Source of the DNA: a virus
IMG/VR virus record: IMGVR_UViG_3300048588_000891
Span: 1 to 64,000 of that record
Length of the DNA stretch: 64,000 nt
Strand: one strand, 5' to 3'
Of the stretch, positions 1 to 64,000 are shown piece after piece; the first letter of the stretch is position 1; the number at the start of each line of letters is the position of its first letter. The position numbers and the translations under genes were made by a program. The notes under the pieces were generated by a model. The model searched no databases. It was not told the DNA's origin and worked only from the letters and a program-made list of their open reading frames with translations.

Positions 1-207
1 GCCGACATTTTAAAGGCCATTGATGCCTTGCCAATGGCCAAATCGGTGACGGGCCATAAGCCCAAGATTCTGATTGTGCCCGGCTTTGGCAGTGAGATCA
101 CGCAGGACATGGTGAATCCTGCACCGACACCAAACCCGACGCCTTCGCCCAATCCTACGCCTGCGCCGGAACCCGAAAACAATCGAAACAGACCCCGGGG
201 GACCTGA
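1..207 (+). CDS. Contractile tail sheath protein, N-terminal part (5' end outside window)
   Basis: The open frame enters from the left edge and ends at TGA 205-207. Its start (ADILKAIDALPMAKSVTG then KPKILIVPGF) resembles the middle of P2 FI-type sheath proteins, where a helix is followed by a strand ending in a PG turn. The sheath contracts to drive the tail tube through the cell envelope. After residue 38 the protein becomes a proline-rich linker of PTPNP/PSPNP/PAPEP units that is not typical of sheath proteins. The next gene continues the sheath homology in the same frame after TGA-GCC, so this is either one half of a two-piece sheath or part of a readthrough product. Confidence 0.7.
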   Translation, partial: ADILKAIDALPMAKSVTGHKPKILIVPGFGSEITQDMVNPAPTPNPTPSPNPTPAPEPENNRNRPRGT

Positions 208-210
208 GCC

Positions 211-969
211 ATGGCTGATACCGCAAATCCAATTGTGACAAAACTCGTATCCGTAGCGCGGCGCCTAAAGGCCATTGCAGTTGTCGATGGCCCGGAGGAT
301 GAAAAGGAGCTGAAAAAATTCAGAAGCCTTAATGGCAACGCCCGCCTTTATATCGTCTCGCCGAAGGTCAAGGTCGCGGCTGACGACAAAACAATTTCCG
401 CTCCTGCGAGTTCGTATGTGGCTGGCGTATTTTCAAGAATCAACTTCTGGCAGTCGCCATCGAACCAGCCGCTGTATGGAATTCTTGGAACGAGCGTGGG
501 GATCTCCTTTGAGATGGATGATCCCGAGTCCACGGCCCAGCAGTATAACGCCATGCAAATTGCGACTCTTATCCGCGAGGATGGGGGCTTCAGGGTATGG
601 GGAGCAAAGGGTACAGGAAGTCCATCGGACTCCAAAACGAGTCAGATTCAAAAGGTCCGCATCGCCGATGCCATCGAAGAGGCCATCGCCGCCTCAACCC
701 GCTGGGCGGTGGCCGCAGGCATTAATCGCGACTTCATAGGAGCGGTTGAAAGAAAGGTGAACAACTTTTTTTCAGATCTGATTCGTGAGGGTGCCATTGT
801 CGGCGGCGAATGCAAGGGCGATACGGAACGCAACACGGCCGATGCTCTGGCCCGTGGCGATGTCTACTGGAAGTACAGCTTCACGCCAACCGCCGTGGCC
901 GAGACGCTTCACTTTGAAGGATTTAACACCAATAAATACTACGAAAATTTTGGAGAAGGAGCCCAATGA
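211..969 (+). CDS. Contractile tail sheath protein, C-terminal part (P2 FI-like)
   Basis: The 252-residue product matches the C-terminal two thirds of P2-type sheath proteins. It has a VVDGP strand near residue 26, an APASSYVAGVFSR segment, a WQSPSNQPLYGILGTS block, a RVWGAKG block and a DVYWKYSFTPTAVAE C-terminal sheath fold. ATG 211 is in the same frame as the upstream fragment, separated only by TGA and GCC. A GGGGGA stretch about 9 nt upstream could serve as a ribosome site. The stop overlaps the next start as ATGA. A complete P2-like sheath is about 390 residues, so neither piece is full length on its own. Confidence 0.85.
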   Translation: MADTANPIVTKLVSVARRLKAIAVVDGPEDEKELKKFRSLNGNARLYIVSPKVKVAADDKTISAPASSYVAGVFSRINFWQSPSNQPLYGILGTSVGISFEMDDPESTAQQYNAMQIATLIREDGGFRVWGAKGTGSPSDSKTSQIQKVRIADAIEEAIAASTRWAVAAGINRDFIGAVERKVNNFFSDLIREGAIVGGECKGDTERNTADALARGDVYWKYSFTPTAVAETLHFEGFNTNKYYENFGEGAQ

Positions 970-2171
970 ATTCATTTCGTCTGATTTTATTCGCAGCCAT
1001 TTTATGTTTAGGCTTTGCCGCCTTCGCCCAGCAAACAGCGCCGCTTTTTTCCGATAATGAAAGTCCCACGTTTGAAAGCACCTATCTTATCGACAACATC
1101 GGCACCAACAGCAAGGGCGGGGACCTCACGCTCAGGATCCACAAAACAGCCCCATTCGGTGAGTGCAAGGACAGGGTGAACTGCCCTCCGTCGGTGATTG
1201 TGTCCGGGGCCACAGGAAATGTGAACATGCCTGTCGATGTGAATGTCCGCTCACTTCATGTCGGCAAAATTCCCGTGATTGATGCCACTGGAAAATGGGT
1301 GGGGCCTTCCACGGGACTTATCGGTCCCAAGGGTGACAAAGGCGATCCCGGCATCCCGGGCCCAAAAGGGGATAAGGGTGATGCGGGGCCCGAGGGGCCG
1401 CGTGGTGAGCGCGGCTTTGATGGTGCCATGGGACCGGCCGGCCCCAAAGGTGACAAGGGTGATCCCGGAACTCCAGGCGAAAAAGGTGAAGCAGGATCTC
1501 CCGGGCCGCGAGGTGAGCGTGGCGAGCGTGGTCCGGAAGGTGCCACGGGACCGGCAGGTGCCAAGGGCGACAAGGGTGATCCTGGAAGGCCGGGTGAAGG
1601 CTGCTGGTATAACGATCAACTGCAAAGGATCAACTGCGGGGAGACCTGGATTGAGATCGCAAATCTCAAAGGTCCGAAAGGTGATTCCGGATCTGCAGGA
1701 CCCAAGGGTGACAGAGGCGACAGGGGGGACAAGGGCGACAAGGGTGATCGGGGAATTCCAGGTGAAGGCTGCTGGTATGACGACCAGGCGCAAAGGATCA
1801 ATTGTGCGGGAGGCACCTGGATTCCGATCACACTTTTAAAAGGACCGCAGGGTGAAAGAGGACCCATGGGGCTTACAGGACCAAAAGGCAATACAGGTCC
1901 CATGGGTCCTCAGGGGCCAAAAGGAACCGTTGGCAGCTGCAGAAGCGTTTCAGCTGAGGTTTCCATTTTTCAGATGACAGAGGTTTCCGCTTCCTGCGAC
2001 AGCGGCGAAATTCTCATAGGTGGCGGCTGCCATATTACCGGCGGAATCGGTGTGCAGCTTCAGACGTCGGCTCCCATTATTGAAGAGCTTACCTACGCTT
2101 GTGAATGGATCTGGAAATCGGGAGTCAGTCCTCTGGTCAAGGGTACTGCCGTTGCCACCTGCTGCAAATGA
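966..2171 (+). CDS. Exported collagen-like protein inserted among tail genes
   Basis: The 401-residue product begins with a clear signal peptide (LILFAAILCLGFAAFAQQ). It then has a roughly 95-residue N-domain and three Gly-X-Y tracts at about residues 120-210, 236-267 and 293-322, rich in GPKGDKGD units. The tracts are separated by two near-identical inserts of about 25 residues starting GEGCWY. A cysteine-containing C-domain follows. Collagen-like repeats are common in phage fibres, but a Sec signal is not expected for a virion protein. It may be a cargo gene acting on the host surface. ATG overlaps the sheath stop by 4 nt, so it is translationally coupled. Confidence 0.8.
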   Translation: MNSFRLILFAAILCLGFAAFAQQTAPLFSDNESPTFESTYLIDNIGTNSKGGDLTLRIHKTAPFGECKDRVNCPPSVIVSGATGNVNMPVDVNVRSLHVGKIPVIDATGKWVGPSTGLIGPKGDKGDPGIPGPKGDKGDAGPEGPRGERGFDGAMGPAGPKGDKGDPGTPGEKGEAGSPGPRGERGERGPEGATGPAGAKGDKGDPGRPGEGCWYNDQLQRINCGETWIEIANLKGPKGDSGSAGPKGDRGDRGDKGDKGDRGIPGEGCWYDDQAQRINCAGGTWIPITLLKGPQGERGPMGLTGPKGNTGPMGPQGPKGTVGSCRSVSAEVSIFQMTEVSASCDSGEILIGGGCHITGGIGVQLQTSAPIIEELTYACEWIWKSGVSPLVKGTAVATCCK

Positions 2172-2181
2172 GGAGCCGTGA

Positions 2182-2703
2182 ATGTCCGTTAAATTTCCTT
2201 TGTACCTTAAAAATTTCAATCTGATCCTCGGCCCAACCGATTATGCCGGTGTCGCCGAGGAGGTTACTTTTCCAAAAATTTCCTACAAAACCGAGGAGGT
2301 TTTGAACGCCGGCATGGCGATGGCAATCAAGATGCCGACCGTTCTTGAAGCGATGGACGTGACCTTCAAGATGAGCGAGCAGACCTTTGAAGGCTTTGTC
2401 CTGGCCGGCGCTCCGACCGCAGGGCTGGTTGATGCCGTGGTTTATGGACACATGCAAAATGCACTCGGTGCAACCTCCGAGCTGATCTACGCGATGCGCG
2501 GGACCATCCTCAAGATTGATCCGGGATCGGCAAAAAATGGAGATCTGAAGGCGGGCGTGCAGACCTTGGAGATGAATCTCATGTCGCTCGTTGTCACGCG
2601 CGATAGCATTCCGATCTTCGCCGTCGATGCACAGAACGGTGTCGTCAAACACGGCCCCCTTGATCACTTTGAGGCCGCAAGAAAGAACCTGAAGCTAGGT
2701 TAA
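2182..2703 (+). CDS. Major tail tube protein (P2 FII-like)
   Basis: The 173-residue product matches P2 FII-type tube proteins in length and layout: an N-terminal LKNFNLILGPTDYAGVAEEVTFPK segment (seen in parts), a central AMRGTILKID strand, a DLKAG loop and a C-terminal IFAVDAQNGVVKHGPLD strand ending in an RKNL helix. It forms the rigid inner tube under the sheath. GAGGAGCC lies 10 nt upstream of ATG 2182. In P2 the tube gene directly follows the sheath gene; here a collagen-like gene is wedged between them. Confidence 0.88.
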   Translation: MSVKFPLYLKNFNLILGPTDYAGVAEEVTFPKISYKTEEVLNAGMAMAIKMPTVLEAMDVTFKMSEQTFEGFVLAGAPTAGLVDAVVYGHMQNALGATSELIYAMRGTILKIDPGSAKNGDLKAGVQTLEMNLMSLVVTRDSIPIFAVDAQNGVVKHGPLDHFEAARKNLKLG

Positions 2704-2723
2704 AGTCACGGGTATGATTTTAA
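2700..2723. repeat. Inverted repeat, family TTAAAGTC/GATTTTAA (copy 1)
   Basis: TTAAAGTC at 2700-2707 pairs with GATTTTAA at 2716-2723 across an 8-nt loop, with one G-T pair. It includes the stop codon of the tube gene. Related elements occur at 8512-8541, 35966-35989 and 41582-41617. All four sit at the end of rightward phage genes. It may act as a terminator, RNA-processing site or operator. Confidence 0.5.
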
Positions 2724-2738
2724 GATGGGAGATTCCAA

Positions 2739-3134
2739 ATGATTCATAAGCTCATTCATCCTTTTAAGCATAAGGGAGAGACAATTGCCGCCATCAGCCT
2801 TCCCGATGCCGCAAGGCTCAGGCATCAGGTGGCGTCGCTTCGCGTGGCAAAGGAAGCCGCGGAGAAAAGTGCAGGCCTTAAGGTGGACCTTTCCCTCTCT
2901 GATGATGCTCTTTTAAACCCGGATCTTGTCCGCATGCTGGAGATCAACCTTGAAAGTGATCGGGCCATGATCGAAGCCTTCTCTGAGGATCTTCCGGCTG
3001 ATGCGCTTGATGAACTTTCGATCGAGGACATGGAAGTGATCAATGCCCATATCAGGCGGCTCATGCAGCGTGAAGCCAAAGCGGGCGAGGCTGAACCCGC
3101 AAAAAAGCCGACCCGGCCCGCTCGCTCCGCATGA
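2739..3134 (+). CDS. Tail assembly chaperone, gpE-like
   Basis: The 131-residue product occupies the P2 gpE position between tube and tape measure. It contains a KHKGETIAAISLPDA strand segment and a helical core with an LSIEDMEVINAHIRRLM motif, as in tail assembly chaperone E/41/14 family proteins. It binds the tape measure protein during tail assembly. The C-terminus is Lys/Ala/Pro-rich and contains the A-AAA-AAG slippery site at 3101-3107. Most ribosomes should stop at 3134; a minority should shift into the next frame. Confidence 0.75.
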   Translation: MIHKLIHPFKHKGETIAAISLPDAARLRHQVASLRVAKEAAEKSAGLKVDLSLSDDALLNPDLVRMLEINLESDRAMIEAFSEDLPADALDELSIEDMEVINAHIRRLMQREAKAGEAEPAKKPTRPARSA

Positions 3135-3145
3135 TCATGCGGGCC
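3101..3145 (+). promoter_or_regulatory. Programmed -1 ribosomal frameshift signal (E to E')
   Basis: The heptamer A-AAA-AAG occupies 3101-3107 in the correct phase of the gpE-like frame. Seven nucleotides later GGCCCGC (3115-3121) can pair with GCGGGCC (3139-3145). Slipping back one base enters the frame of the next ORF with no intervening stop. P2-like phages are known to make a gpE+E' fusion this way. A 16-bp perfect palindrome at 3127-3142 lies inside the stem region and may compete with it. Confidence 0.8.
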
Positions 3146-3352
3146 ATGGCTGTGATGCGGGAGCGCTATGGTTTCACGGCCTTTGAGTGCATGGAGATGA
3201 CCATGAGCGAATTTGAGGAATGGCTCGGAGCGCTGGATGATTCAAAAGATGATCTGAACCATGGAGAGGTGGCGGTAAATGTCGAGACAGGTCAGTGTGC
3301 TGATCCGCGCAGCATTAGACAGCGCGTTCAAAAGCACTTTTCAAACTGCTGA
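3131..3352 (+). CDS. Tail assembly chaperone extension, gpE'-like
   Basis: This frame encodes 73 residues from ATG 3131 (MRERYGFTAFECMEMTMSEF at the core), with the helical F-x-x-E-x-x-x-M-x-x-x-E-F pattern of E' segments. It is likely read mainly as the -1 frameshift extension of the upstream chaperone. ATG 3131 also overlaps the upstream stop region. It overlaps the tape-measure start by 74 nt, as in P2-like tails. Confidence 0.7.
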   Translation: MIMRAMAVMRERYGFTAFECMEMTMSEFEEWLGALDDSKDDLNHGEVAVNVETGQCADPRSIRQRVQKHFSNC

Positions 3353-6300
3353 TGCAAGGCTCCGCGGGGTAAACAGTGCGCTGAAGGAGATGAAGCACAC
3401 TGCATCCGAGATGCGCGGGCTTCAGCGCACGAGGGAGGACATTGCCGGCCTTACTGAAAAACTTGAGGTTCAGAAAAAGGCTCTTTCGGACATTCAGGTG
3501 AAGCTTGAGCAGCAGAAGGCCGCCTATGCCGCGCTTGATCAGAGGATTGAAGCAGCGCGCGAAAATGTGAAAAGAGCGACTGAAGCGCATATAAGGCATC
3601 GCGAGGAACTGGACCGGGAGCGCGCAACCATGGAAGCGTCCAGGCGTCCCACAGAAGAGCAGATTGCGAGGCTTGAAAGGCTCAGAAATGCCCTGAAGGA
3701 GTCAAGGGACGCCAAGGCATCAGCTGACCGAATGCTTCGTGGCGCCGAGGGGACACTTGAAGGCAAACGGCAGTTTCTATCCGTGACGCATTCCAGAATT
3801 GGAACCCTGGAGTCGGCCCGCAATGCGGCCATTTCGGGGGGCGCTTCCGAGGCGGAAATCCAGCGGATCACCCAGTCGCTGGAAAAGGAAAGGCTCAAAG
3901 CCCGGGAGCTTTCCGATGCCATGTATATCTATGAAGCTGAAGTCCGGAGAGCCGCAGCCGCTTCTCTGGAAGCTGCCGCCCGGCTTGATGAGATGAACCG
4001 CCAGCTTTCTGAGCAGAAAAAGCTCATGTCAGGCATGCCTACCCAGGAGGAAACGGCCAGACTCGAAGCCCTGGAAAAGCAGGTTCATGATTCCGGCAAG
4101 GCCATGGCCGCGGCCAAAAAGGAGGAAAAGGAGGCCACCGACGCGCATCGCGCGCATGCAAAGGCAGCCTCCCAGGCCGGGGAAAGTCTGGAGCAGCTTG
4201 AAAAGAAGGAGCGTGACCATGCGGCCGCCGTGGCAGGAAGTGAGCATCAAATTGAAAAGGCCAGGGAGGCATCCAATCGCTACTCATCATCCCTTCAAAA
4301 GCAGGGGCACAATGTCGAGGATCTGACCGAGGCTCAAAGAAGGCACAATCAGTCGGTAGAGCGTCAGCAGTATCTGGCCCGTCGCCAGGAGGAACTGAAT
4401 GGCCTCCGCGACCGCGCCCAGGATCTAAGGTCACAGGCCATGAGCCATCTTTATTTCACGCTTGGCAGCGGCTATCTCTTTACGGCTCCCCTCAGACATG
4501 CCCTCGAATTTGAAAAGGCCATGGTCAGGGTCAAGGCCATGTCAGGTGCCAATTCCGAGGAATACCGGCGTTTGAGGGACGAGGCGAGAAGGCTTGGTTC
4601 GGAGACCATATTTTCGGCAAGGGAGGTGGCTGAAGCCTATAATGAGTTGGCCACCGCGGGTTATCGCACCAATGATATGATCGCGATCATGCCCAGCATG
4701 CTGGCTCTTTCGGAAAGCTCGATGACATCCCTCGCCCGCACGGCCGAGATCACAAGCGAAGTGCTGCAGGGCTTTCGGATCGATGTCTCGGAGATGGCCA
4801 GAGTCGGTGATGCTCTGACGGCCGCCTACTCATCATCGGCATCCAGCCTTGAATCACTCGGGGAAATGCTGAAATACGCGGCGGCTCCGGCCGTTGATGT
4901 CGGCTCGTCCCTTGAGCAGACCCTCGCCGCATCATCCATTCTTCACAACACCGGCATCAAGGGATCCATGGCGGGAACGAGCATGCGGGCCATATTCCTT
5001 CGGATGGCCAAGCCTCCCAAGGAGCTGAAGAAAGTTCTTGATGCCATGGATATCAGTACGGTGGACAAGGATAAAAATGTTCGGAACTGGATGGATGTGC
5101 TATCGGATATCAATCTAAAGCTCAAGGGCGCGGGCAGCGCAAAACGCGCCGCTGTCTCCAAGGCCATTGGCGGCGAGGATCACGCGCCGGCCGCATCGAA
5201 TCTTCTGGCTGCCGTCGATAGCGGTGCGCTCCGTTTCATGGAAAAGACCTTGAAACTCGCCGGCCCATTCAACCTTATGGCCAAAAGGCTTCTTTCCATG
5301 CCCGATGCGGAGCTGCAAAAGGTTGCGAACAGCCTTGGAGTGAAGCTCAGGAGGGCCATGAGTGGAGGCGGTATGGCCCTGGCTTTTGCGGAGTCCCTGA
5401 AAGGTCTCAAGGGATCAGATTTTGACCGGCAAATGCAAAGGATATTCACCGAGCTGAAGCTGACGCCGAAGCTGGCGGATATCAGGCCCGATGAGTTTAT
5501 CGGCACCGGCAAAAACGTGGACAACGCTTTAAAAAGCCTTCAAATCAGCCGCACCAAACCTCTTGGGGGAACGAAGACCAGCGAGGAGCTGACATCCGAG
5601 ATCAAAACGCGCATTCAGATGCTGCCCGTATCCGAGCAGCTGAAATTCATCGAAATATTCTTCTCGCGCACGCGGAGCGGGGTGAGAGAGCTTTTCACCG
5701 AGTTTCAAAAGGGCGGAAAGAATGCGGACCAGCTACTGAAAGGACTTGATGAAGTTCTCAACATGGAAAAGGCAAAGAAGGGCCTCAGCGAATCGACCAT
5801 CAATGATCTTAAAAAGCTGGAAAGCGCCTGGGATGACATCAAAATCTCGCTCGGAAACTCCCTGATCCCCATGCTGAAGGACCTTCTTGTCTCAATTCAG
5901 CCCATCGTCGATGGCCTGGGCAAATGGCTGAGGGAGAACCAGACGATGGCCAAAAACATCATGCTCGGCGTTGGATCTCTCTTCGCATTCAGCGCGGCCA
6001 TGGCCGCAGCAAAATTTGCGCTTTCAGGCTTTGTTGACCTTTGGCGTGTGGGGAAATGGGGCGCTGGACTTTTCGGACCTGGCACCCGTGGTCGTGCAGG
6101 TCTGGGCTGGCTTAAGACCGGCCTTGGAATTGGAAGAAATTTTCTTCTGGAAGGGCTCGTCAAATCAGGCTCCCTTGCCCGCTCCTCGCTCGGCATGATC
6201 ATGAACGCCGCCCGCGCGGCAGGCGCTGCGCTTCTTGCGATGGGGCCTGCCGGCTGGGCTGTGGCGGCAGCCGTTGCGGCTGTGGCGGCAGCCGGGATTT

Positions 6301-6854
6301 ATCTCTGGCGGAACTGGGATGAGATAGGACCAAAGCTGAAAAAAACCTGGGCCGGAATAAAAGCCTGGTTTCAGAATCTCTGGGGATCGATTGCCAATAC
6401 CGCGGGCGCCGCCTGGGGCTGGATTCTCGAAAGAATCAGCATGGATCCTCTCATCTGGGTGAGGGAAAAGTGGGAGCGTTTCCTTCTATTTTTCAAAGGG
6501 ATTTACGCGCGAATCAGGCCCTATATCTCAGGGATTTTCCCATGGATGGAGAATGCCGGATCCGATATCAAAGGCTTTCTGTCAGACGCCGCCACTGCCG
6601 GGAAAACCGTGCTCGGGAGCATGTTTGATTTTTCAGGATTCAAGTATGTGGCGCCACCATCAGAGGTGATTGAGAAGGCAGCTGCTGACACAAAAGTCAC
6701 TCAGCGCAATGTGATCACGGTCAACGCCACGATTCATGTGGAGGCCGCAGCGGCAGCACCGCTGCAGGTGGCCAGCAGAATCAAAGGCGAGATCCAGTCA
6801 GCCTTCCGTAACGTCCCTTCGTTTTCATTTCTTGATCCTGTTGTGGTGAGCTGA
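3279..6854 (+). CDS. Tail tape measure protein
   Basis: The 1191-residue product sets tail length and is injected at infection. Residues about 20-385 are almost continuous coiled coil. A PhageMin_Tail/TP901-type core follows at about 415-650 (FEKAMVRVKAMSG, a GSETIFSAREVAEA block, then an NTGIKGSMAGTSMRAIF block). Hydrophobic segments at about 889-915 and 975-1010 are likely membrane-inserting. GGAGAGGTGG precedes ATG 3279. The gene follows the E/E' pair as in P2 and precedes U. Confidence 0.93.
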   Translation: MSRQVSVLIRAALDSAFKSTFQTADARLRGVNSALKEMKHTASEMRGLQRTREDIAGLTEKLEVQKKALSDIQVKLEQQKAAYAALDQRIEAARENVKRATEAHIRHREELDRERATMEASRRPTEEQIARLERLRNALKESRDAKASADRMLRGAEGTLEGKRQFLSVTHSRIGTLESARNAAISGGASEAEIQRITQSLEKERLKARELSDAMYIYEAEVRRAAAASLEAAARLDEMNRQLSEQKKLMSGMPTQEETARLEALEKQVHDSGKAMAAAKKEEKEATDAHRAHAKAASQAGESLEQLEKKERDHAAAVAGSEHQIEKAREASNRYSSSLQKQGHNVEDLTEAQRRHNQSVERQQYLARRQEELNGLRDRAQDLRSQAMSHLYFTLGSGYLFTAPLRHALEFEKAMVRVKAMSGANSEEYRRLRDEARRLGSETIFSAREVAEAYNELATAGYRTNDMIAIMPSMLALSESSMTSLARTAEITSEVLQGFRIDVSEMARVGDALTAAYSSSASSLESLGEMLKYAAAPAVDVGSSLEQTLAASSILHNTGIKGSMAGTSMRAIFLRMAKPPKELKKVLDAMDISTVDKDKNVRNWMDVLSDINLKLKGAGSAKRAAVSKAIGGEDHAPAASNLLAAVDSGALRFMEKTLKLAGPFNLMAKRLLSMPDAELQKVANSLGVKLRRAMSGGGMALAFAESLKGLKGSDFDRQMQRIFTELKLTPKLADIRPDEFIGTGKNVDNALKSLQISRTKPLGGTKTSEELTSEIKTRIQMLPVSEQLKFIEIFFSRTRSGVRELFTEFQKGGKNADQLLKGLDEVLNMEKAKKGLSESTINDLKKLESAWDDIKISLGNSLIPMLKDLLVSIQPIVDGLGKWLRENQTMAKNIMLGVGSLFAFSAAMAAAKFALSGFVDLWRVGKWGAGLFGPGTRGRAGLGWLKTGLGIGRNFLLEGLVKSGSLARSSLGMIMNAARAAGAALLAMGPAGWAVAAAVAAVAAAGIYLWRNWDEIGPKLKKTWAGIKAWFQNLWGSIANTAGAAWGWILERISMDPLIWVREKWERFLLFFKGIYARIRPYISGIFPWMENAGSDIKGFLSDAATAGKTVLGSMFDFSGFKYVAPPSEVIEKAAADTKVTQRNVITVNATIHVEAAAAAPLQVASRIKGEIQSAFRNVPSFSFLDPVVVS

Positions 6855-6857
6855 AAG

Positions 6858-7298
6858 ATGGCGTTTGATCCCATTCCGCTTTTCAAAAAAGAGGTCTTTG
6901 CAAGGCTCGGGGACTTCAGTTTCGAGCTTCTGACGCTTTCCCCTGAGAAGGTTGAGCGGGAAACGGGCTACAGGTGGGTGAAGCAGGAGCCCATCGGCGC
7001 GCCTGCCATTCACCAGTATATCGGGGCCTTGGGAAAAACCACGGGACCATCCGAGGATAAACTGACCATTGCCGGTATTCTGCACCCGGAATTTTCCGGA
7101 CGGATTGATCACTTGAAAAGGCTGCGGGACATGGCCGCCACGGGAAGGCCGCAGCGGCTCATCTATGCCGACACCCAGATCGGGCAGAACATGGGCCTAT
7201 GGATCATTCAGAAGATCAAGGAATCACGCTCGATCTTTTATGGCGACGGCATTCCGCGACGCATTGAATTCAGCCTGGAGCTTGAGTTTTATGGCTGA
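6858..7298 (+). CDS. Tail completion protein, gpU-like
   Basis: The 146-residue product matches P2 gpU-type proteins: an opening with F...FARLGDFSFEL, a central GGT-like region replaced by PAIHQYIGALG, and a QRLIYADTQIGQNMGLW segment followed by a C-terminal RRIEFSLEL strand. Length and position between tape measure and X fit. The gene starts 3 nt after the tape-measure stop and overlaps X by 8 nt. Confidence 0.88.
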   Translation: MAFDPIPLFKKEVFARLGDFSFELLTLSPEKVERETGYRWVKQEPIGAPAIHQYIGALGKTTGPSEDKLTIAGILHPEFSGRIDHLKRLRDMAATGRPQRLIYADTQIGQNMGLWIIQKIKESRSIFYGDGIPRRIEFSLELEFYG

Positions 7299-7518
7299 AT
7301 GGCAGCTCAGGGATGGGGATGCCGTCGACCACATCTGCTGGAAGCATTATGGGGATCTTCCCGGCGCACTCGAAGCTGTACTGAGAGCCAACTGGGAAAG
7401 GCTTCATCTTTTCGATGATCTTGGAACGGTGAAGCCCCTTCAAAGCAAGGCTTTCATAAGCCTTCCCGACTTGAAACGACCAACCAATATTTCAAACAGC
7501 ATAAGGCTATTCGAATGA
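7291..7518 (+). CDS. Tail protein X (LysM-like), gpX-like
   Basis: The 75-residue product starts MAEWQLRDGDAVDHICWKHYG, the LysM-like opening of P2 gpX, and ends with a LPDL strand. It probably binds the inner baseplate or tail hub. ATG 7291 overlaps the U stop, and the stop overlaps the D start, so the three genes are translationally coupled. A longer frame begins upstream but would overlap U heavily. Confidence 0.87.
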   Translation: MAEWQLRDGDAVDHICWKHYGDLPGALEAVLRANWERLHLFDDLGTVKPLQSKAFISLPDLKRPTNISNSIRLFE

Positions 7519-8474
7519 TTCCAAACTTTCGTATTGAAACAAGTGGCAAGGATCTGACCGAGGCGATCCGCTCGCGGCTTTTAAAACTGACGGTCAAGGA
7601 CGAGGCATCCTGGAAGTCTGATGTGATGACCCTGGAGCTGATCGACGATGGCATCGAATGGCCAAAGGCCGGCCAGGAGTTTTCCGTGGCGCTCGGTTAT
7701 GACAACGTCCTGACCAGTGTCGGGCGCTTTGCCACAAAGCATGTCGGTGTAGCCATGGATGGAAAGCGGATCCTTAAAATTGAGGCCGCGGCCATGGAGC
7801 AGAGCTCATCTCTTAAGAGTCAGCGGGAGCAGTCCTGGGACGGGACCACGCTTGGTGCCATCACGGAGAAGATCGCACGAAGGAATGGGCTCAAACCGGC
7901 GATCTTTGATGAGCTGAAATCCATTGTGATTGAACACGAGGACCAGACCGAGTCCGATCTGGCTTTCCTTTGCCGGCTTGGGAGGCGGCATGATCTTACG
8001 GTCAAAGTCAGCGGCCGCTATCTGATGCTGACTCCCACTGACAAAAGCGGAGCAGACCCGGACGGCACCATCCCTGTCATCCGGATCGAAAAGCCAATCC
8101 GGTTTGAATACTCAGGCGATCAAACGAGCCGCTACACCGGGGTCCGTGCCTTCTGGTACGACAATGACACCGGGGAGAAGCGTCATGTCATGTACGGCAA
8201 AGAGGGGGTTGTCCTTGAACTTGAGTACAACAAGATCACGGAAGCTGGCGCAAGCAAGGCGGCCGAGGCAAAGTTTCGTGAAGTGGTACGAAAAGGGAAG
8301 ACCCTCACACTTACAGTTCCCGGGAACGTGCAGCTGGCTGCCGAGCGGAGAATCGACGTTCAAGGCCTCGGGGCCGGCATCGATGGGGAATGGGTGATCA
8401 GGAGCGTTGAGCATACGATCGACGGATCAGGCTTCGTCAGTGCCGTAGAATGCTCGGTGGATGGTTATAAGTAA
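7515..8474 (+). CDS. Tail hub / late-control D-like protein
   Basis: The 319-residue product matches P2 gpD-type baseplate hub proteins in length and order. An N-terminal IPNFRIETSGKDLTEAI is followed by a LKLTVKDE strand, a SW.GTTLGAITEKIARRNGL helix, an ESDLAFLCRLGRRHDL motif and a C-terminal IDGEWVIRSVEHTI segment. It connects tube and spike. It is the last gene of the rightward tail operon and is followed within 40 nt by a strong inverted repeat. Confidence 0.9.
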   Translation: MIPNFRIETSGKDLTEAIRSRLLKLTVKDEASWKSDVMTLELIDDGIEWPKAGQEFSVALGYDNVLTSVGRFATKHVGVAMDGKRILKIEAAAMEQSSSLKSQREQSWDGTTLGAITEKIARRNGLKPAIFDELKSIVIEHEDQTESDLAFLCRLGRRHDLTVKVSGRYLMLTPTDKSGADPDGTIPVIRIEKPIRFEYSGDQTSRYTGVRAFWYDNDTGEKRHVMYGKEGVVLELEYNKITEAGASKAAEAKFREVVRKGKTLTLTVPGNVQLAAERRIDVQGLGAGIDGEWVIRSVEHTIDGSGFVSAVECSVDGYK

Positions 8475-8511
8475 ACCCAAGGCGATCCCGCGACCGAAGA
8501 GGACAGGAGGC

Positions 8512-8541
8512 ATCTTAAAGTCTCAGGTGCGACTTTAAGAT
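8512..8541. repeat. Inverted repeat, family TTAAAGTC (copy 2), terminator-like
   Basis: ATCTTAAAGTC (8512-8522) and GACTTTAAGAT (8531-8541) form perfect 11-bp arms with an 8-nt loop. It sits between the end of the tail operon and a convergent leftward gene, where a bidirectional terminator would be expected. There is no long T run, so an operator or processing function remains possible. Confidence 0.6.
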
Positions 8542-8557
8542 CGAAAAGTCGCCACCA

Positions 8558-9019
8558 TCAGACCCCCAGTTCGCCGCGAATCTCAGCCCAGTATTTCTCG
8601 ATGACAATGTACTGCTTCGGGAGCGGTCGACGCTCCAGCTCCTCATGCCCCCGATAGCCCGCCGATCGCGCGGCACTGAGAAAGCTCGCGAAGGCAGAAG
8701 GCAGTGCGTTTTCCCTCCCATCCTGCGCCCACCTCATCTGAACCTTCAACTGGTATTGAGCCCGCAAAACCTTGTGGAGAAGACGAAGCCGCTTAGGGTT
8801 GACCTTGGCTTTTAGAAGGTATTGTTCATCGCTTGGGTCATGCTTTACGCGCAAAAATTCGGCGTATCTCTCGCAGAGCTTGCGGACCCCAGTATTCGGC
8901 GTCTTCGCCCGTTTTGAAACATCACGAAACGTGAGAGGTTCGGTGCCCAGCTTCTCGCTGAGCAGCCACAGGGCAGGCGGACGCCCGTAACCGCCTCGGT
9001 GGTGCTGGATTGTTTTCAC
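8558..9019 (-). CDS. Small basic protein with possible helix-turn-helix, maintenance operon
   Basis: The 153-residue product is not recognised. Residues about 30-60 (FRDVSKRAKTPNTGVRKLC) look like a helix-turn-helix, followed by many Arg/Lys residues, so nucleic-acid binding is plausible. It lies 13 nt after the pentapeptide-repeat gene on the same strand and is probably the third gene of the parA operon. It could be an accessory partition or copy-control factor. Confidence 0.55.
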   Translation of the reverse strand: MKTIQHHRGGYGRPPALWLLSEKLGTEPLTFRDVSKRAKTPNTGVRKLCERYAEFLRVKHDPSDEQYLLKAKVNPKRLRLLHKVLRAQYQLKVQMRWAQDGRENALPSAFASFLSAARSAGYRGHEELERRPLPKQYIVIEKYWAEIRGELGV

Positions 9020-9032
9020 TTAATCGCTCCGC

Positions 9033-10328
9033 CTATGGGATCAAATATGTGTTTCTTCGAGCAGTCCTCCCTTTCTGCTTTTGAAATAACCCTTTAGCTA
9101 GCAAATTGTTGACTAGACGAACTGTGTTGGATGCGTCACTTCCAATAGACTTGGCAATCTCAGCTAGACTCAATTTAGATCCCGCCTCCCAATCCTTATG
9201 GAGGTCTATGAGCACTGTCAGTAGAACCTTCATTTCATTCGCAGACAAGTCGGCCTGGACTGCTTTTTGTAGGATTTCAACGGCCTTCTGATGAAGGATT
9301 CGGACTTTCCGAATGTTCTTTCTATCAATTGGGCTACTTAATGCTGTGCTGTCTTCGCTGATATTATCGTCGTCGACAGCATCATCTATGACAGCATTTG
9401 ATCGAACACTGTGCTCTAAAACAGTCTCTTTGCTGACAGTGTTCTGGTTAACACTGTCTTGAGTAAGAGTGTTTAGGAAAACAGTGTTTGATTTGAAAGT
9501 ATCATCACGAACAGTGTCGTCTTTGATGCTATTTTCACTGATGGTGTTCTGCCCAACACTGTTATCGACGATGGCGTTTGCCAGCATAGCATCATGTGGG
9601 ATGTTATTCGTCAGAACAGTATTATCAGGAACACTGTTCTGGACAATATTATCCTTATCAATAGTATCCTGAGTAATGCTGTAGGCAGCAACATTATTCG
9701 CATTAATGCTATTTGCTGAAACAGTGTTGTCCAGAACAGTATTGTAGGAGATAGGTTTGTTTTGAATGTTGTCATCAATAATACTGTCGTCAAGAACACT
9801 GTTATGCAAAACAGTGTTCTGATCAATAATATTACCATCGCCCGGATGGTAGGCACTCAGAACATTATTGCCAGGAACAGTATTATGCCGAACAGTATCA
9901 TCCGTGACGATATCGGCTCCGGCATTGAACCTGTTTATCGCAATGCTGTTCTCTTCAACAGTGTTCTGTACGATAGTGTTGGAGTCTACACTGCTGTCCC
10001 CCTCTTGAGGTTGTGAATCGACCTCTTTGGAATGGAAGACAGAAACAGTGTTCGCTTGAATGTTGTCGACCGGTACAGTGTTCTGGGCGATACTGTTTGA
10101 TAGGATAGGGTCGCTATCCTCTAAATTATTGGAATATTTTACATTTGTGTGATCCGCTGAGGCTCCAATGCGCTCTTCCATAACAGCATGGCCAGCGGAT
10201 TTTCCACTTTTGCTTTTCGCCTTTTTCTCAGCGAGTTCTCTTCGTTTGGCCTCTCGCTCGGCCTTTTGAGCTGCCAGCTGTTCCATTTTTTCTTTGTGAC
10301 TAATCCCAGCTTTTTCTCGACTAGACAT
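9033..10328 (-). CDS. ParA-associated pentapeptide-repeat protein with C-terminal winged helix
   Basis: The 431-residue product has three parts. An N-terminal charged helix (about 12-45) is rich in KAERE/KRRELAEKK. Residues about 77-323 are a repeat region, with 32 uninterrupted five-residue units (164-323) of pattern x-x-(N/D)-(T/S/N/A)-(V/I). Residues about 330-431 look like a winged helix (LSLAEIAKSIGSDASNTVR). The repeats do not fit the classical A(D/N)LXX pentapeptide. ATG 10328 is preceded by AGGAGG 9 nt upstream and overlaps the parA stop by 8 nt, so it stands where a ParB-type adaptor would. No ParB family match is visible. Confidence 0.8.
   Translation of the reverse strand: MSSREKAGISHKEKMEQLAAQKAEREAKRRELAEKKAKSKSGKSAGHAVMEERIGASADHTNVKYSNNLEDSDPILSNSIAQNTVPVDNIQANTVSVFHSKEVDSQPQEGDSSVDSNTIVQNTVEENSIAINRFNAGADIVTDDTVRHNTVPGNNVLSAYHPGDGNIIDQNTVLHNSVLDDSIIDDNIQNKPISYNTVLDNTVSANSINANNVAAYSITQDTIDKDNIVQNSVPDNTVLTNNIPHDAMLANAIVDNSVGQNTISENSIKDDTVRDDTFKSNTVFLNTLTQDSVNQNTVSKETVLEHSVRSNAVIDDAVDDDNISEDSTALSSPIDRKNIRKVRILHQKAVEILQKAVQADLSANEMKVLLTVLIDLHKDWEAGSKLSLAEIAKSIGSDASNTVRLVNNLLAKGLFQKQKGRTARRNTYLIP
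9360..10115. repeat. Intragenic array of 15-bp near-palindromic repeats
   Basis: Inside the pentapeptide-repeat gene the sequence AACA(C/G)TGTT or a close variant recurs at 15-bp spacing, in phase with the reading frame. About nine copies are perfect nine-mers. Many others differ by one base. Thr-Val and Ser-Val pairs are almost always written ACT-GTT or AGT-GTT although other codons were available. The motif reads the same on both strands apart from its central base, as a dimeric DNA-binding site would. Confidence 0.75.
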
Positions 10329-11406
10329 GAGCCTCAACCTCCTGGGTTGACCGCTTTGCTTGTCTAAAGGATTTAATTTGTTCAGCCCAGGAACCTAGAT
10401 CAGCCATCGACCAGACCAAGTCTTCAATTCCCCCAACCGCAGGGCGAGCCTTTGCAGATTTCCAGACATTACTCTCACTATCAAAGGCATTCTCGAATGG
10501 CTTACAACTTGGGATGATCACGTCGGAAACATCTTCACCATATTGCTCTTTCAGTTTTGCAATTCGCTCATAGCTAGATGTGCTGCGCCCATCAACCTTG
10601 TTGGATACCAAAAGGATCTTAGGCTTGACCTTATATTGGCTATCGACAAACTTGATGTGGTCGGTCGTCAGCTTTAACCCTTTGAAACTGAACTTGTGAA
10701 TGTTGACGGGGATGATGCACTGATCTATATAGCAATGAACGGCCATACTCACGCTGTTAAAGTCACATGGTAAGTCGAATAGAATAAAGTCGTAGTCTGC
10801 CTCTATCTTTTCGAGAAGATTTTTGAAGAGATATCCTATGTTGACTTTGCTTTCGTTGACCCTGAAATCCAAATTCGCCAAACCAATGTCAGCCGGGATC
10901 AGGTGCAGGTAGTCGGTCAACTCACAAATGGCGACACTCGGATCATAACGCTTGGGGCGCGCGAGATACTCCTCGAACAAGTCCTTAAGAGTGATAACCC
11001 CTTCCTGCTCATCATCGATCCCAAAAGAGTTTGTAAGGTTGGCCTGTTTATCAACATCAATAAGAAGAACCTTAAACCCATACGCAGAAAGCTTTGCAGC
11101 CACAGTATGAATGATCGACGTCTTGCCAACGCCTCCTTTCACCGAATGTGAGGCTTTTTTGCCCTTTTTCCTTTTTACTGGCCAGTTGCGAAATCTCAGG
11201 ATCTCGTTGAGAGCCTTGGGATAGATAATAACCGTATCCTTACCTTTTGTAGCAACTTCGATGTCTCCCTCTTTTATGATGCTATGTACCGCTTGAACTG
11301 AGATGCCCAGCAGGTCAGAAACCTCTTTAATCGTAAGGAATAGGTCAACAACCTCGGAATTGTATGCAATCTGAGGTGGAGTCCACCAAGACTCTTTTGT
11401 GCTCAT
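10321..11406 (-). CDS. parA: Partition ATPase ParA with N-terminal HTH
   Basis: The 361-residue product has a deviant Walker A box (KGGVGKTS, K90-S97), a LLIDVDKQANLT motif at about 114-125 and a Walker B FILFDLPCDF. A MerR-like helix-turn-helix (IKEVSDLLGISVQAVHS) lies at about 26-43. This is the layout of type Ia partition ATPases, which also repress their own operon. ATG 11406 is chosen because the frame upstream of it runs through an AT-rich promoter region. The gene precedes the repeat protein in one operon and lies just downstream of the iteron array. Confidence 0.88.
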   Translation of the reverse strand: MSTKESWWTPPQIAYNSEVVDLFLTIKEVSDLLGISVQAVHSIIKEGDIEVATKGKDTVIIYPKALNEILRFRNWPVKRKKGKKASHSVKGGVGKTSIIHTVAAKLSAYGFKVLLIDVDKQANLTNSFGIDDEQEGVITLKDLFEEYLARPKRYDPSVAICELTDYLHLIPADIGLANLDFRVNESKVNIGYLFKNLLEKIEADYDFILFDLPCDFNSVSMAVHCYIDQCIIPVNIHKFSFKGLKLTTDHIKFVDSQYKVKPKILLVSNKVDGRSTSSYERIAKLKEQYGEDVSDVIIPSCKPFENAFDSESNVWKSAKARPAVGGIEDLVWSMADLGSWAEQIKSFRQAKRSTQEVEAHV

Positions 11407-11484
11407 TTTACACCCAGCTTTAAAAGTTTTGATATTTTCTATGAATTTTATCAAGTAGCCGTCGCGATAATAAAGCATGAAGCA

Positions 11485-11493
11485 ATTATAGCA
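11485..11493 (-). promoter_or_regulatory. Likely extended -10 promoter of the parA operon
   Basis: On the minus strand TGC-TATAAT reads from 11493 to 11485, a perfect -10 hexamer with a TGn extension. No good -35 lies 17 nt upstream. Transcription would begin near 11478, leaving a leader of about 70 nt before ATG 11406. It lies between parA and the iteron array. Confidence 0.5.
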
Positions 11494-11571
11494 AGTTGAT
11501 TTCAAAAAGTAGCCGCAAAAAGTCAACATGATGAAGTTTATACGTCGGTTACTATGGCCGTAGTCAAATGT

Positions 11572-11721
11572 GTTAGTGTTCTCTACGACAGTATTAGCAG
11601 CACCAGTGTTACCCGCACCAGTGTCGCCCGCACCAGTGTCGCCCGCACCAGTGTTACCCGCACCAGTGTTACCCGCACCAGTGTTACCCGCACCAGTGTT
11701 ACCCGCACCAGTATTGAAAAT
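11572..11721. repeat. Non-coding array of ten 15-bp iterons (candidate centromere or origin)
   Basis: Ten 15-bp units run in phase. Seven (starting 11602, 11617, 11632, 11647, 11662, 11677 and 11692) follow ACCAGTGTTACCCGC or differ at one or two bases, with GTGTC replacing GTGTT in two. Units at 11572, 11587 and 11707 are degenerate. The core (C)CAGTGTT differs by about one base from AACAGTGTT in the intragenic array and has the same 15-bp period. The array lies upstream of parA and 175 bp before the rep-like gene, so it could be a centromere, a replication origin, or both. Confidence 0.85.
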
Positions 11722-11895
11722 GACAACTACCGGATCTGAAGTAAATTCTTAAACTGAGATACGTTGCATCTCTCTAACGGGAGACTTCACACAACTAAAT
11801 TTTAGCCTGTTACGAAACTCACCATTCACGCGCCCTTGCTGAATCTGCCAAGGCTGACGTGAACGGATCAGGACCCATTTTGCCTGGAGCCAGGG

Positions 11896-13581
11896 ATGGC
11901 CGCTTTTGCTGAAGTGCTTGAATGGAAACCTGGCCGCCGAAATCGCGAACGTCCTGAAACACCGGGCGGGAACATTGCTCGCGGGCATCATATCTATGGA
12001 TACTGGACATATAATGACGACGGCTCCAAGGATCAGGCATTCCCGCTGGGAATGAACCATAAGGTTTTCCCGAGCCAAGAGAAGCTGATTAGCACGGCTG
12101 TATGGAATCCAGGAAAGAAGACTTGGACCCTGCTTTTCATGCAGTTCGATCTCGACTTCAAGAATGCGAATCCAAAATGGATTCTTGACGGAAAAATTTC
12201 CTGGCCATTGGTACAGGAGCATTTGCGGGTACACGAGCCGAAATTTTTTGAAGCGATTGTGTATGCTGTCATGTCCACGGGAGGCTGCGGGCTGTCAATC
12301 GTCCTTTCGATTGCACCGTTTGTGCTTTGTGACGAGAATAGAACGATCGAATCCCGCGCGTCGCATCTGCAAACCATGCTCATAAAAATGCTCAATCATC
12401 ATGGCTTGGGGGCTGACTACAGCGCGGCGGGCCTTAAGCGGTTCATGCCAAATTTTAAGAACCCAAGGCGGCTGATTTATGAGAACGCCATCCGACGCAA
12501 ATGGGTCGAGAATACCCGGCATTTTGTTGTCCGCGAGCTGTACCTGGCTTATCGGGATCACATTGCCTGCATCTATATCCGCAAAACGGAGCGATTGGAA
12601 TCCTTTCTGCACCCTGACTTTCGGGTCGAAAAGAAGCTGGCTAAGCTCTACTTCCAGCTGGACTGTGTCATAGCTCCCGGAGGCATCCGGAATTGCTCTT
12701 TGAAAGAGATTTGCGAGCTTACAGGCATGTCGCCATCCTCATTCTATCGTTCCGTGCTTGCGCGGGCCGACGTTCTCAAATGGCTTGAAATCAAACCGCT
12801 CGGGGGCCGCAAGGGATATGATCTGAAGTTCCTGGGCAACCCGCATTATGATGCCCGGGTCCAGGAAATCCTATTTGGGTCCGCGAAGCCGGACCATCGC
12901 GAGACAGTTTCCAGGCCGCAGGTCGACTCCGAACCCGCCGACGTCGTAGACGGCGAGCGCAACACTTTCCTCTGGCAGTCAGCAGTAAAAATGAAACACG
13001 CCCTCATCCCCGAGGAGACGGCGCTGGCTGCGCTTCGGATCATCGCCAGCGGCGTGCCAGGGTACGGAGGAAGAGACAGCTGGTCTCTGCGTAATCCCGA
13101 GCGAATCTGCCGCTCTATCTATAAGTGCCGCCCGCGTGAGGGCAACAGCCCTGTTCTCCGGCAGCTGCCAGGGTATCTATATATTGCCGTGAAACAGGCA
13201 GAAAAGCGGGCAAACCAAGCCAAAAAAGCTTATGCGAAAAATTTAGATGTTGGAACCCTATTGGGTTCCACATTGTTCGCAGCAGTACCAAGCAGCCCGG
13301 AGCGGGAGGTCTCTCGGTTTTCCTCCCAGGCTTTCCCTTCCCACACCCCGGCGGGTGTCAGGCCGGGGGGTACGGGGGCGGGCCAGGCCCCCGGTCAGGT
13401 GGTTGATACCCAACTGCATTCCACCCAGGTGGTTGATACAGAACAGCCTGAAATTTACCCAGCAGCGGACCGCGCGATTTTTGAACCGGCGCCACAGATT
13501 GCTAGGCTGGTAACCGGTGGAATGCCGACGACCGGCTCCGTGCAGTCCCCAGTCGGTCATGCAGCGGAGGACAAAAACTAA
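11896..13581 (+). CDS. Putative plasmid replication initiator (Rep)
   Basis: The 561-residue product is not firmly recognised. Its position beside iterons and parA suggests a replication initiator. Residues 81-88 (FMQFDLDF) resemble the hhDhD motif I of archaeo-eukaryotic primases, with D85 and D87. A winged-helix-like segment (CSLKEICELTGMSPSSFYRSV) lies at about 258-280. The C-terminal 100 residues are low-complexity and include a repeated QVVDT motif. GGAG lies 8 nt upstream of ATG 11896. Another DNA-binding role is possible. Confidence 0.6.
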   Translation: MAAFAEVLEWKPGRRNRERPETPGGNIARGHHIYGYWTYNDDGSKDQAFPLGMNHKVFPSQEKLISTAVWNPGKKTWTLLFMQFDLDFKNANPKWILDGKISWPLVQEHLRVHEPKFFEAIVYAVMSTGGCGLSIVLSIAPFVLCDENRTIESRASHLQTMLIKMLNHHGLGADYSAAGLKRFMPNFKNPRRLIYENAIRRKWVENTRHFVVRELYLAYRDHIACIYIRKTERLESFLHPDFRVEKKLAKLYFQLDCVIAPGGIRNCSLKEICELTGMSPSSFYRSVLARADVLKWLEIKPLGGRKGYDLKFLGNPHYDARVQEILFGSAKPDHRETVSRPQVDSEPADVVDGERNTFLWQSAVKMKHALIPEETALAALRIIASGVPGYGGRDSWSLRNPERICRSIYKCRPREGNSPVLRQLPGYLYIAVKQAEKRANQAKKAYAKNLDVGTLLGSTLFAAVPSSPEREVSRFSSQAFPSHTPAGVRPGGTGAGQAPGQVVDTQLHSTQVVDTEQPEIYPAADRAIFEPAPQIARLVTGGMPTTGSVQSPVGHAAEDKN

Positions 13582-13795
13582 GCCTCTGGCTCCGAGCCTG
13601 ATACGGACGATACGTTTGCCTATCCTTCCGGATTGGCGCTCAGCAACTTGTGAAGCGGATCCAGCAGTGAAAGATCCGATGCGAAGTGAGTGGCTGGAGA
13701 GACTGCTAACATTCGGCTGATTAACAGTGGATGGTCGACTGTTGCAAAGCTGAGTACGTTGGCGGCTGCTATATGGGCTGTTACACCCGATTTTC

Positions 13796-13824
13796 TTGAA
13801 TATATTTTAGTATTTTTATATAGT
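13796..13824 (+). promoter_or_regulatory. Likely sigma-70 promoter of the nuclease cassette
   Basis: TTGAAT (13796-13801) and TATAGT (13819-13824) are separated by 17 nt in a very AT-rich stretch. Transcription would begin near 13831, only a few bases before TTG 13834, so the message may be almost leaderless. The rest of 13582-13795 shows no gene. Confidence 0.6.
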
Positions 13825-13833
13825 TAACTTTAG

Positions 13834-15213
13834 TTGCAACCGATCTATGGTGAGATATTGACTTTCATTCGCCCGAGGCTGACGGACCATTTTGGCATTT
13901 CAATTAGTCAGGAAATTGCCGATTTCGCGATTCCTTTTCTCGACGAAGATTTACCGCTGTTCGTAGATCCGTTTCTTCTCTGGAAGTCCCCATCGCAGCA
14001 GGACCAAGCTCTTCATCAGAGCATGATCCACGCATTTCGCGCTCTAATTTCGAAGGGAACCGAGGACCAGAGAGTAAAAAAGTTGCAGGCAATTTCAGAA
14101 TGTGATGAAGTCGGACTTGGATCATCAGCAACCCGCCGCGGCGTACGAATCGGAGCACCGATTGCAAGATCACTCATTGCTCATTTCGAAGCTAATAAGG
14201 GAAGCGAGATTGATCACCTTGAAGAAGTACAGCTTCTTGTAGATCAAGTCTCGAAGGACAGGATTAGTGATTTTGCTTGCACTCTACTAAAGTCATTTAT
14301 TATTGACTTCACTATTGATCAGTGTCTCAAGTACTGCATTCCAATGCAGAGAGCAAGTATCGGCTATATCTACGACCCTAGGAAGGACTCGTTTGGTTCT
14401 GTAGACGTCAATGTCCCTTGTAACCCACGCGACGGAAAGCCTTTACTTCTTGTTCCCAAAAGGTGGCTGAGATTCAGCCCTTGGATCAGCTATGAAGATT
14501 ATTTCAAAAACCACTACCTAAAGAAGTATGTCGAAGAAGGAAGTGAGTACCCTGGCCGGATCGAGACTCTGAGCTTTAATCGCGATAATTACGGAGTGGT
14601 TAAGCAGTATATCGAGGTTCGAGAGAGAACGTCCACCGACTGTCAGAATGATCCTCTATTTACAGCTCTTCCTGTCGTCTCAGCAAAGCGAACCTTTAAT
14701 GCAATCCAGAAAATTGTGTCTGGGAATGCGGAAGGTGCCGATAAACAATATGAAGAGCATATCTGTAAACTTCTGCCATCACTTTTCTATCCACACTTGG
14801 ACTTTGCTAGTGCGCAGTCTCGGACAGAGTCAGGCGTACATATACGCGATCTCATTTTCTACAATAATAAGGGCACCGACTTCCTCAGCGAAATCTGGGA
14901 CAAATATTCGTGTCGTCAGATCGTCTGCGAACTAAAAAACGTGAAGGAATTGGAACGCGATCACATAAATCAGCTCAACAGATACCTCAAAGAGTCTTTT
15001 GGATTTTTTGGCGTCTTTGTCACACGGAATAAACCAAAAAAGAATATTTACAGGAATTTAGTGGATCTTTGGTCGGGGCAAAGAAAGTGCATCCTGGTCT
15101 TGACCGACGAAGATATCGAACTGATGGTGAATGTCTTTGAGTCGAAACAACGAGCGCCAATAGAGATACTCAAGAAGAAATACGTGGAATTTATGCGGGA
15201 CTGCCCTGGTTGA
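13834..15213 (+). CDS. Putative PD-(D/E)XK-like nuclease of a three-gene cassette
   Basis: The product is up to 459 residues and not a family I can name. The C-terminal third has R-DLIFYN followed about 30 residues later by IVCELKNVKEL, matching the D...ExK core of restriction-type nucleases. The N-terminus has an LPLFVDPFLLWKSPSQQD motif. The start is uncertain: TTG 13834 directly follows an in-frame stop, and TTG 13858 is an alternative. Two paralogous small genes follow closely. A defence function is inference from the fold and neighbourhood. Confidence 0.6.
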   Translation: MQPIYGEILTFIRPRLTDHFGISISQEIADFAIPFLDEDLPLFVDPFLLWKSPSQQDQALHQSMIHAFRALISKGTEDQRVKKLQAISECDEVGLGSSATRRGVRIGAPIARSLIAHFEANKGSEIDHLEEVQLLVDQVSKDRISDFACTLLKSFIIDFTIDQCLKYCIPMQRASIGYIYDPRKDSFGSVDVNVPCNPRDGKPLLLVPKRWLRFSPWISYEDYFKNHYLKKYVEEGSEYPGRIETLSFNRDNYGVVKQYIEVRERTSTDCQNDPLFTALPVVSAKRTFNAIQKIVSGNAEGADKQYEEHICKLLPSLFYPHLDFASAQSRTESGVHIRDLIFYNNKGTDFLSEIWDKYSCRQIVCELKNVKELERDHINQLNRYLKESFGFFGVFVTRNKPKKNIYRNLVDLWSGQRKCILVLTDEDIELMVNVFESKQRAPIEILKKKYVEFMRDCPG

Positions 15214-15227
15214 GGATGGGGGATTAG

Positions 15228-15605
15228 ATGAACCAGGAAGAAGTGGAAAGCTTTGAGAAGATTGAAAGCCAAATGCGATCAGTGTATGGCGAGATCAGTA
15301 ACCTTTCGAAGAAAAATCCCAACGATGGGCTGAACAAGTTCAAGCTAAATATCATTAACAAACTTCTGATTGGTGCCAATTCTATTCTAGGGGATGAGTA
15401 CAAGCCTACAGATGATTTCTCAGCTTTTGATATTGATGAGGTTCCAACAAATAGTGATGTGGTATTCGTCTGCGCACAATACCTTTCTTGTTTGGAAAAA
15501 CTTCGGTCAGATAATATCTACCATTCTCTGGGTGAATGGTATTGGGTCATAGACCATGAACGTAGCCATAGGGAAACCAGACCCCCCGAACGAATCGGAA
15601 GGTAA
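15228..15605 (+). CDS. Small partner protein A of the nuclease cassette
   Basis: The 125-residue product starts 14 nt after the nuclease stop. It contains GEISNLSKKNPNDGLNKFK and later VPTNSDVVFVCAQYLSCLE. The same blocks occur in the next gene product, so the two are diverged duplicates. It is probably helical and cytoplasmic. No family is recognised. A role as regulator, sensor or inhibitor of the nuclease is inference. Confidence 0.6.
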   Translation: MNQEEVESFEKIESQMRSVYGEISNLSKKNPNDGLNKFKLNIINKLLIGANSILGDEYKPTDDFSAFDIDEVPTNSDVVFVCAQYLSCLEKLRSDNIYHSLGEWYWVIDHERSHRETRPPERIGR

Positions 15606-15612
15606 AATATCA

Positions 15613-16002
15613 ATGGCTGATAAAAATAACGATGGTGCCCCGTCCAGAGCAGATATACAAAATTTTCTGCTGATCGAGCCTTTGATTGGTTCGCTCATGG
15701 ATGAGATGAAAGAGCTTTCAAAGAAAAAGCCAGACGGTTTGCTCAACAAGCTTAAGGTGTCCATGATTAATAAGAGGCTAAAGCCTATGAAGGATCTTGT
15801 CAGGTCCCTTCCGATTGCCCAATTCTTGGACGAACTCGACGAGGAATCTCTCCCAAGTAACAGCGACACGGTTTTAATAGTAGGCCAGTTCACTGCAGCC
15901 CTAAAAGCATATAGAACGGCATTCCGGGGGCATCAGGGAGGACGTTCCGGATGGTTTACAGATGAAGGTTTTATTGAAGACGGCGAGATTAGAGATAGGT
16001 GA
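15613..16002 (+). CDS. Small partner protein B of the nuclease cassette (paralogue of A)
   Basis: The 129-residue product shares with its upstream neighbour the ELSKKKPDGLLNKLKVSMIN and LPSNSDTVLIVGQFTAALKAYR blocks (approximate alignment by eye). GGAAGG ends 8 nt before ATG 15613, which favours this start over an in-frame ATG at 15556 that lies inside the previous gene. A C-terminal tail with GGRSGWF is not shared. Function unknown. Confidence 0.6.
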   Translation: MADKNNDGAPSRADIQNFLLIEPLIGSLMDEMKELSKKKPDGLLNKLKVSMINKRLKPMKDLVRSLPIAQFLDELDEESLPSNSDTVLIVGQFTAALKAYRTAFRGHQGGRSGWFTDEGFIEDGEIRDR

Positions 16003-16123
16003 TGAATCCATTCGAGCAGCAGTAAAGATTAATAACAACAACCGTCATCTTTCATTAAACGCCTGTCGTTACAGCCTTTCAGGTATCTAACAGCTCGACA
16101 CCAGGGCTAGGAGACTTCGATTA

Positions 16124-16132
16124 TGCTATAAT
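16124..16132 (+). promoter_or_regulatory. Extended -10 promoter for the membrane protein gene
   Basis: TGC-TATAAT occupies 16124-16132, an extended -10 with perfect hexamer, 40 nt before ATG 16172. No clear -35 is visible. It suggests the membrane gene has its own transcript in addition to any readthrough from the nuclease cassette. Confidence 0.45.
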
Positions 16133-16171
16133 GATAGCCTTTCCAGGTATGCAGGAGACTTCAAAAGTTTC

Positions 16172-16861
16172 ATGATAAAAAGAGAACCGAATCCGCCCCT
16201 CAAGAAAGTTTTAAGTGTAGACAAATTCGAAGAAATCTTTTGGTATGCTAAAATAGGTCTTTTTCCGAGGCTCCTCCGAGAAGGAGATCATATCCCCACG
16301 CTGCAAGGAGCGGCAGCTGCATTTGCAATCTTATATTGGGTTTTTCCCCATTTTTTGGTCAGTTCCAGAATCCTCGAGCCGTTTGATTACGAGCCGGTGT
16401 TCCTTACGCAGGCGAATTACTTTTGGGCCTTCATCGTCAATTTTGTCATTATGTCTCCACCGGCTGCAGCAACCGCTCTTGTTCTGAAGCTATTGACTAA
16501 AGATATTAACTGGGATTGGTGGTCCGTATACTATGTGCAGTTCTTGATTACACTGGGATTTTTGGATGTCTCGGTCCAATTGTTTGGCCCCCAAATTTGT
16601 GGAATCATGTTTGAAGATAGTCCCCTAAAATGGCAGATCGCACTTTGTATTTTTGCAGTTGTCTTTGTATTGATGATATTGAGGCCTGCTAGAAGGGCAA
16701 AATCTGGGGGATTCTCAAAAAAAATTAGGTATGGTGCTTTTGTATTAATAGCAATCGGAATATCCTACTATAACGCCTCCATCGACTATCCATCGCGCTA
16801 TGTTAACCCAAACGCATCTGAGGCCTGTTACAATGAAGCAATCAAAAAACTATCGAAATAG
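16172..16861 (+). CDS. Multi-pass membrane protein, unknown
   Basis: The 229-residue product has about five hydrophobic segments: roughly 43-62 (GAAAAFAILYWVFPHFLV), 83-110, 121-140, 153-172 and 187-203. It is rich in aromatic residues and has no signal peptide. It lies 170 nt after the nuclease cassette on the same strand. Membrane proteins are frequent effectors in defence cassettes, but no family is recognised and membership is not established. Confidence 0.6.
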   Translation: MIKREPNPPLKKVLSVDKFEEIFWYAKIGLFPRLLREGDHIPTLQGAAAAFAILYWVFPHFLVSSRILEPFDYEPVFLTQANYFWAFIVNFVIMSPPAAATALVLKLLTKDINWDWWSVYYVQFLITLGFLDVSVQLFGPQICGIMFEDSPLKWQIALCIFAVVFVLMILRPARRAKSGGFSKKIRYGAFVLIAIGISYYNASIDYPSRYVNPNASEACYNEAIKKLSK

Positions 16862-16881
16862 AGCGGCTGCATAAACCGCTC
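16861..16881 (+). terminator. Hairpin after the membrane protein gene
   Basis: GAGCGG (16861-16866) pairs with CCGCTC (16876-16881) around a 9-nt loop, directly at the stop codon. No T run follows, so it is only a candidate terminator. Confidence 0.35.
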
Positions 16882-17296
16882 TCAGAGCCGTGCATAACTT
16901 GCGAGTGCAGACAAGGTTTTCTGATCGTTTGAAGCGGAGAGTCATATAGCTGATTTATGCGACAGTTACACAAACCATTCAGTGACAGGTGATTCAAGTC
17001 AAATGGTGGGTTTTTTAAGGAATCCTGACCATCCCCCTATGACAGCCGCCGAAGCGCCGGCAAGGAAGCGGGACCTTGAAGCGTTTTTCAAGCTCAAGAC
17101 TGGACAGCAGTGAAGCAGATCCTGGTTGCCTTCGCCCCCTTAGCTGGTTATAGTGAGTAAAATCGACCATTTCGCCCCTGCGATAAGGATTTTGGATTTT
17201 TCCGCCACTAGGCTCCAGAGGCATTCGTAGGAGTGTTTTTAACGGGAAATTTAAGCGGTTTCGTGCAGGTCTGAAGGACGATCTCGAATCGTCTGT
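16882..17296. other. Gene-poor spacer of about 415 bp
   Basis: No convincing gene is seen. A 36-codon frame at 17003-17113 (MVGFLRNPDHPP...) has no ribosome site and may be a remnant. I see no repeat or strong promoter here. Confidence 0.4.
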
Positions 17297-17503
17297 CTAA
17301 TCTTCTTTTTCATTTCTGGTCGGTTGCCAGTCTTCAGCCAGCGCGTCTTCCAGTGTCAGCTCCATAGAATCAGATGCCTTGACATAGTCGTTCAATTTTT
17401 CGTCGAATCGATATTCAGCACCATCTCTGCACAGGACCAATGAACCTGACCAATTAGATCGCTTCATCAGCCTGTATTTTTTAACCGCATCTTTAAGGTT
17501 CAT
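17297..17503 (-). CDS. Small DUF2829/Tad2-like protein
   Basis: The 68-residue product has a short helix MNLKDAVKKYRLMKRSNWSG at its start and the C-terminal motif LTLEDALAEDWQ. Small phage proteins of the DUF2829 family end with a very similar acidic A-E-D-W motif; members include Tad2, a sponge for signals of Thoeris defence. ATG 17503 is preferred over an upstream TTG at 17533. Assignment is by motif only and needs a profile search. Confidence 0.45.
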   Translation of the reverse strand: MNLKDAVKKYRLMKRSNWSGSLVLCRDGAEYRFDEKLNDYVKASDSMELTLEDALAEDWQPTRNEKED

Positions 17504-17707
17504 CTGGGCTTGATATCCTTGATCGTGAAGCAACAGTCTTTGCCAAAACCCTTTTGGAGCAAATTTTATAACGCCAAATGGCAGAAAAATCCAGAATCAT
17601 TACCGCCCCCCAAGCCCTGAAGGATGTCGAACCAACCACAATCACAAGATGTCACTTCCTCTTCTCTCATAGTCAATGTTATCCCGTCCTGCAAAGGAGG
17701 GCATCGT

Positions 17708-17872
17708 ATGGGAGAATTAATCGATATCAACGGGATTCTGGCAGTCGGTCGGGAAGTGGCCCAATATGAACGCGAAGAGCGGGAACGATTTCTGGCAGCT
17801 TTCGAGCGGATTCGCCCGATTCTGCTGGACCTCAAAACCGTCCTTGATGCGGTATCCGCCTCGTCGGACTGA
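17708..17872 (+). CDS. Small helical protein, unknown
   Basis: The 54-residue product starts MGELIDINGILAVGREVAQ and is mostly helix with a charged YEREERERF stretch. AGGAGG ends 7 nt before ATG 17708, a strong ribosome site that supports translation. It lies alone between two leftward genes. No family is recognised. Confidence 0.5.
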   Translation: MGELIDINGILAVGREVAQYEREERERFLAAFERIRPILLDLKTVLDAVSASSD

Positions 17873-17936
17873 TCAGCATGGTAGAGTTTCTGGAAGAATG
17901 ATCCTTTCTTCCAAGAAGTTCCGCAATATTTGTGGT

Positions 17937-19235
17937 TCAGAGATGTGGGGCAGGTTTTTCTTTTTCAAGATTAATGGCTCTTATGACAAACCATCCAGAT
18001 TCAGTCATATTGATAAATCGCTTCGTGTTATTGTCTTCATCTTGTACTACATCCACTAATCCAGCTTGAGTGAGCTGTCTAAGTGGCTCAATAAGAGCCT
18101 GTGTGGTAGGATAGCCGAGATCTTCGTATCGGCTCCTCGCGACGTTTCCGCCAGCATCGGCAATCTTAGCTAAAAGATTTTTCCCAGCATTTGTGATTGT
18201 TCGTTCCGCCGCAATCAGTTTTTTCGAACATTCTTCGTCAAGCCAGGACGAGAAAGCCTTGTCCCGGTCAGACCGAGCCTTTTCGTCAAATTCAAGAAAT
18301 TGATCGCAAAAGGTATCAGAGTAAGACAATGTTCGTCTTACATTTGACGAGAAAGTATTATAAAGATCAACGAATGACCTTGAGGATATTGGAATTTTTT
18401 CGTCACAATTTTTATCAACTGCAAAAGTTGTGATGCGCGATTCATATAGCTCTCTAGGGTCGATGTTAGCATCCTTTTCACCAATTTCTATTGGAAGAGC
18501 AAGGAAGTCAGCCAATGATCCTGCACTCGCCATTCCTCGAACAACTCCAAGAGATCCACATAGCACCCATTTTACTCCATTCATTACCAGCAGCTCATCA
18601 CGAAGTGCATTGAAAACTTTCTTCGCATTCGACGATGTTTCGAGAATTTCAAGATTATCAATCACACAGACCACTTTTCCTTTTCTCTCGTGGAAGGACG
18701 AAAGCCACGACGTAACGAGATTTGGAAATCCAACTGTCTCGAACTGCCCTCCGGTTGGTGCTCTTCCCCCACCTGCGTTCATACCAAAAGCAGGTACATT
18801 GAATCCAACACTGACCTGCTTCAAATAAGGTTCGTTGAGCCATGTGTCTATATCTTGCTGCTTAAACAGTTCACCATCCAATACCCCCCTATATTTTAGG
18901 AGCGAGTTTGCAATCTGGAGATAGACGGCCATTTTGAACGAATCAACAGTGGCATCGTTGTTAAGCTCAAATCTTTTAACACAGGGAATAATCGGGGCAG
19001 ACTTGTTGGCTAGGAAATTTGTATAAGCTCTAAACGTGGCAACATTCACAAGACTCGTTTTGCCGGTCCCTTTAGGACCCTCGACAGTTATGACTTTTTC
19101 CTCGTTCAGGCGGCGAAGAAACGTCGCCAGTTCTTTTCCTCTACCGACGAAAAGTTGCGATCCAATTTCATTGCCCTCCAGTGCGAACACGCTGAATGGA
19201 TTGCCTTTAAATCCCCACTGCTCGTACTTAGTCAT
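17937..19235 (-). CDS. AAA/STAND-like ATPase with C-terminal winged helix
   Basis: The 432-residue product has an N-terminal WGFKGNPFSVFAL entry, a Walker A box GPKGTGKTSL at about residue 54, a Walker B VVCVIDNLEIL near 195 and a sensor-like WVLCGSLGVVRG. The last 90 residues form a winged-helix-like segment (GYPTTQALIEPLRQLTQAGL). This is the layout of ORC/STAND-type ATPases. In an accessory island next to a restriction nuclease, a defence sensor is plausible but unproven. Confidence 0.65.
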   Translation of the reverse strand: MTKYEQWGFKGNPFSVFALEGNEIGSQLFVGRGKELATFLRRLNEEKVITVEGPKGTGKTSLVNVATFRAYTNFLANKSAPIIPCVKRFELNNDATVDSFKMAVYLQIANSLLKYRGVLDGELFKQQDIDTWLNEPYLKQVSVGFNVPAFGMNAGGGRAPTGGQFETVGFPNLVTSWLSSFHERKGKVVCVIDNLEILETSSNAKKVFNALRDELLVMNGVKWVLCGSLGVVRGMASAGSLADFLALPIEIGEKDANIDPRELYESRITTFAVDKNCDEKIPISSRSFVDLYNTFSSNVRRTLSYSDTFCDQFLEFDEKARSDRDKAFSSWLDEECSKKLIAAERTITNAGKNLLAKIADAGGNVARSRYEDLGYPTTQALIEPLRQLTQAGLVDVVQDEDNNTKRFINMTESGWFVIRAINLEKEKPAPHL

Positions 19236-19390
19236 TCGTTCGCTCCCACAATTATGAGACGATTACTGAGCCTTAGATTCTATCAGAACAAGTTGATGTA
19301 TATGCTAAGTGCATCAGCAGTACCTAAAAAAATTAACTGCATACCCGCAAAGGCAGCAAAGTAAGCCGCGGTTAGGCACGATTTCCACCT

Positions 19391-19438
19391 AATAATATCC
19401 CTGCCCCCCCAGCGCCCCTCAGCTGGTGATCTGAAAAC
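19391..19438. repeat. Dispersed repeat R1 (three-copy family)
   Basis: This copy carries the AATAATATCC segment followed by AGCTGGTGATCTGAAAACA. Related copies lie at 20852-20898 and 21018-21065. R1 lies just beyond the 3' end of the leftward Mrr-like gene; R2 and R3 lie upstream of its start, so the gene is bracketed. Confidence 0.6.
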
Positions 19439-19468
19439 ACAGGGGTTTATTGGAAGTCCGATTAACGC

Positions 19469-20680
19469 TTAACCAGTGCAGGTGTTAGGGAGATTAGGAA
19501 ATCCATCGAGTTCGGCATCAATTTTATTTAAATAATCTTTAACATTTCCTGAATTCAATGAACTCAAGAAGGCATCAAGCGCATTTTGCAAGTCAACTAA
19601 ACGGGATATATCAATATCCACCTGCTTCGATCGTTCAAAAATGCCAGACAGTTCGATTTCGGAAAAAAATGTTTCGCGTTCCCAGAATTCAATCTTCAGA
19701 CGACTGCAGGCATCCTTTGCTTTCTTAGTCAAGTATGATGTTGTTATAAGCATGCAATTGGTTGCCGAATACATAGACGCGCCACCTTTGAGTTTCATAA
19801 CGTCTTCACTGCCAACAGTATAATTTTCGTTGTATCGTTTACACTGAATGGCAATCGCTGAGACACCCAATTGACTTGCGATAAGATCCACTCCAAAATC
19901 GCCCGTCTGCGGTGTTTTTTTTACTGAGAATCCTTTGCGCTTGAAAATTTCGGCTACCAAATCCTCGAATTGAATCCCTGTCATCGAATCAATTTTGTCT
20001 TTAGACGAAATTAAGCTCTTCTGAATGGTTTGGCACTCATAGATTTTTATTTGCATCTTTTCTTTTACTTTACGGATGTGATCAAGATGTGGATACAATT
20101 TTTTCACAGCATTACAAAAATCGTCGCTGGTATTTATAGATTCCAAGAAATCGCGCGGATATTTCTTCCCTTCCAAAAAATTATCAACTATAGCTGATAT
20201 AGGTTCAACCCTGTCAACCCAGTTTTCAAGGCGCGAGATAGTGCCCTCGCCCTCGAGATTTTTCATCATTGATTCGTGAACTGCAGAATAGACTCGTTCT
20301 TCTTTTTTATTTTTTCCCCTCATACCCAGCGCGCCCGATCCGAGTTTAGTCTCTTCTGCGGCTTGATAAGGTGAAGAGAACTCTTTTCTCATAGCCTCAG
20401 CAAAGATGCGTTCAAAATCTTTTGGCGAAATTTTTGATTTTGCCAAATCAAGAAGTTTCTCTCTTTCTAAGAGTGATTTTTTTCTGCTAAATTCAATATA
20501 AAGAATCGAGGCCAAAACCCCAAATACACAGGCCAAGAATGGATTTATCTCGATAGAAAATACCGCGGACAATAACCAGCTAATGAGCAAAGCTACTGGC
20601 ACTGTGACCACGCTATAAAAAAGCACTAGAAAAATATATAATAATATTACAACCAAAGTCTCTTCAGTTGGATTTGACAA
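19469..20680 (-). CDS. Membrane-anchored Mrr-type restriction endonuclease
   Basis: The 403-residue product begins with two transmembrane segments (about 8-35 and 45-62), followed by a helical linker. The C-terminal Mrr_cat domain (about 232-340) has GIQFEDLVAEIFKRKGF, GDFGVDLIA, AIAIQCKRY and CMLITTSYLT blocks, with D/QxK catalytic residues in GVDLIA and QCKRY. Mrr-type enzymes cut foreign or modified DNA. Membrane anchoring hints at action on incoming DNA or as an abortive effector. Dispersed repeats flank the gene on both sides. Confidence 0.8.
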   Translation of the reverse strand: MSNPTEETLVVILLYIFLVLFYSVVTVPVALLISWLLSAVFSIEINPFLACVFGVLASILYIEFSRKKSLLEREKLLDLAKSKISPKDFERIFAEAMRKEFSSPYQAAEETKLGSGALGMRGKNKKEERVYSAVHESMMKNLEGEGTISRLENWVDRVEPISAIVDNFLEGKKYPRDFLESINTSDDFCNAVKKLYPHLDHIRKVKEKMQIKIYECQTIQKSLISSKDKIDSMTGIQFEDLVAEIFKRKGFSVKKTPQTGDFGVDLIASQLGVSAIAIQCKRYNENYTVGSEDVMKLKGGASMYSATNCMLITTSYLTKKAKDACSRLKIEFWERETFFSEIELSGIFERSKQVDIDISRLVDLQNALDAFLSSLNSGNVKDYLNKIDAELDGFPNLPNTCTG

Positions 20681-20851
20681 GTATTAAACCTCCAGACTGT
20701 TTCGTCCCTTGCGACGAGGCGATCTAATCCAAACTTTTCATTGCGCAGGTACGGTAAGTACATGACATGCGCGTTTTACAAATATGCATTGAAAGCTCAT
20801 TTCAATTGTAAGCGTATTAGCGGACCACGGGTAGCATCTATCCATCCCCGT

Positions 20852-20898
20852 CTGATAATATCCTGCTCTCATCACCCGTAGCTGGATGATCGAAAAAC
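20852..20898. repeat. Dispersed repeat R2
   Basis: CTGATAATATCCTGC is followed by CACCCGTAGCTGGATGATC, an imperfect match to R1 and R3. It is the most diverged copy on its right half. Confidence 0.55.
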
Positions 20899-21017
20899 GT
20901 TTTTAGCTGAATAGACAAATATTCGGATCCCATGAAAGCCATGGGTATGCTCTGCTCACCTGAAATGAAGCCAAGAAGGTAAGCGGCTCATGAACACACG
21001 GATGGAAACCAATCCCG

Positions 21018-21065
21018 CCTGATCGTATCCTGCCTCATCAACCCGCAGCTGGTGATCTGAAAACA
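21018..21065. repeat. Dispersed repeat R3
   Basis: CTGATCGTATCCTGC is followed by the 19-mer AGCTGGTGATCTGAAAACA, which is identical to that in R1. R3 lies about 165 bp after R2 in the same orientation. Confidence 0.6.
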
Positions 21066-21239
21066 GCAGTTTATCGGACGAATTTTTCAGATGAATGTAC
21101 GCTGAAGCAAGTCTCGGAAATTGCTGGAACTTTTTTTCGTGATCGAAAAACCCCCTCATTCGCTGAAATTTGGCCCTCTTAGGCTGGTAAAAGACCTATG
21201 TTATAAAAAGACCTTAATAAAAAAAGATCTAAATAAAAA

Positions 21240-21268
21240 TTGACCTTTTCCGATAAGATCCTTAATAT
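21240..21268 (+). promoter_or_regulatory. Promoter and operator region of the toxin-antitoxin operon
   Basis: TTGACC (21240-21245), a 17-nt spacer and TAATAT (21263-21268) make a good sigma-70 promoter 25 nt before the antitoxin. Upstream, from 21190, the sequence repeats AAAGACCT, AAAGACCTTAATAAAA, AAAGATCTAAATAAAA and TTGACCTTT at about 20-bp steps. These AGACCT-type repeats are likely operators for Phd-type autoregulation. Confidence 0.65.
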
Positions 21269-21292
21269 CGACGTGTTTACAGGGGGCGTCTA

Positions 21293-21559
21293 ATGAGTGA
21301 TGTAATCAAAAAACCGCTGTCAGAAGCGAAGACCGAATTCAATGAGCTGGTGAGGCTTGTTGAATATGAAGGAATCGAAATCGTAATCATGCGGCATGGG
21401 AAAGCGTGTGCCCGACTTGTCCCAATGGAAAAGAAGGAAGCTCCGAAGCTGGCTGGCTTCATGCGCGACCTGGTTTCCTATCCTGCTGGAGCTGATTTTG
21501 AGCTGAATGATGATGCCTGGGGAGAAATTGAAGCCGATGGCGAAAAAATCAGGAAGTAA
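21293..21559 (+). CDS. Phd/YefM-family antitoxin
   Basis: The 88-residue product has the Phd opening LSEAKTEFNELVRLVEYEGIEI (in parts) followed by MRHGKACARLVPM, the usual DNA-binding fold. The acidic C-terminal tail would wrap the toxin. It lies directly upstream of a PIN-domain gene and overlaps it by 23 nt. It probably represses its own promoter through the AGACCT repeats upstream. Confidence 0.88.
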   Translation: MSDVIKKPLSEAKTEFNELVRLVEYEGIEIVIMRHGKACARLVPMEKKEAPKLAGFMRDLVSYPAGADFELNDDAWGEIEADGEKIRK

Positions 21560-21974
21560 CGCTCTTCTGCTGGATACTCATATTCTCCTCTGGCTTTCAC
21601 ATGGCGATCCGCGGCTTCCAGAGTCGGCGCAGATCGAGATAGAGAAGGCCAGCCGACGCAAGGAACTGTGCCTTAGCGTCATCACTCTTTGGGAAATTGG
21701 ATATCTCGTCAGTAAGGAACGGATCAAGCTTGCGGTTGATCTTCCAACCTTTTGGGAACAGGTACTGACACGGCTGAAGGCCAATGAGCTGCAGATTAAT
21801 TCTGGAGATGTTGTCGCCTATCATTCTTTGCCTGAAGGGTTCCACGGGGATCCTGGAGATCGATTCCTCGTGGCTCAGGCCAGAAGCAGAGGTCTTCGGA
21901 TCATGACGGCGGATGGGAAGATCCTTGCAATCCGGGAACAGCTGGAGCCCGCAATCGTGGTTCCTGTTCCATGA
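21537..21974 (+). CDS. PIN-domain toxin (VapC-like ribonuclease)
   Basis: The 145-residue product has the PIN-domain signature LLLDTHILLWL with the first catalytic Asp, an S-x-x-T-L-W-E block with Glu, and a C-terminal GDPGDRFLVAQARSRGLRIMTADG block carrying the last acidic residues. It cleaves RNA when not bound by antitoxin. It should stabilise the plasmid form by killing cured cells, or act in phage defence. ATG 21537 is chosen over a frame start at 21507. Confidence 0.88.
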   Translation: MAKKSGSNALLLDTHILLWLSHGDPRLPESAQIEIEKASRRKELCLSVITLWEIGYLVSKERIKLAVDLPTFWEQVLTRLKANELQINSGDVVAYHSLPEGFHGDPGDRFLVAQARSRGLRIMTADGKILAIREQLEPAIVVPVP

Positions 21975-22070
21975 AGTGCGGATCTTGCAATTACAGCTCA
22001 AAGCCAAGCGCAGCCTCGAACGATCTTTCAGATTTCTATCTGACGCCGTCCAATATGATCAGGATCTTCC

Positions 22071-22580
22071 ATGAATGAACTTCTTTTCACACAAAAAGAC
22101 TTGGAAACGCAGTTTAATGAGGTATTCCAGAAACGTTGCCCTCCGATATTATGGATCCATGATCTAGGACCTACGGAGTGCGGCGAAGGAAACCAATTCT
22201 ACTGGGCATTTGCACGAAAGAGTCTTGTCCCAAATCCAGTCGCCTTCTATCTTCGTGCTGGCGCGTTGTTCTTCGCAGATTCTTACGTTTTTGACGATGG
22301 CTCACCCTTTCCAGGATACAGTCGATTGACGGTTGAAGAAGTGGAAAGTTTGAGCAAGACAGAAATCCGGGAACACCTATTGGATAGAACCATCAAACAT
22401 CTTACATACGAGGGATTGAAAGATTTGGAGAGATGGATGGGCGCTCCCCCGACATCGCTAACATTAGAGCTACGTGGAAAATTCCTACGCGGTATTGAAC
22501 TCCATCACAAAGACCAAAGGGGGTTTTTCTGGGAGACGGAAAAATACTGGGGATTTATCGATTGGTGGAGCTTTTGGTAA
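22071..22580 (+). CDS. Uncharacterised acidic protein
   Basis: The 169-residue product is not recognised. It is cytoplasmic by composition, rich in aromatic residues, and ends WGFIDWWSFW. ATG 22071 follows the toxin gene by 96 nt. It is followed by a strong bidirectional terminator. It could be a solitary accessory gene. Confidence 0.5.
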   Translation: MNELLFTQKDLETQFNEVFQKRCPPILWIHDLGPTECGEGNQFYWAFARKSLVPNPVAFYLRAGALFFADSYVFDDGSPFPGYSRLTVEEVESLSKTEIREHLLDRTIKHLTYEGLKDLERWMGAPPTSLTLELRGKFLRGIELHHKDQRGFFWETEKYWGFIDWWSFW

Positions 22581-22664
22581 ACTCCCGGCCATCCCTTCTC
22601 GCCGAACCAAAGAATCATGGCGATATCAGCCAGACGATGGTTCTAATGACATCAATCAATAGAA

Positions 22665-22701
22665 AATGAAAACCCGCTGGCAGAAACAGCGGGTTTTCAT
22701 T
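22665..22701. terminator. Bidirectional intrinsic terminator
   Basis: AATGAAAACCCGCTG (22665-22679) pairs perfectly with CAGCGGGTTTTCATT (22687-22701) around a 7-nt loop. It has A and T tracts on both flanks, so it can end transcription from both converging genes. Confidence 0.9.
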
Positions 22702-23147
22702 CACTCTTCGATTTCCAAGGTGGCCTCCAGCCTCTCAAGTTCTGAAGCCGGCACGATCTCGACCTTTGGTTTGAGCTGGGGAGCCAGATCGCTTTCAAAA
22801 AGCGGAAGCGTACCAGGGAGAGCCATCGAACGTACAACTGAACGACTGAATTCAGTTTGCAAATTTTCAGCATCGGAAGGTGCATAGAACCGGATGCTGG
22901 TCCTGGAACTCAAAGAAGACGCTCTCATGCTTCGCGGTTGGATGGTTTCCCTTTGTGGGACCATATAGACCGGATCAGCACCAAACTCGGTATAGCGAAT
23001 CACGCCGCCATTCATTGCGCCTTCTCTCAGCGACATTAGCTCGGCACTTTCGAGGCGCACGGCAGGAGGAGTTCCGCCACCAACGGAGCCAGCATTTCCA
23101 ATTGTAGTCCATCCGATTATTAAAGCGGCTACTATTTTAAGCTTCAT
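22701..23147 (-). CDS. Exported small protein with GGGTPPAV motif (pair 1)
   Basis: The 148-residue product has a signal peptide (LKIVAALIIGWTTIGNAGS) followed by GSVGGGTPPAVRLESAEL. The mature part is mostly polar with no cysteine and no recognised domain. GAGGA precedes ATG 23147. It starts 15 nt after the stop of a helix-turn-helix regulator gene, and a second regulator/exported pair exists at 42413-43566. It may be a signal, an envelope effector, or the regulator's target. Confidence 0.6.
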   Translation of the reverse strand: MKLKIVAALIIGWTTIGNAGSVGGGTPPAVRLESAELMSLREGAMNGGVIRYTEFGADPVYMVPQRETIQPRSMRASSLSSRTSIRFYAPSDAENLQTEFSRSVVRSMALPGTLPLFESDLAPQLKPKVEIVPASELERLEATLEIEE

Positions 23148-23162
23148 GAGTTGATCCTCTGG

Positions 23163-23879
23163 TTAAACGATCGCGCAGGCTAAGAGGAATGCAAAATCAG
23201 AAAATTCCTCGCATTTTGATGGCTTTTCAGTTTCTTCCTTGAAGAGGTCAGAGAGGTCCTTGTTTGCATTCATCATAATCATTCTGCCTCTTTGTGCTTT
23301 CTCTGCAGTTGTCCTGAAGACCCTGCAAGCCATCATGTCCGATTCTTTTGTTGTATAGGCTGAATCGAGAACGAATCGACCTAAATTTCTGACGCTTCCC
23401 TCGTCCAGTAGCTCGTTGTGCGTATTTGAAGCATGGATCATCCCGTTGTCAATCGAGACGTAACCACTGTTGATAAATTTCTCCATGACGACGTTGTAAT
23501 TGGCGCCAAGGAAGGTGGATGCGAAATCGACCGACATCGTTTCTGCAGTCGAAATTTTTATCACAAACCACGCATCATCACTGCTGTCGATCCGAAGTCC
23601 GCTTGGCTTGGTTGCCGCCAAGTTGCGAGTTCGAGCATCGGTAAATAGCTCATCAAGCAGGGAATAGACGAATTCTTTGGGACAAATTGCCGTGAGCAGG
23701 CGATAACATGTGGTAAATGAAGGGTTCGCTTCACCTCGTAAAATCTTTCTTAGGTTTGAAGTGGCGAGGCCGGTCTCAGCATAGATTTTCTGCAGCGTGT
23801 TGCCATTCTTGGGATTGTGCCACTTGTGAAGCTCCTGCCGAACATGTTCCCTGAGTTCTGTTATCCCAATTTCATTCAT
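23163..23879 (-). CDS. HTH regulator, TIGR02147/DUF4423-like (pair 1)
   Basis: The 238-residue product has an N-terminal XRE-like helix-turn-helix (NTLQKIYAETGLATSNLRKIL, in parts about 27-47). A longer C-terminal domain resembles DUF4423/TIGR02147 regulators, which are common in Bdellovibrionota and Fibrobacter-type bacteria. It forms a two-gene operon with an exported protein. GGGAG lies 9 nt upstream of ATG 23879. Twin palindromes at 23947-24009 are likely binding sites. Confidence 0.6.
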   Translation of the reverse strand: MNEIGITELREHVRQELHKWHNPKNGNTLQKIYAETGLATSNLRKILRGEANPSFTTCYRLLTAICPKEFVYSLLDELFTDARTRNLAATKPSGLRIDSSDDAWFVIKISTAETMSVDFASTFLGANYNVVMEKFINSGYVSIDNGMIHASNTHNELLDEGSVRNLGRFVLDSAYTTKESDMMACRVFRTTAEKAQRGRMIMMNANKDLSDLFKEETEKPSKCEEFSDFAFLLACAIV

Positions 23880-23946
23880 TCCTAATGGCTCCCAATCTCT
23901 AATTCACAGCGAGTATGTCTTGAGATGGAGACATCAGCAACTGGTA

Positions 23947-24009
23947 ACCGCCTCTGAGAGGCGGTCGTAACACGTTTTTTGGGGAGCAACCGCCTCTGAG
24001 AGGCGGTTG
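23947..24009. promoter_or_regulatory. Twin palindromic operator candidates
   Basis: ACCGCCTCTGAGAGGCGGT at 23947-23965 and the same core within CAACC...GGTTG at 23987-24009 are perfect palindromes. Their centres are 42 bp apart, four helical turns. They lie 70-130 bp upstream of the regulator start, as cooperative operators would. As RNA they could also form hairpins. Confidence 0.55.
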
Positions 24010-24435
24010 AAATTTGCCGTAACCATTGGGGAATTGGGTGTTGTTGGGCTTGCCTTTTTTCTGACACTGAAGCATATAGAAGACAGAGACTCCCCTATGA
24101 CCTAAGTGTTTGGCGACGCTGGTCAGCAGGGGAGTCGATGAACCGAGCAAAGTGTTGCCCTGTTCAAGGTTCAATGTTTATGTGCGAAGAGTACGTAACA
24201 TTTCCTTTCGGGTCAACACTAAGAAGCCGGAACGCTTGAAATTATTCGAGACGGACTATACGTGTTGACCATCAAAGGAATGATTATGAACACACCAGCC
24301 ACTGCCTTTCTGAAATATTCTTCCATGATAGTTACCACATGCGATCTTCACAGTCAGACTTCATAACTTCCACCGGCAGTAAACTGTTGGCGTGTGTCAA
24401 ATCCTGCCATTAATCTTCACGGTTAATGATGTTCT
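24010..24435. other. Intergenic region upstream of the replication operon
   Basis: Besides a structured hairpin at 24088-24136 and a 26-codon frame at 24286-24366 (ATG with AAGGA upstream), nothing gene-like is visible. TTGACC at 24265-24270 may be a -35 element, but no matching -10 is clear. Confidence 0.35.
24088..24136. repeat. Compound hairpin
   Basis: GACTCCCCT (24088-24096) pairs with AGGGGAGTC (24128-24136). Inside, TGACC (24098-24102) pairs with GGTCA (24121-24125) around an 18-nt loop. Such a two-stem element could be a replication structure or an RNA leader. No gene overlaps it. Confidence 0.45.
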
Positions 24436-24543
24436 GTGATCCGTGACACGCATCACTGCTCTACTGACAGATTTCTACTGTTTTTCAAGGCTGAAGTGGA
24501 TTGGTCTGCTTCGCATCGGGCGGAGCTTTGTCTGGAGTGTTCT

Positions 24544-26730
24544 GTGAGTGCAGCAACGGAGTTATTCGCAACGAGCACAGTTCGTCGACTGCGGGAGCAA
24601 TCCTATTCTCTGCAGCGCGATGGTCATTTCTGGGTGACGTCCTGGAAGATGGTGGCTGCGTTGGGTCAACGTGAGCTTCTTGTACTTGGCTATCTTGGTT
24701 CGGCTGACCCAGCCGACCATCCTTCCCGTGCGGAATTGGGAACGAACCTGGGGATCCAGGGAAAACGAACTCAGAAGATTCTGGATGATCTACATGCGCG
24801 GCGAATCCTGTTCCGCGACTTTGTCGCCTATGGACGCCGGGACAAATCGCTTTGGCATCTTTCTCATCCAGGCTGGTGGCAGGGATGCAGCGGCTTTACC
24901 CCGGATGCCTCGACCACCGACCCCGCTTCCTATCAATCGCTGCAGTTCATGCGCGATCGGGATAGAAAGCGTATCAATCAACTTCGATCCTTCATTCTCG
25001 CGCAGGACGATACCGTGCGCGTGCCAAATCTCCTTTTCAGAATGCCGGTCAGCTGGCGGGCAAAGTACCTCTATATTCGTCTGCTCTTTCTTGGGGAGAA
25101 CATACAGCCTACCGTTGATGAGCTGGCGGCTCTGGTGGGCTGGGACTGGCGGACGGTGCGCTCGGCGATGAATGAACTGTCCGACCACCAAATGATCGCA
25201 ATTCAGACGGCTGACACCCGGGTCTTCACAGGCTGGAAACGTCACTATTTGCACCTAACGGACTGCTACGACTGGAGGCATGATCAGGCAAAGATGCAGT
25301 TCTCCGCGCCCAAAGTTTCCCGGGTTCGATCCCTTGATCTTTCTCCATCCGAGCCGCGGTGGCGAGCGATCAAAAAGCAGATGTTTACGCCGCACCGCGC
25401 CGACGCGGGCAGCTACACCGTGTCATTCCAATTTGATGGACAGCACTATAGTGCGCCTTTTTTTTGTGACAACGGGAACTACGAAACTGCATTCGGGAAC
25501 TGCGAGGCTGCAAAAGGGAACTGCGAAGCTGCAGAACTTTCCCTGATGAACCCGGTGCAGGCCCCGGCCCGCAAGGGCTCGGGGACCTATAAGAAAGCAT
25601 ATCAAGATAGCCCGCAAGAATGCATTCGCGTGCGCGCGTGCGTGGATGACAGTAATGCCGGTATTTCAAAAGCCCGGGCCATTTCGATCGCGGAAGGAGC
25701 GAGGGACGTCTGGGTCTGGGAAAGCTTTAAATGCGACCGTGCTCTCTGGACCGACGAGGTGCAGACGTTTGCGAACACATACGGCGAGGCTGATGCCAGG
25801 CGGCTGGTGGCTTATGCCAACGAAGTTCTTCTGGCAAGAGGCCGCCGCCGACTTGCGTACAATGTCACGTCGATTGGAATGTTGATTGCCGGATTTCTCG
25901 ATCAAATCCCGGCATCCGAATTCGGCAAAGACAGGGCCGCTTACGCGGCAAATCCGGCTCTTGAATGCGAAGTTTTGGCGCATACCTCCCATTCAAGCGC
26001 AACTGCCTTCATAACCGCCGCTGACGGAACACTGCCTCTGCCATCAACCGGGATGGAATCAGCGGAACCTGGGCCGGTTTCTGCGGCGATGGAGGCTCAA
26101 CCTGAATCGGTCGACCTCCCTGTGGCGCCCGATCGGGATCCGCTCGCAAACCTGCCGGCGGATGAAGATCGCCTGCGCTGGGTCGTGGGCCGCATGCTGC
26201 CAAAACTCGGCAAAAGCCAGAAGGCTGACCTGCGGGATCTCTGGCAGAAGCACGGACCACGCGGTGCTGTCCTAAGGTTCGCCGGCAAGTCGGACGAAAA
26301 TTGCCTGGCTGTCATGGGGGCATCGAACGAGCTCTCGAAAGTAGGGATCTTGAGAAGCGCGGACATCCCGCGGCTGCCCTGGGAAAATCCAAAACCTGCC
26401 GAGGGCGATTCTCAAACCATGGCCACAGACTGCGCGCCCGCACAGGAAAACTCCGCGGCCTCGAGTACGGACAGCCATTCGACTCTTCTGAGCGATTTCC
26501 GCGCATGCCAGGAGCGGAGGCTTGCCGGCGAAAAAGCCTCCGAGGGCACGCCCATCACCCGGGCTCGTCTCAATAATGCGTTCGCTGTACTCGCCCGCGA
26601 CATGAAATTCAGCGCTCGCACCAGGATGCTGATGGAACTTGGGAAGCTGAACGACGCCGATCTGTGGTCACGCCTTGCGGAAACTTTCACCGAACCGATG
26701 CTTTTGGAGGTGCTCCGTGACATCCCCTGA
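24544..26730 (+). CDS. Large winged-helix protein, putative replication factor
   Basis: The product is about 728 residues from GTG 24544, which has GGAG 6 nt upstream; a GTG at 24436 gives a longer form without a ribosome site. Two winged-helix segments are visible: ELLVLGYLGS to TQKILDDLHARRIL, and AKYLYIRLLFLG to LAALVGWDWRTVRSAMNEL. The middle carries three 21-nt tandem repeats (25474-25536) encoding GNCEAAK-type units. The C-terminal half is low in motifs. It heads a rightward operon with a helicase, so a replication role is inference. Confidence 0.55.
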   Translation: MSAATELFATSTVRRLREQSYSLQRDGHFWVTSWKMVAALGQRELLVLGYLGSADPADHPSRAELGTNLGIQGKRTQKILDDLHARRILFRDFVAYGRRDKSLWHLSHPGWWQGCSGFTPDASTTDPASYQSLQFMRDRDRKRINQLRSFILAQDDTVRVPNLLFRMPVSWRAKYLYIRLLFLGENIQPTVDELAALVGWDWRTVRSAMNELSDHQMIAIQTADTRVFTGWKRHYLHLTDCYDWRHDQAKMQFSAPKVSRVRSLDLSPSEPRWRAIKKQMFTPHRADAGSYTVSFQFDGQHYSAPFFCDNGNYETAFGNCEAAKGNCEAAELSLMNPVQAPARKGSGTYKKAYQDSPQECIRVRACVDDSNAGISKARAISIAEGARDVWVWESFKCDRALWTDEVQTFANTYGEADARRLVAYANEVLLARGRRRLAYNVTSIGMLIAGFLDQIPASEFGKDRAAYAANPALECEVLAHTSHSSATAFITAADGTLPLPSTGMESAEPGPVSAAMEAQPESVDLPVAPDRDPLANLPADEDRLRWVVGRMLPKLGKSQKADLRDLWQKHGPRGAVLRFAGKSDENCLAVMGASNELSKVGILRSADIPRLPWENPKPAEGDSQTMATDCAPAQENSAASSTDSHSTLLSDFRACQERRLAGEKASEGTPITRARLNNAFAVLARDMKFSARTRMLMELGKLNDADLWSRLAETFTEPMLLEVLRDIP
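25474..25536 (+). repeat. Three 21-bp tandem repeats in coding sequence
   Basis: Units start at 25474, 25495 and 25516 and share GGGAACT(A/G)CGA(A/G)(A/G)CTGCA. They encode GNYETAF, GNCEAAK and GNCEAAE. They look like recent slippage expansion within a linker. Confidence 0.7.
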
Positions 26731-26974
26731 TGACGTCATCTGCACCGCCTGCAGGCACATCACACGGCTGATCCAAATGTACCGGATCGAGCCCTACGAA
26801 TGGCCGCTGATGCAGCGCGAAAGCCCTGAACTCTGGCAAAGGATTGATCAGCTCGAGTGGCTTGGACCACTCCCGCTCGAGGAGACCCAAAAATTCCATC
26901 GAATCCTGATCATGAACTACGAACGCATGTTCATGCGTCGTGCATCGAGACGGGAGACAAGGCATGCAGCCTGA
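26717..26974 (+). CDS. Small protein with CTACRH motif
   Basis: The 85-residue product starts at GTG 26717 with GGAGGTG 4-5 nt upstream, overlapping the end of the previous gene by 14 nt. It begins TSPDDVICTACRHITRLIQM and is otherwise helical and rich in Trp, Arg and Glu. The two cysteines and histidine could bind metal, but no partner pair is seen. Part of the replication operon. Confidence 0.5.
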   Translation: MTSPDDVICTACRHITRLIQMYRIEPYEWPLMQRESPELWQRIDQLEWLGPLPLEETQKFHRILIMNYERMFMRRASRRETRHAA

Positions 26975-27015
26975 AATGATTCCGCTCAAGGGAAGATCGC
27001 AGCTCAGAATACTTC

Positions 27016-27183
27016 ATGATGCAGTTTCGATCATTGGAATGGGACGACAAGACCGAAGCAAAAATTCATGAATTTTCGCAAAGGATTGTGGCTCAAGGTG
27101 GAAACGCGGATTGGGTGCATCGTACACTCGACGAGTTTCGAGGAAAACTTCACAACAGAAAAAAATCCGACTGGAGCCGCTGA
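27016..27183 (+). CDS. Small helical protein upstream of the helicase
   Basis: The 55-residue frame reads MMQFRSLEWDDKTEAKIHEF then VAQGGNADWVHRTLDEFRGK. Its TGA overlaps the helicase ATG as TGATG, a typical coupling. The amphipathic, charged composition looks coding. No ribosome site is obvious and no family is recognised. Confidence 0.45.
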   Translation: MMQFRSLEWDDKTEAKIHEFSQRIVAQGGNADWVHRTLDEFRGKLHNRKKSDWSR

Positions 27184-29246
27184 TGAACGGAATGATTGAT
27201 TTGGGCGCTGGAAACCGGCTTTACACAGTGCGGGATTGGATCCGCGATTTGGGTGGGAAATTCGACTCTGCCCGTCGTGTCTGGATGGTGCCTGCTGCGA
27301 AGGAAGTTGAGGCGAGAAGAATCATCGCTGACACCTCGATTGGCCCAAAGCCTCTGCAGCGTACCGCGGTGTCTATTCGCGAACCACAGCTCCAGCTTAT
27401 TCCTCTCGATATGGACGAAGACGAGCTGACCCTTACGACGGAGATGCCTGTTTACCCGGCCCGCTCCGCAGCCACGCAGCCAAAAGTCCTGGTGCCCCAA
27501 ATCGCAAATCTTTCCCTCGATCCGACTCCGGAGCAGGTGGCTTTGATTCAGGCGTTCGGTTCGAACAGCGGCGATTTGATTGCGCCGGCATTCGCTGGAT
27601 CCGGTAAAACCACGACGCTGATCCTGCTGGCACGCGCCTATCCGAACGTGCGTTTTCTCTATCTATGCTTCAATCGCAAAAATGCGGACGAAGCGAAAGG
27701 GAAATTCCCGCCGAACGTCCAGGTGATGACCGCCCATTCGCTGGCCTACCGATATCTGGGCCTTGGTCAGCATCAGCATAAGCTGAACATGGGGAAGTAT
27801 GATTTTGAGTGCCTCTTCATGCAGATCTTCGATGACTCGGGCGATCCGATCCGGATGCCAGGGATCAACGAAAAGCAATATATCGATCTCCTTCGTGAGG
27901 CCGTGAAGTCCTTTGAGTCCTCGATGGAAGAACAAATCTCAGTAAAACCTGACGATCGCATCGCAAGGCTGGTATCTGCCGCCTTCATCCTTTCCCAGAA
28001 AGGTGTGGACGGATTAAAAACCGATATTGAAAAAGTCATCAATCAGTTCATCGAACGATATCCTTCGATCAAGGACCGTTATCCAGAGCTTATCGCTTCA
28101 CTGGAGACGATCGACCGGGACCGTCGCCGCAACGTACTGTCGACGATTCGCTCGGTGAACCCCGGCGCGCTTGCGGTCATGGTCGCCTATTACCAGTCCG
28201 AGCTGCTCGCAGAGAAACTTGGTCAGTTCATCAGACAGCTCCAGGATCATGCAGAGAAGTTTTTTCGCCTTCAGACTGACCTCGAGAGTTCGGTGCCTTT
28301 CGAGCACTCCACTTATCTGAAAATGTATCAGCTGTCCCGCCCGGAGATCCGCGGATTCGATGCGATCCTGTTCGATGAATCTCAGGATGCCAATCCTGTG
28401 ATCCTTGATATCGTCAGGCGGCAGACAATGCGGAAGGTCTGGGTGGGTGATCAGCATCAGTCCATCTATGAATTCACTGGTGCGATCAATACCATCGAAG
28501 GACTCATTGAGCAGGGGATCCTGGCCCTGCCGCTGACTCAGAGTTTCCGGTTTGGCCCTGGTGTGGCGGCGCTCGCCAACCGGGTGCTTGCGCTGAAATA
28601 CCGCTACTGCCGAGCGAAGTTCAGGGCCGGGTCGATCCCGAAGATTATCGGTGCAGGATCCGAAGAGGCCCAGGGGAGCACAGCGATTCTTTGCCGGTCC
28701 AACGTCGGCGTTCTCCAGGAGGCCCTTGCAAATCTCCGCGGCGATATCTACTTTGCCGACTGCCTTCCCCACGCTTACCTCCTGTCGATGCTTGATATCT
28801 ACCGGCTGAAGATGAAGCTTCCGATCCTGAACCACGAGTCGCAATATTATGGCTTCACCAATGTCGAGGAGCTTAAGCACGAGGCTGACCTTCGGGGCGA
28901 TGTTGACACCATGCGAGCCCTCACGCTTCTCGAGAAGATGGGAGCTGAGGACTTCAAGGACGCTGTGGAATCGCTGATCGAGATCGCCAAAAATGCAAAG
29001 AAAACAGCGGCCACCCATATCCTGACAGCTCACAAGGCAAAAGGTTTGGAATGGGCCAACGTCCGTTTGTCCAATGACTTCGTTTCCCGGTTCGTTGAAA
29101 AGGATGGCCGGATGCGGAAGGAAGTTGCTGAGCAGGAAATCAATCTGCTCTATGTTGCGGTCACCAGGGCAAGGAACCATGTGTCCTTGCCATTTGAACT
29201 TGATGAAATATTGTCGATCGGAGTAAGTGAAGTTGGATTTTTTTAA
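27183..29246 (+). CDS. UvrD/Rep-like superfamily 1 DNA helicase
   Basis: The 687-residue product has all main SF1A motifs in order: Walker A AFAGSGKTTTL at about 136, motif Ia near FLYLCFNRKNAD, Walker B ILFDESQDANP at about 395, motif III WVGDQHQSIYEFTGA, motif IV LTQSFRFG, motif V TAHKAKGLEW and motif VI LLYVAVTRARNHV. It unwinds DNA 3'-5'. ATG 27183 has GGAG 9 nt upstream; a TTG at 27111 is less likely. Residues 1-90 carry an N-terminal extension with a RLYTVRDWIRDLGGKF motif like a small DNA-binding domain. Confidence 0.92.
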   Translation: MNGMIDLGAGNRLYTVRDWIRDLGGKFDSARRVWMVPAAKEVEARRIIADTSIGPKPLQRTAVSIREPQLQLIPLDMDEDELTLTTEMPVYPARSAATQPKVLVPQIANLSLDPTPEQVALIQAFGSNSGDLIAPAFAGSGKTTTLILLARAYPNVRFLYLCFNRKNADEAKGKFPPNVQVMTAHSLAYRYLGLGQHQHKLNMGKYDFECLFMQIFDDSGDPIRMPGINEKQYIDLLREAVKSFESSMEEQISVKPDDRIARLVSAAFILSQKGVDGLKTDIEKVINQFIERYPSIKDRYPELIASLETIDRDRRRNVLSTIRSVNPGALAVMVAYYQSELLAEKLGQFIRQLQDHAEKFFRLQTDLESSVPFEHSTYLKMYQLSRPEIRGFDAILFDESQDANPVILDIVRRQTMRKVWVGDQHQSIYEFTGAINTIEGLIEQGILALPLTQSFRFGPGVAALANRVLALKYRYCRAKFRAGSIPKIIGAGSEEAQGSTAILCRSNVGVLQEALANLRGDIYFADCLPHAYLLSMLDIYRLKMKLPILNHESQYYGFTNVEELKHEADLRGDVDTMRALTLLEKMGAEDFKDAVESLIEIAKNAKKTAATHILTAHKAKGLEWANVRLSNDFVSRFVEKDGRMRKEVAEQEINLLYVAVTRARNHVSLPFELDEILSIGVSEVGFF

Positions 29247-30102
29247 AAAATACGGGTTTGACCCGCACTGTGCCATCTGCATGTATCAAGGCATCCAGAT
29301 GTCCTGGACGATGTCCGCCACGGCATTTGCCAGGACGGGGATGATATCAAATCTCTTTGTGGATGACTTTTTTGAAGAAGTTAATCGTTTGGCCAACATC
29401 GACAAGGTAGCGGCAGTCATGGTGAAGCTTCTCGATATGAAGATGTTCGATACGCTTGACGGCAGAAGAATCTTTCCATCCTTCATGTCGGACTATGAGA
29501 AATTTTATTCCCTTGGCCGGTACGTTGGCATGGTGTTTTTCAATTCCGTAATCGGCGCAATTTATAAAGTTATAAAAGACGAGAAACGCGAAATCTTCAG
29601 CAAAGAGAAGTTTGCCACTTTTTTAAAGGATTTCCCGCCTGAAGAAATGAGGCGCGAGTATGCCGCATGTGGTGATGAGCCCCTTCCAACAACCTACCAC
29701 TTCTCCAAGCGCCAGGATACCAATGTAGTTAAATTGAAGCACAGCAAGGGAGGTAATGAGACGGGAGAAAAGAAAACCTCGTCCGAAGCCAATTTCTGTC
29801 TGCTGATTTCAGCGGCAAGAGATAGAGTCATAATCCATGACGGATATAAGCTTCCGGTAAAAGGGTATGAGGTTTTAGCTTCAAATATAAACCTTGCTCT
29901 TGGGGAGGATGAAGAGGCTTCGACCCATGATCCCGAAACGGAAAACACCGTCCTGGGCATGATACTTTATGCGATGGAAAGTACCGGATTTATAGTCAGG
30001 CGTCTGAAGCGGAATGGCTTCATTAGCGGCGGTGGATGTCCTCCCGGTGGTCCTTTCGAGATTGAAGAGCCGGATTCGGGGACCGAGGACGTCGACGATT
30101 GA
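29227..30102 (+). CDS. Uncharacterised protein of the helicase operon
   Basis: The 291-residue product starts at GTG 29227 inside the helicase end (20-nt overlap). The first half is helical with cysteines (HCAICMYQG); the second half is charged, with a C-terminal acidic tail after GGGCPPGGPF. No family is recognised. The overlap suggests co-translation with the helicase. Confidence 0.6.
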   Translation: MKLDFFKKYGFDPHCAICMYQGIQMSWTMSATAFARTGMISNLFVDDFFEEVNRLANIDKVAAVMVKLLDMKMFDTLDGRRIFPSFMSDYEKFYSLGRYVGMVFFNSVIGAIYKVIKDEKREIFSKEKFATFLKDFPPEEMRREYAACGDEPLPTTYHFSKRQDTNVVKLKHSKGGNETGEKKTSSEANFCLLISAARDRVIIHDGYKLPVKGYEVLASNINLALGEDEEASTHDPETENTVLGMILYAMESTGFIVRRLKRNGFISGGGCPPGGPFEIEEPDSGTEDVDD

Positions 30103-30133
30103 GCAGGCGGCATGGATAACTCCGGGGCATAAA

Positions 30134-30382
30134 ATGGCAGAAAAACGATCTTCCTTGAGCTTCGACAAAATCCGAAAGCCGGAAAGAGGCGCCTACAGCG
30201 AGGCGCCGGGTCGTGTGGCTCCCTATGCCCGCTCGGGCACCCGCGTTTTGATAGATGGCCGCTACCACGGCATGATCCTGAGAGCCAGGAAAACCAGAGT
30301 GTATGTCTACATAGAAGAGACTCGCGAGGAACGGTCATTTCTCATTCCAAATGATAGGGTGGTTTATGAGAAGCAGGTTTGA
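30134..30382 (+). CDS. Small basic protein with SH3-like look
   Basis: The 82-residue product from ATG 30134 reads MAEKRSSLSFDKIRKPERGA and later TRVLIDGRYHGMILRARKTRVYVYIEE in parts. The alternating strand pattern resembles a small beta-barrel such as an SH3-like or KOW fold. It starts 32 nt after the previous gene. Function unknown. Confidence 0.5.
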   Translation: MAEKRSSLSFDKIRKPERGAYSEAPGRVAPYARSGTRVLIDGRYHGMILRARKTRVYVYIEETREERSFLIPNDRVVYEKQV

Positions 30383-30579
30383 AGTCGAAGATGGGGGTAG
30401 CAGCAGTGGTGGTCCTCCAGCGATAGCATGAGAACGAAATGAGTTGATTCGATTCGCTGCGCTTTCTCTAAATGCTTTGTATGATAAGCGTTTCGTGTGC
30501 CATCGCAGAGAACATTCTTTTTGAGATTGCATGCTGATTTTTGATGAATTCAGATTGCTGTTAGGGCAGATTCTTCTCC

Positions 30580-30607
30580 ATCGAACAAACGGTGTTTGTT
30601 GTTCGAT
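30580..30607. promoter_or_regulatory. Inverted repeat upstream of an outer-membrane protein gene
   Basis: ATCGAACAA (30580-30588) and TTGTTCGAT (30599-30607) are perfect arms 10 nt apart. It lies 46 nt before ATG 30653 and could be an operator. The rest of 30383-30579 shows no gene. Confidence 0.45.
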
Positions 30608-30652
30608 CCCCTTTGGTCACTCTAGAGCCGGCTTTCTCCCTAAGGAAAACGT

Positions 30653-31366
30653 ATGAACTCAAAATCCATCCTCTTTTGTGCATTTGCTGTGTCCAGTCCT
30701 GCCCTTGGTGTCTTTGTTGAGGCGAAAGTTGGACATCAGAACCTAAAGTTTGGAGCCAAATCTGTAAGGTCGGATCTGGAAATGGAATATGTCGGCACCG
30801 ATGGCCAGCGTGTCGCTGAGAAAAAAACAGAGCGTGAACCGAACAGGGATGCATTTGAAAATGCGGCAGTGGGTGGAGTCAGAGTGGGTGAGGATTTCGA
30901 AGATTTCACTCTTGCTGCCGATTTGGATTTCGCTCGTTATAACTCGCAGCCCAAGACGTGGATTGATTTATATTCCTTAACCACGCTTGTCCACTATCCC
31001 TGGATCAAACGTGATCAATATTCAATCTACTCAGGAGTTGGTGGCAGCTTCAAGATGTTTGATACCCATGTCGAAGTGATTGAAGAGAATGAAGAGGATT
31101 TTGCTTACAACATCGACTTTGAGGCCATGGAATCTTTCAATGGTGATTTGGTCGTCGGAGCCAAGTATCGCCCAATCGAATCGCTGGTGCTGAACGTCGA
31201 GTATAAATACTCGGACACACTTGCATCCAATGGAAACTGGGCCAGATCTTCTTCAAGAGGCCGAGATGAAAACGGAGGGACCATCCGCGCGAGTAACAGA
31301 ATTGCGTTTGAAGATTTCCGCGCCACAGTTCAGGAACTGGCTCTTTTTGCCACATGGACGCTCTGA
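30653..31366 (+). CDS. Outer-membrane beta-barrel protein 1
   Basis: The 237-residue product has a signal peptide (SILFCAFAVSSPALG) and alternating amphipathic strands. It ends LALFATWTL with the aromatic/hydrophobic C-terminus typical of barrels. The layout resembles the eight-strand OmpW/OmpA-like class. A phage-encoded barrel could alter the host surface or block superinfection. A related gene lies at 32443-33030. Confidence 0.65.
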   Translation: MNSKSILFCAFAVSSPALGVFVEAKVGHQNLKFGAKSVRSDLEMEYVGTDGQRVAEKKTEREPNRDAFENAAVGGVRVGEDFEDFTLAADLDFARYNSQPKTWIDLYSLTTLVHYPWIKRDQYSIYSGVGGSFKMFDTHVEVIEENEEDFAYNIDFEAMESFNGDLVVGAKYRPIESLVLNVEYKYSDTLASNGNWARSSSRGRDENGGTIRASNRIAFEDFRATVQELALFATWTL

Positions 31367-31398
31367 GGCGAGGACTGACAGATGAAAGGGAGCAGCTC

Positions 31399-32028
31399 AT
31401 GAGCAAAACCGATTTTACAGCTGATGCCTCAGCGCTTGGCTATTTCCCGTTCATTCGATTTTCACCACTTGAGTACCTCTCGCTTCGAGAGATACATGGC
31501 GATTGGGTTTTCAAGGATCTGTTGCTGCGGCTCGACGATCCCGCCAGGATATATCCCCGGTGGGCGATCAGCTTCTGCGCAGTGGCCGCGACGATTTCTC
31601 GGGAAGCGCTGATTGCCTCAAGCAACATTTATTCCCTCGTGACTGAAGCACCCGCCTTTAAATCAAGACGTGAGCATCTGCGCTCCTTTCAGCGGACGTT
31701 CTTCGGATCCGTCTGGCAGAAGGTGAAGGCCGGTACCCTGGACCTGCCAGTCGCAGGCCAGAGCATCGTCAGAGAAGATTACGAACGCTGGCGCGCTCTC
31801 CTTGCCGCAGGGCAGAATGAGGTTCACGAGAAACGAGCAAAGTCTTCACGAAATTCGGTGAAGCCGAAACCGGCTGTCCAAAAAAAGAAAAACAGGCCGG
31901 CTCAGGATCGGACACTCGTCGTGATCAGAAGCCAGGGGGGATCACAGTCCCCGCCCAAACCGGCATCCCGGAATGTCTGGCGGAACCCCAGGCCCGGCGA
32001 GCCACTTGACGTGAGGCGGCGCATTTAA
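31399..32028 (+). CDS. Uncharacterised protein with basic C-terminus
   Basis: The 209-residue product starts at ATG 31399 with GGGAG 6 nt upstream. Residues 1-140 are a mixed fold with FPFIRFSPLEYLSLREIHGD. Residues 150-209 are Lys/Pro/Arg-rich and probably disordered, perhaps nucleic-acid binding. No family is recognised. It precedes a small HTH gene by 10 nt. Confidence 0.55.
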   Translation: MSKTDFTADASALGYFPFIRFSPLEYLSLREIHGDWVFKDLLLRLDDPARIYPRWAISFCAVAATISREALIASSNIYSLVTEAPAFKSRREHLRSFQRTFFGSVWQKVKAGTLDLPVAGQSIVREDYERWRALLAAGQNEVHEKRAKSSRNSVKPKPAVQKKKNRPAQDRTLVVIRSQGGSQSPPKPASRNVWRNPRPGEPLDVRRRI

Positions 32029-32038
32029 GGGGAATGGT

Positions 32039-32314
32039 ATGAGCTTGGCGGATTTGATTTTGGAATGGTTCAAAACTGGCCCGAATCGAACTGCAGCCGC
32101 GCTGTCACGGGCGACTGGCGTTCCTAAGAACACGATATCGGCCATCCTTTCCGGCAGCCGCGAGCCGGACCTCAAGACCATCCTGAGGCTGGCCAAGGTG
32201 CTGCCGAGGGAAGAAGTGATGTTAATCGCGCTCAGAGCAGTGCCGGAAATTCAGATACTCTTTGACTGCCATCCTCGCTCGAGCACAGCTTCCACGATGC
32301 AGATGTGTTCCTGA
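32039..32314 (+). CDS. Small XRE-type HTH regulator
   Basis: The 91-residue product has a full helix-turn-helix at about 17-45 (TAAALSRATGVPKNTISAIL, SGSREPD). GGGGA lies 5 nt upstream of ATG 32039. It resembles small phage repressors and also the N-terminal domains of the two regulators paired with exported proteins. An outer-membrane protein gene follows 128 nt later. Confidence 0.75.
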   Translation: MSLADLILEWFKTGPNRTAAALSRATGVPKNTISAILSGSREPDLKTILRLAKVLPREEVMLIALRAVPEIQILFDCHPRSSTASTMQMCS

Positions 32315-32442
32315 GAACACTGCACCACGGCAACAATCCATAAAATTAACTCTGAATCATGCAGGAATGAGCCTATTCCAATGGCCCACCTCTTGCTTGT
32401 TTGCAAATCGCGACAGCTGTCGCACACATTAAGGAGACTGAG

Positions 32443-33030
32443 ATGGTTCGTAACATGATTGCTCTCGCATCTGTCCTGGCGGCTTCCGGCGCGTTCGCGC
32501 AGGATCTTGCGATCAAGCCCAGAGTGATCCAAAGCCAGATGACACTCGACGCAAAGAGCACGGTTGACGACGAAGGCATCGAGGAAGATGCTGACGGCGG
32601 CAAGCGATGGGTGCCTGGCAAAGGCGTTGGCGTGGATCTGGATTATTCCCTGAATGAGCGCGCTCGCGTTGGCCTGGGCCTGTCCTACACCGAGTTCGAC
32701 CGCTACAACATGAAGCACTTCGATACTGCTCTAGGCGGCTACGCGGCATTCGATGTTTTGAAAACGGACGCGTTCAGCCTCTATGGGAAAGCCGGTCTCA
32801 GTCTTCACCAGTTCGGCAGCGAGACCTTCAAACCTGCTTCGCTGGTCAATGCCGACCTGGGCGCTGGTGCAGCTTTTGCAGTTGCCGAAAACGTGAGCCT
32901 GGGAGCTGAATATCAGTACAGCACCACCCTGGTTAAGGATGACATGAAGGCGAAGGACTGGGACTTCCGCGTCAAGGACCTGAGCCAGACTCGAAACGAT
33001 TATTCCTTGTTTGTTGCATATAAGTTCTAA
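32443..33030 (+). CDS. Outer-membrane beta-barrel protein 2
   Basis: The 195-residue product has a clean signal peptide (MIALASVLAASGAFAQ) and strands such as GVGVDLDYSL, RVGLGLSYTEF, FSLYGKAGLSL and NVSLGAEYQYS. It ends SLFVAYKF with a C-terminal Phe, as outer-membrane barrels do. AAGGAG precedes ATG 32443, which is preferred over a TTG at 32401. It resembles OmpA N-domain/opacity-type barrels. Confidence 0.75.
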   Translation: MVRNMIALASVLAASGAFAQDLAIKPRVIQSQMTLDAKSTVDDEGIEEDADGGKRWVPGKGVGVDLDYSLNERARVGLGLSYTEFDRYNMKHFDTALGGYAAFDVLKTDAFSLYGKAGLSLHQFGSETFKPASLVNADLGAGAAFAVAENVSLGAEYQYSTTLVKDDMKAKDWDFRVKDLSQTRNDYSLFVAYKF

Positions 33031-33086
33031 TCTTCCAGCTTTCTTCAGACTCTCTGCATTCTCTCTGCATTTGTCCTTCCTATAGG

Positions 33087-33118
33087 GGCGGCGACTAACC
33101 CTCGCCGTCTTTCCTTTT
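33087..33118 (+). terminator. Intrinsic terminator after barrel 2
   Basis: GGCGGCGA (33087-33094) pairs with TCGCCGTC (33102-33109) with one G-U pair, followed by TTTCCTTTT. Confidence 0.65.
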
Positions 33119-33149
33119 ACAATGACTATCTGAAATCCCAGTAACACGA

Positions 33150-33563
33150 TTACGGCTTTTTGCCTTCGTTTGCCCGATGCACGCAGTAGCGAAATAAACC
33201 CAGGATGTTGTCTGTTAGGCCATTTTCGATGTGCTTATGCACTTTCGTAATGGGAAAGCCGATTCCGCCAACATCGAGTTGGATGGCTGGTTCCTGCTCA
33301 TGGAGCACCCATTTTCCTGCAACGCTGGCCAGAATCGCTTCACCTAGAAAATATCCGCAGGGATTGATGATATGCTCAAACTGCTCTGGTCTGCCTTTCG
33401 CTCTCAAGTCTTCTATAAATGAGGAAAGTTTTTCGACACCTTGAACGTCATAGGTCAAGCGAAATCCCATAGTTTCTTCAATAAGTTTTAAAAGCTGCTC
33501 TGACTTCGCACGTATATATGCAACTTCGGACTCTTCCAATGGTTCAACTTCAGCCACTTTCAT
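33150..33563 (-). CDS. Uncharacterised small protein
   Basis: The 137-residue product has a helical N-terminus and a C-terminal GYFLGEAILASVAGKWVL followed by FPITKVHKHIENGLTD. This pattern recalls small DUF3806- or immunity-type folds but is not a firm match. AGGAG abuts ATG 33563, so GTG 33557, six nt after AGGAG, is the more likely start. Confidence 0.5.
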   Translation of the reverse strand: MKVAEVEPLEESEVAYIRAKSEQLLKLIEETMGFRLTYDVQGVEKLSSFIEDLRAKGRPEQFEHIINPCGYFLGEAILASVAGKWVLHEQEPAIQLDVGGIGFPITKVHKHIENGLTDNILGLFRYCVHRANEGKKP

Positions 33564-33744
33564 CTCCTTTTTGCGTCCAGTGGGGGCTCTGGATCCATGA
33601 TTATCACAAATTGCGAGCGATTCAACCTTGCCAAAATCGTCAAGGTAATTATTTGATGGGCATTCCCTTTCTTTTCAGGAGTTAAAAAATACTATCAAGC
33701 AGTTCACAGGCGGAACTAAAAATGTCTCGATTCAGAGAATTTCT

Positions 33745-33774
33745 TTGCCCGGATTGCAGTTCCAAATGTATATT
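33745..33774 (+). promoter_or_regulatory. Possible promoter for the structured leader
   Basis: TTGCCC (33745-33750), an 18-nt spacer and TATATT (33769-33774) would start transcription at about 33782, just before the first leader hairpin at 33784. Upstream, 33564-33744 shows no gene. Confidence 0.4.
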
Positions 33775-33783
33775 GGCCACGTA

Positions 33784-33853
33784 GCAAACAGCTCCTCCAA
33801 ACCGCTGTTTGCAGAAGGGCTTCCGGCTTTGGATTGTTGCCGCCGGAGGCCCT
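33784..33853 (+). ncRNA. Two tandem leader hairpins
   Basis: GCAAACAGC (33784-33792) pairs perfectly with GCTGTTTGC (33804-33812). Immediately after, GGGCTTCCGGC (33817-33827) pairs with GCCGGAGGCCC (33842-33852) with one G-U pair. They lie between the candidate promoter and a short leader ORF, and suggest a structured 5' leader. Confidence 0.5.
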
Positions 33854-33879
33854 CATAAAGCTACAAAAGGAGAAAGATC

Positions 33880-33975
33880 ATGCACACGTTTGAAAAAGAA
33901 AATCTGCCTCTCAGGCGAGATGTTTTTGTAGCATTCGCACCGCGGGCCGCTGGCCCGTGGATGCTTTTTTTCTGA
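33880..33975 (+). CDS. Possible leader peptide overlapping a terminator
   Basis: The 31-codon frame (MHTFEKENLPLRRDVFVAF...) has AAAAGGAG 8 nt upstream of ATG 33880. Its last ten codons are written by the arms of an intrinsic terminator. That arrangement is typical of attenuators. No run of one amino acid reveals a sensed tRNA. Confidence 0.45.
   Translation: MHTFEKENLPLRRDVFVAFAPRAAGPWMLFF
33940..33971 (+). terminator. Intrinsic terminator / attenuator before the recombination operon
   Basis: CCGCGGGCC (33940-33948) pairs with GGCCCGTGG (33952-33960), followed after ATGC by seven T (33965-33971). It precedes the recombination operon starting at 34042, so readthrough or antitermination would be required for its expression from the upstream promoter. 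Confidence 0.75.
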
Positions 33976-34041
33976 GGAAAAAATGGAGCACGGATTCCCC
34001 ATCCTTTGCTGCACTCCTGTCCTCAGATCGAGGACCACTGG

Positions 34042-34266
34042 ATGCAGGCTTTTGAAGTAATAATCCCCGAAATTGATGACATCTCCACTATCGAAGCCTC
34101 CACAGCGCGGCGCGCCATATTCATTCGACTCGGTGAGCTGGACAAAAGCACGTTCGAAGACTTCGATGAAATCGAAGTGGTTGTCCGTAACGAACTCGGC
34201 ATGAAGTCCATTTTCCGTGTCCGGCCAGAGCGCATCTATCGCTACCGCTGCCAGAAGGTGGGATAG
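34042..34266 (+). CDS. Small acidic protein before recE-like gene
   Basis: The 74-residue product starts MQAFEVIIPEIDDISTIEAS, with GAGG about 9 nt upstream. Strand-rich with an acidic middle (ELDKSTFEDFDEIEV) and a basic C-terminal end. It ends 2 nt before the RecE-like gene. Function unknown; it could be a partner of the recombinase. Confidence 0.55.
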   Translation: MQAFEVIIPEIDDISTIEASTARRAIFIRLGELDKSTFEDFDEIEVVVRNELGMKSIFRVRPERIYRYRCQKVG

Positions 34267-34268
34267 GC

Positions 34269-35132
34269 ATGCAGCCAGGCATTTACCCGGGCCTTTCCAT
34301 TGAGCGCTATCACGGTTCCGATGGGGTATCGAAGACGGGCCTTGGCCTGCTCGAAGAGGCGCCAGCGGTCTATCGCTGGGCTCGTGACCATGGCGGCGCG
34401 AGCGAAACGAAATCTCTGCGCCTTGGCACTGCGCTTCATGCAGCGATGGAAGGAATTTTCGATGAGGTCTATGCGATCGGTCCCGACGCCGCGCGTAACA
34501 CCAAAATCTGGAAAGACTTTGAGGTTGCCCACCCAGGCAGGATCTGTCTGAAGCCTGATGAGGCGCGGCCCGTGCTCGAAATGAAGTCGGCCATTCATCG
34601 CTACGCGCCCGCAGCTGAGCTGCTCTCAAAGCCAGGCCGTTTCGAGGTCTCTTATTATTGGGTGGATTCGGAAACCGGGCTTCTTTGCAAATGCAGACCC
34701 GATTGGATCAGCGCCGATCAGCGCATCATCGTCGACTTCAAGACAGCGAGGTTCGTGAGCCATGCGAAGTTCCAGGACGCGGCCTATAAGCTCCACTATT
34801 TTGTTTCAGCTGCGCTCACGATCGAAGGCGTTTATCGGACAACCGGGATACTGCCAGAGCAATATATCTTCGTTTGCGTCCAGCCAACTGCTCCCCACCT
34901 CGTCGCTGCCTATGAGGCGACGGCTGATGAAATCGCGCTCGGTCGGGACTTTGTCAGTCGAAACCTCGCCCTCCTCAAAAAGTGCCTGGAATCTGGCGAG
35001 TGGCCGGGGCTTCCAGAGGAAATACGGCCGCTGGGGCTTCCGCGTTATGCACCAAAGCCTGGCACCGGAGCAGCCATGGACCCTGATCTTATCCACCAGC
35101 TCGAACGGGAGTTTTCGGATGTTGCCTGTTAA
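34269..35132 (+). CDS. RecE-like 5'-3' exonuclease (PD-(D/E)XK)
   Basis: The 287-residue product resembles the nuclease domain of exonuclease VIII: GIYPGLSIERYH at the start, SLRLGTALHAAMEG, then FEVSYYWVD, CKCRPDWI and IIVDFKTA carrying the D...DxK core. It resects DNA ends so that RecT can anneal. AGGTGG precedes ATG 34269. It overlaps recT by 14 nt, as in other RecE/RecT operons. Confidence 0.85.
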   Translation: MQPGIYPGLSIERYHGSDGVSKTGLGLLEEAPAVYRWARDHGGASETKSLRLGTALHAAMEGIFDEVYAIGPDAARNTKIWKDFEVAHPGRICLKPDEARPVLEMKSAIHRYAPAAELLSKPGRFEVSYYWVDSETGLLCKCRPDWISADQRIIVDFKTARFVSHAKFQDAAYKLHYFVSAALTIEGVYRTTGILPEQYIFVCVQPTAPHLVAAYEATADEIALGRDFVSRNLALLKKCLESGEWPGLPEEIRPLGLPRYAPKPGTGAAMDPDLIHQLEREFSDVAC

Positions 35133-35994
35133 GAAGGACCAGAATCTGGATTATTTCACGCCGGAGAAGATCGACTTCCTGCGCCGGCACTACGCGAAGG
35201 ATGCGACCCAGGAGGAGTTCGAGCACTTTGTCGAAGTCTGCCGCTCGCGCTCGCTCAGGCCCGACGCCCGCCAGATCTATTTCATGAAGGCCGGGGGCCG
35301 GGCGACCATCGTGCTCTCGATCGACGCCTACAGGCTGATCGCGGAGCGGACTGGCTCCTACGCCGGGATCAACCCGGTCCAGTACACGCTCGACGCCGAG
35401 GGGAAGCCATTCAGCGCCACCATCACAGTCAAAAAAATCGTTCAGGGCCAGATCTGCGATTTCAGCGCCATGGCCCTGTTCAGCGAGTACACGAAGCCTG
35501 GCCGCGACGGCAGGAAGTCGATGTGGGATTCGATGCCACTGAGCATGCTGGAAAAATGTGCGGAGGCGAAGGCCCTGCGCAAGGCATTCCCCGAGGAGCT
35601 GTCCGGCTACTACACAAGGGACGAGATGGAGGGCGCCGATGATGACTTTCAGAAGCCCACCCGGGCTGAGCCGATCGTGCAGACGACTGATCCCCGGATC
35701 AAGGACTGGATTCAGAGAAAGCTCAAGGAGGCTCGCGTACCCGACGCCGAGTGGCCGTCGATCATTGATTCACTCAATGGCTTTCCGAAGAATGAGCTTT
35801 TGATGGAACTCAAGCACATCATTGACGACCGGAGTGCCGGCGGCGGGGGGATGCCGCGTGAGCGCTGCCTTCTTTTTCCTGCTGTTTTTACCATTCATGA
35901 TATTCGCGGCGGGATTTGCTATTGGATCCCATTTTGGAAATCGGAAGTCCTGAGCGTTATGAAGTTTAAAGTCGCACATACGACTTTAAGGTGA
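35119..35994 (+). CDS. recT: RecT/Bet-like single-strand annealing protein
   Basis: The 291-residue product fits the Bet family: LDYFTPEKIDFLRRHYAKDA, EEFEHFVEVCRSRSLRP, ATIVLSIDAYRLIAERTG, YAG, then WDSMPLSMLEKCAEAKALRKAFP. GGGAG precedes ATG 35119. The last 45 or so residues, after a six-G run at 35845-35850, are unlike the family; in another frame that DNA encodes a membrane peptide. The final codons run through the inverted repeat at 35966-35989, so the tail may be a recent extension. Confidence 0.88.
   Translation: MLPVKKDQNLDYFTPEKIDFLRRHYAKDATQEEFEHFVEVCRSRSLRPDARQIYFMKAGGRATIVLSIDAYRLIAERTGSYAGINPVQYTLDAEGKPFSATITVKKIVQGQICDFSAMALFSEYTKPGRDGRKSMWDSMPLSMLEKCAEAKALRKAFPEELSGYYTRDEMEGADDDFQKPTRAEPIVQTTDPRIKDWIQRKLKEARVPDAEWPSIIDSLNGFPKNELLMELKHIIDDRSAGGGGMPRERCLLFPAVFTIHDIRGGICYWIPFWKSEVLSVMKFKVAHTTLR
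35858..35953 (+). CDS. Possible 31-residue membrane peptide inside recT 3' end
   Basis: The frame from GTG 35858 reads MSAAFFFLLFLPFMIFAAGF then a short basic tail. A six-G run lies 7 nt upstream and could act as ribosome site. It is a plausible one-pass phage membrane peptide overlapping recT in another frame. Expression is unproven. Confidence 0.4.
   Translation: MSAAFFFLLFLPFMIFAAGFAIGSHFGNRKS
35966..35989. repeat. Inverted repeat, family TTAAAGTC (copy 3)
   Basis: TTAAAGTCG (35966-35974) and CGACTTTAA (35981-35989) are perfect 9-bp arms with a 6-nt loop. It overlaps the recT stop region and precedes the next gene by 24 nt. Confidence 0.55.
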
Positions 35995-36012
35995 AAAATT
36001 GGAGACCCCTGA

Positions 36013-36324
36013 ATGCCACCAAGAAACGATCGAAATCCCACCGATGCTCCGACGCCCACGCCCAACCCTGAAGGCGATAGAGATCCCGCTCCCCGGGATG
36101 AACCCGCGCCGGCATCGCGCTTTATCAGCCTGACCACCGAGCATGGGACACAGATCTGGATCCAGAGATCCGCGGTCGTGTCTGTGCGGGCGATTGATAT
36201 GGCTGAGTACAAGCGGATTTTCGGCAAGGATCGAACGGGCCCGCTCTCGATCGTGGAGACGGCCGCGGAATCCTGGACAGTTGTCCACGAAGCCCAGGTC
36301 CTGATCGAGGCGCTTGAAGCATGA
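36013..36324 (+). CDS. Uncharacterised protein with Pro-rich N-terminus
   Basis: The 103-residue product has a disordered start (TDAPTPTPNPEGD) and a compact C-terminal half (FISLTTEHGTQIWIQRSAVV). GGAG lies 9 nt upstream. Its stop overlaps the ssb start as ATGA, so it belongs to the recombination operon. No family is recognised. Confidence 0.6.
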   Translation: MPPRNDRNPTDAPTPTPNPEGDRDPAPRDEPAPASRFISLTTEHGTQIWIQRSAVVSVRAIDMAEYKRIFGKDRTGPLSIVETAAESWTVVHEAQVLIEALEA

Positions 36325-36752
36325 GCAGCGTAAACAAGGTGATCCTTGTCGGAAATTTAGGAAAGCCTCCCGAGCTGAAGCATGGGAATTCCGGTGTTGC
36401 GACCTGCCGCTTCTCGCTGGCCACTGCCGATCAATGGGTCGATCAGGATGGCCAGAAGCACGAGAAGACCGAATGGCATCAGATCGTGGCCTTTCGCAAA
36501 CAGGCTGAGAACGTCGCAAAATACTGCGGCAAGGGCACGAAGGTGTACGTCGAGGGTCGGCTGTCCACCCGTTCATGGGAGGACCAGAAGGGCCAGAAAC
36601 GTTACTCGACGGACGTGATCGCCGACGTGGTTCGATTTCTTAGTGCGCCGCGGGAGGAAAGCCCACGCACCGAGGCTCGCGCTCGAGCGAGCAGGCAGCC
36701 GAATGTCTCGGAGCAAATGGGCGATCAGGATCTTGGAGACTTGCCGTTCTAA
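36321..36752 (+). CDS. ssb: Single-stranded DNA-binding protein
   Basis: The 143-residue product has the SSB OB-fold opening VNKVILVGNLGKPPELK, the WHQIVAFRKQAENVAKY and GKGTKVYVEGRLSTRSW blocks, and the acidic C-terminal tip DQDLGDLPF that recruits partners. It coats single-stranded DNA during phage replication and RecET recombination. Slightly shorter than E. coli SSB because the linker is brief. Confidence 0.95.
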   Translation: MSSVNKVILVGNLGKPPELKHGNSGVATCRFSLATADQWVDQDGQKHEKTEWHQIVAFRKQAENVAKYCGKGTKVYVEGRLSTRSWEDQKGQKRYSTDVIADVVRFLSAPREESPRTEARARASRQPNVSEQMGDQDLGDLPF

Positions 36753-36757
36753 AAATT

Positions 36758-36783
36758 CCCCCGCCCGTGCGAGTAGGCGGGGG
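36758..36783. terminator. Strong GC hairpin after ssb
   Basis: CCCCCGCC (36758-36765) pairs with GGCGGGGG (36776-36783) around a 10-nt loop. There is no T run on the plus side; on the minus side AATTTTTAG follows. It may slow or end transcription between ssb and rusA. Confidence 0.5.
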
Positions 36784-36803
36784 TCACACAATCTTCGCGA
36801 CAG

Positions 36804-37211
36804 GTGTATAGAGTGCTGCTTCATTTTACCATTCCACTGGAACCAAAGGGCAAAAAAGTTCCGAGGATCACCCGAAACGGCAGCTTCAAGGATCCCGAAA
36901 CCCGGGCCGCGATGCAGGCCGTTGCCGATTCCATTCGCGGCCAGTACCGCGGCGAGCCCATGGACTGCCCACTGCGGGTGTTGATCACAGCCTGGCGAAC
37001 GAGGCCCAGGAGCAAAAAGCACGAGGTCTGGGCCGACACCAAGCCGGATTACGACAATATCGAAAAACTGCTCGGCGATGCGCTCGAGGGAATTCTCTGG
37101 GTCAACGACAGCCGGATCGTGGATGGCAGGTGCCTGAAGAAATATGCGCCCGAGGATGTCCCGGGCTGGATCGAGATCGAAGTCGAGCAGCTGGACGCCC
37201 GCGCAGGATAG
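36804..37211 (+). CDS. rusA: RusA-family Holliday junction resolvase
   Basis: The 135-residue product shows the RusA core: an N-terminal strand FTIPLEPKGKKVPR, then TKPDYDNIEKLLGDALEGIL with the catalytic acidic residues and a later VNDSRIVDGRCLKKY. It cleaves recombination intermediates before packaging. GTG 36804 gives the full frame; GTG 36813, with AGG 9 nt upstream, is an alternative. Confidence 0.9.
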   Translation: MYRVLLHFTIPLEPKGKKVPRITRNGSFKDPETRAAMQAVADSIRGQYRGEPMDCPLRVLITAWRTRPRSKKHEVWADTKPDYDNIEKLLGDALEGILWVNDSRIVDGRCLKKYAPEDVPGWIEIEVEQLDARAG

Positions 37212-37263
37212 GACCAATCGGCCAGGGTTGGCCGCACTTCAATACACGGCGAAGGAACTGGAA

Positions 37264-37536
37264 ATGGATTTGAATCTGGACACCGTCCAAAGCTTGGCGA
37301 TCGGGGCCTCCGGTGGGCTGCCCCTGACTCTATTCCTGCTGCATTCGATGAAGGGACTTCGCGACAGCTACGACAAGCTGCGCGATAGCTTCGACACCTT
37401 CAAGGATCGACTCGAAAACCTTTCTGAACGTCTTCAGAAGGTGGAGGTTGTCCTGGAAGTTACTCATCAAAAGGAAATCAAGCTGCTCCAGGAAAGGCTT
37501 GATCGAATCGAACGAACAATATTTGAAAAAAGGTGA
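37264..37536 (+). CDS. Membrane-anchored coiled-coil protein
   Basis: The 90-residue product has one N-terminal hydrophobic segment (about 9-28, SLAIGASGGLPLTLFLL) followed by a long coiled coil (LRDSYDKLRDSFDTF, and RLDRIERTIF). AAGGAA precedes ATG 37264. One-span coiled-coil proteins near lysis genes can be holins or spanin-like, but no such family match is certain. Confidence 0.6.
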   Translation: MDLNLDTVQSLAIGASGGLPLTLFLLHSMKGLRDSYDKLRDSFDTFKDRLENLSERLQKVEVVLEVTHQKEIKLLQERLDRIERTIFEKR

Positions 37537-37542
37537 TAAAGC

Positions 37543-37848
37543 GTGAGCACATTGGAACAGATCGAAAATGAATCGCGGGCGTACTCGAACATCACGACCG
37601 AGGAACTTCAGGACATGAGCACCGAGGATCTGCAGGCCCGCATCTCGCGGCTTCTGATCCAGTTCGAGCAGGCCGAGGACAGCAAGAAAGCGATCAGCGG
37701 TGCTTACGGCAGCCTGATCAAGAAAATCCGCACGGACATTCGCGCAATCAATCGTGAGGTCAGAGAGCGCCCCGAGCGCGATGGCCTGGATCATGTGATC
37801 ACAGTTGAAAATGTCCAGTCCCTGCATGGCATCGGTTTGCCGGCGTAG
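37543..37848 (+). CDS. Small coiled-coil protein
   Basis: The 101-residue product starts at GTG 37543, with AGGTG 8 nt upstream. It is helical (TTEELQDMSTEDLQARIS, then KKIRTDIRAINREV) and lacks a membrane segment. It lies 6 nt after the previous gene. Function unknown. Confidence 0.55.
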   Translation: MSTLEQIENESRAYSNITTEELQDMSTEDLQARISRLLIQFEQAEDSKKAISGAYGSLIKKIRTDIRAINREVRERPERDGLDHVITVENVQSLHGIGLPA

Positions 37849-37875
37849 GGCTGGTGTTTTATAAGGTTCCGAAAG

Positions 37876-38163
37876 ATGGTTGAAAAGCAAAGTACGAAGG
37901 AGACGCTGGAAGTGATTGAACTGGTAGCGACACTTGCAGGTCTGATTTTCAAGGAAATCCGCGGCGACGGCCTCCAACTGAGCGATGCTGCGAAGATCGT
38001 GCTGTCGGCTGACTTCCAGGCAAAGCTCGCTGAAGCGCTCGCTGGCATCACGCTGGTAGGCGCGGAAATCGAAGACCTTTCCGCTGCAGAAGGTTTTGTG
38101 ATTGCGAAGCGTCTTCTCACCGCAGCCGAGGACATCGCCCTTGGCTCGAGAAGGGCTGCGTGA
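37876..38163 (+). CDS. Small helical protein before endolysin
   Basis: The 95-residue product (ETLEVIELVATLAGLIFKEI, then LVGAEIEDLSAAEGFVIAKR) is mostly helix with moderate hydrophobicity but no clear transmembrane span. Its stop overlaps the endolysin start (TGATG). It resembles structural helper or counter proteins near phage lysozymes. No firm family. Confidence 0.55.
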   Translation: MVEKQSTKETLEVIELVATLAGLIFKEIRGDGLQLSDAAKIVLSADFQAKLAEALAGITLVGAEIEDLSAAEGFVIAKRLLTAAEDIALGSRRAA

Positions 38164-38660
38164 TGGGTTTCCAGGAGGCCGTAGAGCTTGTCCTGGAACT
38201 TGAGGGTGGGGGACATATTGTCTCCCATCCCAAAGACCCCGGCGGGCTGACAAAGTATGGAATTTCTCTTCGAGCTCACCCGGAACTGGGCGAGGAAGGG
38301 ATCCGCAACCTGACCGTGGACCAGGCAAAGGAAATCTACCTGCGCGATTACTGGAAGCCGCTCCGGCTCCATCGCTTCTCACCGCGGCTGGCCCTGCCGC
38401 TGTTCGATGCGGGTGTTAACCATGGACTCCACGCAGCGGGCGAACTTCTGCAGCAGGCCCTGAACCGTCTGGGCGCCGACCTGGTGGTCGATGGGATCCT
38501 GGGTGATAAGACCGTCAAGGCGGCAAAGAGTTATGCGCCAAAACGCGTTCTCTCAGCCTTTCTCGTGGAGCGTCTCCGCTTCTATCGAAGCCTCAAAACC
38601 TATGATGTCTTCGGCCCCGGTTGGGAAAAGCGTATAATGGATATCGCGATTTCTGCATGA
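38163..38660 (+). CDS. Endolysin, GH108 N-acetylmuramidase
   Basis: The 165-residue product matches glycosyl hydrolase family 108: LELEGG with likely catalytic E14, SHPKDPGGLTKYGIS, LTVDQAKEIYLRDYWKPL, and a C-terminal peptidoglycan-binding-like LVVDGILGDKTVKAAK segment. It digests peptidoglycan at the end of the lytic cycle. No signal peptide, so a holin is needed; the next gene encodes a candidate. Confidence 0.92.
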   Translation: MGFQEAVELVLELEGGGHIVSHPKDPGGLTKYGISLRAHPELGEEGIRNLTVDQAKEIYLRDYWKPLRLHRFSPRLALPLFDAGVNHGLHAAGELLQQALNRLGADLVVDGILGDKTVKAAKSYAPKRVLSAFLVERLRFYRSLKTYDVFGPGWEKRIMDIAISA

Positions 38661-38668
38661 GGTGGACC

Positions 38669-38854
38669 ATGAACAGCGATTTGAAGACGAAACTGTTTGC
38701 CAATGTCATTCTGAGTAACAACCAGCCGGCAGCTTTCAAGCTTCCCGCGCGGCCCCGGGTATCACTCGGTGGAGCGGCTGCCACCGTGCTCGCGATCCTT
38801 TCAGCTGCCGGTCTTGCATTTCTTGTGTGGTCGAAAATTAAACCTCTCTTTTGA
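38669..38854 (+). CDS. Small membrane protein, holin candidate
   Basis: The 61-residue product has a polar N-terminal half and one C-terminal transmembrane segment (AAATVLAILSAAGLAFLVW) with a short basic end. GAGGTG precedes ATG 38669. Position 8 nt after the endolysin gene supports a holin-type role, but the sequence alone does not prove it. Confidence 0.55.
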   Translation: MNSDLKTKLFANVILSNNQPAAFKLPARPRVSLGGAAATVLAILSAAGLAFLVWSKIKPLF

Positions 38855-38861
38855 GGTGCGA

Positions 38862-39119
38862 ATGGACTTAGGACAATGTCTCAAGGCTATCCGCATGGAC
38901 CGCGGCTACTCGCTGCGCGATCTCGCCAGGAAATCGGGTTACTCGCCTGGGTACATCGCGGATATTGAATCCGGTCGGCGCCTGCCGAAGTCGTTCGTCC
39001 TTGATTGCATTCTGGGTGCCCTCAGCGCTCCCGAGAAAAAGCAGGAATTCTTCTCCATCTATCTGGATGCGAGAGTCAGAAGATTTTGCTGGCAATATGC
39101 TCTTCGGCGCGGACAATGA
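38862..39119 (+). CDS. Small XRE-type HTH regulator
   Basis: The 85-residue product has a complete XRE helix-turn-helix (YSLRDLARKSGYSPGYIADI, about 14-33). GAGGTG precedes ATG 38862. It is placed between lysis genes and a peptidase, and may regulate late or cargo genes through nearby palindromes such as 39162-39182. Confidence 0.8.
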   Translation: MDLGQCLKAIRMDRGYSLRDLARKSGYSPGYIADIESGRRLPKSFVLDCILGALSAPEKKQEFFSIYLDARVRRFCWQYALRRGQ

Positions 39120-39161
39120 TCCAAAACCTGTTTCATGTCAACCAACGATCGTAGCGCAGCG

Positions 39162-39182
39162 TGTTCGCAGTTTTTGCGAACA
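39162..39182. repeat. Palindrome TGTTCGCA/TGCGAACA (copy 1)
   Basis: TGTTCGCA (39162-39169) and TGCGAACA (39175-39182) are perfect arms. A second, longer copy lies at 61226-61250. Both lie about 65-80 bp upstream of protease genes. Candidate operators. Confidence 0.5.
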
Positions 39183-39259
39183 GCAGATTTCTTCGTCTTC
39201 ACGGCGCGCAGAGGTATCCTTCCAGAAGCCTGATTCAAGGCTTTGGACAAGGAATCGTG

Positions 39260-40009
39260 ATGACCGTGAGAAAAAATTTAGGCTGGCTCCCAGATAATGC
39301 TGATGAACGCGACTTCATCTATAAAGCGAAAAGATCATCTCAGAAATTCCCCGCGGTGGTCGATCATCGAAGGCGCTATTTCCGCGTGTGGGATCAGGGC
39401 GATCTAGGCTCATGCACGGCCCAAGCTGCATGCGCGGCCTGCATGTTCCTGGATGTCTATGATCAGGACATGCCGGTGGTTCTGCCTTCGCGGCTATTCG
39501 TTTACTATGCGACCCGAACTCTCGAAGGTACGAAGAACACCGATTCAGGCGCAACGCTGCGGAATACCATCAAAGCTATCGCCACCTGGGGATATCCGCC
39601 CGAGGATCAATGGCCCTATGACATCAAAAAATTCTCGATTCGTCCTCCAGACCAGGCCATTGCCGTGGCTGCGAAGGAAAGGATCAAATCCTACGAGCGT
39701 CTCGGTCGCGATCTTGATCAGTTCCGTGAGGTGATTGGCGAGGGCCATCCGATCATTCTGGGCTTCTCGGTCTACCCTTCCATCGACGGTCGCAATGTGC
39801 GAAAGACCGGATACATCCCCGTACCGAAGCCAGGCGAGAAGCGCGATGGCGGCCATGCGGTCCTGGTCTGCGGGTATGATGATACGAAAGAGGCCCTCAT
39901 CATCAGAAACAGCTGGGGTGACGGCTGGGGCGAGGAAGGTTATGGCTATCTTCCCTACCGCTTTATCGAGGATCCAAAGCTGTCCGGTGATTTCTGGACC
40001 ATCCGTTAA
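39260..40009 (+). CDS. Cytoplasmic C1 (papain-like) cysteine peptidase
   Basis: The 249-residue product has a papain-type catalytic set: C52 in DQGDLGSCTAQAA, a His in DGGHAVLVCGYDD near residue 199, and an Asn in IRNSWGDGWGEEGYGYLPY near 216. AAGGA precedes ATG 39260. There is no signal peptide or propeptide, so it acts in the cytoplasm or is packaged or released at lysis. C1 peptidases are unusual next to phage lysis genes. A distant exported relative is at 47966-49495. Confidence 0.88.
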   Translation: MTVRKNLGWLPDNADERDFIYKAKRSSQKFPAVVDHRRRYFRVWDQGDLGSCTAQAACAACMFLDVYDQDMPVVLPSRLFVYYATRTLEGTKNTDSGATLRNTIKAIATWGYPPEDQWPYDIKKFSIRPPDQAIAVAAKERIKSYERLGRDLDQFREVIGEGHPIILGFSVYPSIDGRNVRKTGYIPVPKPGEKRDGGHAVLVCGYDDTKEALIIRNSWGDGWGEEGYGYLPYRFIEDPKLSGDFWTIR

Positions 40010-40025
40010 ACCTGTCGAGGGCTCG

Positions 40026-40655
40026 ATGCTGATCATTGATGTGATGGACGACAACCGCGCTGAAAACTGGTCAGCATCTGAGATGATCGAAGAGACGAAA
40101 CGTCTCATGGCTGCCCTGAACCTGACGGCCGCGCAGGCTACAAAATCCCTGAAGGCTGATATGCCTTCCCGTTTCACCCTACGCAAAAACTGGGCGCAAA
40201 AAGGGATTCGGTTTGAACGGGCAGATCGCGAGTCTCTTCAGGCTCGCGTTTTTTCGGTGGATCCCTGGCTTTTGAAACAGGAAGAGGGTGAGACGTGGAA
40301 GCCCAAAGGTCATGTGGCGATCCCGAAAGCGGCCCGTCCATCGGAAAAGTCTCTCATCCCGAGGTCAATGTTTCCAAATGCCTTGCGCGATCGCAAGGAT
40401 GTTTTCGCGTTCGACTTTTCCAAAAATGCAGCCTGGAAACCCTATCCGCACCACGGGATTTTTCAGCGTGTGAGGGGCGGCCAGCACCTCAGGATTCTTT
40501 ATCTTCTCAAGGATAAAAAGACGACGCCCGCGCGATGGAAATTCAGTGAGCAGGTGGAGGACGTGGTCGATGAATACTTTGATCGCTACTACGATGAAGA
40601 TGAACTCGACAGCTTTTATTGGAAGCAGCAGAGTTATGCGACCGATTTCAGATAG
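40026..40655 (+). CDS. Minor tail Z-like / tail completion protein (tentative)
   Basis: The 209-residue product has a helical N-terminus (SASEMIEETKRLMAALNLTA), then RFTLRKNWAQKGIRFERA and VFSVDPWLLKQEEGETWKP, and an aromatic C-terminal half. The pattern of Arg-Phe-Thr, then an all-beta middle with W-L-Q-E-G, recalls phage minor tail Z-type proteins. It is separated from the main tail module, which is unusual. GAGG lies upstream of ATG 40026. Confidence 0.4.
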   Translation: MLIIDVMDDNRAENWSASEMIEETKRLMAALNLTAAQATKSLKADMPSRFTLRKNWAQKGIRFERADRESLQARVFSVDPWLLKQEEGETWKPKGHVAIPKAARPSEKSLIPRSMFPNALRDRKDVFAFDFSKNAAWKPYPHHGIFQRVRGGQHLRILYLLKDKKTTPARWKFSEQVEDVVDEYFDRYYDEDELDSFYWKQQSYATDFR

Positions 40656-40669
40656 CAGGCCATAAAAAA

Positions 40670-40691
40670 GGGACCGCGTTTCCGCGATCCC
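40670..40691. terminator. Hairpin after the Z-like gene
   Basis: GGGACCGCG (40670-40678) pairs with CGCGATCCC (40683-40691) with one mismatch and a 4-nt loop. Six A precede it and TTCCTT follows, so it may terminate in both directions. Confidence 0.55.
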
Positions 40692-40804
40692 TTCCTTCAG
40701 CTCTCCCAAGCTGTCCCGGTAATTCTCCTGCGAATTCAGCCTGATGTCAATGGCATTAACCGGATTCGATAGGGTTTGACGGATACTTTTTTTGGGAGAT
40801 CAGT

Positions 40805-41578
40805 ATGGAAAAAGTCAGGTTTGGCGATCTTATCAAAATCGGAAGACACACCCTTCTTTGCGGCGATGCCTCCGAGCCTGCGATGCTCGCGCCGCTCTTC
40901 GGCGGCCAGCTGCCGGTTCTGATGGTCACTGACCCGCCCTACGGGGTCAATTTCAAGGTTCGGGACCGACACGAGCCTGCGACAGTGCTTGCCAAGGCCA
41001 CGAACCTCGAGGATCTTCGGATCCGCAACGATCATAGAGCGTCGTGGTCCCGTGCATTCCATCTGTCCCAGGCGCGGATCGCCTATATATGGCACGCATC
41101 GACAGCCACGGACGTCGCAATCCAGGCCGTGCGCGACGGCGACTATGAGCCGCGGCAGATGATTATCTGGGCGAAGAACCGGGCAAGCCTGAGTCGTTCA
41201 GCGTATCATTGGAAGCACGAAAGCTGCGTCTATGCCGTGCGCTTTGGCGAGACCGCAAACTGGAAAGGCGACCGGAAACAAACGACCCTTTGGACAGCCG
41301 AGGTGCCGCCAGCGAAGGACCGGGTCCACCCCACCCAAAAACCCATCGAACTCTATACCCGCCCGATCCTCAATCACACTGATGAAGGGGACGTGGTTTA
41401 CGATCCGTTCGCAGGATCCGGAGTCATCTTCGCAGGCGCGCAGGACACGGGGCGTGTGGCGCTTGGCGTTGAGATTGAGCCGCTTTTCTGTGAAAAGATC
41501 ATCGCCCGCCTCGAGAATCATTACCGGCTCAAAGCGAAAACTGTCGGCAATGTGTTTGCGATAGGGGAGGGGAAATGA
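40805..41578 (+). CDS. DNA adenine/cytosine-N4 methyltransferase (beta class)
   Basis: The 257-residue product has the catalytic motif IV TDPPYGVNF at about 42-50 and, later, HPTQKPIEL and the SAM-binding DPFAGSG at about 200-206. Motif order (IV before I) marks the beta class. It is a solitary enzyme with no cognate nuclease nearby, so it probably protects phage DNA from host restriction. GGGAG precedes ATG 40805. Confidence 0.92.
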   Translation: MEKVRFGDLIKIGRHTLLCGDASEPAMLAPLFGGQLPVLMVTDPPYGVNFKVRDRHEPATVLAKATNLEDLRIRNDHRASWSRAFHLSQARIAYIWHASTATDVAIQAVRDGDYEPRQMIIWAKNRASLSRSAYHWKHESCVYAVRFGETANWKGDRKQTTLWTAEVPPAKDRVHPTQKPIELYTRPILNHTDEGDVVYDPFAGSGVIFAGAQDTGRVALGVEIEPLFCEKIIARLENHYRLKAKTVGNVFAIGEGK

Positions 41579-41581
41579 TGA

Positions 41582-50884: not shown

Positions 50885-51553
50885 ATGAGGGGAAATGCCT
50901 TGCGACTTTATCCGTTGCTATTGCCAATAGTGGGCTTGGTTGCAGCCTGCGGACGGTATGAGAGCGAAAGCCAGACATCCGTCGTAATTGGCTCTAATGA
51001 TCTGTATGAAGCCTCGAGTGATTTGAGGCTTACCGATGCTCTCGGTCGAGTTCAGAAGGGGTGTACAGCATCCCACCTTGGGAACGGACTTGTCCTTACT
51101 GCCGGGCATTGCATCACAGCGAATGAATGTGCAGAAGCCTTTGACGTTACCTGGGGAAGGACAGGCCAGAATCCGTCTGGAACACTTTCTTCTAAATGCG
51201 CCGGCATCGTTTACATTGAGGAATCAAACGAGAGAGACTTCGCGCTCTATAGAGTCGAACCTTATCCTGATATCAGCCTCGCGCTGTCAGATGTTGATAT
51301 CGAATCAATTGGAGAAGTTTCGGCCTTTTCGTATCCAGGAAGCAGGAATCTTCTTAATTCGGGACCCTGCCAACTGCTGGGGCCAGACTTTGGTGATCGG
51401 TGGTTCCATAACTGTGACACTGAGAAGGGCAGCAGTGGAGCGCCTATACTAGATTCGGCTGGGCAAATAGTGGCAATTCATAATCGTGGATCAAATATTC
51501 TGTCCAAAAACTCGGGCACTAAGGCAGCCGCGATCCGAGCACAACTAGATTGA
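50885..51553 (+). CDS. Trypsin-like serine protease lipoprotein
   Basis: The product has a lipobox (LVAAC). The catalytic triad is visible: His in LVLTAGHCI, Asp in RDFALYRVE and Ser in EKGSSGAPIL, as in S1 peptidases. AGGGG lies 7 nt before TTG 50900, so that may be the real start instead of ATG 50885. It is likely anchored in the outer membrane. Confidence 0.85.
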   Translation: MRGNALRLYPLLLPIVGLVAACGRYESESQTSVVIGSNDLYEASSDLRLTDALGRVQKGCTASHLGNGLVLTAGHCITANECAEAFDVTWGRTGQNPSGTLSSKCAGIVYIEESNERDFALYRVEPYPDISLALSDVDIESIGEVSAFSYPGSRNLLNSGPCQLLGPDFGDRWFHNCDTEKGSSGAPILDSAGQIVAIHNRGSNILSKNSGTKAAAIRAQLD

Positions 51554-51590
51554 ATTCTTGAACCATTCCAAATTTACTTTCGGAGCAAAT

Positions 51591-52199
51591 ATGAAAAATC
51601 GCTTTCTGAAACAGCTTGCGGCTATCTCGCTTGTTATGTTCATTCCTGCCTGCGGCCAGGCACCATCAACCGACTCTTCCTTGAAGTGGGAACTATACGA
51701 CGTCTCGGCAAAGGGGTATCCCTACTCGCTGATCAACAAGGTCGATAACCGGGAAATAAAGGTCTACATCGAAGGTGAGGAGAGCCTTCTGCGCACCCAT
51801 ATCACCGAATCGATTCAAATGTGGACCGACCCCCTTCCGGTATCGGTCAAGGTGAGCTTTGTGGAGAGTCGGTTCGAGGCTGACTTGGCCGTCCTGATCA
51901 TCCCGAAAATTACAGGAAAGCGCGAATGGACGACAATTGGCCTATATGATATCCCCGAGATCACGCTGTACCAGGGGCACAAGCGCACCGTACTGCTGCA
52001 TGAGATGGGGCATGCCTTTGGACTCAAGGACACCTATGTCGTTTACAAGGACCCCGTGACCGGGGCAGAAACTGCGGTGTGTGATCTCGAAGGTCCCCAA
52101 CCCCAAAGCATCATGTGCCTGGGTGGAAATGGTCAATATCAGCTATACCCCGATGACAAGGCTGGTATCCAGCAGCTCTACGCGAATCGAAAGAGGTGA
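51591..52199 (+). CDS. Zincin metallopeptidase lipoprotein (matrixin-like)
   Basis: The 202-residue product has a lipobox (FIPAC). LLHEMGHAFGLKDTY near residue 142 is an extended HExxHxxGxxD zinc site, followed by SIMCLGG as the Met-turn. This is the metzincin layout. CGGAG precedes ATG 51591. Third peptidase of the island after the gluzincin and C1-like genes. Confidence 0.88.
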   Translation: MKNRFLKQLAAISLVMFIPACGQAPSTDSSLKWELYDVSAKGYPYSLINKVDNREIKVYIEGEESLLRTHITESIQMWTDPLPVSVKVSFVESRFEADLAVLIIPKITGKREWTTIGLYDIPEITLYQGHKRTVLLHEMGHAFGLKDTYVVYKDPVTGAETAVCDLEGPQPQSIMCLGGNGQYQLYPDDKAGIQQLYANRKR

Positions 52200-52204
52200 A
52201 ATTC

Positions 52205-52699
52205 ATGAGAACCATTGCTCTGTGCTGCTTTCCGCTGGGATTCCTACTGAACGCCTGCGTCACCTCGCCACAATCAGGTCAATCTGAACCTGATGAATTC
52301 AAAGTCACGGTGGGAGCTCCATTCGCGGAATCAAAGTCCCTGCAGTGGGAGCAGGGAGCCCTGGTTCTTAGGACCTTTCCTGCCAGCGACGATCCAGATG
52401 GCAGGAAGACGGAAACAGCCCTGGTCCCACGCAAGGATCAATGGGCAAAGTTCTGGGCTGACATGGATACGCAGGATTTATGGCGATGGGAGGAGAATTA
52501 CCAACGACGCGAGGGCGAGACCCACCAGACAGATGCACCAGTTTGGTTTGTAACAATCCGCCGTGGAACCCGGGCGACTCAGGCCAGAGGCCAGGAAATA
52601 TTCATCGATCGGAAGCACCTTGGCGAAAGTGCATCTTATAGGTCATTTTGCGATTCAGTTGCGAATCTGATTGGCACAGATTTCTGCTTTCGTTATTGA
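52205..52699 (+). CDS. Lipoprotein, unknown
   Basis: The 164-residue product has a lipobox (LLNAC). The mature part has a strand-rich core and two Cys pairs near the C-terminus. AGAGGTG precedes ATG 52205. It starts 5 nt after the metallopeptidase stop, so they probably share an mRNA. No family is recognised. Confidence 0.65.
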   Translation: MRTIALCCFPLGFLLNACVTSPQSGQSEPDEFKVTVGAPFAESKSLQWEQGALVLRTFPASDDPDGRKTETALVPRKDQWAKFWADMDTQDLWRWEENYQRREGETHQTDAPVWFVTIRRGTRATQARGQEIFIDRKHLGESASYRSFCDSVANLIGTDFCFRY

Positions 52700-52719
52700 G
52701 ATCATCGAAGGGAAGACCC

Positions 52720-53211
52720 ATGCGTAAGGAAATTCTGATTCTATCGTTGATTTTTGTCGCAGGCCAGTCCTGCTCGGACAAAAGTTCCCCAACCCAGCAG
52801 GAGCTTCAAAAAGAAACAAGGTTTACTGCCTCAAGAGAATATGTTCATTTCATGTTTATGGCAGTTCCACCCAGCGGTAGATTCCCCATGTACTCACCTA
52901 CGCTTTGTTTGAAAGCAGCTGGTCAGATCAAAGAATCGGATATCGAAATATTGAAATTTGAATGCATTGACTCGGAGAATCCCAGCTTGAGTGCTGACAT
53001 TACTTGGCGAGGAGACAAGTTTATGGAGCAGGGCCAGGATAGCGAGATATGCTTTTCAACCGATTTTAATCATGTGGACCATTTTAAAGGGGTTCCAGAG
53101 AAATTTAAGATATTTATCGAATTTGTTGACAAGTCAGTCGGCGAGAAGTTTCATTTTGTAAGCGAGTCGACATATTCCAAGAGTGATTTTGACCTCAACA
53201 AGAAACCCTAG
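52720..53211 (+). CDS. Lipoprotein, unknown
   Basis: The 163-residue product has a lipobox-like AGQSC after a hydrophobic start. It has a mostly beta mature domain (EYVHFMFMAVPPSGRF). GAAGGGAAG precedes ATG 52720. Function unknown. Confidence 0.6.
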   Translation: MRKEILILSLIFVAGQSCSDKSSPTQQELQKETRFTASREYVHFMFMAVPPSGRFPMYSPTLCLKAAGQIKESDIEILKFECIDSENPSLSADITWRGDKFMEQGQDSEICFSTDFNHVDHFKGVPEKFKIFIEFVDKSVGEKFHFVSESTYSKSDFDLNKKP

Positions 53212-53339
53212 TTTATGAGTGAGGAGCGTTCAGCGGTGACGCTCTATTATACGAAGATCCGACCACGGGGGAGCAGCTTGCTTGTACCCCGGACGGCAAA
53301 CTGTACCTTGGTTTTCAATCAACACACTAAGGATCTGTT

Positions 53340-53948
53340 ATGAACTTCAAGAAATTTTGCTTCGCTACTCTATGTGTAGTTCCGCTGTCGTGTGGAAAGA
53401 AGGATGACAATTCAAAGTCTGACGAAGGTCCAAAGAATCCGGCTCCCATAGCTGCGATGCCTGTAGGCTTGAGATCTCAGCTGGAGGACCAAAGCCTCTT
53501 CGGTATTTGGACAGGAAAATGTGAAGTAACGGATGGCAAATCACATCGGATAAGCCTCGAATTTGGGGCGGATTTCCTGATTTACACCAATGCGTGGTAT
53601 CAGGATCTTTTGTGCCGGACAGAAACGTCGAGTTTCCGATTTATCAGCGAATACCGGACTGAGAATGGAAAGCTATACGCCCAGCTTGCCGAAGCACATA
53701 TCAAGATTGAGAGTGAATCAATTAGAGTCGCTGCCGAGAAATCAGCGTCATGTGGCTTTGATCAGTGGTCTGCGAGCACTTGGCATAATGTCACAGGCCA
53801 ATCTTGTCCAAAGACCGAAAAAACTGGTGGAGTATGGACCAGCTGGACCAAGCCTGGGAAAGTGATACTTAATCAATCATACGAAATTTTGAATGACAGG
53901 CTGACATTCGTCTCTGCGGACTCCGGGATGGAATTCAGCAAAAAATGA
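53340..53948 (+). CDS. Lipoprotein with GxWxGxC motif
   Basis: The 202-residue product has a lipobox (PLSCG) and then LFGIWTGKCEVTDGKSHR, a lipocalin-like opening that also appears in the exported protein at 60518-61057 (GLWEGQCEETL). The beta-rich mature domain fits a small-ligand or inhibitor fold. AAGGA precedes ATG 53340. Confidence 0.6.
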   Translation: MNFKKFCFATLCVVPLSCGKKDDNSKSDEGPKNPAPIAAMPVGLRSQLEDQSLFGIWTGKCEVTDGKSHRISLEFGADFLIYTNAWYQDLLCRTETSSFRFISEYRTENGKLYAQLAEAHIKIESESIRVAAEKSASCGFDQWSASTWHNVTGQSCPKTEKTGGVWTSWTKPGKVILNQSYEILNDRLTFVSADSGMEFSKK

Positions 53949-54007
53949 AGCACTCGATTGGGGTTGAAAGCTCATGTTCCTTTCTGTAACAATTTAAGGA
54001 GTCTACT

Positions 54008-54886
54008 TTGAATCAGATGATTACGGCTTTCATGACGTTATCGTTTTTATCAGCATGTGGAAAGGGAGATGGCGATGGTGACCCGCTGCCAGGCCCTGGG
54101 AATGCTGTCCTTGGCCTGCGGTCAAGCGATTGCGGAGAACACGTCTGGGAAAAAGACTTCAGGTTCAGTGTGGCCCGACCTGTTAAATATAGCGAATATG
54201 AAGAACATATATGGGACAAGAGGATTGCCAGCATTTCCTCGATAAACGGCAATGGCAGAAGCACCAATACATCGAATTATTCAGAGGATCCTCGCTGTAG
54301 AAGCCTCGAGCGAATGCTTTCAGCAGGTGTGGGCAAGTGGGAATCCGATATCCCTTTCGTGATTTATGCTGGTTCAGCTACTCGTCCTCGTATTGCGATA
54401 GAAAAAGACGGGCTTTTTCTGTATTCATTCGACCTTAAAATAGAGTCCAATGAAAAGCTTCCGACCAAGCTTGAAGGCTTTGACCCGGATGTTCTGTCGG
54501 GCCTCAAAAGCCAGGAGGTCAAGGAACTTGTTGCAACTCTCGGAGTCAGCCTTGCTCCAACAGGCAGCGACTTTTCCCGAGGACCGGAGTCCAAACCGGT
54601 CCAAATAAACTGCAAAAAGCCGTTTTCCTATAGGATCTACTTTTCTGAAAGCCGCAGCGTAAACGACACCTGCCGTAAACGTGAAGGATCGGACCAATAT
54701 GAATGCGTCCAGGCCGAAATCGCACCTACGGGGGATCAGTGCGTATTCAAAGCAAATGATTTTGAACTGCTGAACGAGAAGGGGCAGACCATAAAAGTTG
54801 ATCTGGGAGGCTACCTTGGGCTTACTACCAGGAAGGACGGCAGTCCTGGGTATAGTCTCTCGATATCAAGCGTGAGTTTGAAATAG
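54008..54886 (+). CDS. Lipoprotein, unknown
   Basis: The 292-residue product starts at TTG 54008 with AAGGAG 6 nt upstream. The lipobox is LSACG. Mature region begins KGDGDGDPLPGPG and later contains several cysteines (CKKPFSYRIYF, CRKREGSDQYEC). No family is recognised. Confidence 0.6.
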   Translation: MNQMITAFMTLSFLSACGKGDGDGDPLPGPGNAVLGLRSSDCGEHVWEKDFRFSVARPVKYSEYEEHIWDKRIASISSINGNGRSTNTSNYSEDPRCRSLERMLSAGVGKWESDIPFVIYAGSATRPRIAIEKDGLFLYSFDLKIESNEKLPTKLEGFDPDVLSGLKSQEVKELVATLGVSLAPTGSDFSRGPESKPVQINCKKPFSYRIYFSESRSVNDTCRKREGSDQYECVQAEIAPTGDQCVFKANDFELLNEKGQTIKVDLGGYLGLTTRKDGSPGYSLSISSVSLK

Positions 54887-54899
54887 GAACGATACCGAT

Positions 54900-55304
54900 A
54901 TGCGCTTGGTGACACCCCAACCCTTGCAGGGAGCCCTGGATATGGAACTACATATTAATCGAGATAGTGTGGCGGCAGGCGATGATGCAGACCCGCACAA
55001 CAAAATCCTGGAGTTTATTGGTGATCCTTCGCTCAAGGAAGCAGTAAAAAGAATCGTTTCATCAGATTATCTTCCACGAGTGCATGACCGAAAAGTCTGC
55101 TGGGTCGTATCGTCAGACAGGCCAATCGCTATTATTGCAGAGCACTGGCACGAGCCGAAATTTCTTCGTGGCTTTAATAGCAACGATAAATTAAGTCGCC
55201 TCGCGAGGAATGAGATTATGAAATGGCACTTCAGCTACGTGATCCAGAATGATCCGGATGTTGTTTACGAAATACTTAACCGCATCAGATACCCTGGCCA
55301 CTGA
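54900..55304 (+). CDS. Uncharacterised cytoplasmic protein
   Basis: The 134-residue product lacks a signal peptide, unlike its neighbours. It contains RKVCWVVSSDRPIAIIAEHW and a helical C-terminus. It starts 13 nt after the previous stop and ends the island. Function unknown. Confidence 0.5.
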   Translation: MRLVTPQPLQGALDMELHINRDSVAAGDDADPHNKILEFIGDPSLKEAVKRIVSSDYLPRVHDRKVCWVVSSDRPIAIIAEHWHEPKFLRGFNSNDKLSRLARNEIMKWHFSYVIQNDPDVVYEILNRIRYPGH

Positions 55305-55724
55305 TTTTCGCTCGTCTTAAAACAAGCCGCCACTATCATGTCCGATTTTGGTGTTGTCGTTATCGTTTAATCCATGTTTTAATGCCAACGCAGGATCCTG
55401 CGTGTTTACGTGCCGGGGTCTCTGGTCAGAACTCAAGCTCCAAGCGTGTTTATGGCTTTTGACTTCCTTAACCGCTTGCTGGTCAGTTGTTTTGGAGTGG
55501 TGGTCGCTTAAATCTCTTTACAGTCATGTATTACATGGCTTTTGGGTCCTTCCGGCACCCCTACCTCCCATGGTTGACGATCAACCGCCCCCGTTTTAGC
55601 GATACTATGACATGGCACTGCATGCACTGCAGGGCCGGCTGAAAATAGAGCTGCAGTTTTTTGGCAGAGAATACGATTAACCCCGCAAAATAATCGTAAA
55701 ATTCTCCGGAAAACGAGGCTCCGA
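55305..55724. other. Non-coding region before terminase, possible cos region
   Basis: No gene is seen in 420 bp. A 16-bp perfect palindrome ACGCAGGATCCTGCGT lies at 55388-55403, and GGTTGA/TCAACC pair at 55572-55586. In lambda-type phages cos lies just upstream of the small terminase gene. No cos nick site can be assigned by eye. Confidence 0.4.
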
Positions 55725-56333
55725 TTGAAGAAAGAAAGAAAAGCGGTCGGCATCACCGAGCTGATTGAAATTCTCGGGGTGAAACACCAGACCATCTACG
55801 AAGCGATCAAGAACGGTCGCCTTTCCCGCTGCATTATCGGCAAGGATCGCCAGCGAAAATTTGAAATTTACACCGCCTGCATCGAGTGGGATCTCGGCCG
55901 CGAGCACAGCCAGATGCGCAGTGCCGAGGAACTTGAGCAGGCGCTTGACTCCTCGAATCCTGCGAATTCCTATCCGCCACTCTCCGAAAGCCGCCAGGTC
56001 AAGGAATACTATGAGGCGCTGAACGAGCGCGTCCTCCTCTTAAAGCAAACGGAAAGCCTCGTGGACCTTGTCACCGTTGAAACAGAAGTATTTAACCTGG
56101 CCCGGCAAACCCGGGATCGCCTTCTCGAAATCCCCGAAAAAATGCGCTTCAAGCTCCTATCCGTTGGGCTCAGCGATCAGTCGTCTGATGAAATCGTGAA
56201 AAAGACAGGGCAGATGATCCAGGATGTTCTCCTGGAGATCTCAGAGTTCGATTTCTCATCCTTAAAAAAGCAAAAGAAGCGTGCATTCGGCGAGGATGAA
56301 GGAGGCGATCATGAAGATTCTGCCCCGGCTTGA
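55725..56333 (+). CDS. Terminase small subunit (Nu1-like)
   Basis: The 202-residue product has an N-terminal winged helix (VGITELIEILGVKHQTIYEA, about 8-27) as in lambda Nu1/excisionase-like proteins, and a helical C-terminus with an acidic end. It binds cos and recruits the large subunit. TTG 55725 has GAGG about 7 nt upstream. Overlaps the large-subunit gene by 23 nt. Confidence 0.78.
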   Translation: MKKERKAVGITELIEILGVKHQTIYEAIKNGRLSRCIIGKDRQRKFEIYTACIEWDLGREHSQMRSAEELEQALDSSNPANSYPPLSESRQVKEYYEALNERVLLLKQTESLVDLVTVETEVFNLARQTRDRLLEIPEKMRFKLLSVGLSDQSSDEIVKKTGQMIQDVLLEISEFDFSSLKKQKKRAFGEDEGGDHEDSAPA

Positions 56334-58170
56334 GATAGAGGATTGTCTCGGCTCGTCCATACCTTCTTTCAAGGCCGGGATTCGTCCCGTGCTGAAGGTC
56401 GGGATCAAGGAGTATTGCGAAAAAAACTTCATCCTTCCCGAGGGCACTCCGCGGCCGGGACCGATCAGCTTTGAAGATACCTGGTACATGATCGACATTC
56501 TGCGTGACCTTGAGGACGACAGCGGGGTCGAGGAGGTCAGGATTCGAAAAGGAAGGCAGCTTGGTCTTACCATCCTATCAACCGCATGGATGCTCTGGGG
56601 TGCAGCGGTGTCACCCGCAGCCGCAATGGTGGTATTTCCAACCCGGGATTCAAAGCAGAAGTTTTCGAAGCAAAAGCTGGCGCCCATTCTGCGCCGCTGC
56701 AAGGATCTCATTGGAAAGATCGGCGAAGCCAAACAGAAGGAAAAGGACACGCTCGACATCAAGACTTTCCCCGGCGGTTTTATTAATATCGCATCAGCCA
56801 AGTCGTCATCGGAACTGAGGTCGCAGTCCGTGCGCCGCCTTGTGCTTGATGAGCAGTCAGCCTACGATGCCGACTGTCAGGGAGAGGGTGATCCGTCCGC
56901 CATCGCTCTTGGCTGTACTTCGACTTTCCAGAAAACCCGCAAGATACTTCGGCTCAGTACGCCCACCATCAAAGGCGTCTGTCCCATTACCCGGGATGTC
57001 GAGGACACGCAGAAATTCAGGTACCACGTTCCCTGCAGAGGCTGTGGCGAATTCGTAACGATCGAATGGGAGCGGATGCGCGGGCCGCATGAGACGGCCA
57101 GCGGTGAATGCGAATGGCAGGCCCCATGCTGCGGCCATGCCCACAGAAACATCGAAAAAGTCTGGCTGATCAGAAATGGAAAGTGGATTGCCACGGCCGA
57201 GGACAGGACCAGAGGCCGGGTGAAGGGGTACATTCTGAGCGCCCTTTACGCTGCCCCTCAGTTCTTTTCCTGGGATGATGCATGGAACCTCTGGGTGGAG
57301 GCACAGAAGGATCTTCAGAAAATGAAGGCGTTTCATAACAACGTCCTCGCCGAGGCCTGGGAGGATCCTGCTGACTCAATCGACATTGGTGGAGTTGAAA
57401 AACTGCTGGACGACTCGCCAGAAGAGCCGCTCAATCCTGGCATCTATCTGATCACGGCCGGCATCGATGTTCACCCCTCACATCTTGATTATGTGGTCCG
57501 AGGGTGGGGCAGAGGCCAGGAAAGCTGGGTCATCGACTATGGCGTTATCAGCGGCGATGCGGATCAGAAGGAAACCTGGGATCGACTGATGCGCCGGCTG
57601 GAGCGGCGATGGAAACACCCGCTTGGGTTCGACCTTGATGTGGCGGCCGCATGTTTTGATACTGGTGGCCATAATACTCAAAGCGTCCACGATAACGTAG
57701 GTCCTCTCTTCCATAGGAACTTCATTTGCATTAAGGGCATGCCAGGAGACGCAACGCCGGTTATCGGCCGTCAGACCTTAAATAATGAGTTTGGTGTGCG
57801 CGTCTATCCGGTCGGCAGCAACACCACGAAGGCCAGGGTATTCGCAGGTCTTTCCCAATCCATCAGCCGCATGAGGCAATTTGAAGAGGGAAAAATCGCG
57901 TCTCCGTTTGGACCTGGTTTCTGCCATTTCCCGAAGAGGCTATGGGAGGACAAGGAAACAAGGCATTTTTTCACTCAGCTCATCGCTCCCAGGGCTCGCC
58001 ACAAGGCCGTCAATGGCGAGTGGCGTACTGTTTACGAAACGACTCCAGGTACGCCGGACCATGCGTTCGATTGCTACCGCTACGCACTCGCTGCTTTTTA
58101 TTGGCTCGGAACCGATATCGATCAATTTGCAGATATGGTCGAGAAGGAGGCGATTCGTGCAAACTCTTAA
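56311..58170 (+). CDS. Terminase large subunit (lambda GpA-like)
   Basis: The 619-residue product matches GpA: SFEDTWYMIDILRDLED, VEEVRIRKGRQLGLT, FPTRDSKQKFSKQKLAPI with packaging ATPase features, RRLVLDEQSAYD as Walker B, a CRGC...CCGHAH zinc-like block, and a C-terminal GIDVHPSHLDYVVRGWG nuclease region. GGAGG precedes ATG 56311. It cuts and pumps DNA into the prohead. Confidence 0.95.
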   Translation: MKILPRLEIEDCLGSSIPSFKAGIRPVLKVGIKEYCEKNFILPEGTPRPGPISFEDTWYMIDILRDLEDDSGVEEVRIRKGRQLGLTILSTAWMLWGAAVSPAAAMVVFPTRDSKQKFSKQKLAPILRRCKDLIGKIGEAKQKEKDTLDIKTFPGGFINIASAKSSSELRSQSVRRLVLDEQSAYDADCQGEGDPSAIALGCTSTFQKTRKILRLSTPTIKGVCPITRDVEDTQKFRYHVPCRGCGEFVTIEWERMRGPHETASGECEWQAPCCGHAHRNIEKVWLIRNGKWIATAEDRTRGRVKGYILSALYAAPQFFSWDDAWNLWVEAQKDLQKMKAFHNNVLAEAWEDPADSIDIGGVEKLLDDSPEEPLNPGIYLITAGIDVHPSHLDYVVRGWGRGQESWVIDYGVISGDADQKETWDRLMRRLERRWKHPLGFDLDVAAACFDTGGHNTQSVHDNVGPLFHRNFICIKGMPGDATPVIGRQTLNNEFGVRVYPVGSNTTKARVFAGLSQSISRMRQFEEGKIASPFGPGFCHFPKRLWEDKETRHFFTQLIAPRARHKAVNGEWRTVYETTPGTPDHAFDCYRYALAAFYWLGTDIDQFADMVEKEAIRANS

Positions 58171-58366
58171 GCAGCAGTTGGATTCCGTTCAGAGGGCAAT
58201 CGCCGCGATTGAAGGTGGCGGGCAGGAGGTGGATATCGAAGTGAACCAGAACCGGCGGCGCGTGACCCGCGCAGACCTGCGTGAGCTGTACCGCCGCGAA
58301 GCGCAGCTAAAAACCGCCATTGCAAGGCAGAATGGGGAAGGAGTCTTTTATGTCATCCCTCGTTAA
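58157..58366 (+). CDS. Head-tail joining protein, gpW-like
   Basis: The 69-residue product starts at GTG 58157, with GGAGG 6 nt upstream, and reads MQTLKQQLDSVQRAIAAIEG, then RRVTRADLRELYRREAQLKT, ending GVFYVIPR. Length and pattern fit lambda gpW, which stabilises DNA in the head. It lies between terminase and portal as in lambda and overlaps both. Confidence 0.85.
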   Translation: MQTLKQQLDSVQRAIAAIEGGGQEVDIEVNQNRRRVTRADLRELYRREAQLKTAIARQNGEGVFYVIPR

Positions 58367-59867
58367 CAGAAGGCGCGTGGCACGATCATATCGCGGAATT
58401 CAAGCCGGAACCGAGTCTTCCCAGGTGGATACCCCTTACAGGTCGACGTCCAGCCGCAGCCCCGTTTCCCAGGAGTGGTTTGCATCCTCCGCAGACGCCG
58501 ATGAAGCCCTGCTGCCCGCCCTTGCCACCCTTCGGAACCAGGCGCGAGACCTGGATCGCAATGAGTCCCTGGCGCGCGGCGCGGTCGAGGCTCATACCAG
58601 AAATGTGGTCGCCGCCGGGCTCAGGCCGCAGGCGCGAGTCGACCACGAGCTGATCGGAATCTCCGAGGCAAAGGCGCGGGAATTTGAAAGGCGCGCCGAG
58701 AAGCTCTTCGAGCTTCACATGCAGAAAAACACCGCCGACTTTCACGGCATCGTCAGCTTTCATGAGATCCAGTCTCAGGTCTTTCGCGCGGCGCTTCTGG
58801 ACGGGGACTGCCTCATCGTACGCAGATATCGTGATCGACCTCTGGCCATCTTGCCTACATGCCTTCAGGTGATCGACGGGTCCAGGCTTCAGAATCCTGC
58901 GATTCTCAAGAGTCCGGCGCAGGACATTCGCGAGGGGGTGGAGCTCGATTCAAGCGGAATGCCTGTCGCATACCACATAGCGAAGGCTGACCAGCGCTTC
59001 CGGCTGGGATCCGATACGGTCCGCGCCCCCCGCTTTGATGCCGAAGGCATGCCGGCTGTCCTCCACGTCTATGTCCAACGCCTGCCCGGGCAGAGTCGCG
59101 GCGAGCCGCTGCTCGCTCCCGTCATCGAGAAATTCAAGCAGATCAGCCGTTACACCGAGGCTGAGATTATGGCTGCCGTGATCAGCGCTTTTTACGCCAC
59201 ATTCATCACAAGCGAGATGGGTGGGATCATCGGACGTCAGAACCAGGCCCTGCCGGAGTCGATGCGCCCTGAACCCGATCGCAAGGCTGTCAAATTCGGG
59301 CCTGGAATGCTCGTACCTCTACTGCCAGGGGAAAAGATATCCTCGCCGGCTCCCGGACGCCCAAACTCGAATTTTGAGGCTTTCTTCGATGCCATCGCGA
59401 GCCAGATCGGAATCGGGGTCGGTCTGCCGCCGGAAGTCCTGGCCCAAAAATTCCAGTCCTCGTACTCCGCAGCACGCGCAGCGCTTCTCGAGGCATGGAA
59501 GGTGTTCAAGATTGAGCGCAGCTGGTTCGTCAGTGCTTTCTGTCAGCCTGTCTGGGAATGGATCCTGGTTGATGCCATCCGCGAAGGTCTCCTCGAGGCG
59601 CCAGGCTTCCAGGATCCACTGAAGCGCCAGGCATACCTGCAGGCCGAGTGGACTGGAACCGAAATGGAATCCATTGATCCCCTCAAAGAGGCGAAGGCGA
59701 GCGAAGTGGAGGTGCTGGCTGGCCTGCGCACACGCCGGTCAATTGTCGAAAGCCAGGGCAGGGATTTCGACAAGCATGTCCGCGAGTATGAGGCTGAAAA
59801 AAGGATTTTCAATGAGCCAGCGGAGGAGTCCTTTTCAAATCAAGAAGACGGGAGCATGGATACTTGA
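58350..59867 (+). CDS. Portal protein (lambda GpB-like)
   Basis: The 505-residue product has ARDLDRNESLARGAVEAHTR, AALLDGDCLIVRRY, VIDGSRLQNP, HVYVQRLPGQSRGEP and the typical FQSSYSAARAALLEAWK block. It forms the dodecameric DNA channel. AAGGAG precedes ATG 58350. Confidence 0.95.
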   Translation: MSSLVNRRRVARSYRGIQAGTESSQVDTPYRSTSSRSPVSQEWFASSADADEALLPALATLRNQARDLDRNESLARGAVEAHTRNVVAAGLRPQARVDHELIGISEAKAREFERRAEKLFELHMQKNTADFHGIVSFHEIQSQVFRAALLDGDCLIVRRYRDRPLAILPTCLQVIDGSRLQNPAILKSPAQDIREGVELDSSGMPVAYHIAKADQRFRLGSDTVRAPRFDAEGMPAVLHVYVQRLPGQSRGEPLLAPVIEKFKQISRYTEAEIMAAVISAFYATFITSEMGGIIGRQNQALPESMRPEPDRKAVKFGPGMLVPLLPGEKISSPAPGRPNSNFEAFFDAIASQIGIGVGLPPEVLAQKFQSSYSAARAALLEAWKVFKIERSWFVSAFCQPVWEWILVDAIREGLLEAPGFQDPLKRQAYLQAEWTGTEMESIDPLKEAKASEVEVLAGLRTRRSIVESQGRDFDKHVREYEAEKRIFNEPAEESFSNQEDGSMDT

Positions 59868-59990
59868 AATGTCATATCTACATATCAGGCATAAAGAATT
59901 TTCGTTGCGGCTTTCACTAAGCTTTTGTTCAGACGCCGAGCCTGAGCTATATCGGTGACCAGAACTTTTGTGAACAAGGCAGGTGAAGGG

Positions 59991-60476
59991 ATGAAGAAAA
60001 GATATTGGGTTGTTGTGATCGTGTCAGGTGTTTTTGGAATCGCTCTGGCCATGGATAAAATTCGGTATGAAGAAAAGAACAAAACCAACGACCCATTGAG
60101 GCTCGTGCATCTGGTATTGAACGAAGAAGACGCCAGAGAAGATGCAGCGATCCTGATGGGTACTCTGGATGTTCGATTCCGCCTCGATCCCTGGCATTTG
60201 ACAAACAGCAGCGCGAGAGACCAGTTTTACTTTAAATCCAATGAAATCTTTGAACGATCGTTTAAGCAGGTTCCAGGCATTGAACGTGTTCGAATCATTG
60301 GCACTCTTGAATCAACTGACGTAATGGGGAACAAGAATCGAGGCGACGTAATTCGACTCGAGATGACCAAAGCAACAGCGGAAGAGATAAACTGGAAAAA
60401 CTTTAAGTCCAAAAATCTCCCGATAGTTGCAGATCGAAGTTGGAATCATCCTGCTTTGGGTCAGGACCAAGGCTAG
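59991..60476 (+). CDS. Membrane-anchored cargo protein, unknown
   Basis: The 161-residue product has one N-terminal hydrophobic segment (YWVVVIVSGVFGIALAM) and a polar remainder with an FRLDPW and a PGIERVRIIGTLES segment. It sits between portal and head protease, where lambda has none. A moron-type insertion. Function unknown. Confidence 0.55.
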   Translation: MKKRYWVVVIVSGVFGIALAMDKIRYEEKNKTNDPLRLVHLVLNEEDAREDAAILMGTLDVRFRLDPWHLTNSSARDQFYFKSNEIFERSFKQVPGIERVRIIGTLESTDVMGNKNRGDVIRLEMTKATAEEINWKNFKSKNLPIVADRSWNHPALGQDQG

Positions 60477-60517
60477 AAAGTATATTTTCCAGCCGAAAGG
60501 GCCTGATCCTGGAGCCA

Positions 60518-61057
60518 TTATGGGTTTTGACTCTTTCTATACTCGCAGACTGTCCGAAACGATGGTCCAGAGCCGTTGGTCGAGTGGAGATCGGACTCAA
60601 AGTGCAGCACGTCGTCTTTGAGAGCGATTGACAGGACTTCCTCGCCTGCTGTGGTGACCAGCTTATCCGAAGGCATGTACTGGCTGCTGAAAAAGAGTCG
60701 CGAAGTGAAAGTGCTTTTGTCTTCAGACCACTCCGAGTACCGTGTGATGTTTGAGAAGGTACTCATGAAGTCAATGCTTCGAGTGGTATTTTCGCGCCCC
60801 AAACGAAATATCTGTGGGATAGGATAATCGAAATCATAGAGAGCAAGGTCAGTGCATCCATCCTGGAATATCTGAAGACGGGCGTTGTATGTTCGCGAGA
60901 GTGTCTCTTCGCATTGGCCTTCCCAAAGACCCTCCATGCGCGCGCAAACCCAAGGTGGAGCTGGATAAGACGTGCGGAGTAACTTTCCAGCTGGGGTCAC
61001 TGCAAACGAATTGGATGAAGCGGACGCGAGCGCGAAAAGAATGAACGGTGTTTTCAT
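60518..61057 (-). CDS. Exported cargo protein with GxWxGxC motif, reverse strand
   Basis: The 179-residue product has a signal peptide (FILFALASASSNSFA) and a beta-rich mature domain opening with MEGLWEGQCEETLSRTYNA (in part). The same opening occurs in the lipoprotein at 53340-53948. It runs against the head operon, so it needs its own promoter. Typical of a moron gene. Confidence 0.6.
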   Translation of the reverse strand: MKTPFILFALASASSNSFAVTPAGKLLRTSYPAPPWVCARMEGLWEGQCEETLSRTYNARLQIFQDGCTDLALYDFDYPIPQIFRLGRENTTRSIDFMSTFSNITRYSEWSEDKSTFTSRLFFSSQYMPSDKLVTTAGEEVLSIALKDDVLHFESDLHSTNGSGPSFRTVCEYRKSQNP

Positions 61058-61225
61058 CAGAAGATTCCTTCAAGACGTGGTGGATTGTTCAATCTTATCC
61101 GATTTCCAATATTACTGTTACTGCTGACTGGGGCGCTGCAGGAACCTCTTGGAAGGAATGCAAAGTGGTTCTGTGGAGCGAATTCTAGCCAACCAGAAGA
61201 AGACGTCAACTAATTTCAAAGCCAG

Positions 61226-61250
61226 GGTGTTCGCAGTTTCTGCGAACACC
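61226..61250. repeat. Palindrome GGTGTTCGCAG/CTGCGAACACC (copy 2)
   Basis: Perfect 11-bp arms (61226-61236 and 61240-61250) with a 3-nt loop. It shares TGTTCGCAGTTT with 39162-39182. It lies 65 bp before the head protease gene and may be an operator or hairpin. Confidence 0.6.
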
Positions 61251-61314
61251 TGAATCCTTCACTCTGCAAGCGTTTGAACGCTATGATTGGGTCCAGTTAA
61301 CTGCGGGGTTAATT

Positions 61315-62520
61315 GTGTCCTTTGCTCTCAATCAAATTCTAAATTCACAGTGGGCCATGACAGAAGAGGCTTTGCGCCTGATGCTGTCGGTCGTGGAAAA
61401 ACACAGCGAGACCCAGGCCCTCGAAAAAATTCGAGGGGACCGTCTCAGAAACACTGAAAAAGCCAGCATCCGGGGCGGGGTGGGTATCATCCCGGTCCGT
61501 GGTCCACTCTTCAAGCGCGCAAACCTGATGACCGATCACTGCGGCGCGACAAGCTACGATACAGTGCTTCGTGACCTCCATCAGATGCTGGCATCGGATC
61601 AGGTCCGAAGCATCGTCCTTGACATCGATAGCCCCGGCGGCGAGGCCAATGGCTGCTCAGAGCTGGCCGACCATATCTTTGAGGCCCGTGGCCAAAAGCC
61701 GATTGCAGCATATATCGGCGGCACTGGAGCGTCCGCAGCCTACTGGATCGCCAGCGCCTGTGGCCGCGTCTTCGGCTCCGACTCCTCAATCATCGGAAGC
61801 ATCGGCGTTCAATCCGCGCTCAGGTCAGAAAAAAACGAAGGGGAGATCCGCTTCGTTTCCAGTCAAAGCCCCAATAAAAATCGTGATCCTGCAACCGAGG
61901 ATGGCGCCCGGGAGGTGCAGGCCGTCATTGATGGCCTCGCTGAAGTCTTCATCTCAAAAGTCGCCCGCAACCGCGGTGTCGGCCGCGAAACGGTCCTCGA
62001 AAAATTCGGCCAGGGGTCGGTCTTTGTGGGAGCGGAAGCAGAGAGGCGGGGTCTTATCGATGAAATTACGACACTTGAAAGCGTCATTGCCAATTATGGA
62101 GCCCAAGGAATGACAACGGAAAGCATCACGGCGGAATATATCGCCGCAAATCACCCGGCGATTGCCGAGCATTTCATTAACATCGGAGCGTCGAGGACGC
62201 TTGCAAGATTCGAGGCGGAACAAAAGCGCGTTGCCGGCATCCGGTCGCTTGCCGAAGGACAGGTTTCAGAGGACTTTGTAGAGGCCCTTATCGAGCGGAA
62301 CCTCAGCTGTCAGGAGGCGGCTGTGGAGATCCTCCAGGCAATCAAACGAAACCCGCCAAAGCCCAAAGCTGATCCAAAAAAGGAGTTTGACGCTCACTTT
62401 AAGGGACTCGACGTGCCGCCCATTCCGTCCGCTGATTCCACTTCTGAGCTAGCCGCGCAGCAGGATGCAGCCATTCTCCTGGCAAGAAAAATGGGAATCA
62501 CAGGAGGCATGGTCCCATGA
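61315..62520 (+). CDS. Prohead protease, S49/SppA family (lambda gpC-like)
   Basis: The 401-residue product has SVLDIDSPGGE-type strand (IVLDIDSPGGEANG), AYIGGTGASAAYWIASAC with the likely nucleophile Ser in GASAAYW, and SSIIGSIGV. Lambda-type gpC carries the same protease followed by an internal scaffold; the C-terminal 120 residues here are helical and fit that role. Start GTG 61315. Overlaps the decoration gene by 4 nt. Confidence 0.92.
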   Translation: MSFALNQILNSQWAMTEEALRLMLSVVEKHSETQALEKIRGDRLRNTEKASIRGGVGIIPVRGPLFKRANLMTDHCGATSYDTVLRDLHQMLASDQVRSIVLDIDSPGGEANGCSELADHIFEARGQKPIAAYIGGTGASAAYWIASACGRVFGSDSSIIGSIGVQSALRSEKNEGEIRFVSSQSPNKNRDPATEDGAREVQAVIDGLAEVFISKVARNRGVGRETVLEKFGQGSVFVGAEAERRGLIDEITTLESVIANYGAQGMTTESITAEYIAANHPAIAEHFINIGASRTLARFEAEQKRVAGIRSLAEGQVSEDFVEALIERNLSCQEAAVEILQAIKRNPPKPKADPKKEFDAHFKGLDVPPIPSADSTSELAAQQDAAILLARKMGITGGMVP

Positions 62521-62912
62521 ACTACGATCCACATTTTCGCGAAGTATCAAGATACGAGCCAAGGTTTCTTAATCGGGGCAATTTTCCCGCCTACCGGGGA
62601 TCGGTAACGATCGAGAAGGGACAGGTTTTAAAAAAGGGATCAGTCCTCGGCAGAAAGACTGCCAGCGGCAAGCATGTCCTTTGCTCAAAAACGGCTGAGG
62701 ATGGAACCACGGCTATTTCCGATGGCAGTGAAAAGGCCCGCTGCATTCTTCAGATCGACATCGATGCCACGGCCGGCGATCGCTTCGCTCCTGTTTTCCG
62801 AACAGGAGCCTTCCTGCGCCTTGACCTCACAGTAGGCAAGGGTCACACGCTGGAATCGGTGGAGGATGATCTTGAAACGCACAACATTTATCTCGAAAAC
62901 GGCGAGGACTAA
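62517..62912 (+). CDS. Head decoration protein (lambda gpD-like)
   Basis: The 131-residue product has RGSVTIEKGQVLKKGSVLGR, ISDGSEKARCILQIDID and TGAFLRLDLTV, matching the head decoration family. It clamps the expanded capsid. ATG 62517 overlaps the protease stop. It starts the usual D-E gene pair. Confidence 0.92.
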   Translation: MNYDPHFREVSRYEPRFLNRGNFPAYRGSVTIEKGQVLKKGSVLGRKTASGKHVLCSKTAEDGTTAISDGSEKARCILQIDIDATAGDRFAPVFRTGAFLRLDLTVGKGHTLESVEDDLETHNIYLENGED

Positions 62913-62915
62913 GCC

Positions 62916-63944
62916 ATGACGCTGCCGATTTACAGCACTTATTATTTGAACCGGCTTATAACACGGCTGGTTCCAAGGACGAGATACTTCCGCGACCGTT
63001 TCTTCCCTGTGGAGATTCAGTCGGACAAGGAGGAGATCTACTTCGATGAAAACCAGGACAACCGGATCGGTGCGGCTCCCTTTGTGCATCCTTTGCTCGA
63101 AGCGCCAATGTTCAGGGACGAAGGCTATTCGACCAAATCCTACAAGCCGGCCTACATCAAGGAAAAGACCGGCATCACGTCCGAGGATGGAAACGACCGT
63201 CTTCCCGGTGAGGATTTTGGCGGCGAGTATACCCCGATGCAGCGCGCAGAGTTGAGGCTCATTCAAAAGACAACGCGGCTTTATGAACGCCTCCGCGTGC
63301 GCGAGGAGCTGATGGCTCTTGAGGTCGTAAAAACCGGAAAGCTTACGATCAAAGGTGAAGGCTTTGATACGGTGATCGACTTTAAAAGGGATCCAGGTCT
63401 CACCAAAAAGCTCACCGCTGACAAGGGCTGGTCCAATCCTGATTTTGCCATGACCACGTTCTTTGAAAGTCTCCAGCGCGAGATGGCATCGAAAAACCTG
63501 AACCAGTCGCGGCCGCGCAAGGTGATCATGGGCATTGAAGCTTTCGATATGTTCCGCGCGAACAAGGAGGTTCAAAAACTCCTGCCCGATTACATGCGGC
63601 TCGCTTCGGACATTGGTCTTAAGCTGACGCCTCAGGACTCATCCTTTGAAAACCTTCTTTATCGCGGAAACTTCGGCAATACCGAGATCTGGGTGCATGA
63701 AGGCAAAACCGATCAGAAAAACTACGACATCGCTCCGAAGGAGGTGCTCTTCACCTGCGAGAATATCCAGGGCGTTCGGCACTACGGGGCCATCCGGGAT
63801 CTCAAGGCGAGACTTGTCGCCCAGCGGGTATTTGTGAAGAGCTGGGAAATTGAGGACCCAAGCCAGCGGATTGTGCTCCTTCAGGCAGCGCCGCTCTTCG
63901 TTACCTATGATCCCAACACAGCCGCGCTTGTGACTGTTGCCTGA
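62916..63944 (+). CDS. Major capsid protein (lambda gpE-like)
   Basis: The 342-residue product matches lambda-type E proteins in length: TRYFRDRFFPVEIQSDKEEI, GAAPFVHPL, an RAELRLIQKTTRLYERLRVREEL helix (in parts) and a C-terminal VFVKSWEIEDPSQRIVLLQA segment. AAGCC precedes ATG 62916. It forms the icosahedral shell. Confidence 0.94.
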   Translation: MTLPIYSTYYLNRLITRLVPRTRYFRDRFFPVEIQSDKEEIYFDENQDNRIGAAPFVHPLLEAPMFRDEGYSTKSYKPAYIKEKTGITSEDGNDRLPGEDFGGEYTPMQRAELRLIQKTTRLYERLRVREELMALEVVKTGKLTIKGEGFDTVIDFKRDPGLTKKLTADKGWSNPDFAMTTFFESLQREMASKNLNQSRPRKVIMGIEAFDMFRANKEVQKLLPDYMRLASDIGLKLTPQDSSFENLLYRGNFGNTEIWVHEGKTDQKNYDIAPKEVLFTCENIQGVRHYGAIRDLKARLVAQRVFVKSWEIEDPSQRIVLLQAAPLFVTYDPNTAALVTVA

Positions 63945-64000
63945 AAGCGGACACTGGGGCAGCGTCAACCATTGAAAATCATTAACTGAGCGTAATTTTG
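63945..64000. other. Right edge of window
   Basis: The last 56 bp hold no start codon with a ribosome site. Head-completion and connector genes are expected just outside. Confidence 0.5.

What the first reader, a model, noticed from the sequence alone, without database searches (positions are those of the whole stretch)
9033..10328. Adaptor-like gene whose coding DNA is itself a 15-bp binding-site array
In the gene after parA, AACA(C/G)TGTT recurs every 15 bp in register with a five-residue protein repeat. The nine-mer encodes NTV in one central-base form and NSV in the other, and is a palindrome except for that base. Thr/Ser-Val pairs are almost always written ACT-GTT or AGT-GTT, so selection appears to act on DNA as well as protein. 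If the encoded winged-helix protein binds this motif, the gene would be its own centromere or control locus.
Basis: partly seen in the sequence, partly recalled or inferred. Interest (0 to 1): 0.92.

Follow-up and report, generated by a model that had tools for sequence, protein, structure and literature searches.

The report
Gene carrying its own binding-site array
In this virus, and in a scattered family of plasmids and viruses related to it, the gene for a DNA-binding DNA-inheritance protein has an array of repeated DNA sites written into its own coding sequence, so one stretch of DNA very probably serves both as gene and as the docking site for the protein it encodes.

Summary
The gene after parA (9033-10328, minus strand) encodes 38 [N/D][T/S/N][V/I]xx pentads. 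Core four-fold-degenerate sites are T in 38/44, against 7/31 in the neighbouring x codons (p=3e-8). Repeated nine-mers exceed every one of 500 synonymous-codon permutations. The 'palindrome' is not separately selected: its halves do not covary.

The wider family supplies the decisive evidence. Nineteen related parA + winged-helix-adaptor modules came from Bdellovibrio, Piscirickettsia, Legionella and endosymbiont plasmids, bacterial assemblies and virus contigs. In 17 the adaptor gene contains an array of a module-specific motif. Unlike here, the relatives' motifs recur at about 11-bp multiples (124/140 spacings) and, in 16/17, in more than one reading frame, so DNA rather than peptide is selected. 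In four relatives the same motif also lies upstream of parA. On complete pBdHAGR5 it occurs only inside the adaptor gene.

Most likely these are the adaptor's binding sites, acting as a centromere. A RepA_N-style intragenic replication origin remains the main rival. Nearest precedents are SCP2 ParT (one parS in parT) and pSK41 rep. Binding and function are untested.

The parts
9033..10328 (-). Adaptor gene: basic N-terminal helix, repeat linker, C-terminal winged helix
   Evidence: ORF, ATG behind AGGAGG, weak MarR/IclR-type HTH matches, AF2 models
9360..10097 (-). Intragenic site array: 38 cores [N/D][T/S/N][V/I] written (A/G)A(C/T)A(C/G/A)T(G/A)T(T/C), period 15 bp, one reading frame
9036..9275 (-). 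MarR-like winged helix-turn-helix domain, free of the array
10197..10328 (-). Lys/Arg/Glu-rich N-terminal helix, candidate ParA-contacting segment
   Evidence: AF2 pLDDT about 80; the role is inference from ParB/ParT N-termini (PMC12260392)
10321..11406 (-). parA: N-terminal HTH_17 plus ParA ATPase (KGGVGK)
   Evidence: Pfam AAA_31 5.6e-31 and HTH_17 4.4e-6; best relative Bdellovibrio pBdHAGR2 ParA, 32% over 94%
11572..11715 (.). Second site array upstream of parA: ten units in 15-bp register, unit CACCAGTGTTACCCG (AACACTG on the gene strand); its unit at 11587 is the best match to the gene's motif anywhere outside the gene
   Evidence: open frame reaching into parA but with no ATG/GTG/TTG start before the array
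11896..13581 (+). Divergent 561-aa HTH protein across the upstream array, function unknown; possible replication gene (inference)

Best explanation
This is a ParA-type maintenance module of a virus that probably persists as a plasmid. The second gene encodes a ParB-like adaptor: a basic N-terminal helix that would contact ParA, a long disordered linker, and a MarR-like winged helix. The winged helix binds a short site, repeated every 15 bp both upstream of parA and about 38 times inside the linker-coding part of the adaptor's own gene. Many adaptors then load on one stretch of DNA, forming a high-density partition complex that ParA moves; binding upstream would also repress the operon. The linker tolerates almost any sequence, so it can host the array. 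In related modules the array sits in linkers, usually on both sides of the winged helix, at 11-bp (helical-turn) spacing without regard to reading frame, and each plasmid has its own motif, as expected for incompatibility specificity. Shown: the arrays, their DNA-level selection, the shared upstream motif, motif specificity, synteny. Inferred: that the adaptor binds the motif, that ParA acts on it, that the role is partition.
For: Codon-level selection in the focal gene. A second array upstream of parA with the same core and period; the best non-gene match to the gene motif in the window lies in it, in register. 19 relatives with the same parA-adaptor order: arrays in 17 adaptor genes, in more than one frame in 16/17, with 124/140 spacings within 1 bp of a multiple of 11 and only 37/140 multiples of 3. 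Identical motif upstream and in-gene in Piscirickettsia p1PS5 (9 and 7 copies of CGGAACACAA, 0 in parA), pPSA1-1 (4 and 5 of CCGTACACAA), pPSA1-4 and Bdellovibrio pBdHM1. Motifs are module-specific, near-diagonal matrix, including four co-resident plasmids of strain HAGR004. On complete pBdHAGR5 the motif occurs only in the adaptor gene. The linker is predicted disordered and the domain MarR-like. Precedents: ParT parS inside parT (PMC12260392); parC direct repeats, 11 bp for R1 (PMC9426499).
Against: No binding or stability data. The focal array is single-frame with 15-bp period, unlike the 11-bp frame-free arrays of relatives, so peptide-level selection also acts here. Two relatives (Legionella L036, Cardinium L035) lack an intragenic array. 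The focal winged helix is only distantly similar to the relatives' (hhalign probability 54%, 25% identity). Small plasmids such as pBdHAGR4 show no other recognised replication initiator, which leaves room for an origin role. The contig is metagenomic and a plasmid lifestyle is inferred.
Confidence: 0.62

Rival explanations
1. Intragenic replication origin: the adaptor is really a replication initiator, as in RepA_N plasmids, and the array is its iterons encoded in the linker between domains.
For: pSK41 Rep binds Rep boxes centrally within rep, and that region encodes a dispensable linker (PMC5703833); the oriV of a repABC plasmid lies in repC (PMC3155836). Many relatives have conserved lineage-specific C-terminal domains, and pBdHAGR4 has no other recognised Rep in a Pfam scan.
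Against: No RepA_N or other Rep domain detected. The focal protein and pPSA1-1 lack any C-terminal domain. The focal virus has a separate DnaD/O-like replication gene at 24436-26730. 11-bp or 15-bp units in dozens of copies resemble parC direct repeats more than 17-22 bp replication iterons (partly from general knowledge).
Confidence: 0.22
2. Protein-only repeat: a pentapeptide-repeat linker amplified by tandem duplication; the DNA similarity is a by-product.
For: The focal repeat is in one frame, with real [N/D][T/S/N][V/I] conservation. Lactococcus/Enterococcus/Carnobacterium genes with [DN]DTVK repeats show that such in-frame arrays occur.
Against: x codons are randomised while synonymous core sites are fixed. 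The same core and period recur upstream of parA. Relatives use several frames. Pfam finds no pentapeptide-repeat family, and AF2 predicts disorder, though from a single sequence.
Confidence: 0.08
3. Transcriptional operator only: the sites autoregulate the par operon and in-gene copies act as repressor sinks or roadblocks, with no centromere role.
For: MarR-like domain; array between parA and its promoter region; ParB-type autorepression from iterons in pMF1 (PMC3235114).
Against: Dozens of copies are far more than an operator needs. In several relatives no array was seen within 800 bp upstream of parA while the gene is full of sites.
Confidence: 0.08

Closest known systems
SCP2 ParATS (Streptomyces): ParT with a parS inside the parT coding sequence (PMC12260392)
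   Same: [quoted passage not shown] its loading site lies in its own gene
   Different: One 18-bp inverted repeat and spreading by sliding; here an array of dozens of short repeats in the linker-coding DNA, plus an upstream array. Sequence homology between the adaptors was not tested
RepA_N replicons such as pSK41 rep (PMC5703833)
   Same: DNA-binding protein whose own sites lie in the linker-coding part of its gene
   Different: Four Rep boxes, a replication origin, RepA_N domain; none of that detected here
ParMRC/parC centromeres (R1, pB171, Clostridium; PMC9426499)
   Same: Arrays of direct repeats (11 bp in R1, 10 bp in pB171) with plasmid-specific motifs that decide compatibility
   Different: ParR is ribbon-helix-helix, the motor is actin-like, and parC lies upstream of parM rather than inside the adaptor gene
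pMF1 parCAB iterons (PMC3235114)
   Same: ParA system with many dispersed ParB iterons, some inside ORFs
   Different: 8-bp motif spread along the plasmid, not packed in the adaptor gene

Membership tests
Type I (ParA) partition module | ParA-family deviant Walker ATPase | tested here: met
   AAA_31 5.6e-31, phrog_164 ParA-like 3e-36, KGGVGK conserved
Type I (ParA) partition module | Adjacent DNA-binding adaptor gene | tested here: met
   Overlapping downstream gene with a winged helix; same order in relatives
Type I (ParA) partition module | Centromere array bound by the adaptor, stabilising the replicon in cis | not testable with these tools
   Array present; binding and stability need experiments
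Canonical ParB | ParB N-terminal CTPase / HTH_ParB domain | tested here: not met
   No ParB family in Pfam or NCBIfam
RepA_N initiators | RepA_N domain | tested here: not met
   Not matched in the focal protein or relatives
RepA_N initiators | Own sites within the rep gene linker | tested here: met
   Arrays in linker-coding DNA: works like it in this respect; binding itself untested
Pentapeptide-repeat proteins | Pentapeptide-repeat family match and beta-helix fold | tested here: not met
   No Pfam match; AF2 disordered, pLDDT about 28 (single sequence, so weak)
parA + array-bearing winged-helix adaptor family (described here) | Homologous ParA with N-terminal HTH followed by a winged-helix adaptor | tested here: met
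   32% to pBdHAGR2 ParA over 94%; matches to ParA in six further records; winged helix only weakly similar
parA + array-bearing winged-helix adaptor family (described here) | Motif array within adaptor linker-coding DNA | tested here: met
parA + array-bearing winged-helix adaptor family (described here) | About 11-bp, reading-frame-independent register | tested here: not met
   Focal period 15 bp, one frame: a divergent variant
SCP2 ParATS | ParT homology and a single 18-bp parS | not tested
   ParT sequence not at hand; the focal sites are a short-repeat array, not an 18-bp inverted repeat

The most novel reading that the evidence does not exclude
A previously undescribed, widespread class of plasmid and phage-plasmid maintenance modules in which the disordered linkers of the ParA-partner adaptor are a coded-over centromere: a frame-independent, helically phased array of the adaptor's own binding sites, with motif and winged helix changing together to create incompatibility groups. 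The focal virus carries a 15-bp, in-frame form of it.
Probability: 0.55. Interest if true: 0.88.

Novelty: new variant of a known kind. Interest (0 to 1): 0.78.

Why it matters
It would show one DNA stretch selected at once as protein code and as a dense binding array, with disordered linkers as the place where this is cheap. It offers candidate centromeres (or origins) for plasmids where standard searches found none: the P. salmonis LF-89 plasmid paper reports no origin or iterons (PMC6963756), yet related P. salmonis plasmids carry these arrays. Because motif, winged helix and replicon appear to change together, the family is a natural test bed for how incompatibility groups arise, and array plus adaptor can be recognised from sequence alone.

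Tried and rejected
Close homologues of the focal gene: none in viral contigs, phages or plasmids; plasmid hits to Lactococcus/Enterococcus/Carnobacterium repeats and a Leptospira repeat are low-complexity matches to a different gene. DNA-pattern scans for paired or fourfold nine-mers in viral contigs gave unrelated low-complexity ORFs. ParA of the focal virus found no relatives in viral contigs. A broad winged-helix alignment was too divergent for a scan; a narrower one found L043-L047. Selection for a palindrome: rejected, halves do not covary. A beta-helix repeat protein: not supported. As a lone test, a 9-bp PWM scan is not specific (many 'other' hits at every threshold); its value lies in the top non-gene hit and the 15-bp register falling in the array. 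Wider genome scans found few further members. Kin of the virus record could not be drawn.

Full report
THE OBSERVATION. The gene lies on the minus strand, ATG at 10328 behind AGGAGG, overlapping the end of parA. The window has 8 exact AACASTGTT, all in this gene, against 0.33 expected. The repeat region holds 38 pentad cores [N/D][T/S/N][V/I], mostly 15 bp apart. Core Thr is ACT in 17/18 and core Val GTT in 17/21, against 17% and 24% in window genes, while Val outside the cores of the same region is GTT in 1/9. At four-fold degenerate sites the third base is T in 38/44 core codons and 7/31 x codons (p=3.4e-8). The x columns are close to random, so shared ancestry of repeats alone cannot keep the core synonymous sites fixed. 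With protein and codon counts held constant, repeated 9-mer pairs are 74 observed against 27.4 +/- 8.6, never reached in 500 permutations. The near-palindrome is real on paper (AAC and GTT are complementary codons), but the two halves vary independently (p=0.62), so symmetry is not separately selected.

A SECOND ARRAY. Tandem Repeats Finder finds a 15-bp array at 11589-11712, in the space between parA and a divergent 561-aa gene. Including degenerate edges it has ten units in strict 15-bp register from 11572 to 11715, with cores AGTGTT, AGTATT and AGTGTC, variants also found in the gene. The best match to the gene's motif anywhere outside the gene is its unit at 11587. The frame through this array is open into parA, but no common start codon precedes it, so it is most simply noncoding; a coding extension is not excluded.

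RELATIVES. The window is an IMG/VR virus record of 67.5 kb. No close homologue of the repeat gene was found. The focal ParA's best plasmid relative is from Bdellovibrio plasmid pBdHAGR2 (32% over 94%), then Piscirickettsia plasmids. In both, the next gene encodes a winged-helix protein whose DNA is full of short repeats. Following these proteins gave 19 related adaptors, nearly all seen directly behind a parA: Bdellovibrio pBdHAGR1, 2, 4, 5 and pBdHM1; several P. salmonis plasmids; Legionella, Cardinium and Bandiella; a MAG contig labelled Nitrosomonas; virus contigs L045, L046, L047, L049; and gamma-class assemblies. None of those tested has a Pfam or NCBIfam family.

DNA, NOT PEPTIDE, IN THE RELATIVES. 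In 17 of 19 the adaptor gene carries an array. Spacings of the commonest 8-mer fall within 1 bp of a multiple of 11 in 124 of 140 cases and are multiples of 3 in only 37. The motif occurs in more than one reading frame in 16 of 17 (for example L049 GATCCAAA 4/5/4, L038 3/2/3, L030 8/2/11); Bandiella is the exception. In the loci tested with synonymous permutations, array-bearing adaptors have roughly 5 to 25 times more repeated 9-mers than permuted controls, while parA controls show no such excess. The arrays typically stop at the winged-helix domain and, where there is a further linker, resume after it (gaps of about 280-370 bp). In p1PS5, pPSA1-1, pPSA1-4 and pBdHM1 the same motif also lies upstream of parA and is absent or nearly absent elsewhere in the loci. 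On the complete 10.9-kb pBdHAGR5 all nine copies are in the adaptor gene. Motifs are module-specific, with a near-diagonal matrix even among plasmids of one strain; the few shared pairs (L027/L047, L033/L046, L043/L045) are similar motifs.

STRUCTURE. AF2 gives a fairly confident basic N-terminal helix, a linker at pLDDT about 28, and a winged helix. Foldseek's best PDB matches for the winged helix are MarR-family proteins such as MepR and SlyA, at modest significance. The single-sequence model is poor evidence on the linker; it merely gives no support for a beta-helix.

MECHANISM. Most likely the winged helix binds the motif, the arrays concentrate many adaptors on the DNA, and their N-termini engage ParA, giving partition and autorepression. 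A high local adaptor density is a shared need of partition systems (PMC12260392). 11-bp direct repeats are the unit recognised in R1 parC (PMC9426499). The main rival is an intragenic replication origin: pSK41 Rep boxes lie in the rep linker (PMC5703833), the oriV of a repABC plasmid lies in repC (PMC3155836), and pBdHAGR4 shows no other recognised initiator. Both may be true in different members; the focal virus has its own O/DnaD-like gene and its adaptor lacks the C-terminal domain seen in most relatives, which favours partition there.

HOW THE FOCAL CASE DIFFERS. It has 15-bp period, one frame, pentapeptide conservation, and only distant winged-helix similarity to the relatives. It is best described as a divergent variant of the family, in which both peptide and DNA appear constrained.

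NOVELTY. An adaptor gene holding its own parS is known (SCP2 parT, one site) and a Rep gene holding its own boxes is known (pSK41). In the literature searched here, a frame-independent array packed through the adaptor's linkers, recurring across phyla with module-specific motifs, was not found. The P. salmonis LF-89 plasmid paper states that no origins or iterons were identified (PMC6963756).

Noticed in passing
L003 1331-2068; L006 1319-2095; L004 29-775: Gene after repB in Lactococcus/Enterococcus/Carnobacterium plasmids (rep_cluster_342) encodes an HTH protein with about 14-20 [DN][DN]TVK repeats, 15-bp period, mostly written ACC-GTC (20 of 26 Thr and 20 of 24 Val codons in L003), with the motif nowhere else in the fetched DNA. 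Possibly an independent case of the same idea.
   Followed up: partly
window 25471-25533: Three 21-bp repeats (AACGGGAACTGCGAAGCTGCA) inside the DnaD/O-like replication gene 24436-26730, reminiscent of origin iterons inside lambda O.
   Followed up: no
L032 3668-4804 and L033 2300-3577: pBdHAGR4 and pBdHAGR5 adaptors share a nearly identical C-terminal domain but have different winged helices and motifs, suggesting module swapping.
   Followed up: partly
L035 upstream of 2240: Cardinium plasmid has an array (GACTACTAA/GACTACCAA) upstream of parA and none inside the adaptor gene, the reverse of pBdHAGR5.
   Followed up: no
L028 4126-4333; L039 adaptor gene: Some arrays contain larger recent in-frame duplications (45-bp in pPSA1-4, 33-bp in Bandiella) on top of the short motif.
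   Followed up: no
window 966-2171; 39161-40009; 47966-49495: Virus contig encodes a collagen-like Gly-X-Y protein and two proteins that look like papain-type cysteine proteases, plus many short lipoprotein-like genes (judged by eye, not scanned).
   Followed up: no

What the first reader, a model, noticed from the sequence alone, without database searches (positions are those of the whole stretch)
9033..10328. Adaptor-like gene whose coding DNA is itself a 15-bp binding-site array
In the gene after parA, AACA(C/G)TGTT recurs every 15 bp in register with a five-residue protein repeat. The nine-mer encodes NTV in one central-base form and NSV in the other, and is a palindrome except for that base. 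Thr/Ser-Val pairs are almost always written ACT-GTT or AGT-GTT, so selection appears to act on DNA as well as protein. If the encoded winged-helix protein binds this motif, the gene would be its own centromere or control locus.
Basis: partly seen in the sequence, partly recalled or inferred. Interest (0 to 1): 0.92.

Follow-up and report, generated by a model that had tools for sequence, protein, structure and literature searches.

The report
Partition gene carrying its own centromere-like array
In this phage and in many related plasmids, the gene next to the DNA-segregation motor parA has a run of short DNA repeats written into its coding sequence, and comparison of relatives indicates that the repeats are kept as DNA sites, probably the handle by which the plasmid is pulled into daughter cells, while the protein repeat is largely a by-product.

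Summary
The minus-strand gene 9036-10328 (431 aa) has about 41 five-residue units whose core is written AAC-A(C/G)T-GTT. ACASTGTT occurs 21 times in the gene and once elsewhere in the 67.6-kb record. T/S-V pairs are ACT/AGT-GTT in 16 of 22 cases here against 5 of 66 in other genes; codon permutation that keeps the protein gives p<=0.0015.

Relatives decide between DNA and protein. I found a family of HTH-ParA plus winged-helix partner loci in phages, Bdellovibrio, Piscirickettsia, Cysteiniphilum, Legionella, Cardinium and Bandiella. The partner peptides differ completely, but most carry a private DNA motif repeated every 10-15 bp. In about ten loci it runs through several reading frames. In several the same motif stands upstream of parA; in Cardinium and a gammaproteobacterial MAG the array is only there. 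So the array is a cis-acting DNA site that may lie inside or outside the gene.

Partition is the likeliest function. A replication origin, as in lambda O, is the main rival. Binding was not tested. Precedents: single parS inside SCP2 parT, lambda ori in O, oriV in repC.

The parts
9036..10328 (-). partner (adaptor-like) gene, 431 aa: lysine-rich N-terminus, repeat region, C-terminal winged helix
9360..10097 (-). intragenic degenerate 15-bp array, core AACA(C/G)TGTT, about 41 units (residues 78-323)
9480..9488 (-). exact AACASTGTT site (others at 9555, 9630, 9720, 9795, 9810, 9957, 10044)
9036..9242 (-). winged-helix domain (residues 363-431), predicted DNA-binding
   Evidence: AlphaFold2 model pLDDT 85.6; best PDB Z 11.2 to RbkR, about 10 to MarR, CRP and LexA winged helices
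10321..11409 (-). parA: Walker-A ParA ATPase with N-terminal helix-turn-helix, overlapping the start of the partner gene by 8 bases
   Evidence: PF13614 5.6e-31, PF12728 4.4e-6; phrog_164 ParA 2.2e-36
11197..11340 (-). N-terminal HTH_17 of ParA
11574..11718 (.). intergenic 15-bp array upstream of parA, unit CAGTGTTACCCGCAC, about 8 regular plus degenerate end units; shares AACACTG/CAGTGTT with the intragenic array
   Evidence: TRF 11589-11712, 93% match; shared 7-mers p=0.012
8558..9019 (-). next gene downstream, 153 aa, no family match; relation to the system unknown

Best explanation
The locus is a type I (ParA ATPase) partition cassette whose centromere-binding partner is a winged-helix protein not related to ParB. 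The cognate centromere is an array of short sites repeated about once per helical turn or every 15 bp. In the window most of the array lies inside the partner's own coding sequence, with a second copy upstream of parA. Proposed steps: (1) the winged helix binds the repeated core (inferred); (2) many bound copies make a nucleoprotein complex on the gene itself and upstream of parA, which may also repress the operon (inferred); (3) ParA engages the complex and moves it over the nucleoid (inferred from the ParA family). Shown by computation: the array is constrained as DNA, it is private to each locus, it changes in concert inside and outside the gene, and its encoded peptide is not conserved. 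Because site and binding protein are one stretch of DNA, they are inherited and exchanged together.
For: Codon permutation and codon-usage tests in the window. Same core and period in a non-coding array upstream of parA. In the 38%-identical phage relatives L113/L114 both arrays keep the 15-bp period but have switched together to an AGC-N4-GCT type core (shared upstream 7-mers p=0.002 and 0.03). In L033 AGGTAACA stands in the gene in more than one frame and upstream, with a 22-bp exact inverted match between the two regions (shared 7-mers 444 against 165 expected). Out-of-frame 8-mer repeat pairs far exceed codon-shuffled nulls: L030 281 against 32, L175 234/14, L181 458/65, L206 198/29, L207 395/25, L209 234/29, L032 100/40, L281 92/16, L282 207/36. 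Piscirickettsia GGAAC sites are spaced 11, 12, 10, 12 bp in two frames. Array only upstream where the partner gene lacks repeats: L037 and Cardinium L280. Each motif is nearly confined to its own locus, including co-resident Bdellovibrio plasmids pBdHAGR2 and pBdHAGR4. ParA always adjacent. In the window a separate replication-type gene with its own 21-bp repeats exists (24436-26730).
Against: No binding or stability data. The partner winged helices resemble phage initiator or helicase-loader domains more than ParB. Several plasmids with the locus have no recognised replication gene (PMC6963756; Legionella plasmid), which fits an origin at least as well. Local duplication could generate repeats without function. 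L208 has neither an intragenic nor an obvious upstream array.
Confidence: 0.6

Rival explanations
1. The array is a replication origin: the winged-helix protein is an initiator and the repeats are iterons inside its own gene, as in phage lambda O. ParA is an accessory partition gene.
For: Partner winged helices give weak matches to O-like, DnaD-like or replication-initiation PHROGs. Lambda ori lies within gene O (PMC5043065) and oriV within repC (PMC3155836). Phage O genes with 15-bp in-gene repeats occur here too (L023, PF04492 5e-24, KDTIT repeats). Piscirickettsia pPSLF89-2 and -3 had no replication protein or iterons found (PMC6963756).
Against: The window partner and L113/L114/L037/L208 end at the winged helix and lack the C-terminal domain an initiator would need. 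The window has another initiator-like gene with its own repeats, and L114 a Toprim primase-helicase beside the locus. Strict linkage to ParA. The array is sometimes only upstream of parA.
Confidence: 0.25
2. The arrays are mainly operators: the partner represses its own operon and the repeats only serve autoregulation.
For: An array lies in the parA promoter region in the window, L113/L114, L032, L033, L037, L279 and L280.
Against: An operator does not need tens of sites over about 740 bp inside the gene. In L030, L035/L036, L175, L206 and L207 no shared array is seen upstream of parA.
Confidence: 0.1
3. The protein repeat is what is selected (a repeat fold or flexible spacer), and the DNA pattern follows from codon bias and local duplication.
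For: In the window and Bandiella the repeat is in frame, giving a regular peptide. Lactococcal HTH proteins carry KDNTV repeats with different codons, AACACCGTC.
Against: Relatives keep neither peptide nor frame. The codon-permutation excess remains with the protein held fixed. The same motif is non-coding upstream. No pentapeptide-repeat family match.
Confidence: 0.05

Closest known systems
SCP2 ParA-ParT-parS of Streptomyces coelicolor (PMC12260392)
   Same: ParA with a non-canonical partner; a parS site lies inside the partner's coding sequence, shown by ChIP-seq and binding assays
   Different: one 18-bp inverted repeat and a ParB-like clamp protein; here a long array of short sites and a winged-helix partner with no ParB match
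phage lambda O and ori-lambda; Phage_rep_O proteins
   Same: DNA-binding protein gene that contains the protein's own repeated binding sites, which encode an interdomain stretch (PMC5043065; L023)
   Different: replication initiation, no ParA; the window partner has no PF04492 match
repABC replicons
   Same: ParA linked to a gene whose coding sequence contains a cis site (oriV in repC, shown by silent mutations; PMC3155836); parS at varied positions, sometimes in coding sequence (PMC9040568)
   Different: three genes, ParB-type RepB, palindromic 16-bp parS, A+T-rich origin without iterons
RedRock-type mycobacteriophage parABS (PMC7157519)
   Same: extrachromosomal prophage with direct-repeat arrays (8 copies of an 8-bp motif) near parAB
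   Different: the repeat loci are described beside the par genes, not written through the partner's coding sequence; ParB partner
P1/F type Ia ParA
   Same: ParA with N-terminal helix-turn-helix domain
   Different: partner is not ParB

Membership tests
Type I (ParA) partition locus | Walker-A ParA/MinD-type ATPase | tested here: met
   PF13614 5.6e-31, KGGVGKT motif; phrog_164
Type I (ParA) partition locus | DNA-binding partner gene directly next to parA | tested here: met
   overlapping genes; predicted winged helix; conserved order in relatives
Type I (ParA) partition locus | centromere-like repeat array in the locus | tested here: met
Type I (ParA) partition locus | partner binds the array and stimulates ParA; locus stabilises a plasmid | not testable with these tools
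   needs binding and stability assays
Canonical ParB (CTPase) adaptor | ParB domain | tested here: not met
   no ParB family among Pfam, PHROG or NCBIfam matches
Phage replication protein O (PF04492) | Phage_rep_O domain in the window protein | tested here: not met
   absent; three of twelve relative domains match only weakly, best E 0.044
Phage replication protein O (PF04492) | binding sites inside its own gene | tested here: inconclusive
   repeat array inside the gene is met; binding untested
Pentapeptide-repeat proteins | Pfam pentapeptide family match | tested here: not met
   no such match
repABC | three-gene repA-repB-repC operon with ParB-type RepB and RepC | tested here: not met
   partner and downstream gene match neither

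The most novel reading that the evidence does not exclude
A widespread family of ParA partition loci in which the centromere is a private, fast-changing iteron array written through the coding sequence of its own binding protein, often in several reading frames. The DNA site dictates the peptide of a tolerant linker, and binder and site travel as one gene; the array can also move to the parA promoter region and leave the gene.
Probability: 0.55. Interest if true: 0.82.

Novelty: new variant of a known kind. Interest (0 to 1): 0.74.

Why it matters
It would show a protein region whose sequence is set by a DNA site rather than by protein function, across a broad set of phages and plasmids in which no centromere or iteron had been recognised because it was annotated as coding (for Piscirickettsia plasmids a published search found no iterons, PMC6963756). 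It gives a direct synonymous-recoding test, predicts incompatibility groups from gene sequence, and offers a case in which binding protein and site evolve as one unit.

Tried and rejected
Close-relative scans with the window protein or window ParA alone in viral contigs found only a chance hit (L008) or nothing; profile searches were needed. A DNA-pattern scan for three RAYASTRTT units in 15-bp register gave mostly unrelated low-complexity tandem repeats and lambda-O-type genes, none a relative of the locus. Lactococcus, Enterococcus and Carnobacterium hits are HTH proteins with recent exact KDNTV tandem repeats and no ParA beside them; I treat them as analogues. Alteromonas phage tail-protein hits and the Leptospira hit are low-complexity matches. 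A k-mer sharing statistic with single-copy k-mers included was too noisy except for L033; restricting it to k-mers recurring upstream was more informative. The GC-N4-GC count in L113/L114 is uninformative under codon permutation because Ala-x-Ala fixes it. Fold search shows only a generic winged helix; no partition or initiator family stood out among the rows shown. A Bdellovibrio chromosomal ParA subfamily (L183-L197) scores with the profile but has a different small partner and was set aside.

Full report
Observation. The gene lies on the minus strand, 9036-10328, 431 aa, directly after parA; the two overlap by 8 bases. Its centre (residues 78-323) holds about 41 core triads in a five-residue register, most often NTV, NSI, DNI and NSV. 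AACASTGTT is found 8 times in the window, always in this gene, against 0.33 expected. ACASTGTT is found 22 times in the 67.6-kb record, 21 in this gene. The information is confined to the nine core positions and the six-base spacers are nearly random (where columns are offset by one codon), so recent tandem duplication does not explain the pattern.

Codons. With the protein held fixed and synonymous codons permuted within the gene, AACASTGTT is expected 2.8 times (observed 8, p=0.0015) and ACASTGTT 8.3 times (observed 21, p=0.0005). Core Thr, Ser and Val codons differ strongly from neighbouring genes; Asn and Ile codons do not. T/S-V pairs are ACT/AGT-GTT in 16 of 22 cases against 5 of 66 elsewhere. 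A caveat is that Ser AGT may partly descend from Thr ACT by one change.

Between parA and the divergent gene at 11896 lies a non-coding array, 11574-11718, of a 15-bp unit CAGTGTTACCCGCAC (TRF 8.3 copies; sequence). It shares AACACTG (5 copies upstream, 12 in the gene) and the period with the intragenic array; sharing of recurrent 7-mers exceeds the codon-shuffled null (p=0.012). Read on the minus strand it would be NTGAG repeats in the frame of the long parA ORF, but the Pfam-supported ParA starts downstream of it, so I treat it as non-coding.

Relatives. ParA relatives in plasmids, GTDB contigs, viral contigs and whole genomes define a family: ParA with an N-terminal helix-turn-helix, then a partner consisting of a short basic N-terminus, a repeat region, a winged helix and often a C-terminal domain. 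Hosts of named records are Bdellovibrio, Piscirickettsia, Cysteiniphilum, Legionella israelensis, Cardinium and Bandiella. The peptide repeats are unrelated between members: ANAIAE/NADTS, QQTYNKPTS, NNQEHISEQYGN, SETNSKPLVNDKETIGKQ, PKLSQSEAKVE, DNKKIT, DSKLVANYEQTSSET and others. So the pentapeptide is not what is conserved.

DNA-level evidence from relatives. First, frame: in Piscirickettsia L032 GGAAC recurs every 10-12 bp in two frames; in Bdellovibrio L030 the CTACNNC core recurs every 11-12 bp in three frames. Exact 8-mer pairs in different codon frames far exceed codon-permuted nulls in L030, L032, L035, L036, L175, L179, L181, L206, L207 and L209 and in L281 and L282. A protein repeat cannot produce this. 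Second, location: the same motif stands upstream of parA and in the gene in the window, L113, L114, L032, L033 and L181 and L279. In L037 and Cardinium L280 the array is only upstream and the partner gene has none. In L030, L035, L036, L175, L206 and L207 no shared array is seen upstream. Third, private motifs: a motif-by-locus table is nearly diagonal. The two plasmids of Bdellovibrio HAGR004, pBdHAGR2 and pBdHAGR4, use different motifs, as compatibility of co-resident centromeres or origins would require. Between L113 and L114 parA is 84%, the winged helix 79% and the repeat region 61% identical at DNA level, yet both keep 15-bp arrays in and outside the gene.

Statistical limits. Tests use no chosen motif. 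Tandem duplication inflates same-frame counts in L032, L035 and L283, and could contribute to out-of-frame counts, so the argument rests on the combination of frame, location and private motifs. L033 (out-of-frame p=0.12) and Legionella (in-frame p=0.4) have few intragenic copies, and L208 shows no array.

Protein. The window C-terminus is predicted as a winged helix (pLDDT 85.6), closest in fold to sequence-specific binders such as RbkR, MarR, CRP and LexA. No ParB match exists. Relatives' winged helices weakly match O-like, DnaD-like and other replication-initiation PHROGs.

Mechanism. I favour partition: the partner binds the array, and ParA moves the complex. The rival is a replication origin with iterons inside the initiator gene, as in lambda (PMC5043065). 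For: winged-helix similarity, and plasmids without a recognised replication gene (PMC6963756). Against: the window partner stops at the winged helix; the window has another initiator-like gene with its own internal 21-bp repeats (24436-26730); L114 has a primase-helicase next door; and the link to ParA is constant. A combined partition-replication site is possible in members with the C-terminal domain.

Known precedents. SCP2 parT contains one parS in its coding sequence, experimentally shown (PMC12260392). repABC oriV lies in repC, shown by silent mutations (PMC3155836). Rhodobacterales parS sites can lie in coding sequence (PMC9040568). Nine literature searches found no description of a par family whose centromere array is written through the partner gene; the library is incomplete, so this is weak evidence of novelty. 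I rate it a new variant of a known kind.

Noticed in passing
window 25471-25533 in ORF 24436-26730 (+): A 21-bp x3 tandem repeat lies inside a gene matching DnaD-like helicase loader (phrog_186, 9e-6) and weakly Phage_rep_org_N: probably the phage's own replication origin inside its initiator gene, a second intragenic array.
   Followed up: partly
L014, L023, L026 (viral contigs): Genes with three 15-bp repeats AAAAGACACTATTAC encoding KDTIT; the L023 gene is a Phage_rep_O protein (5e-24) with the repeats after the PF04492 domain, likely lambda-type origin iterons in the gene.
   Followed up: partly
L004, L005, L006 (Lactococcus/Carnobacterium rep_cluster_342 plasmids): HTH protein with many exact 15-bp repeats encoding KD(D/N)TV; downstream of repB in L004/L005. 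In L004/L005 the annotated pentapeptide gene is on the opposite strand and is probably spurious.
   Followed up: partly
L031, L032, L282 (Piscirickettsia plasmids): These plasmids were reported to lack iterons and, for two LF-89 plasmids, replication proteins (PMC6963756); the repeats are inside a gene annotated as hypothetical.
   Followed up: partly
L183-L197 (Bdellovibrionota chromosomes): A chromosomal HTH-ParA-like subfamily with a conserved small partner of unknown function (motif like VHLEFYGSELIRQKAPKVMELADTVADEW), without winged helix or repeats.
   Followed up: no
window 11896-13581 (+): 561-aa protein divergent from parA with no Pfam, PHROG or NCBIfam match; may be a replication protein.
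   Followed up: no
L016 753-836: Six AACACTGTT sites at 15-bp spacing (AACACTGTTTATAAT) in an otherwise unrelated viral contig.
   Followed up: no
window 19469-20680 (-): Mrr-type restriction endonuclease with N-terminal membrane segments, and nearby 17937-19235 AAA/STAND-like ATPase: possible defence genes on the phage.
   Followed up: no
window 966-2171 (+): Collagen-like Gly-X-Y repeats in a protein between tail genes.
   Followed up: no
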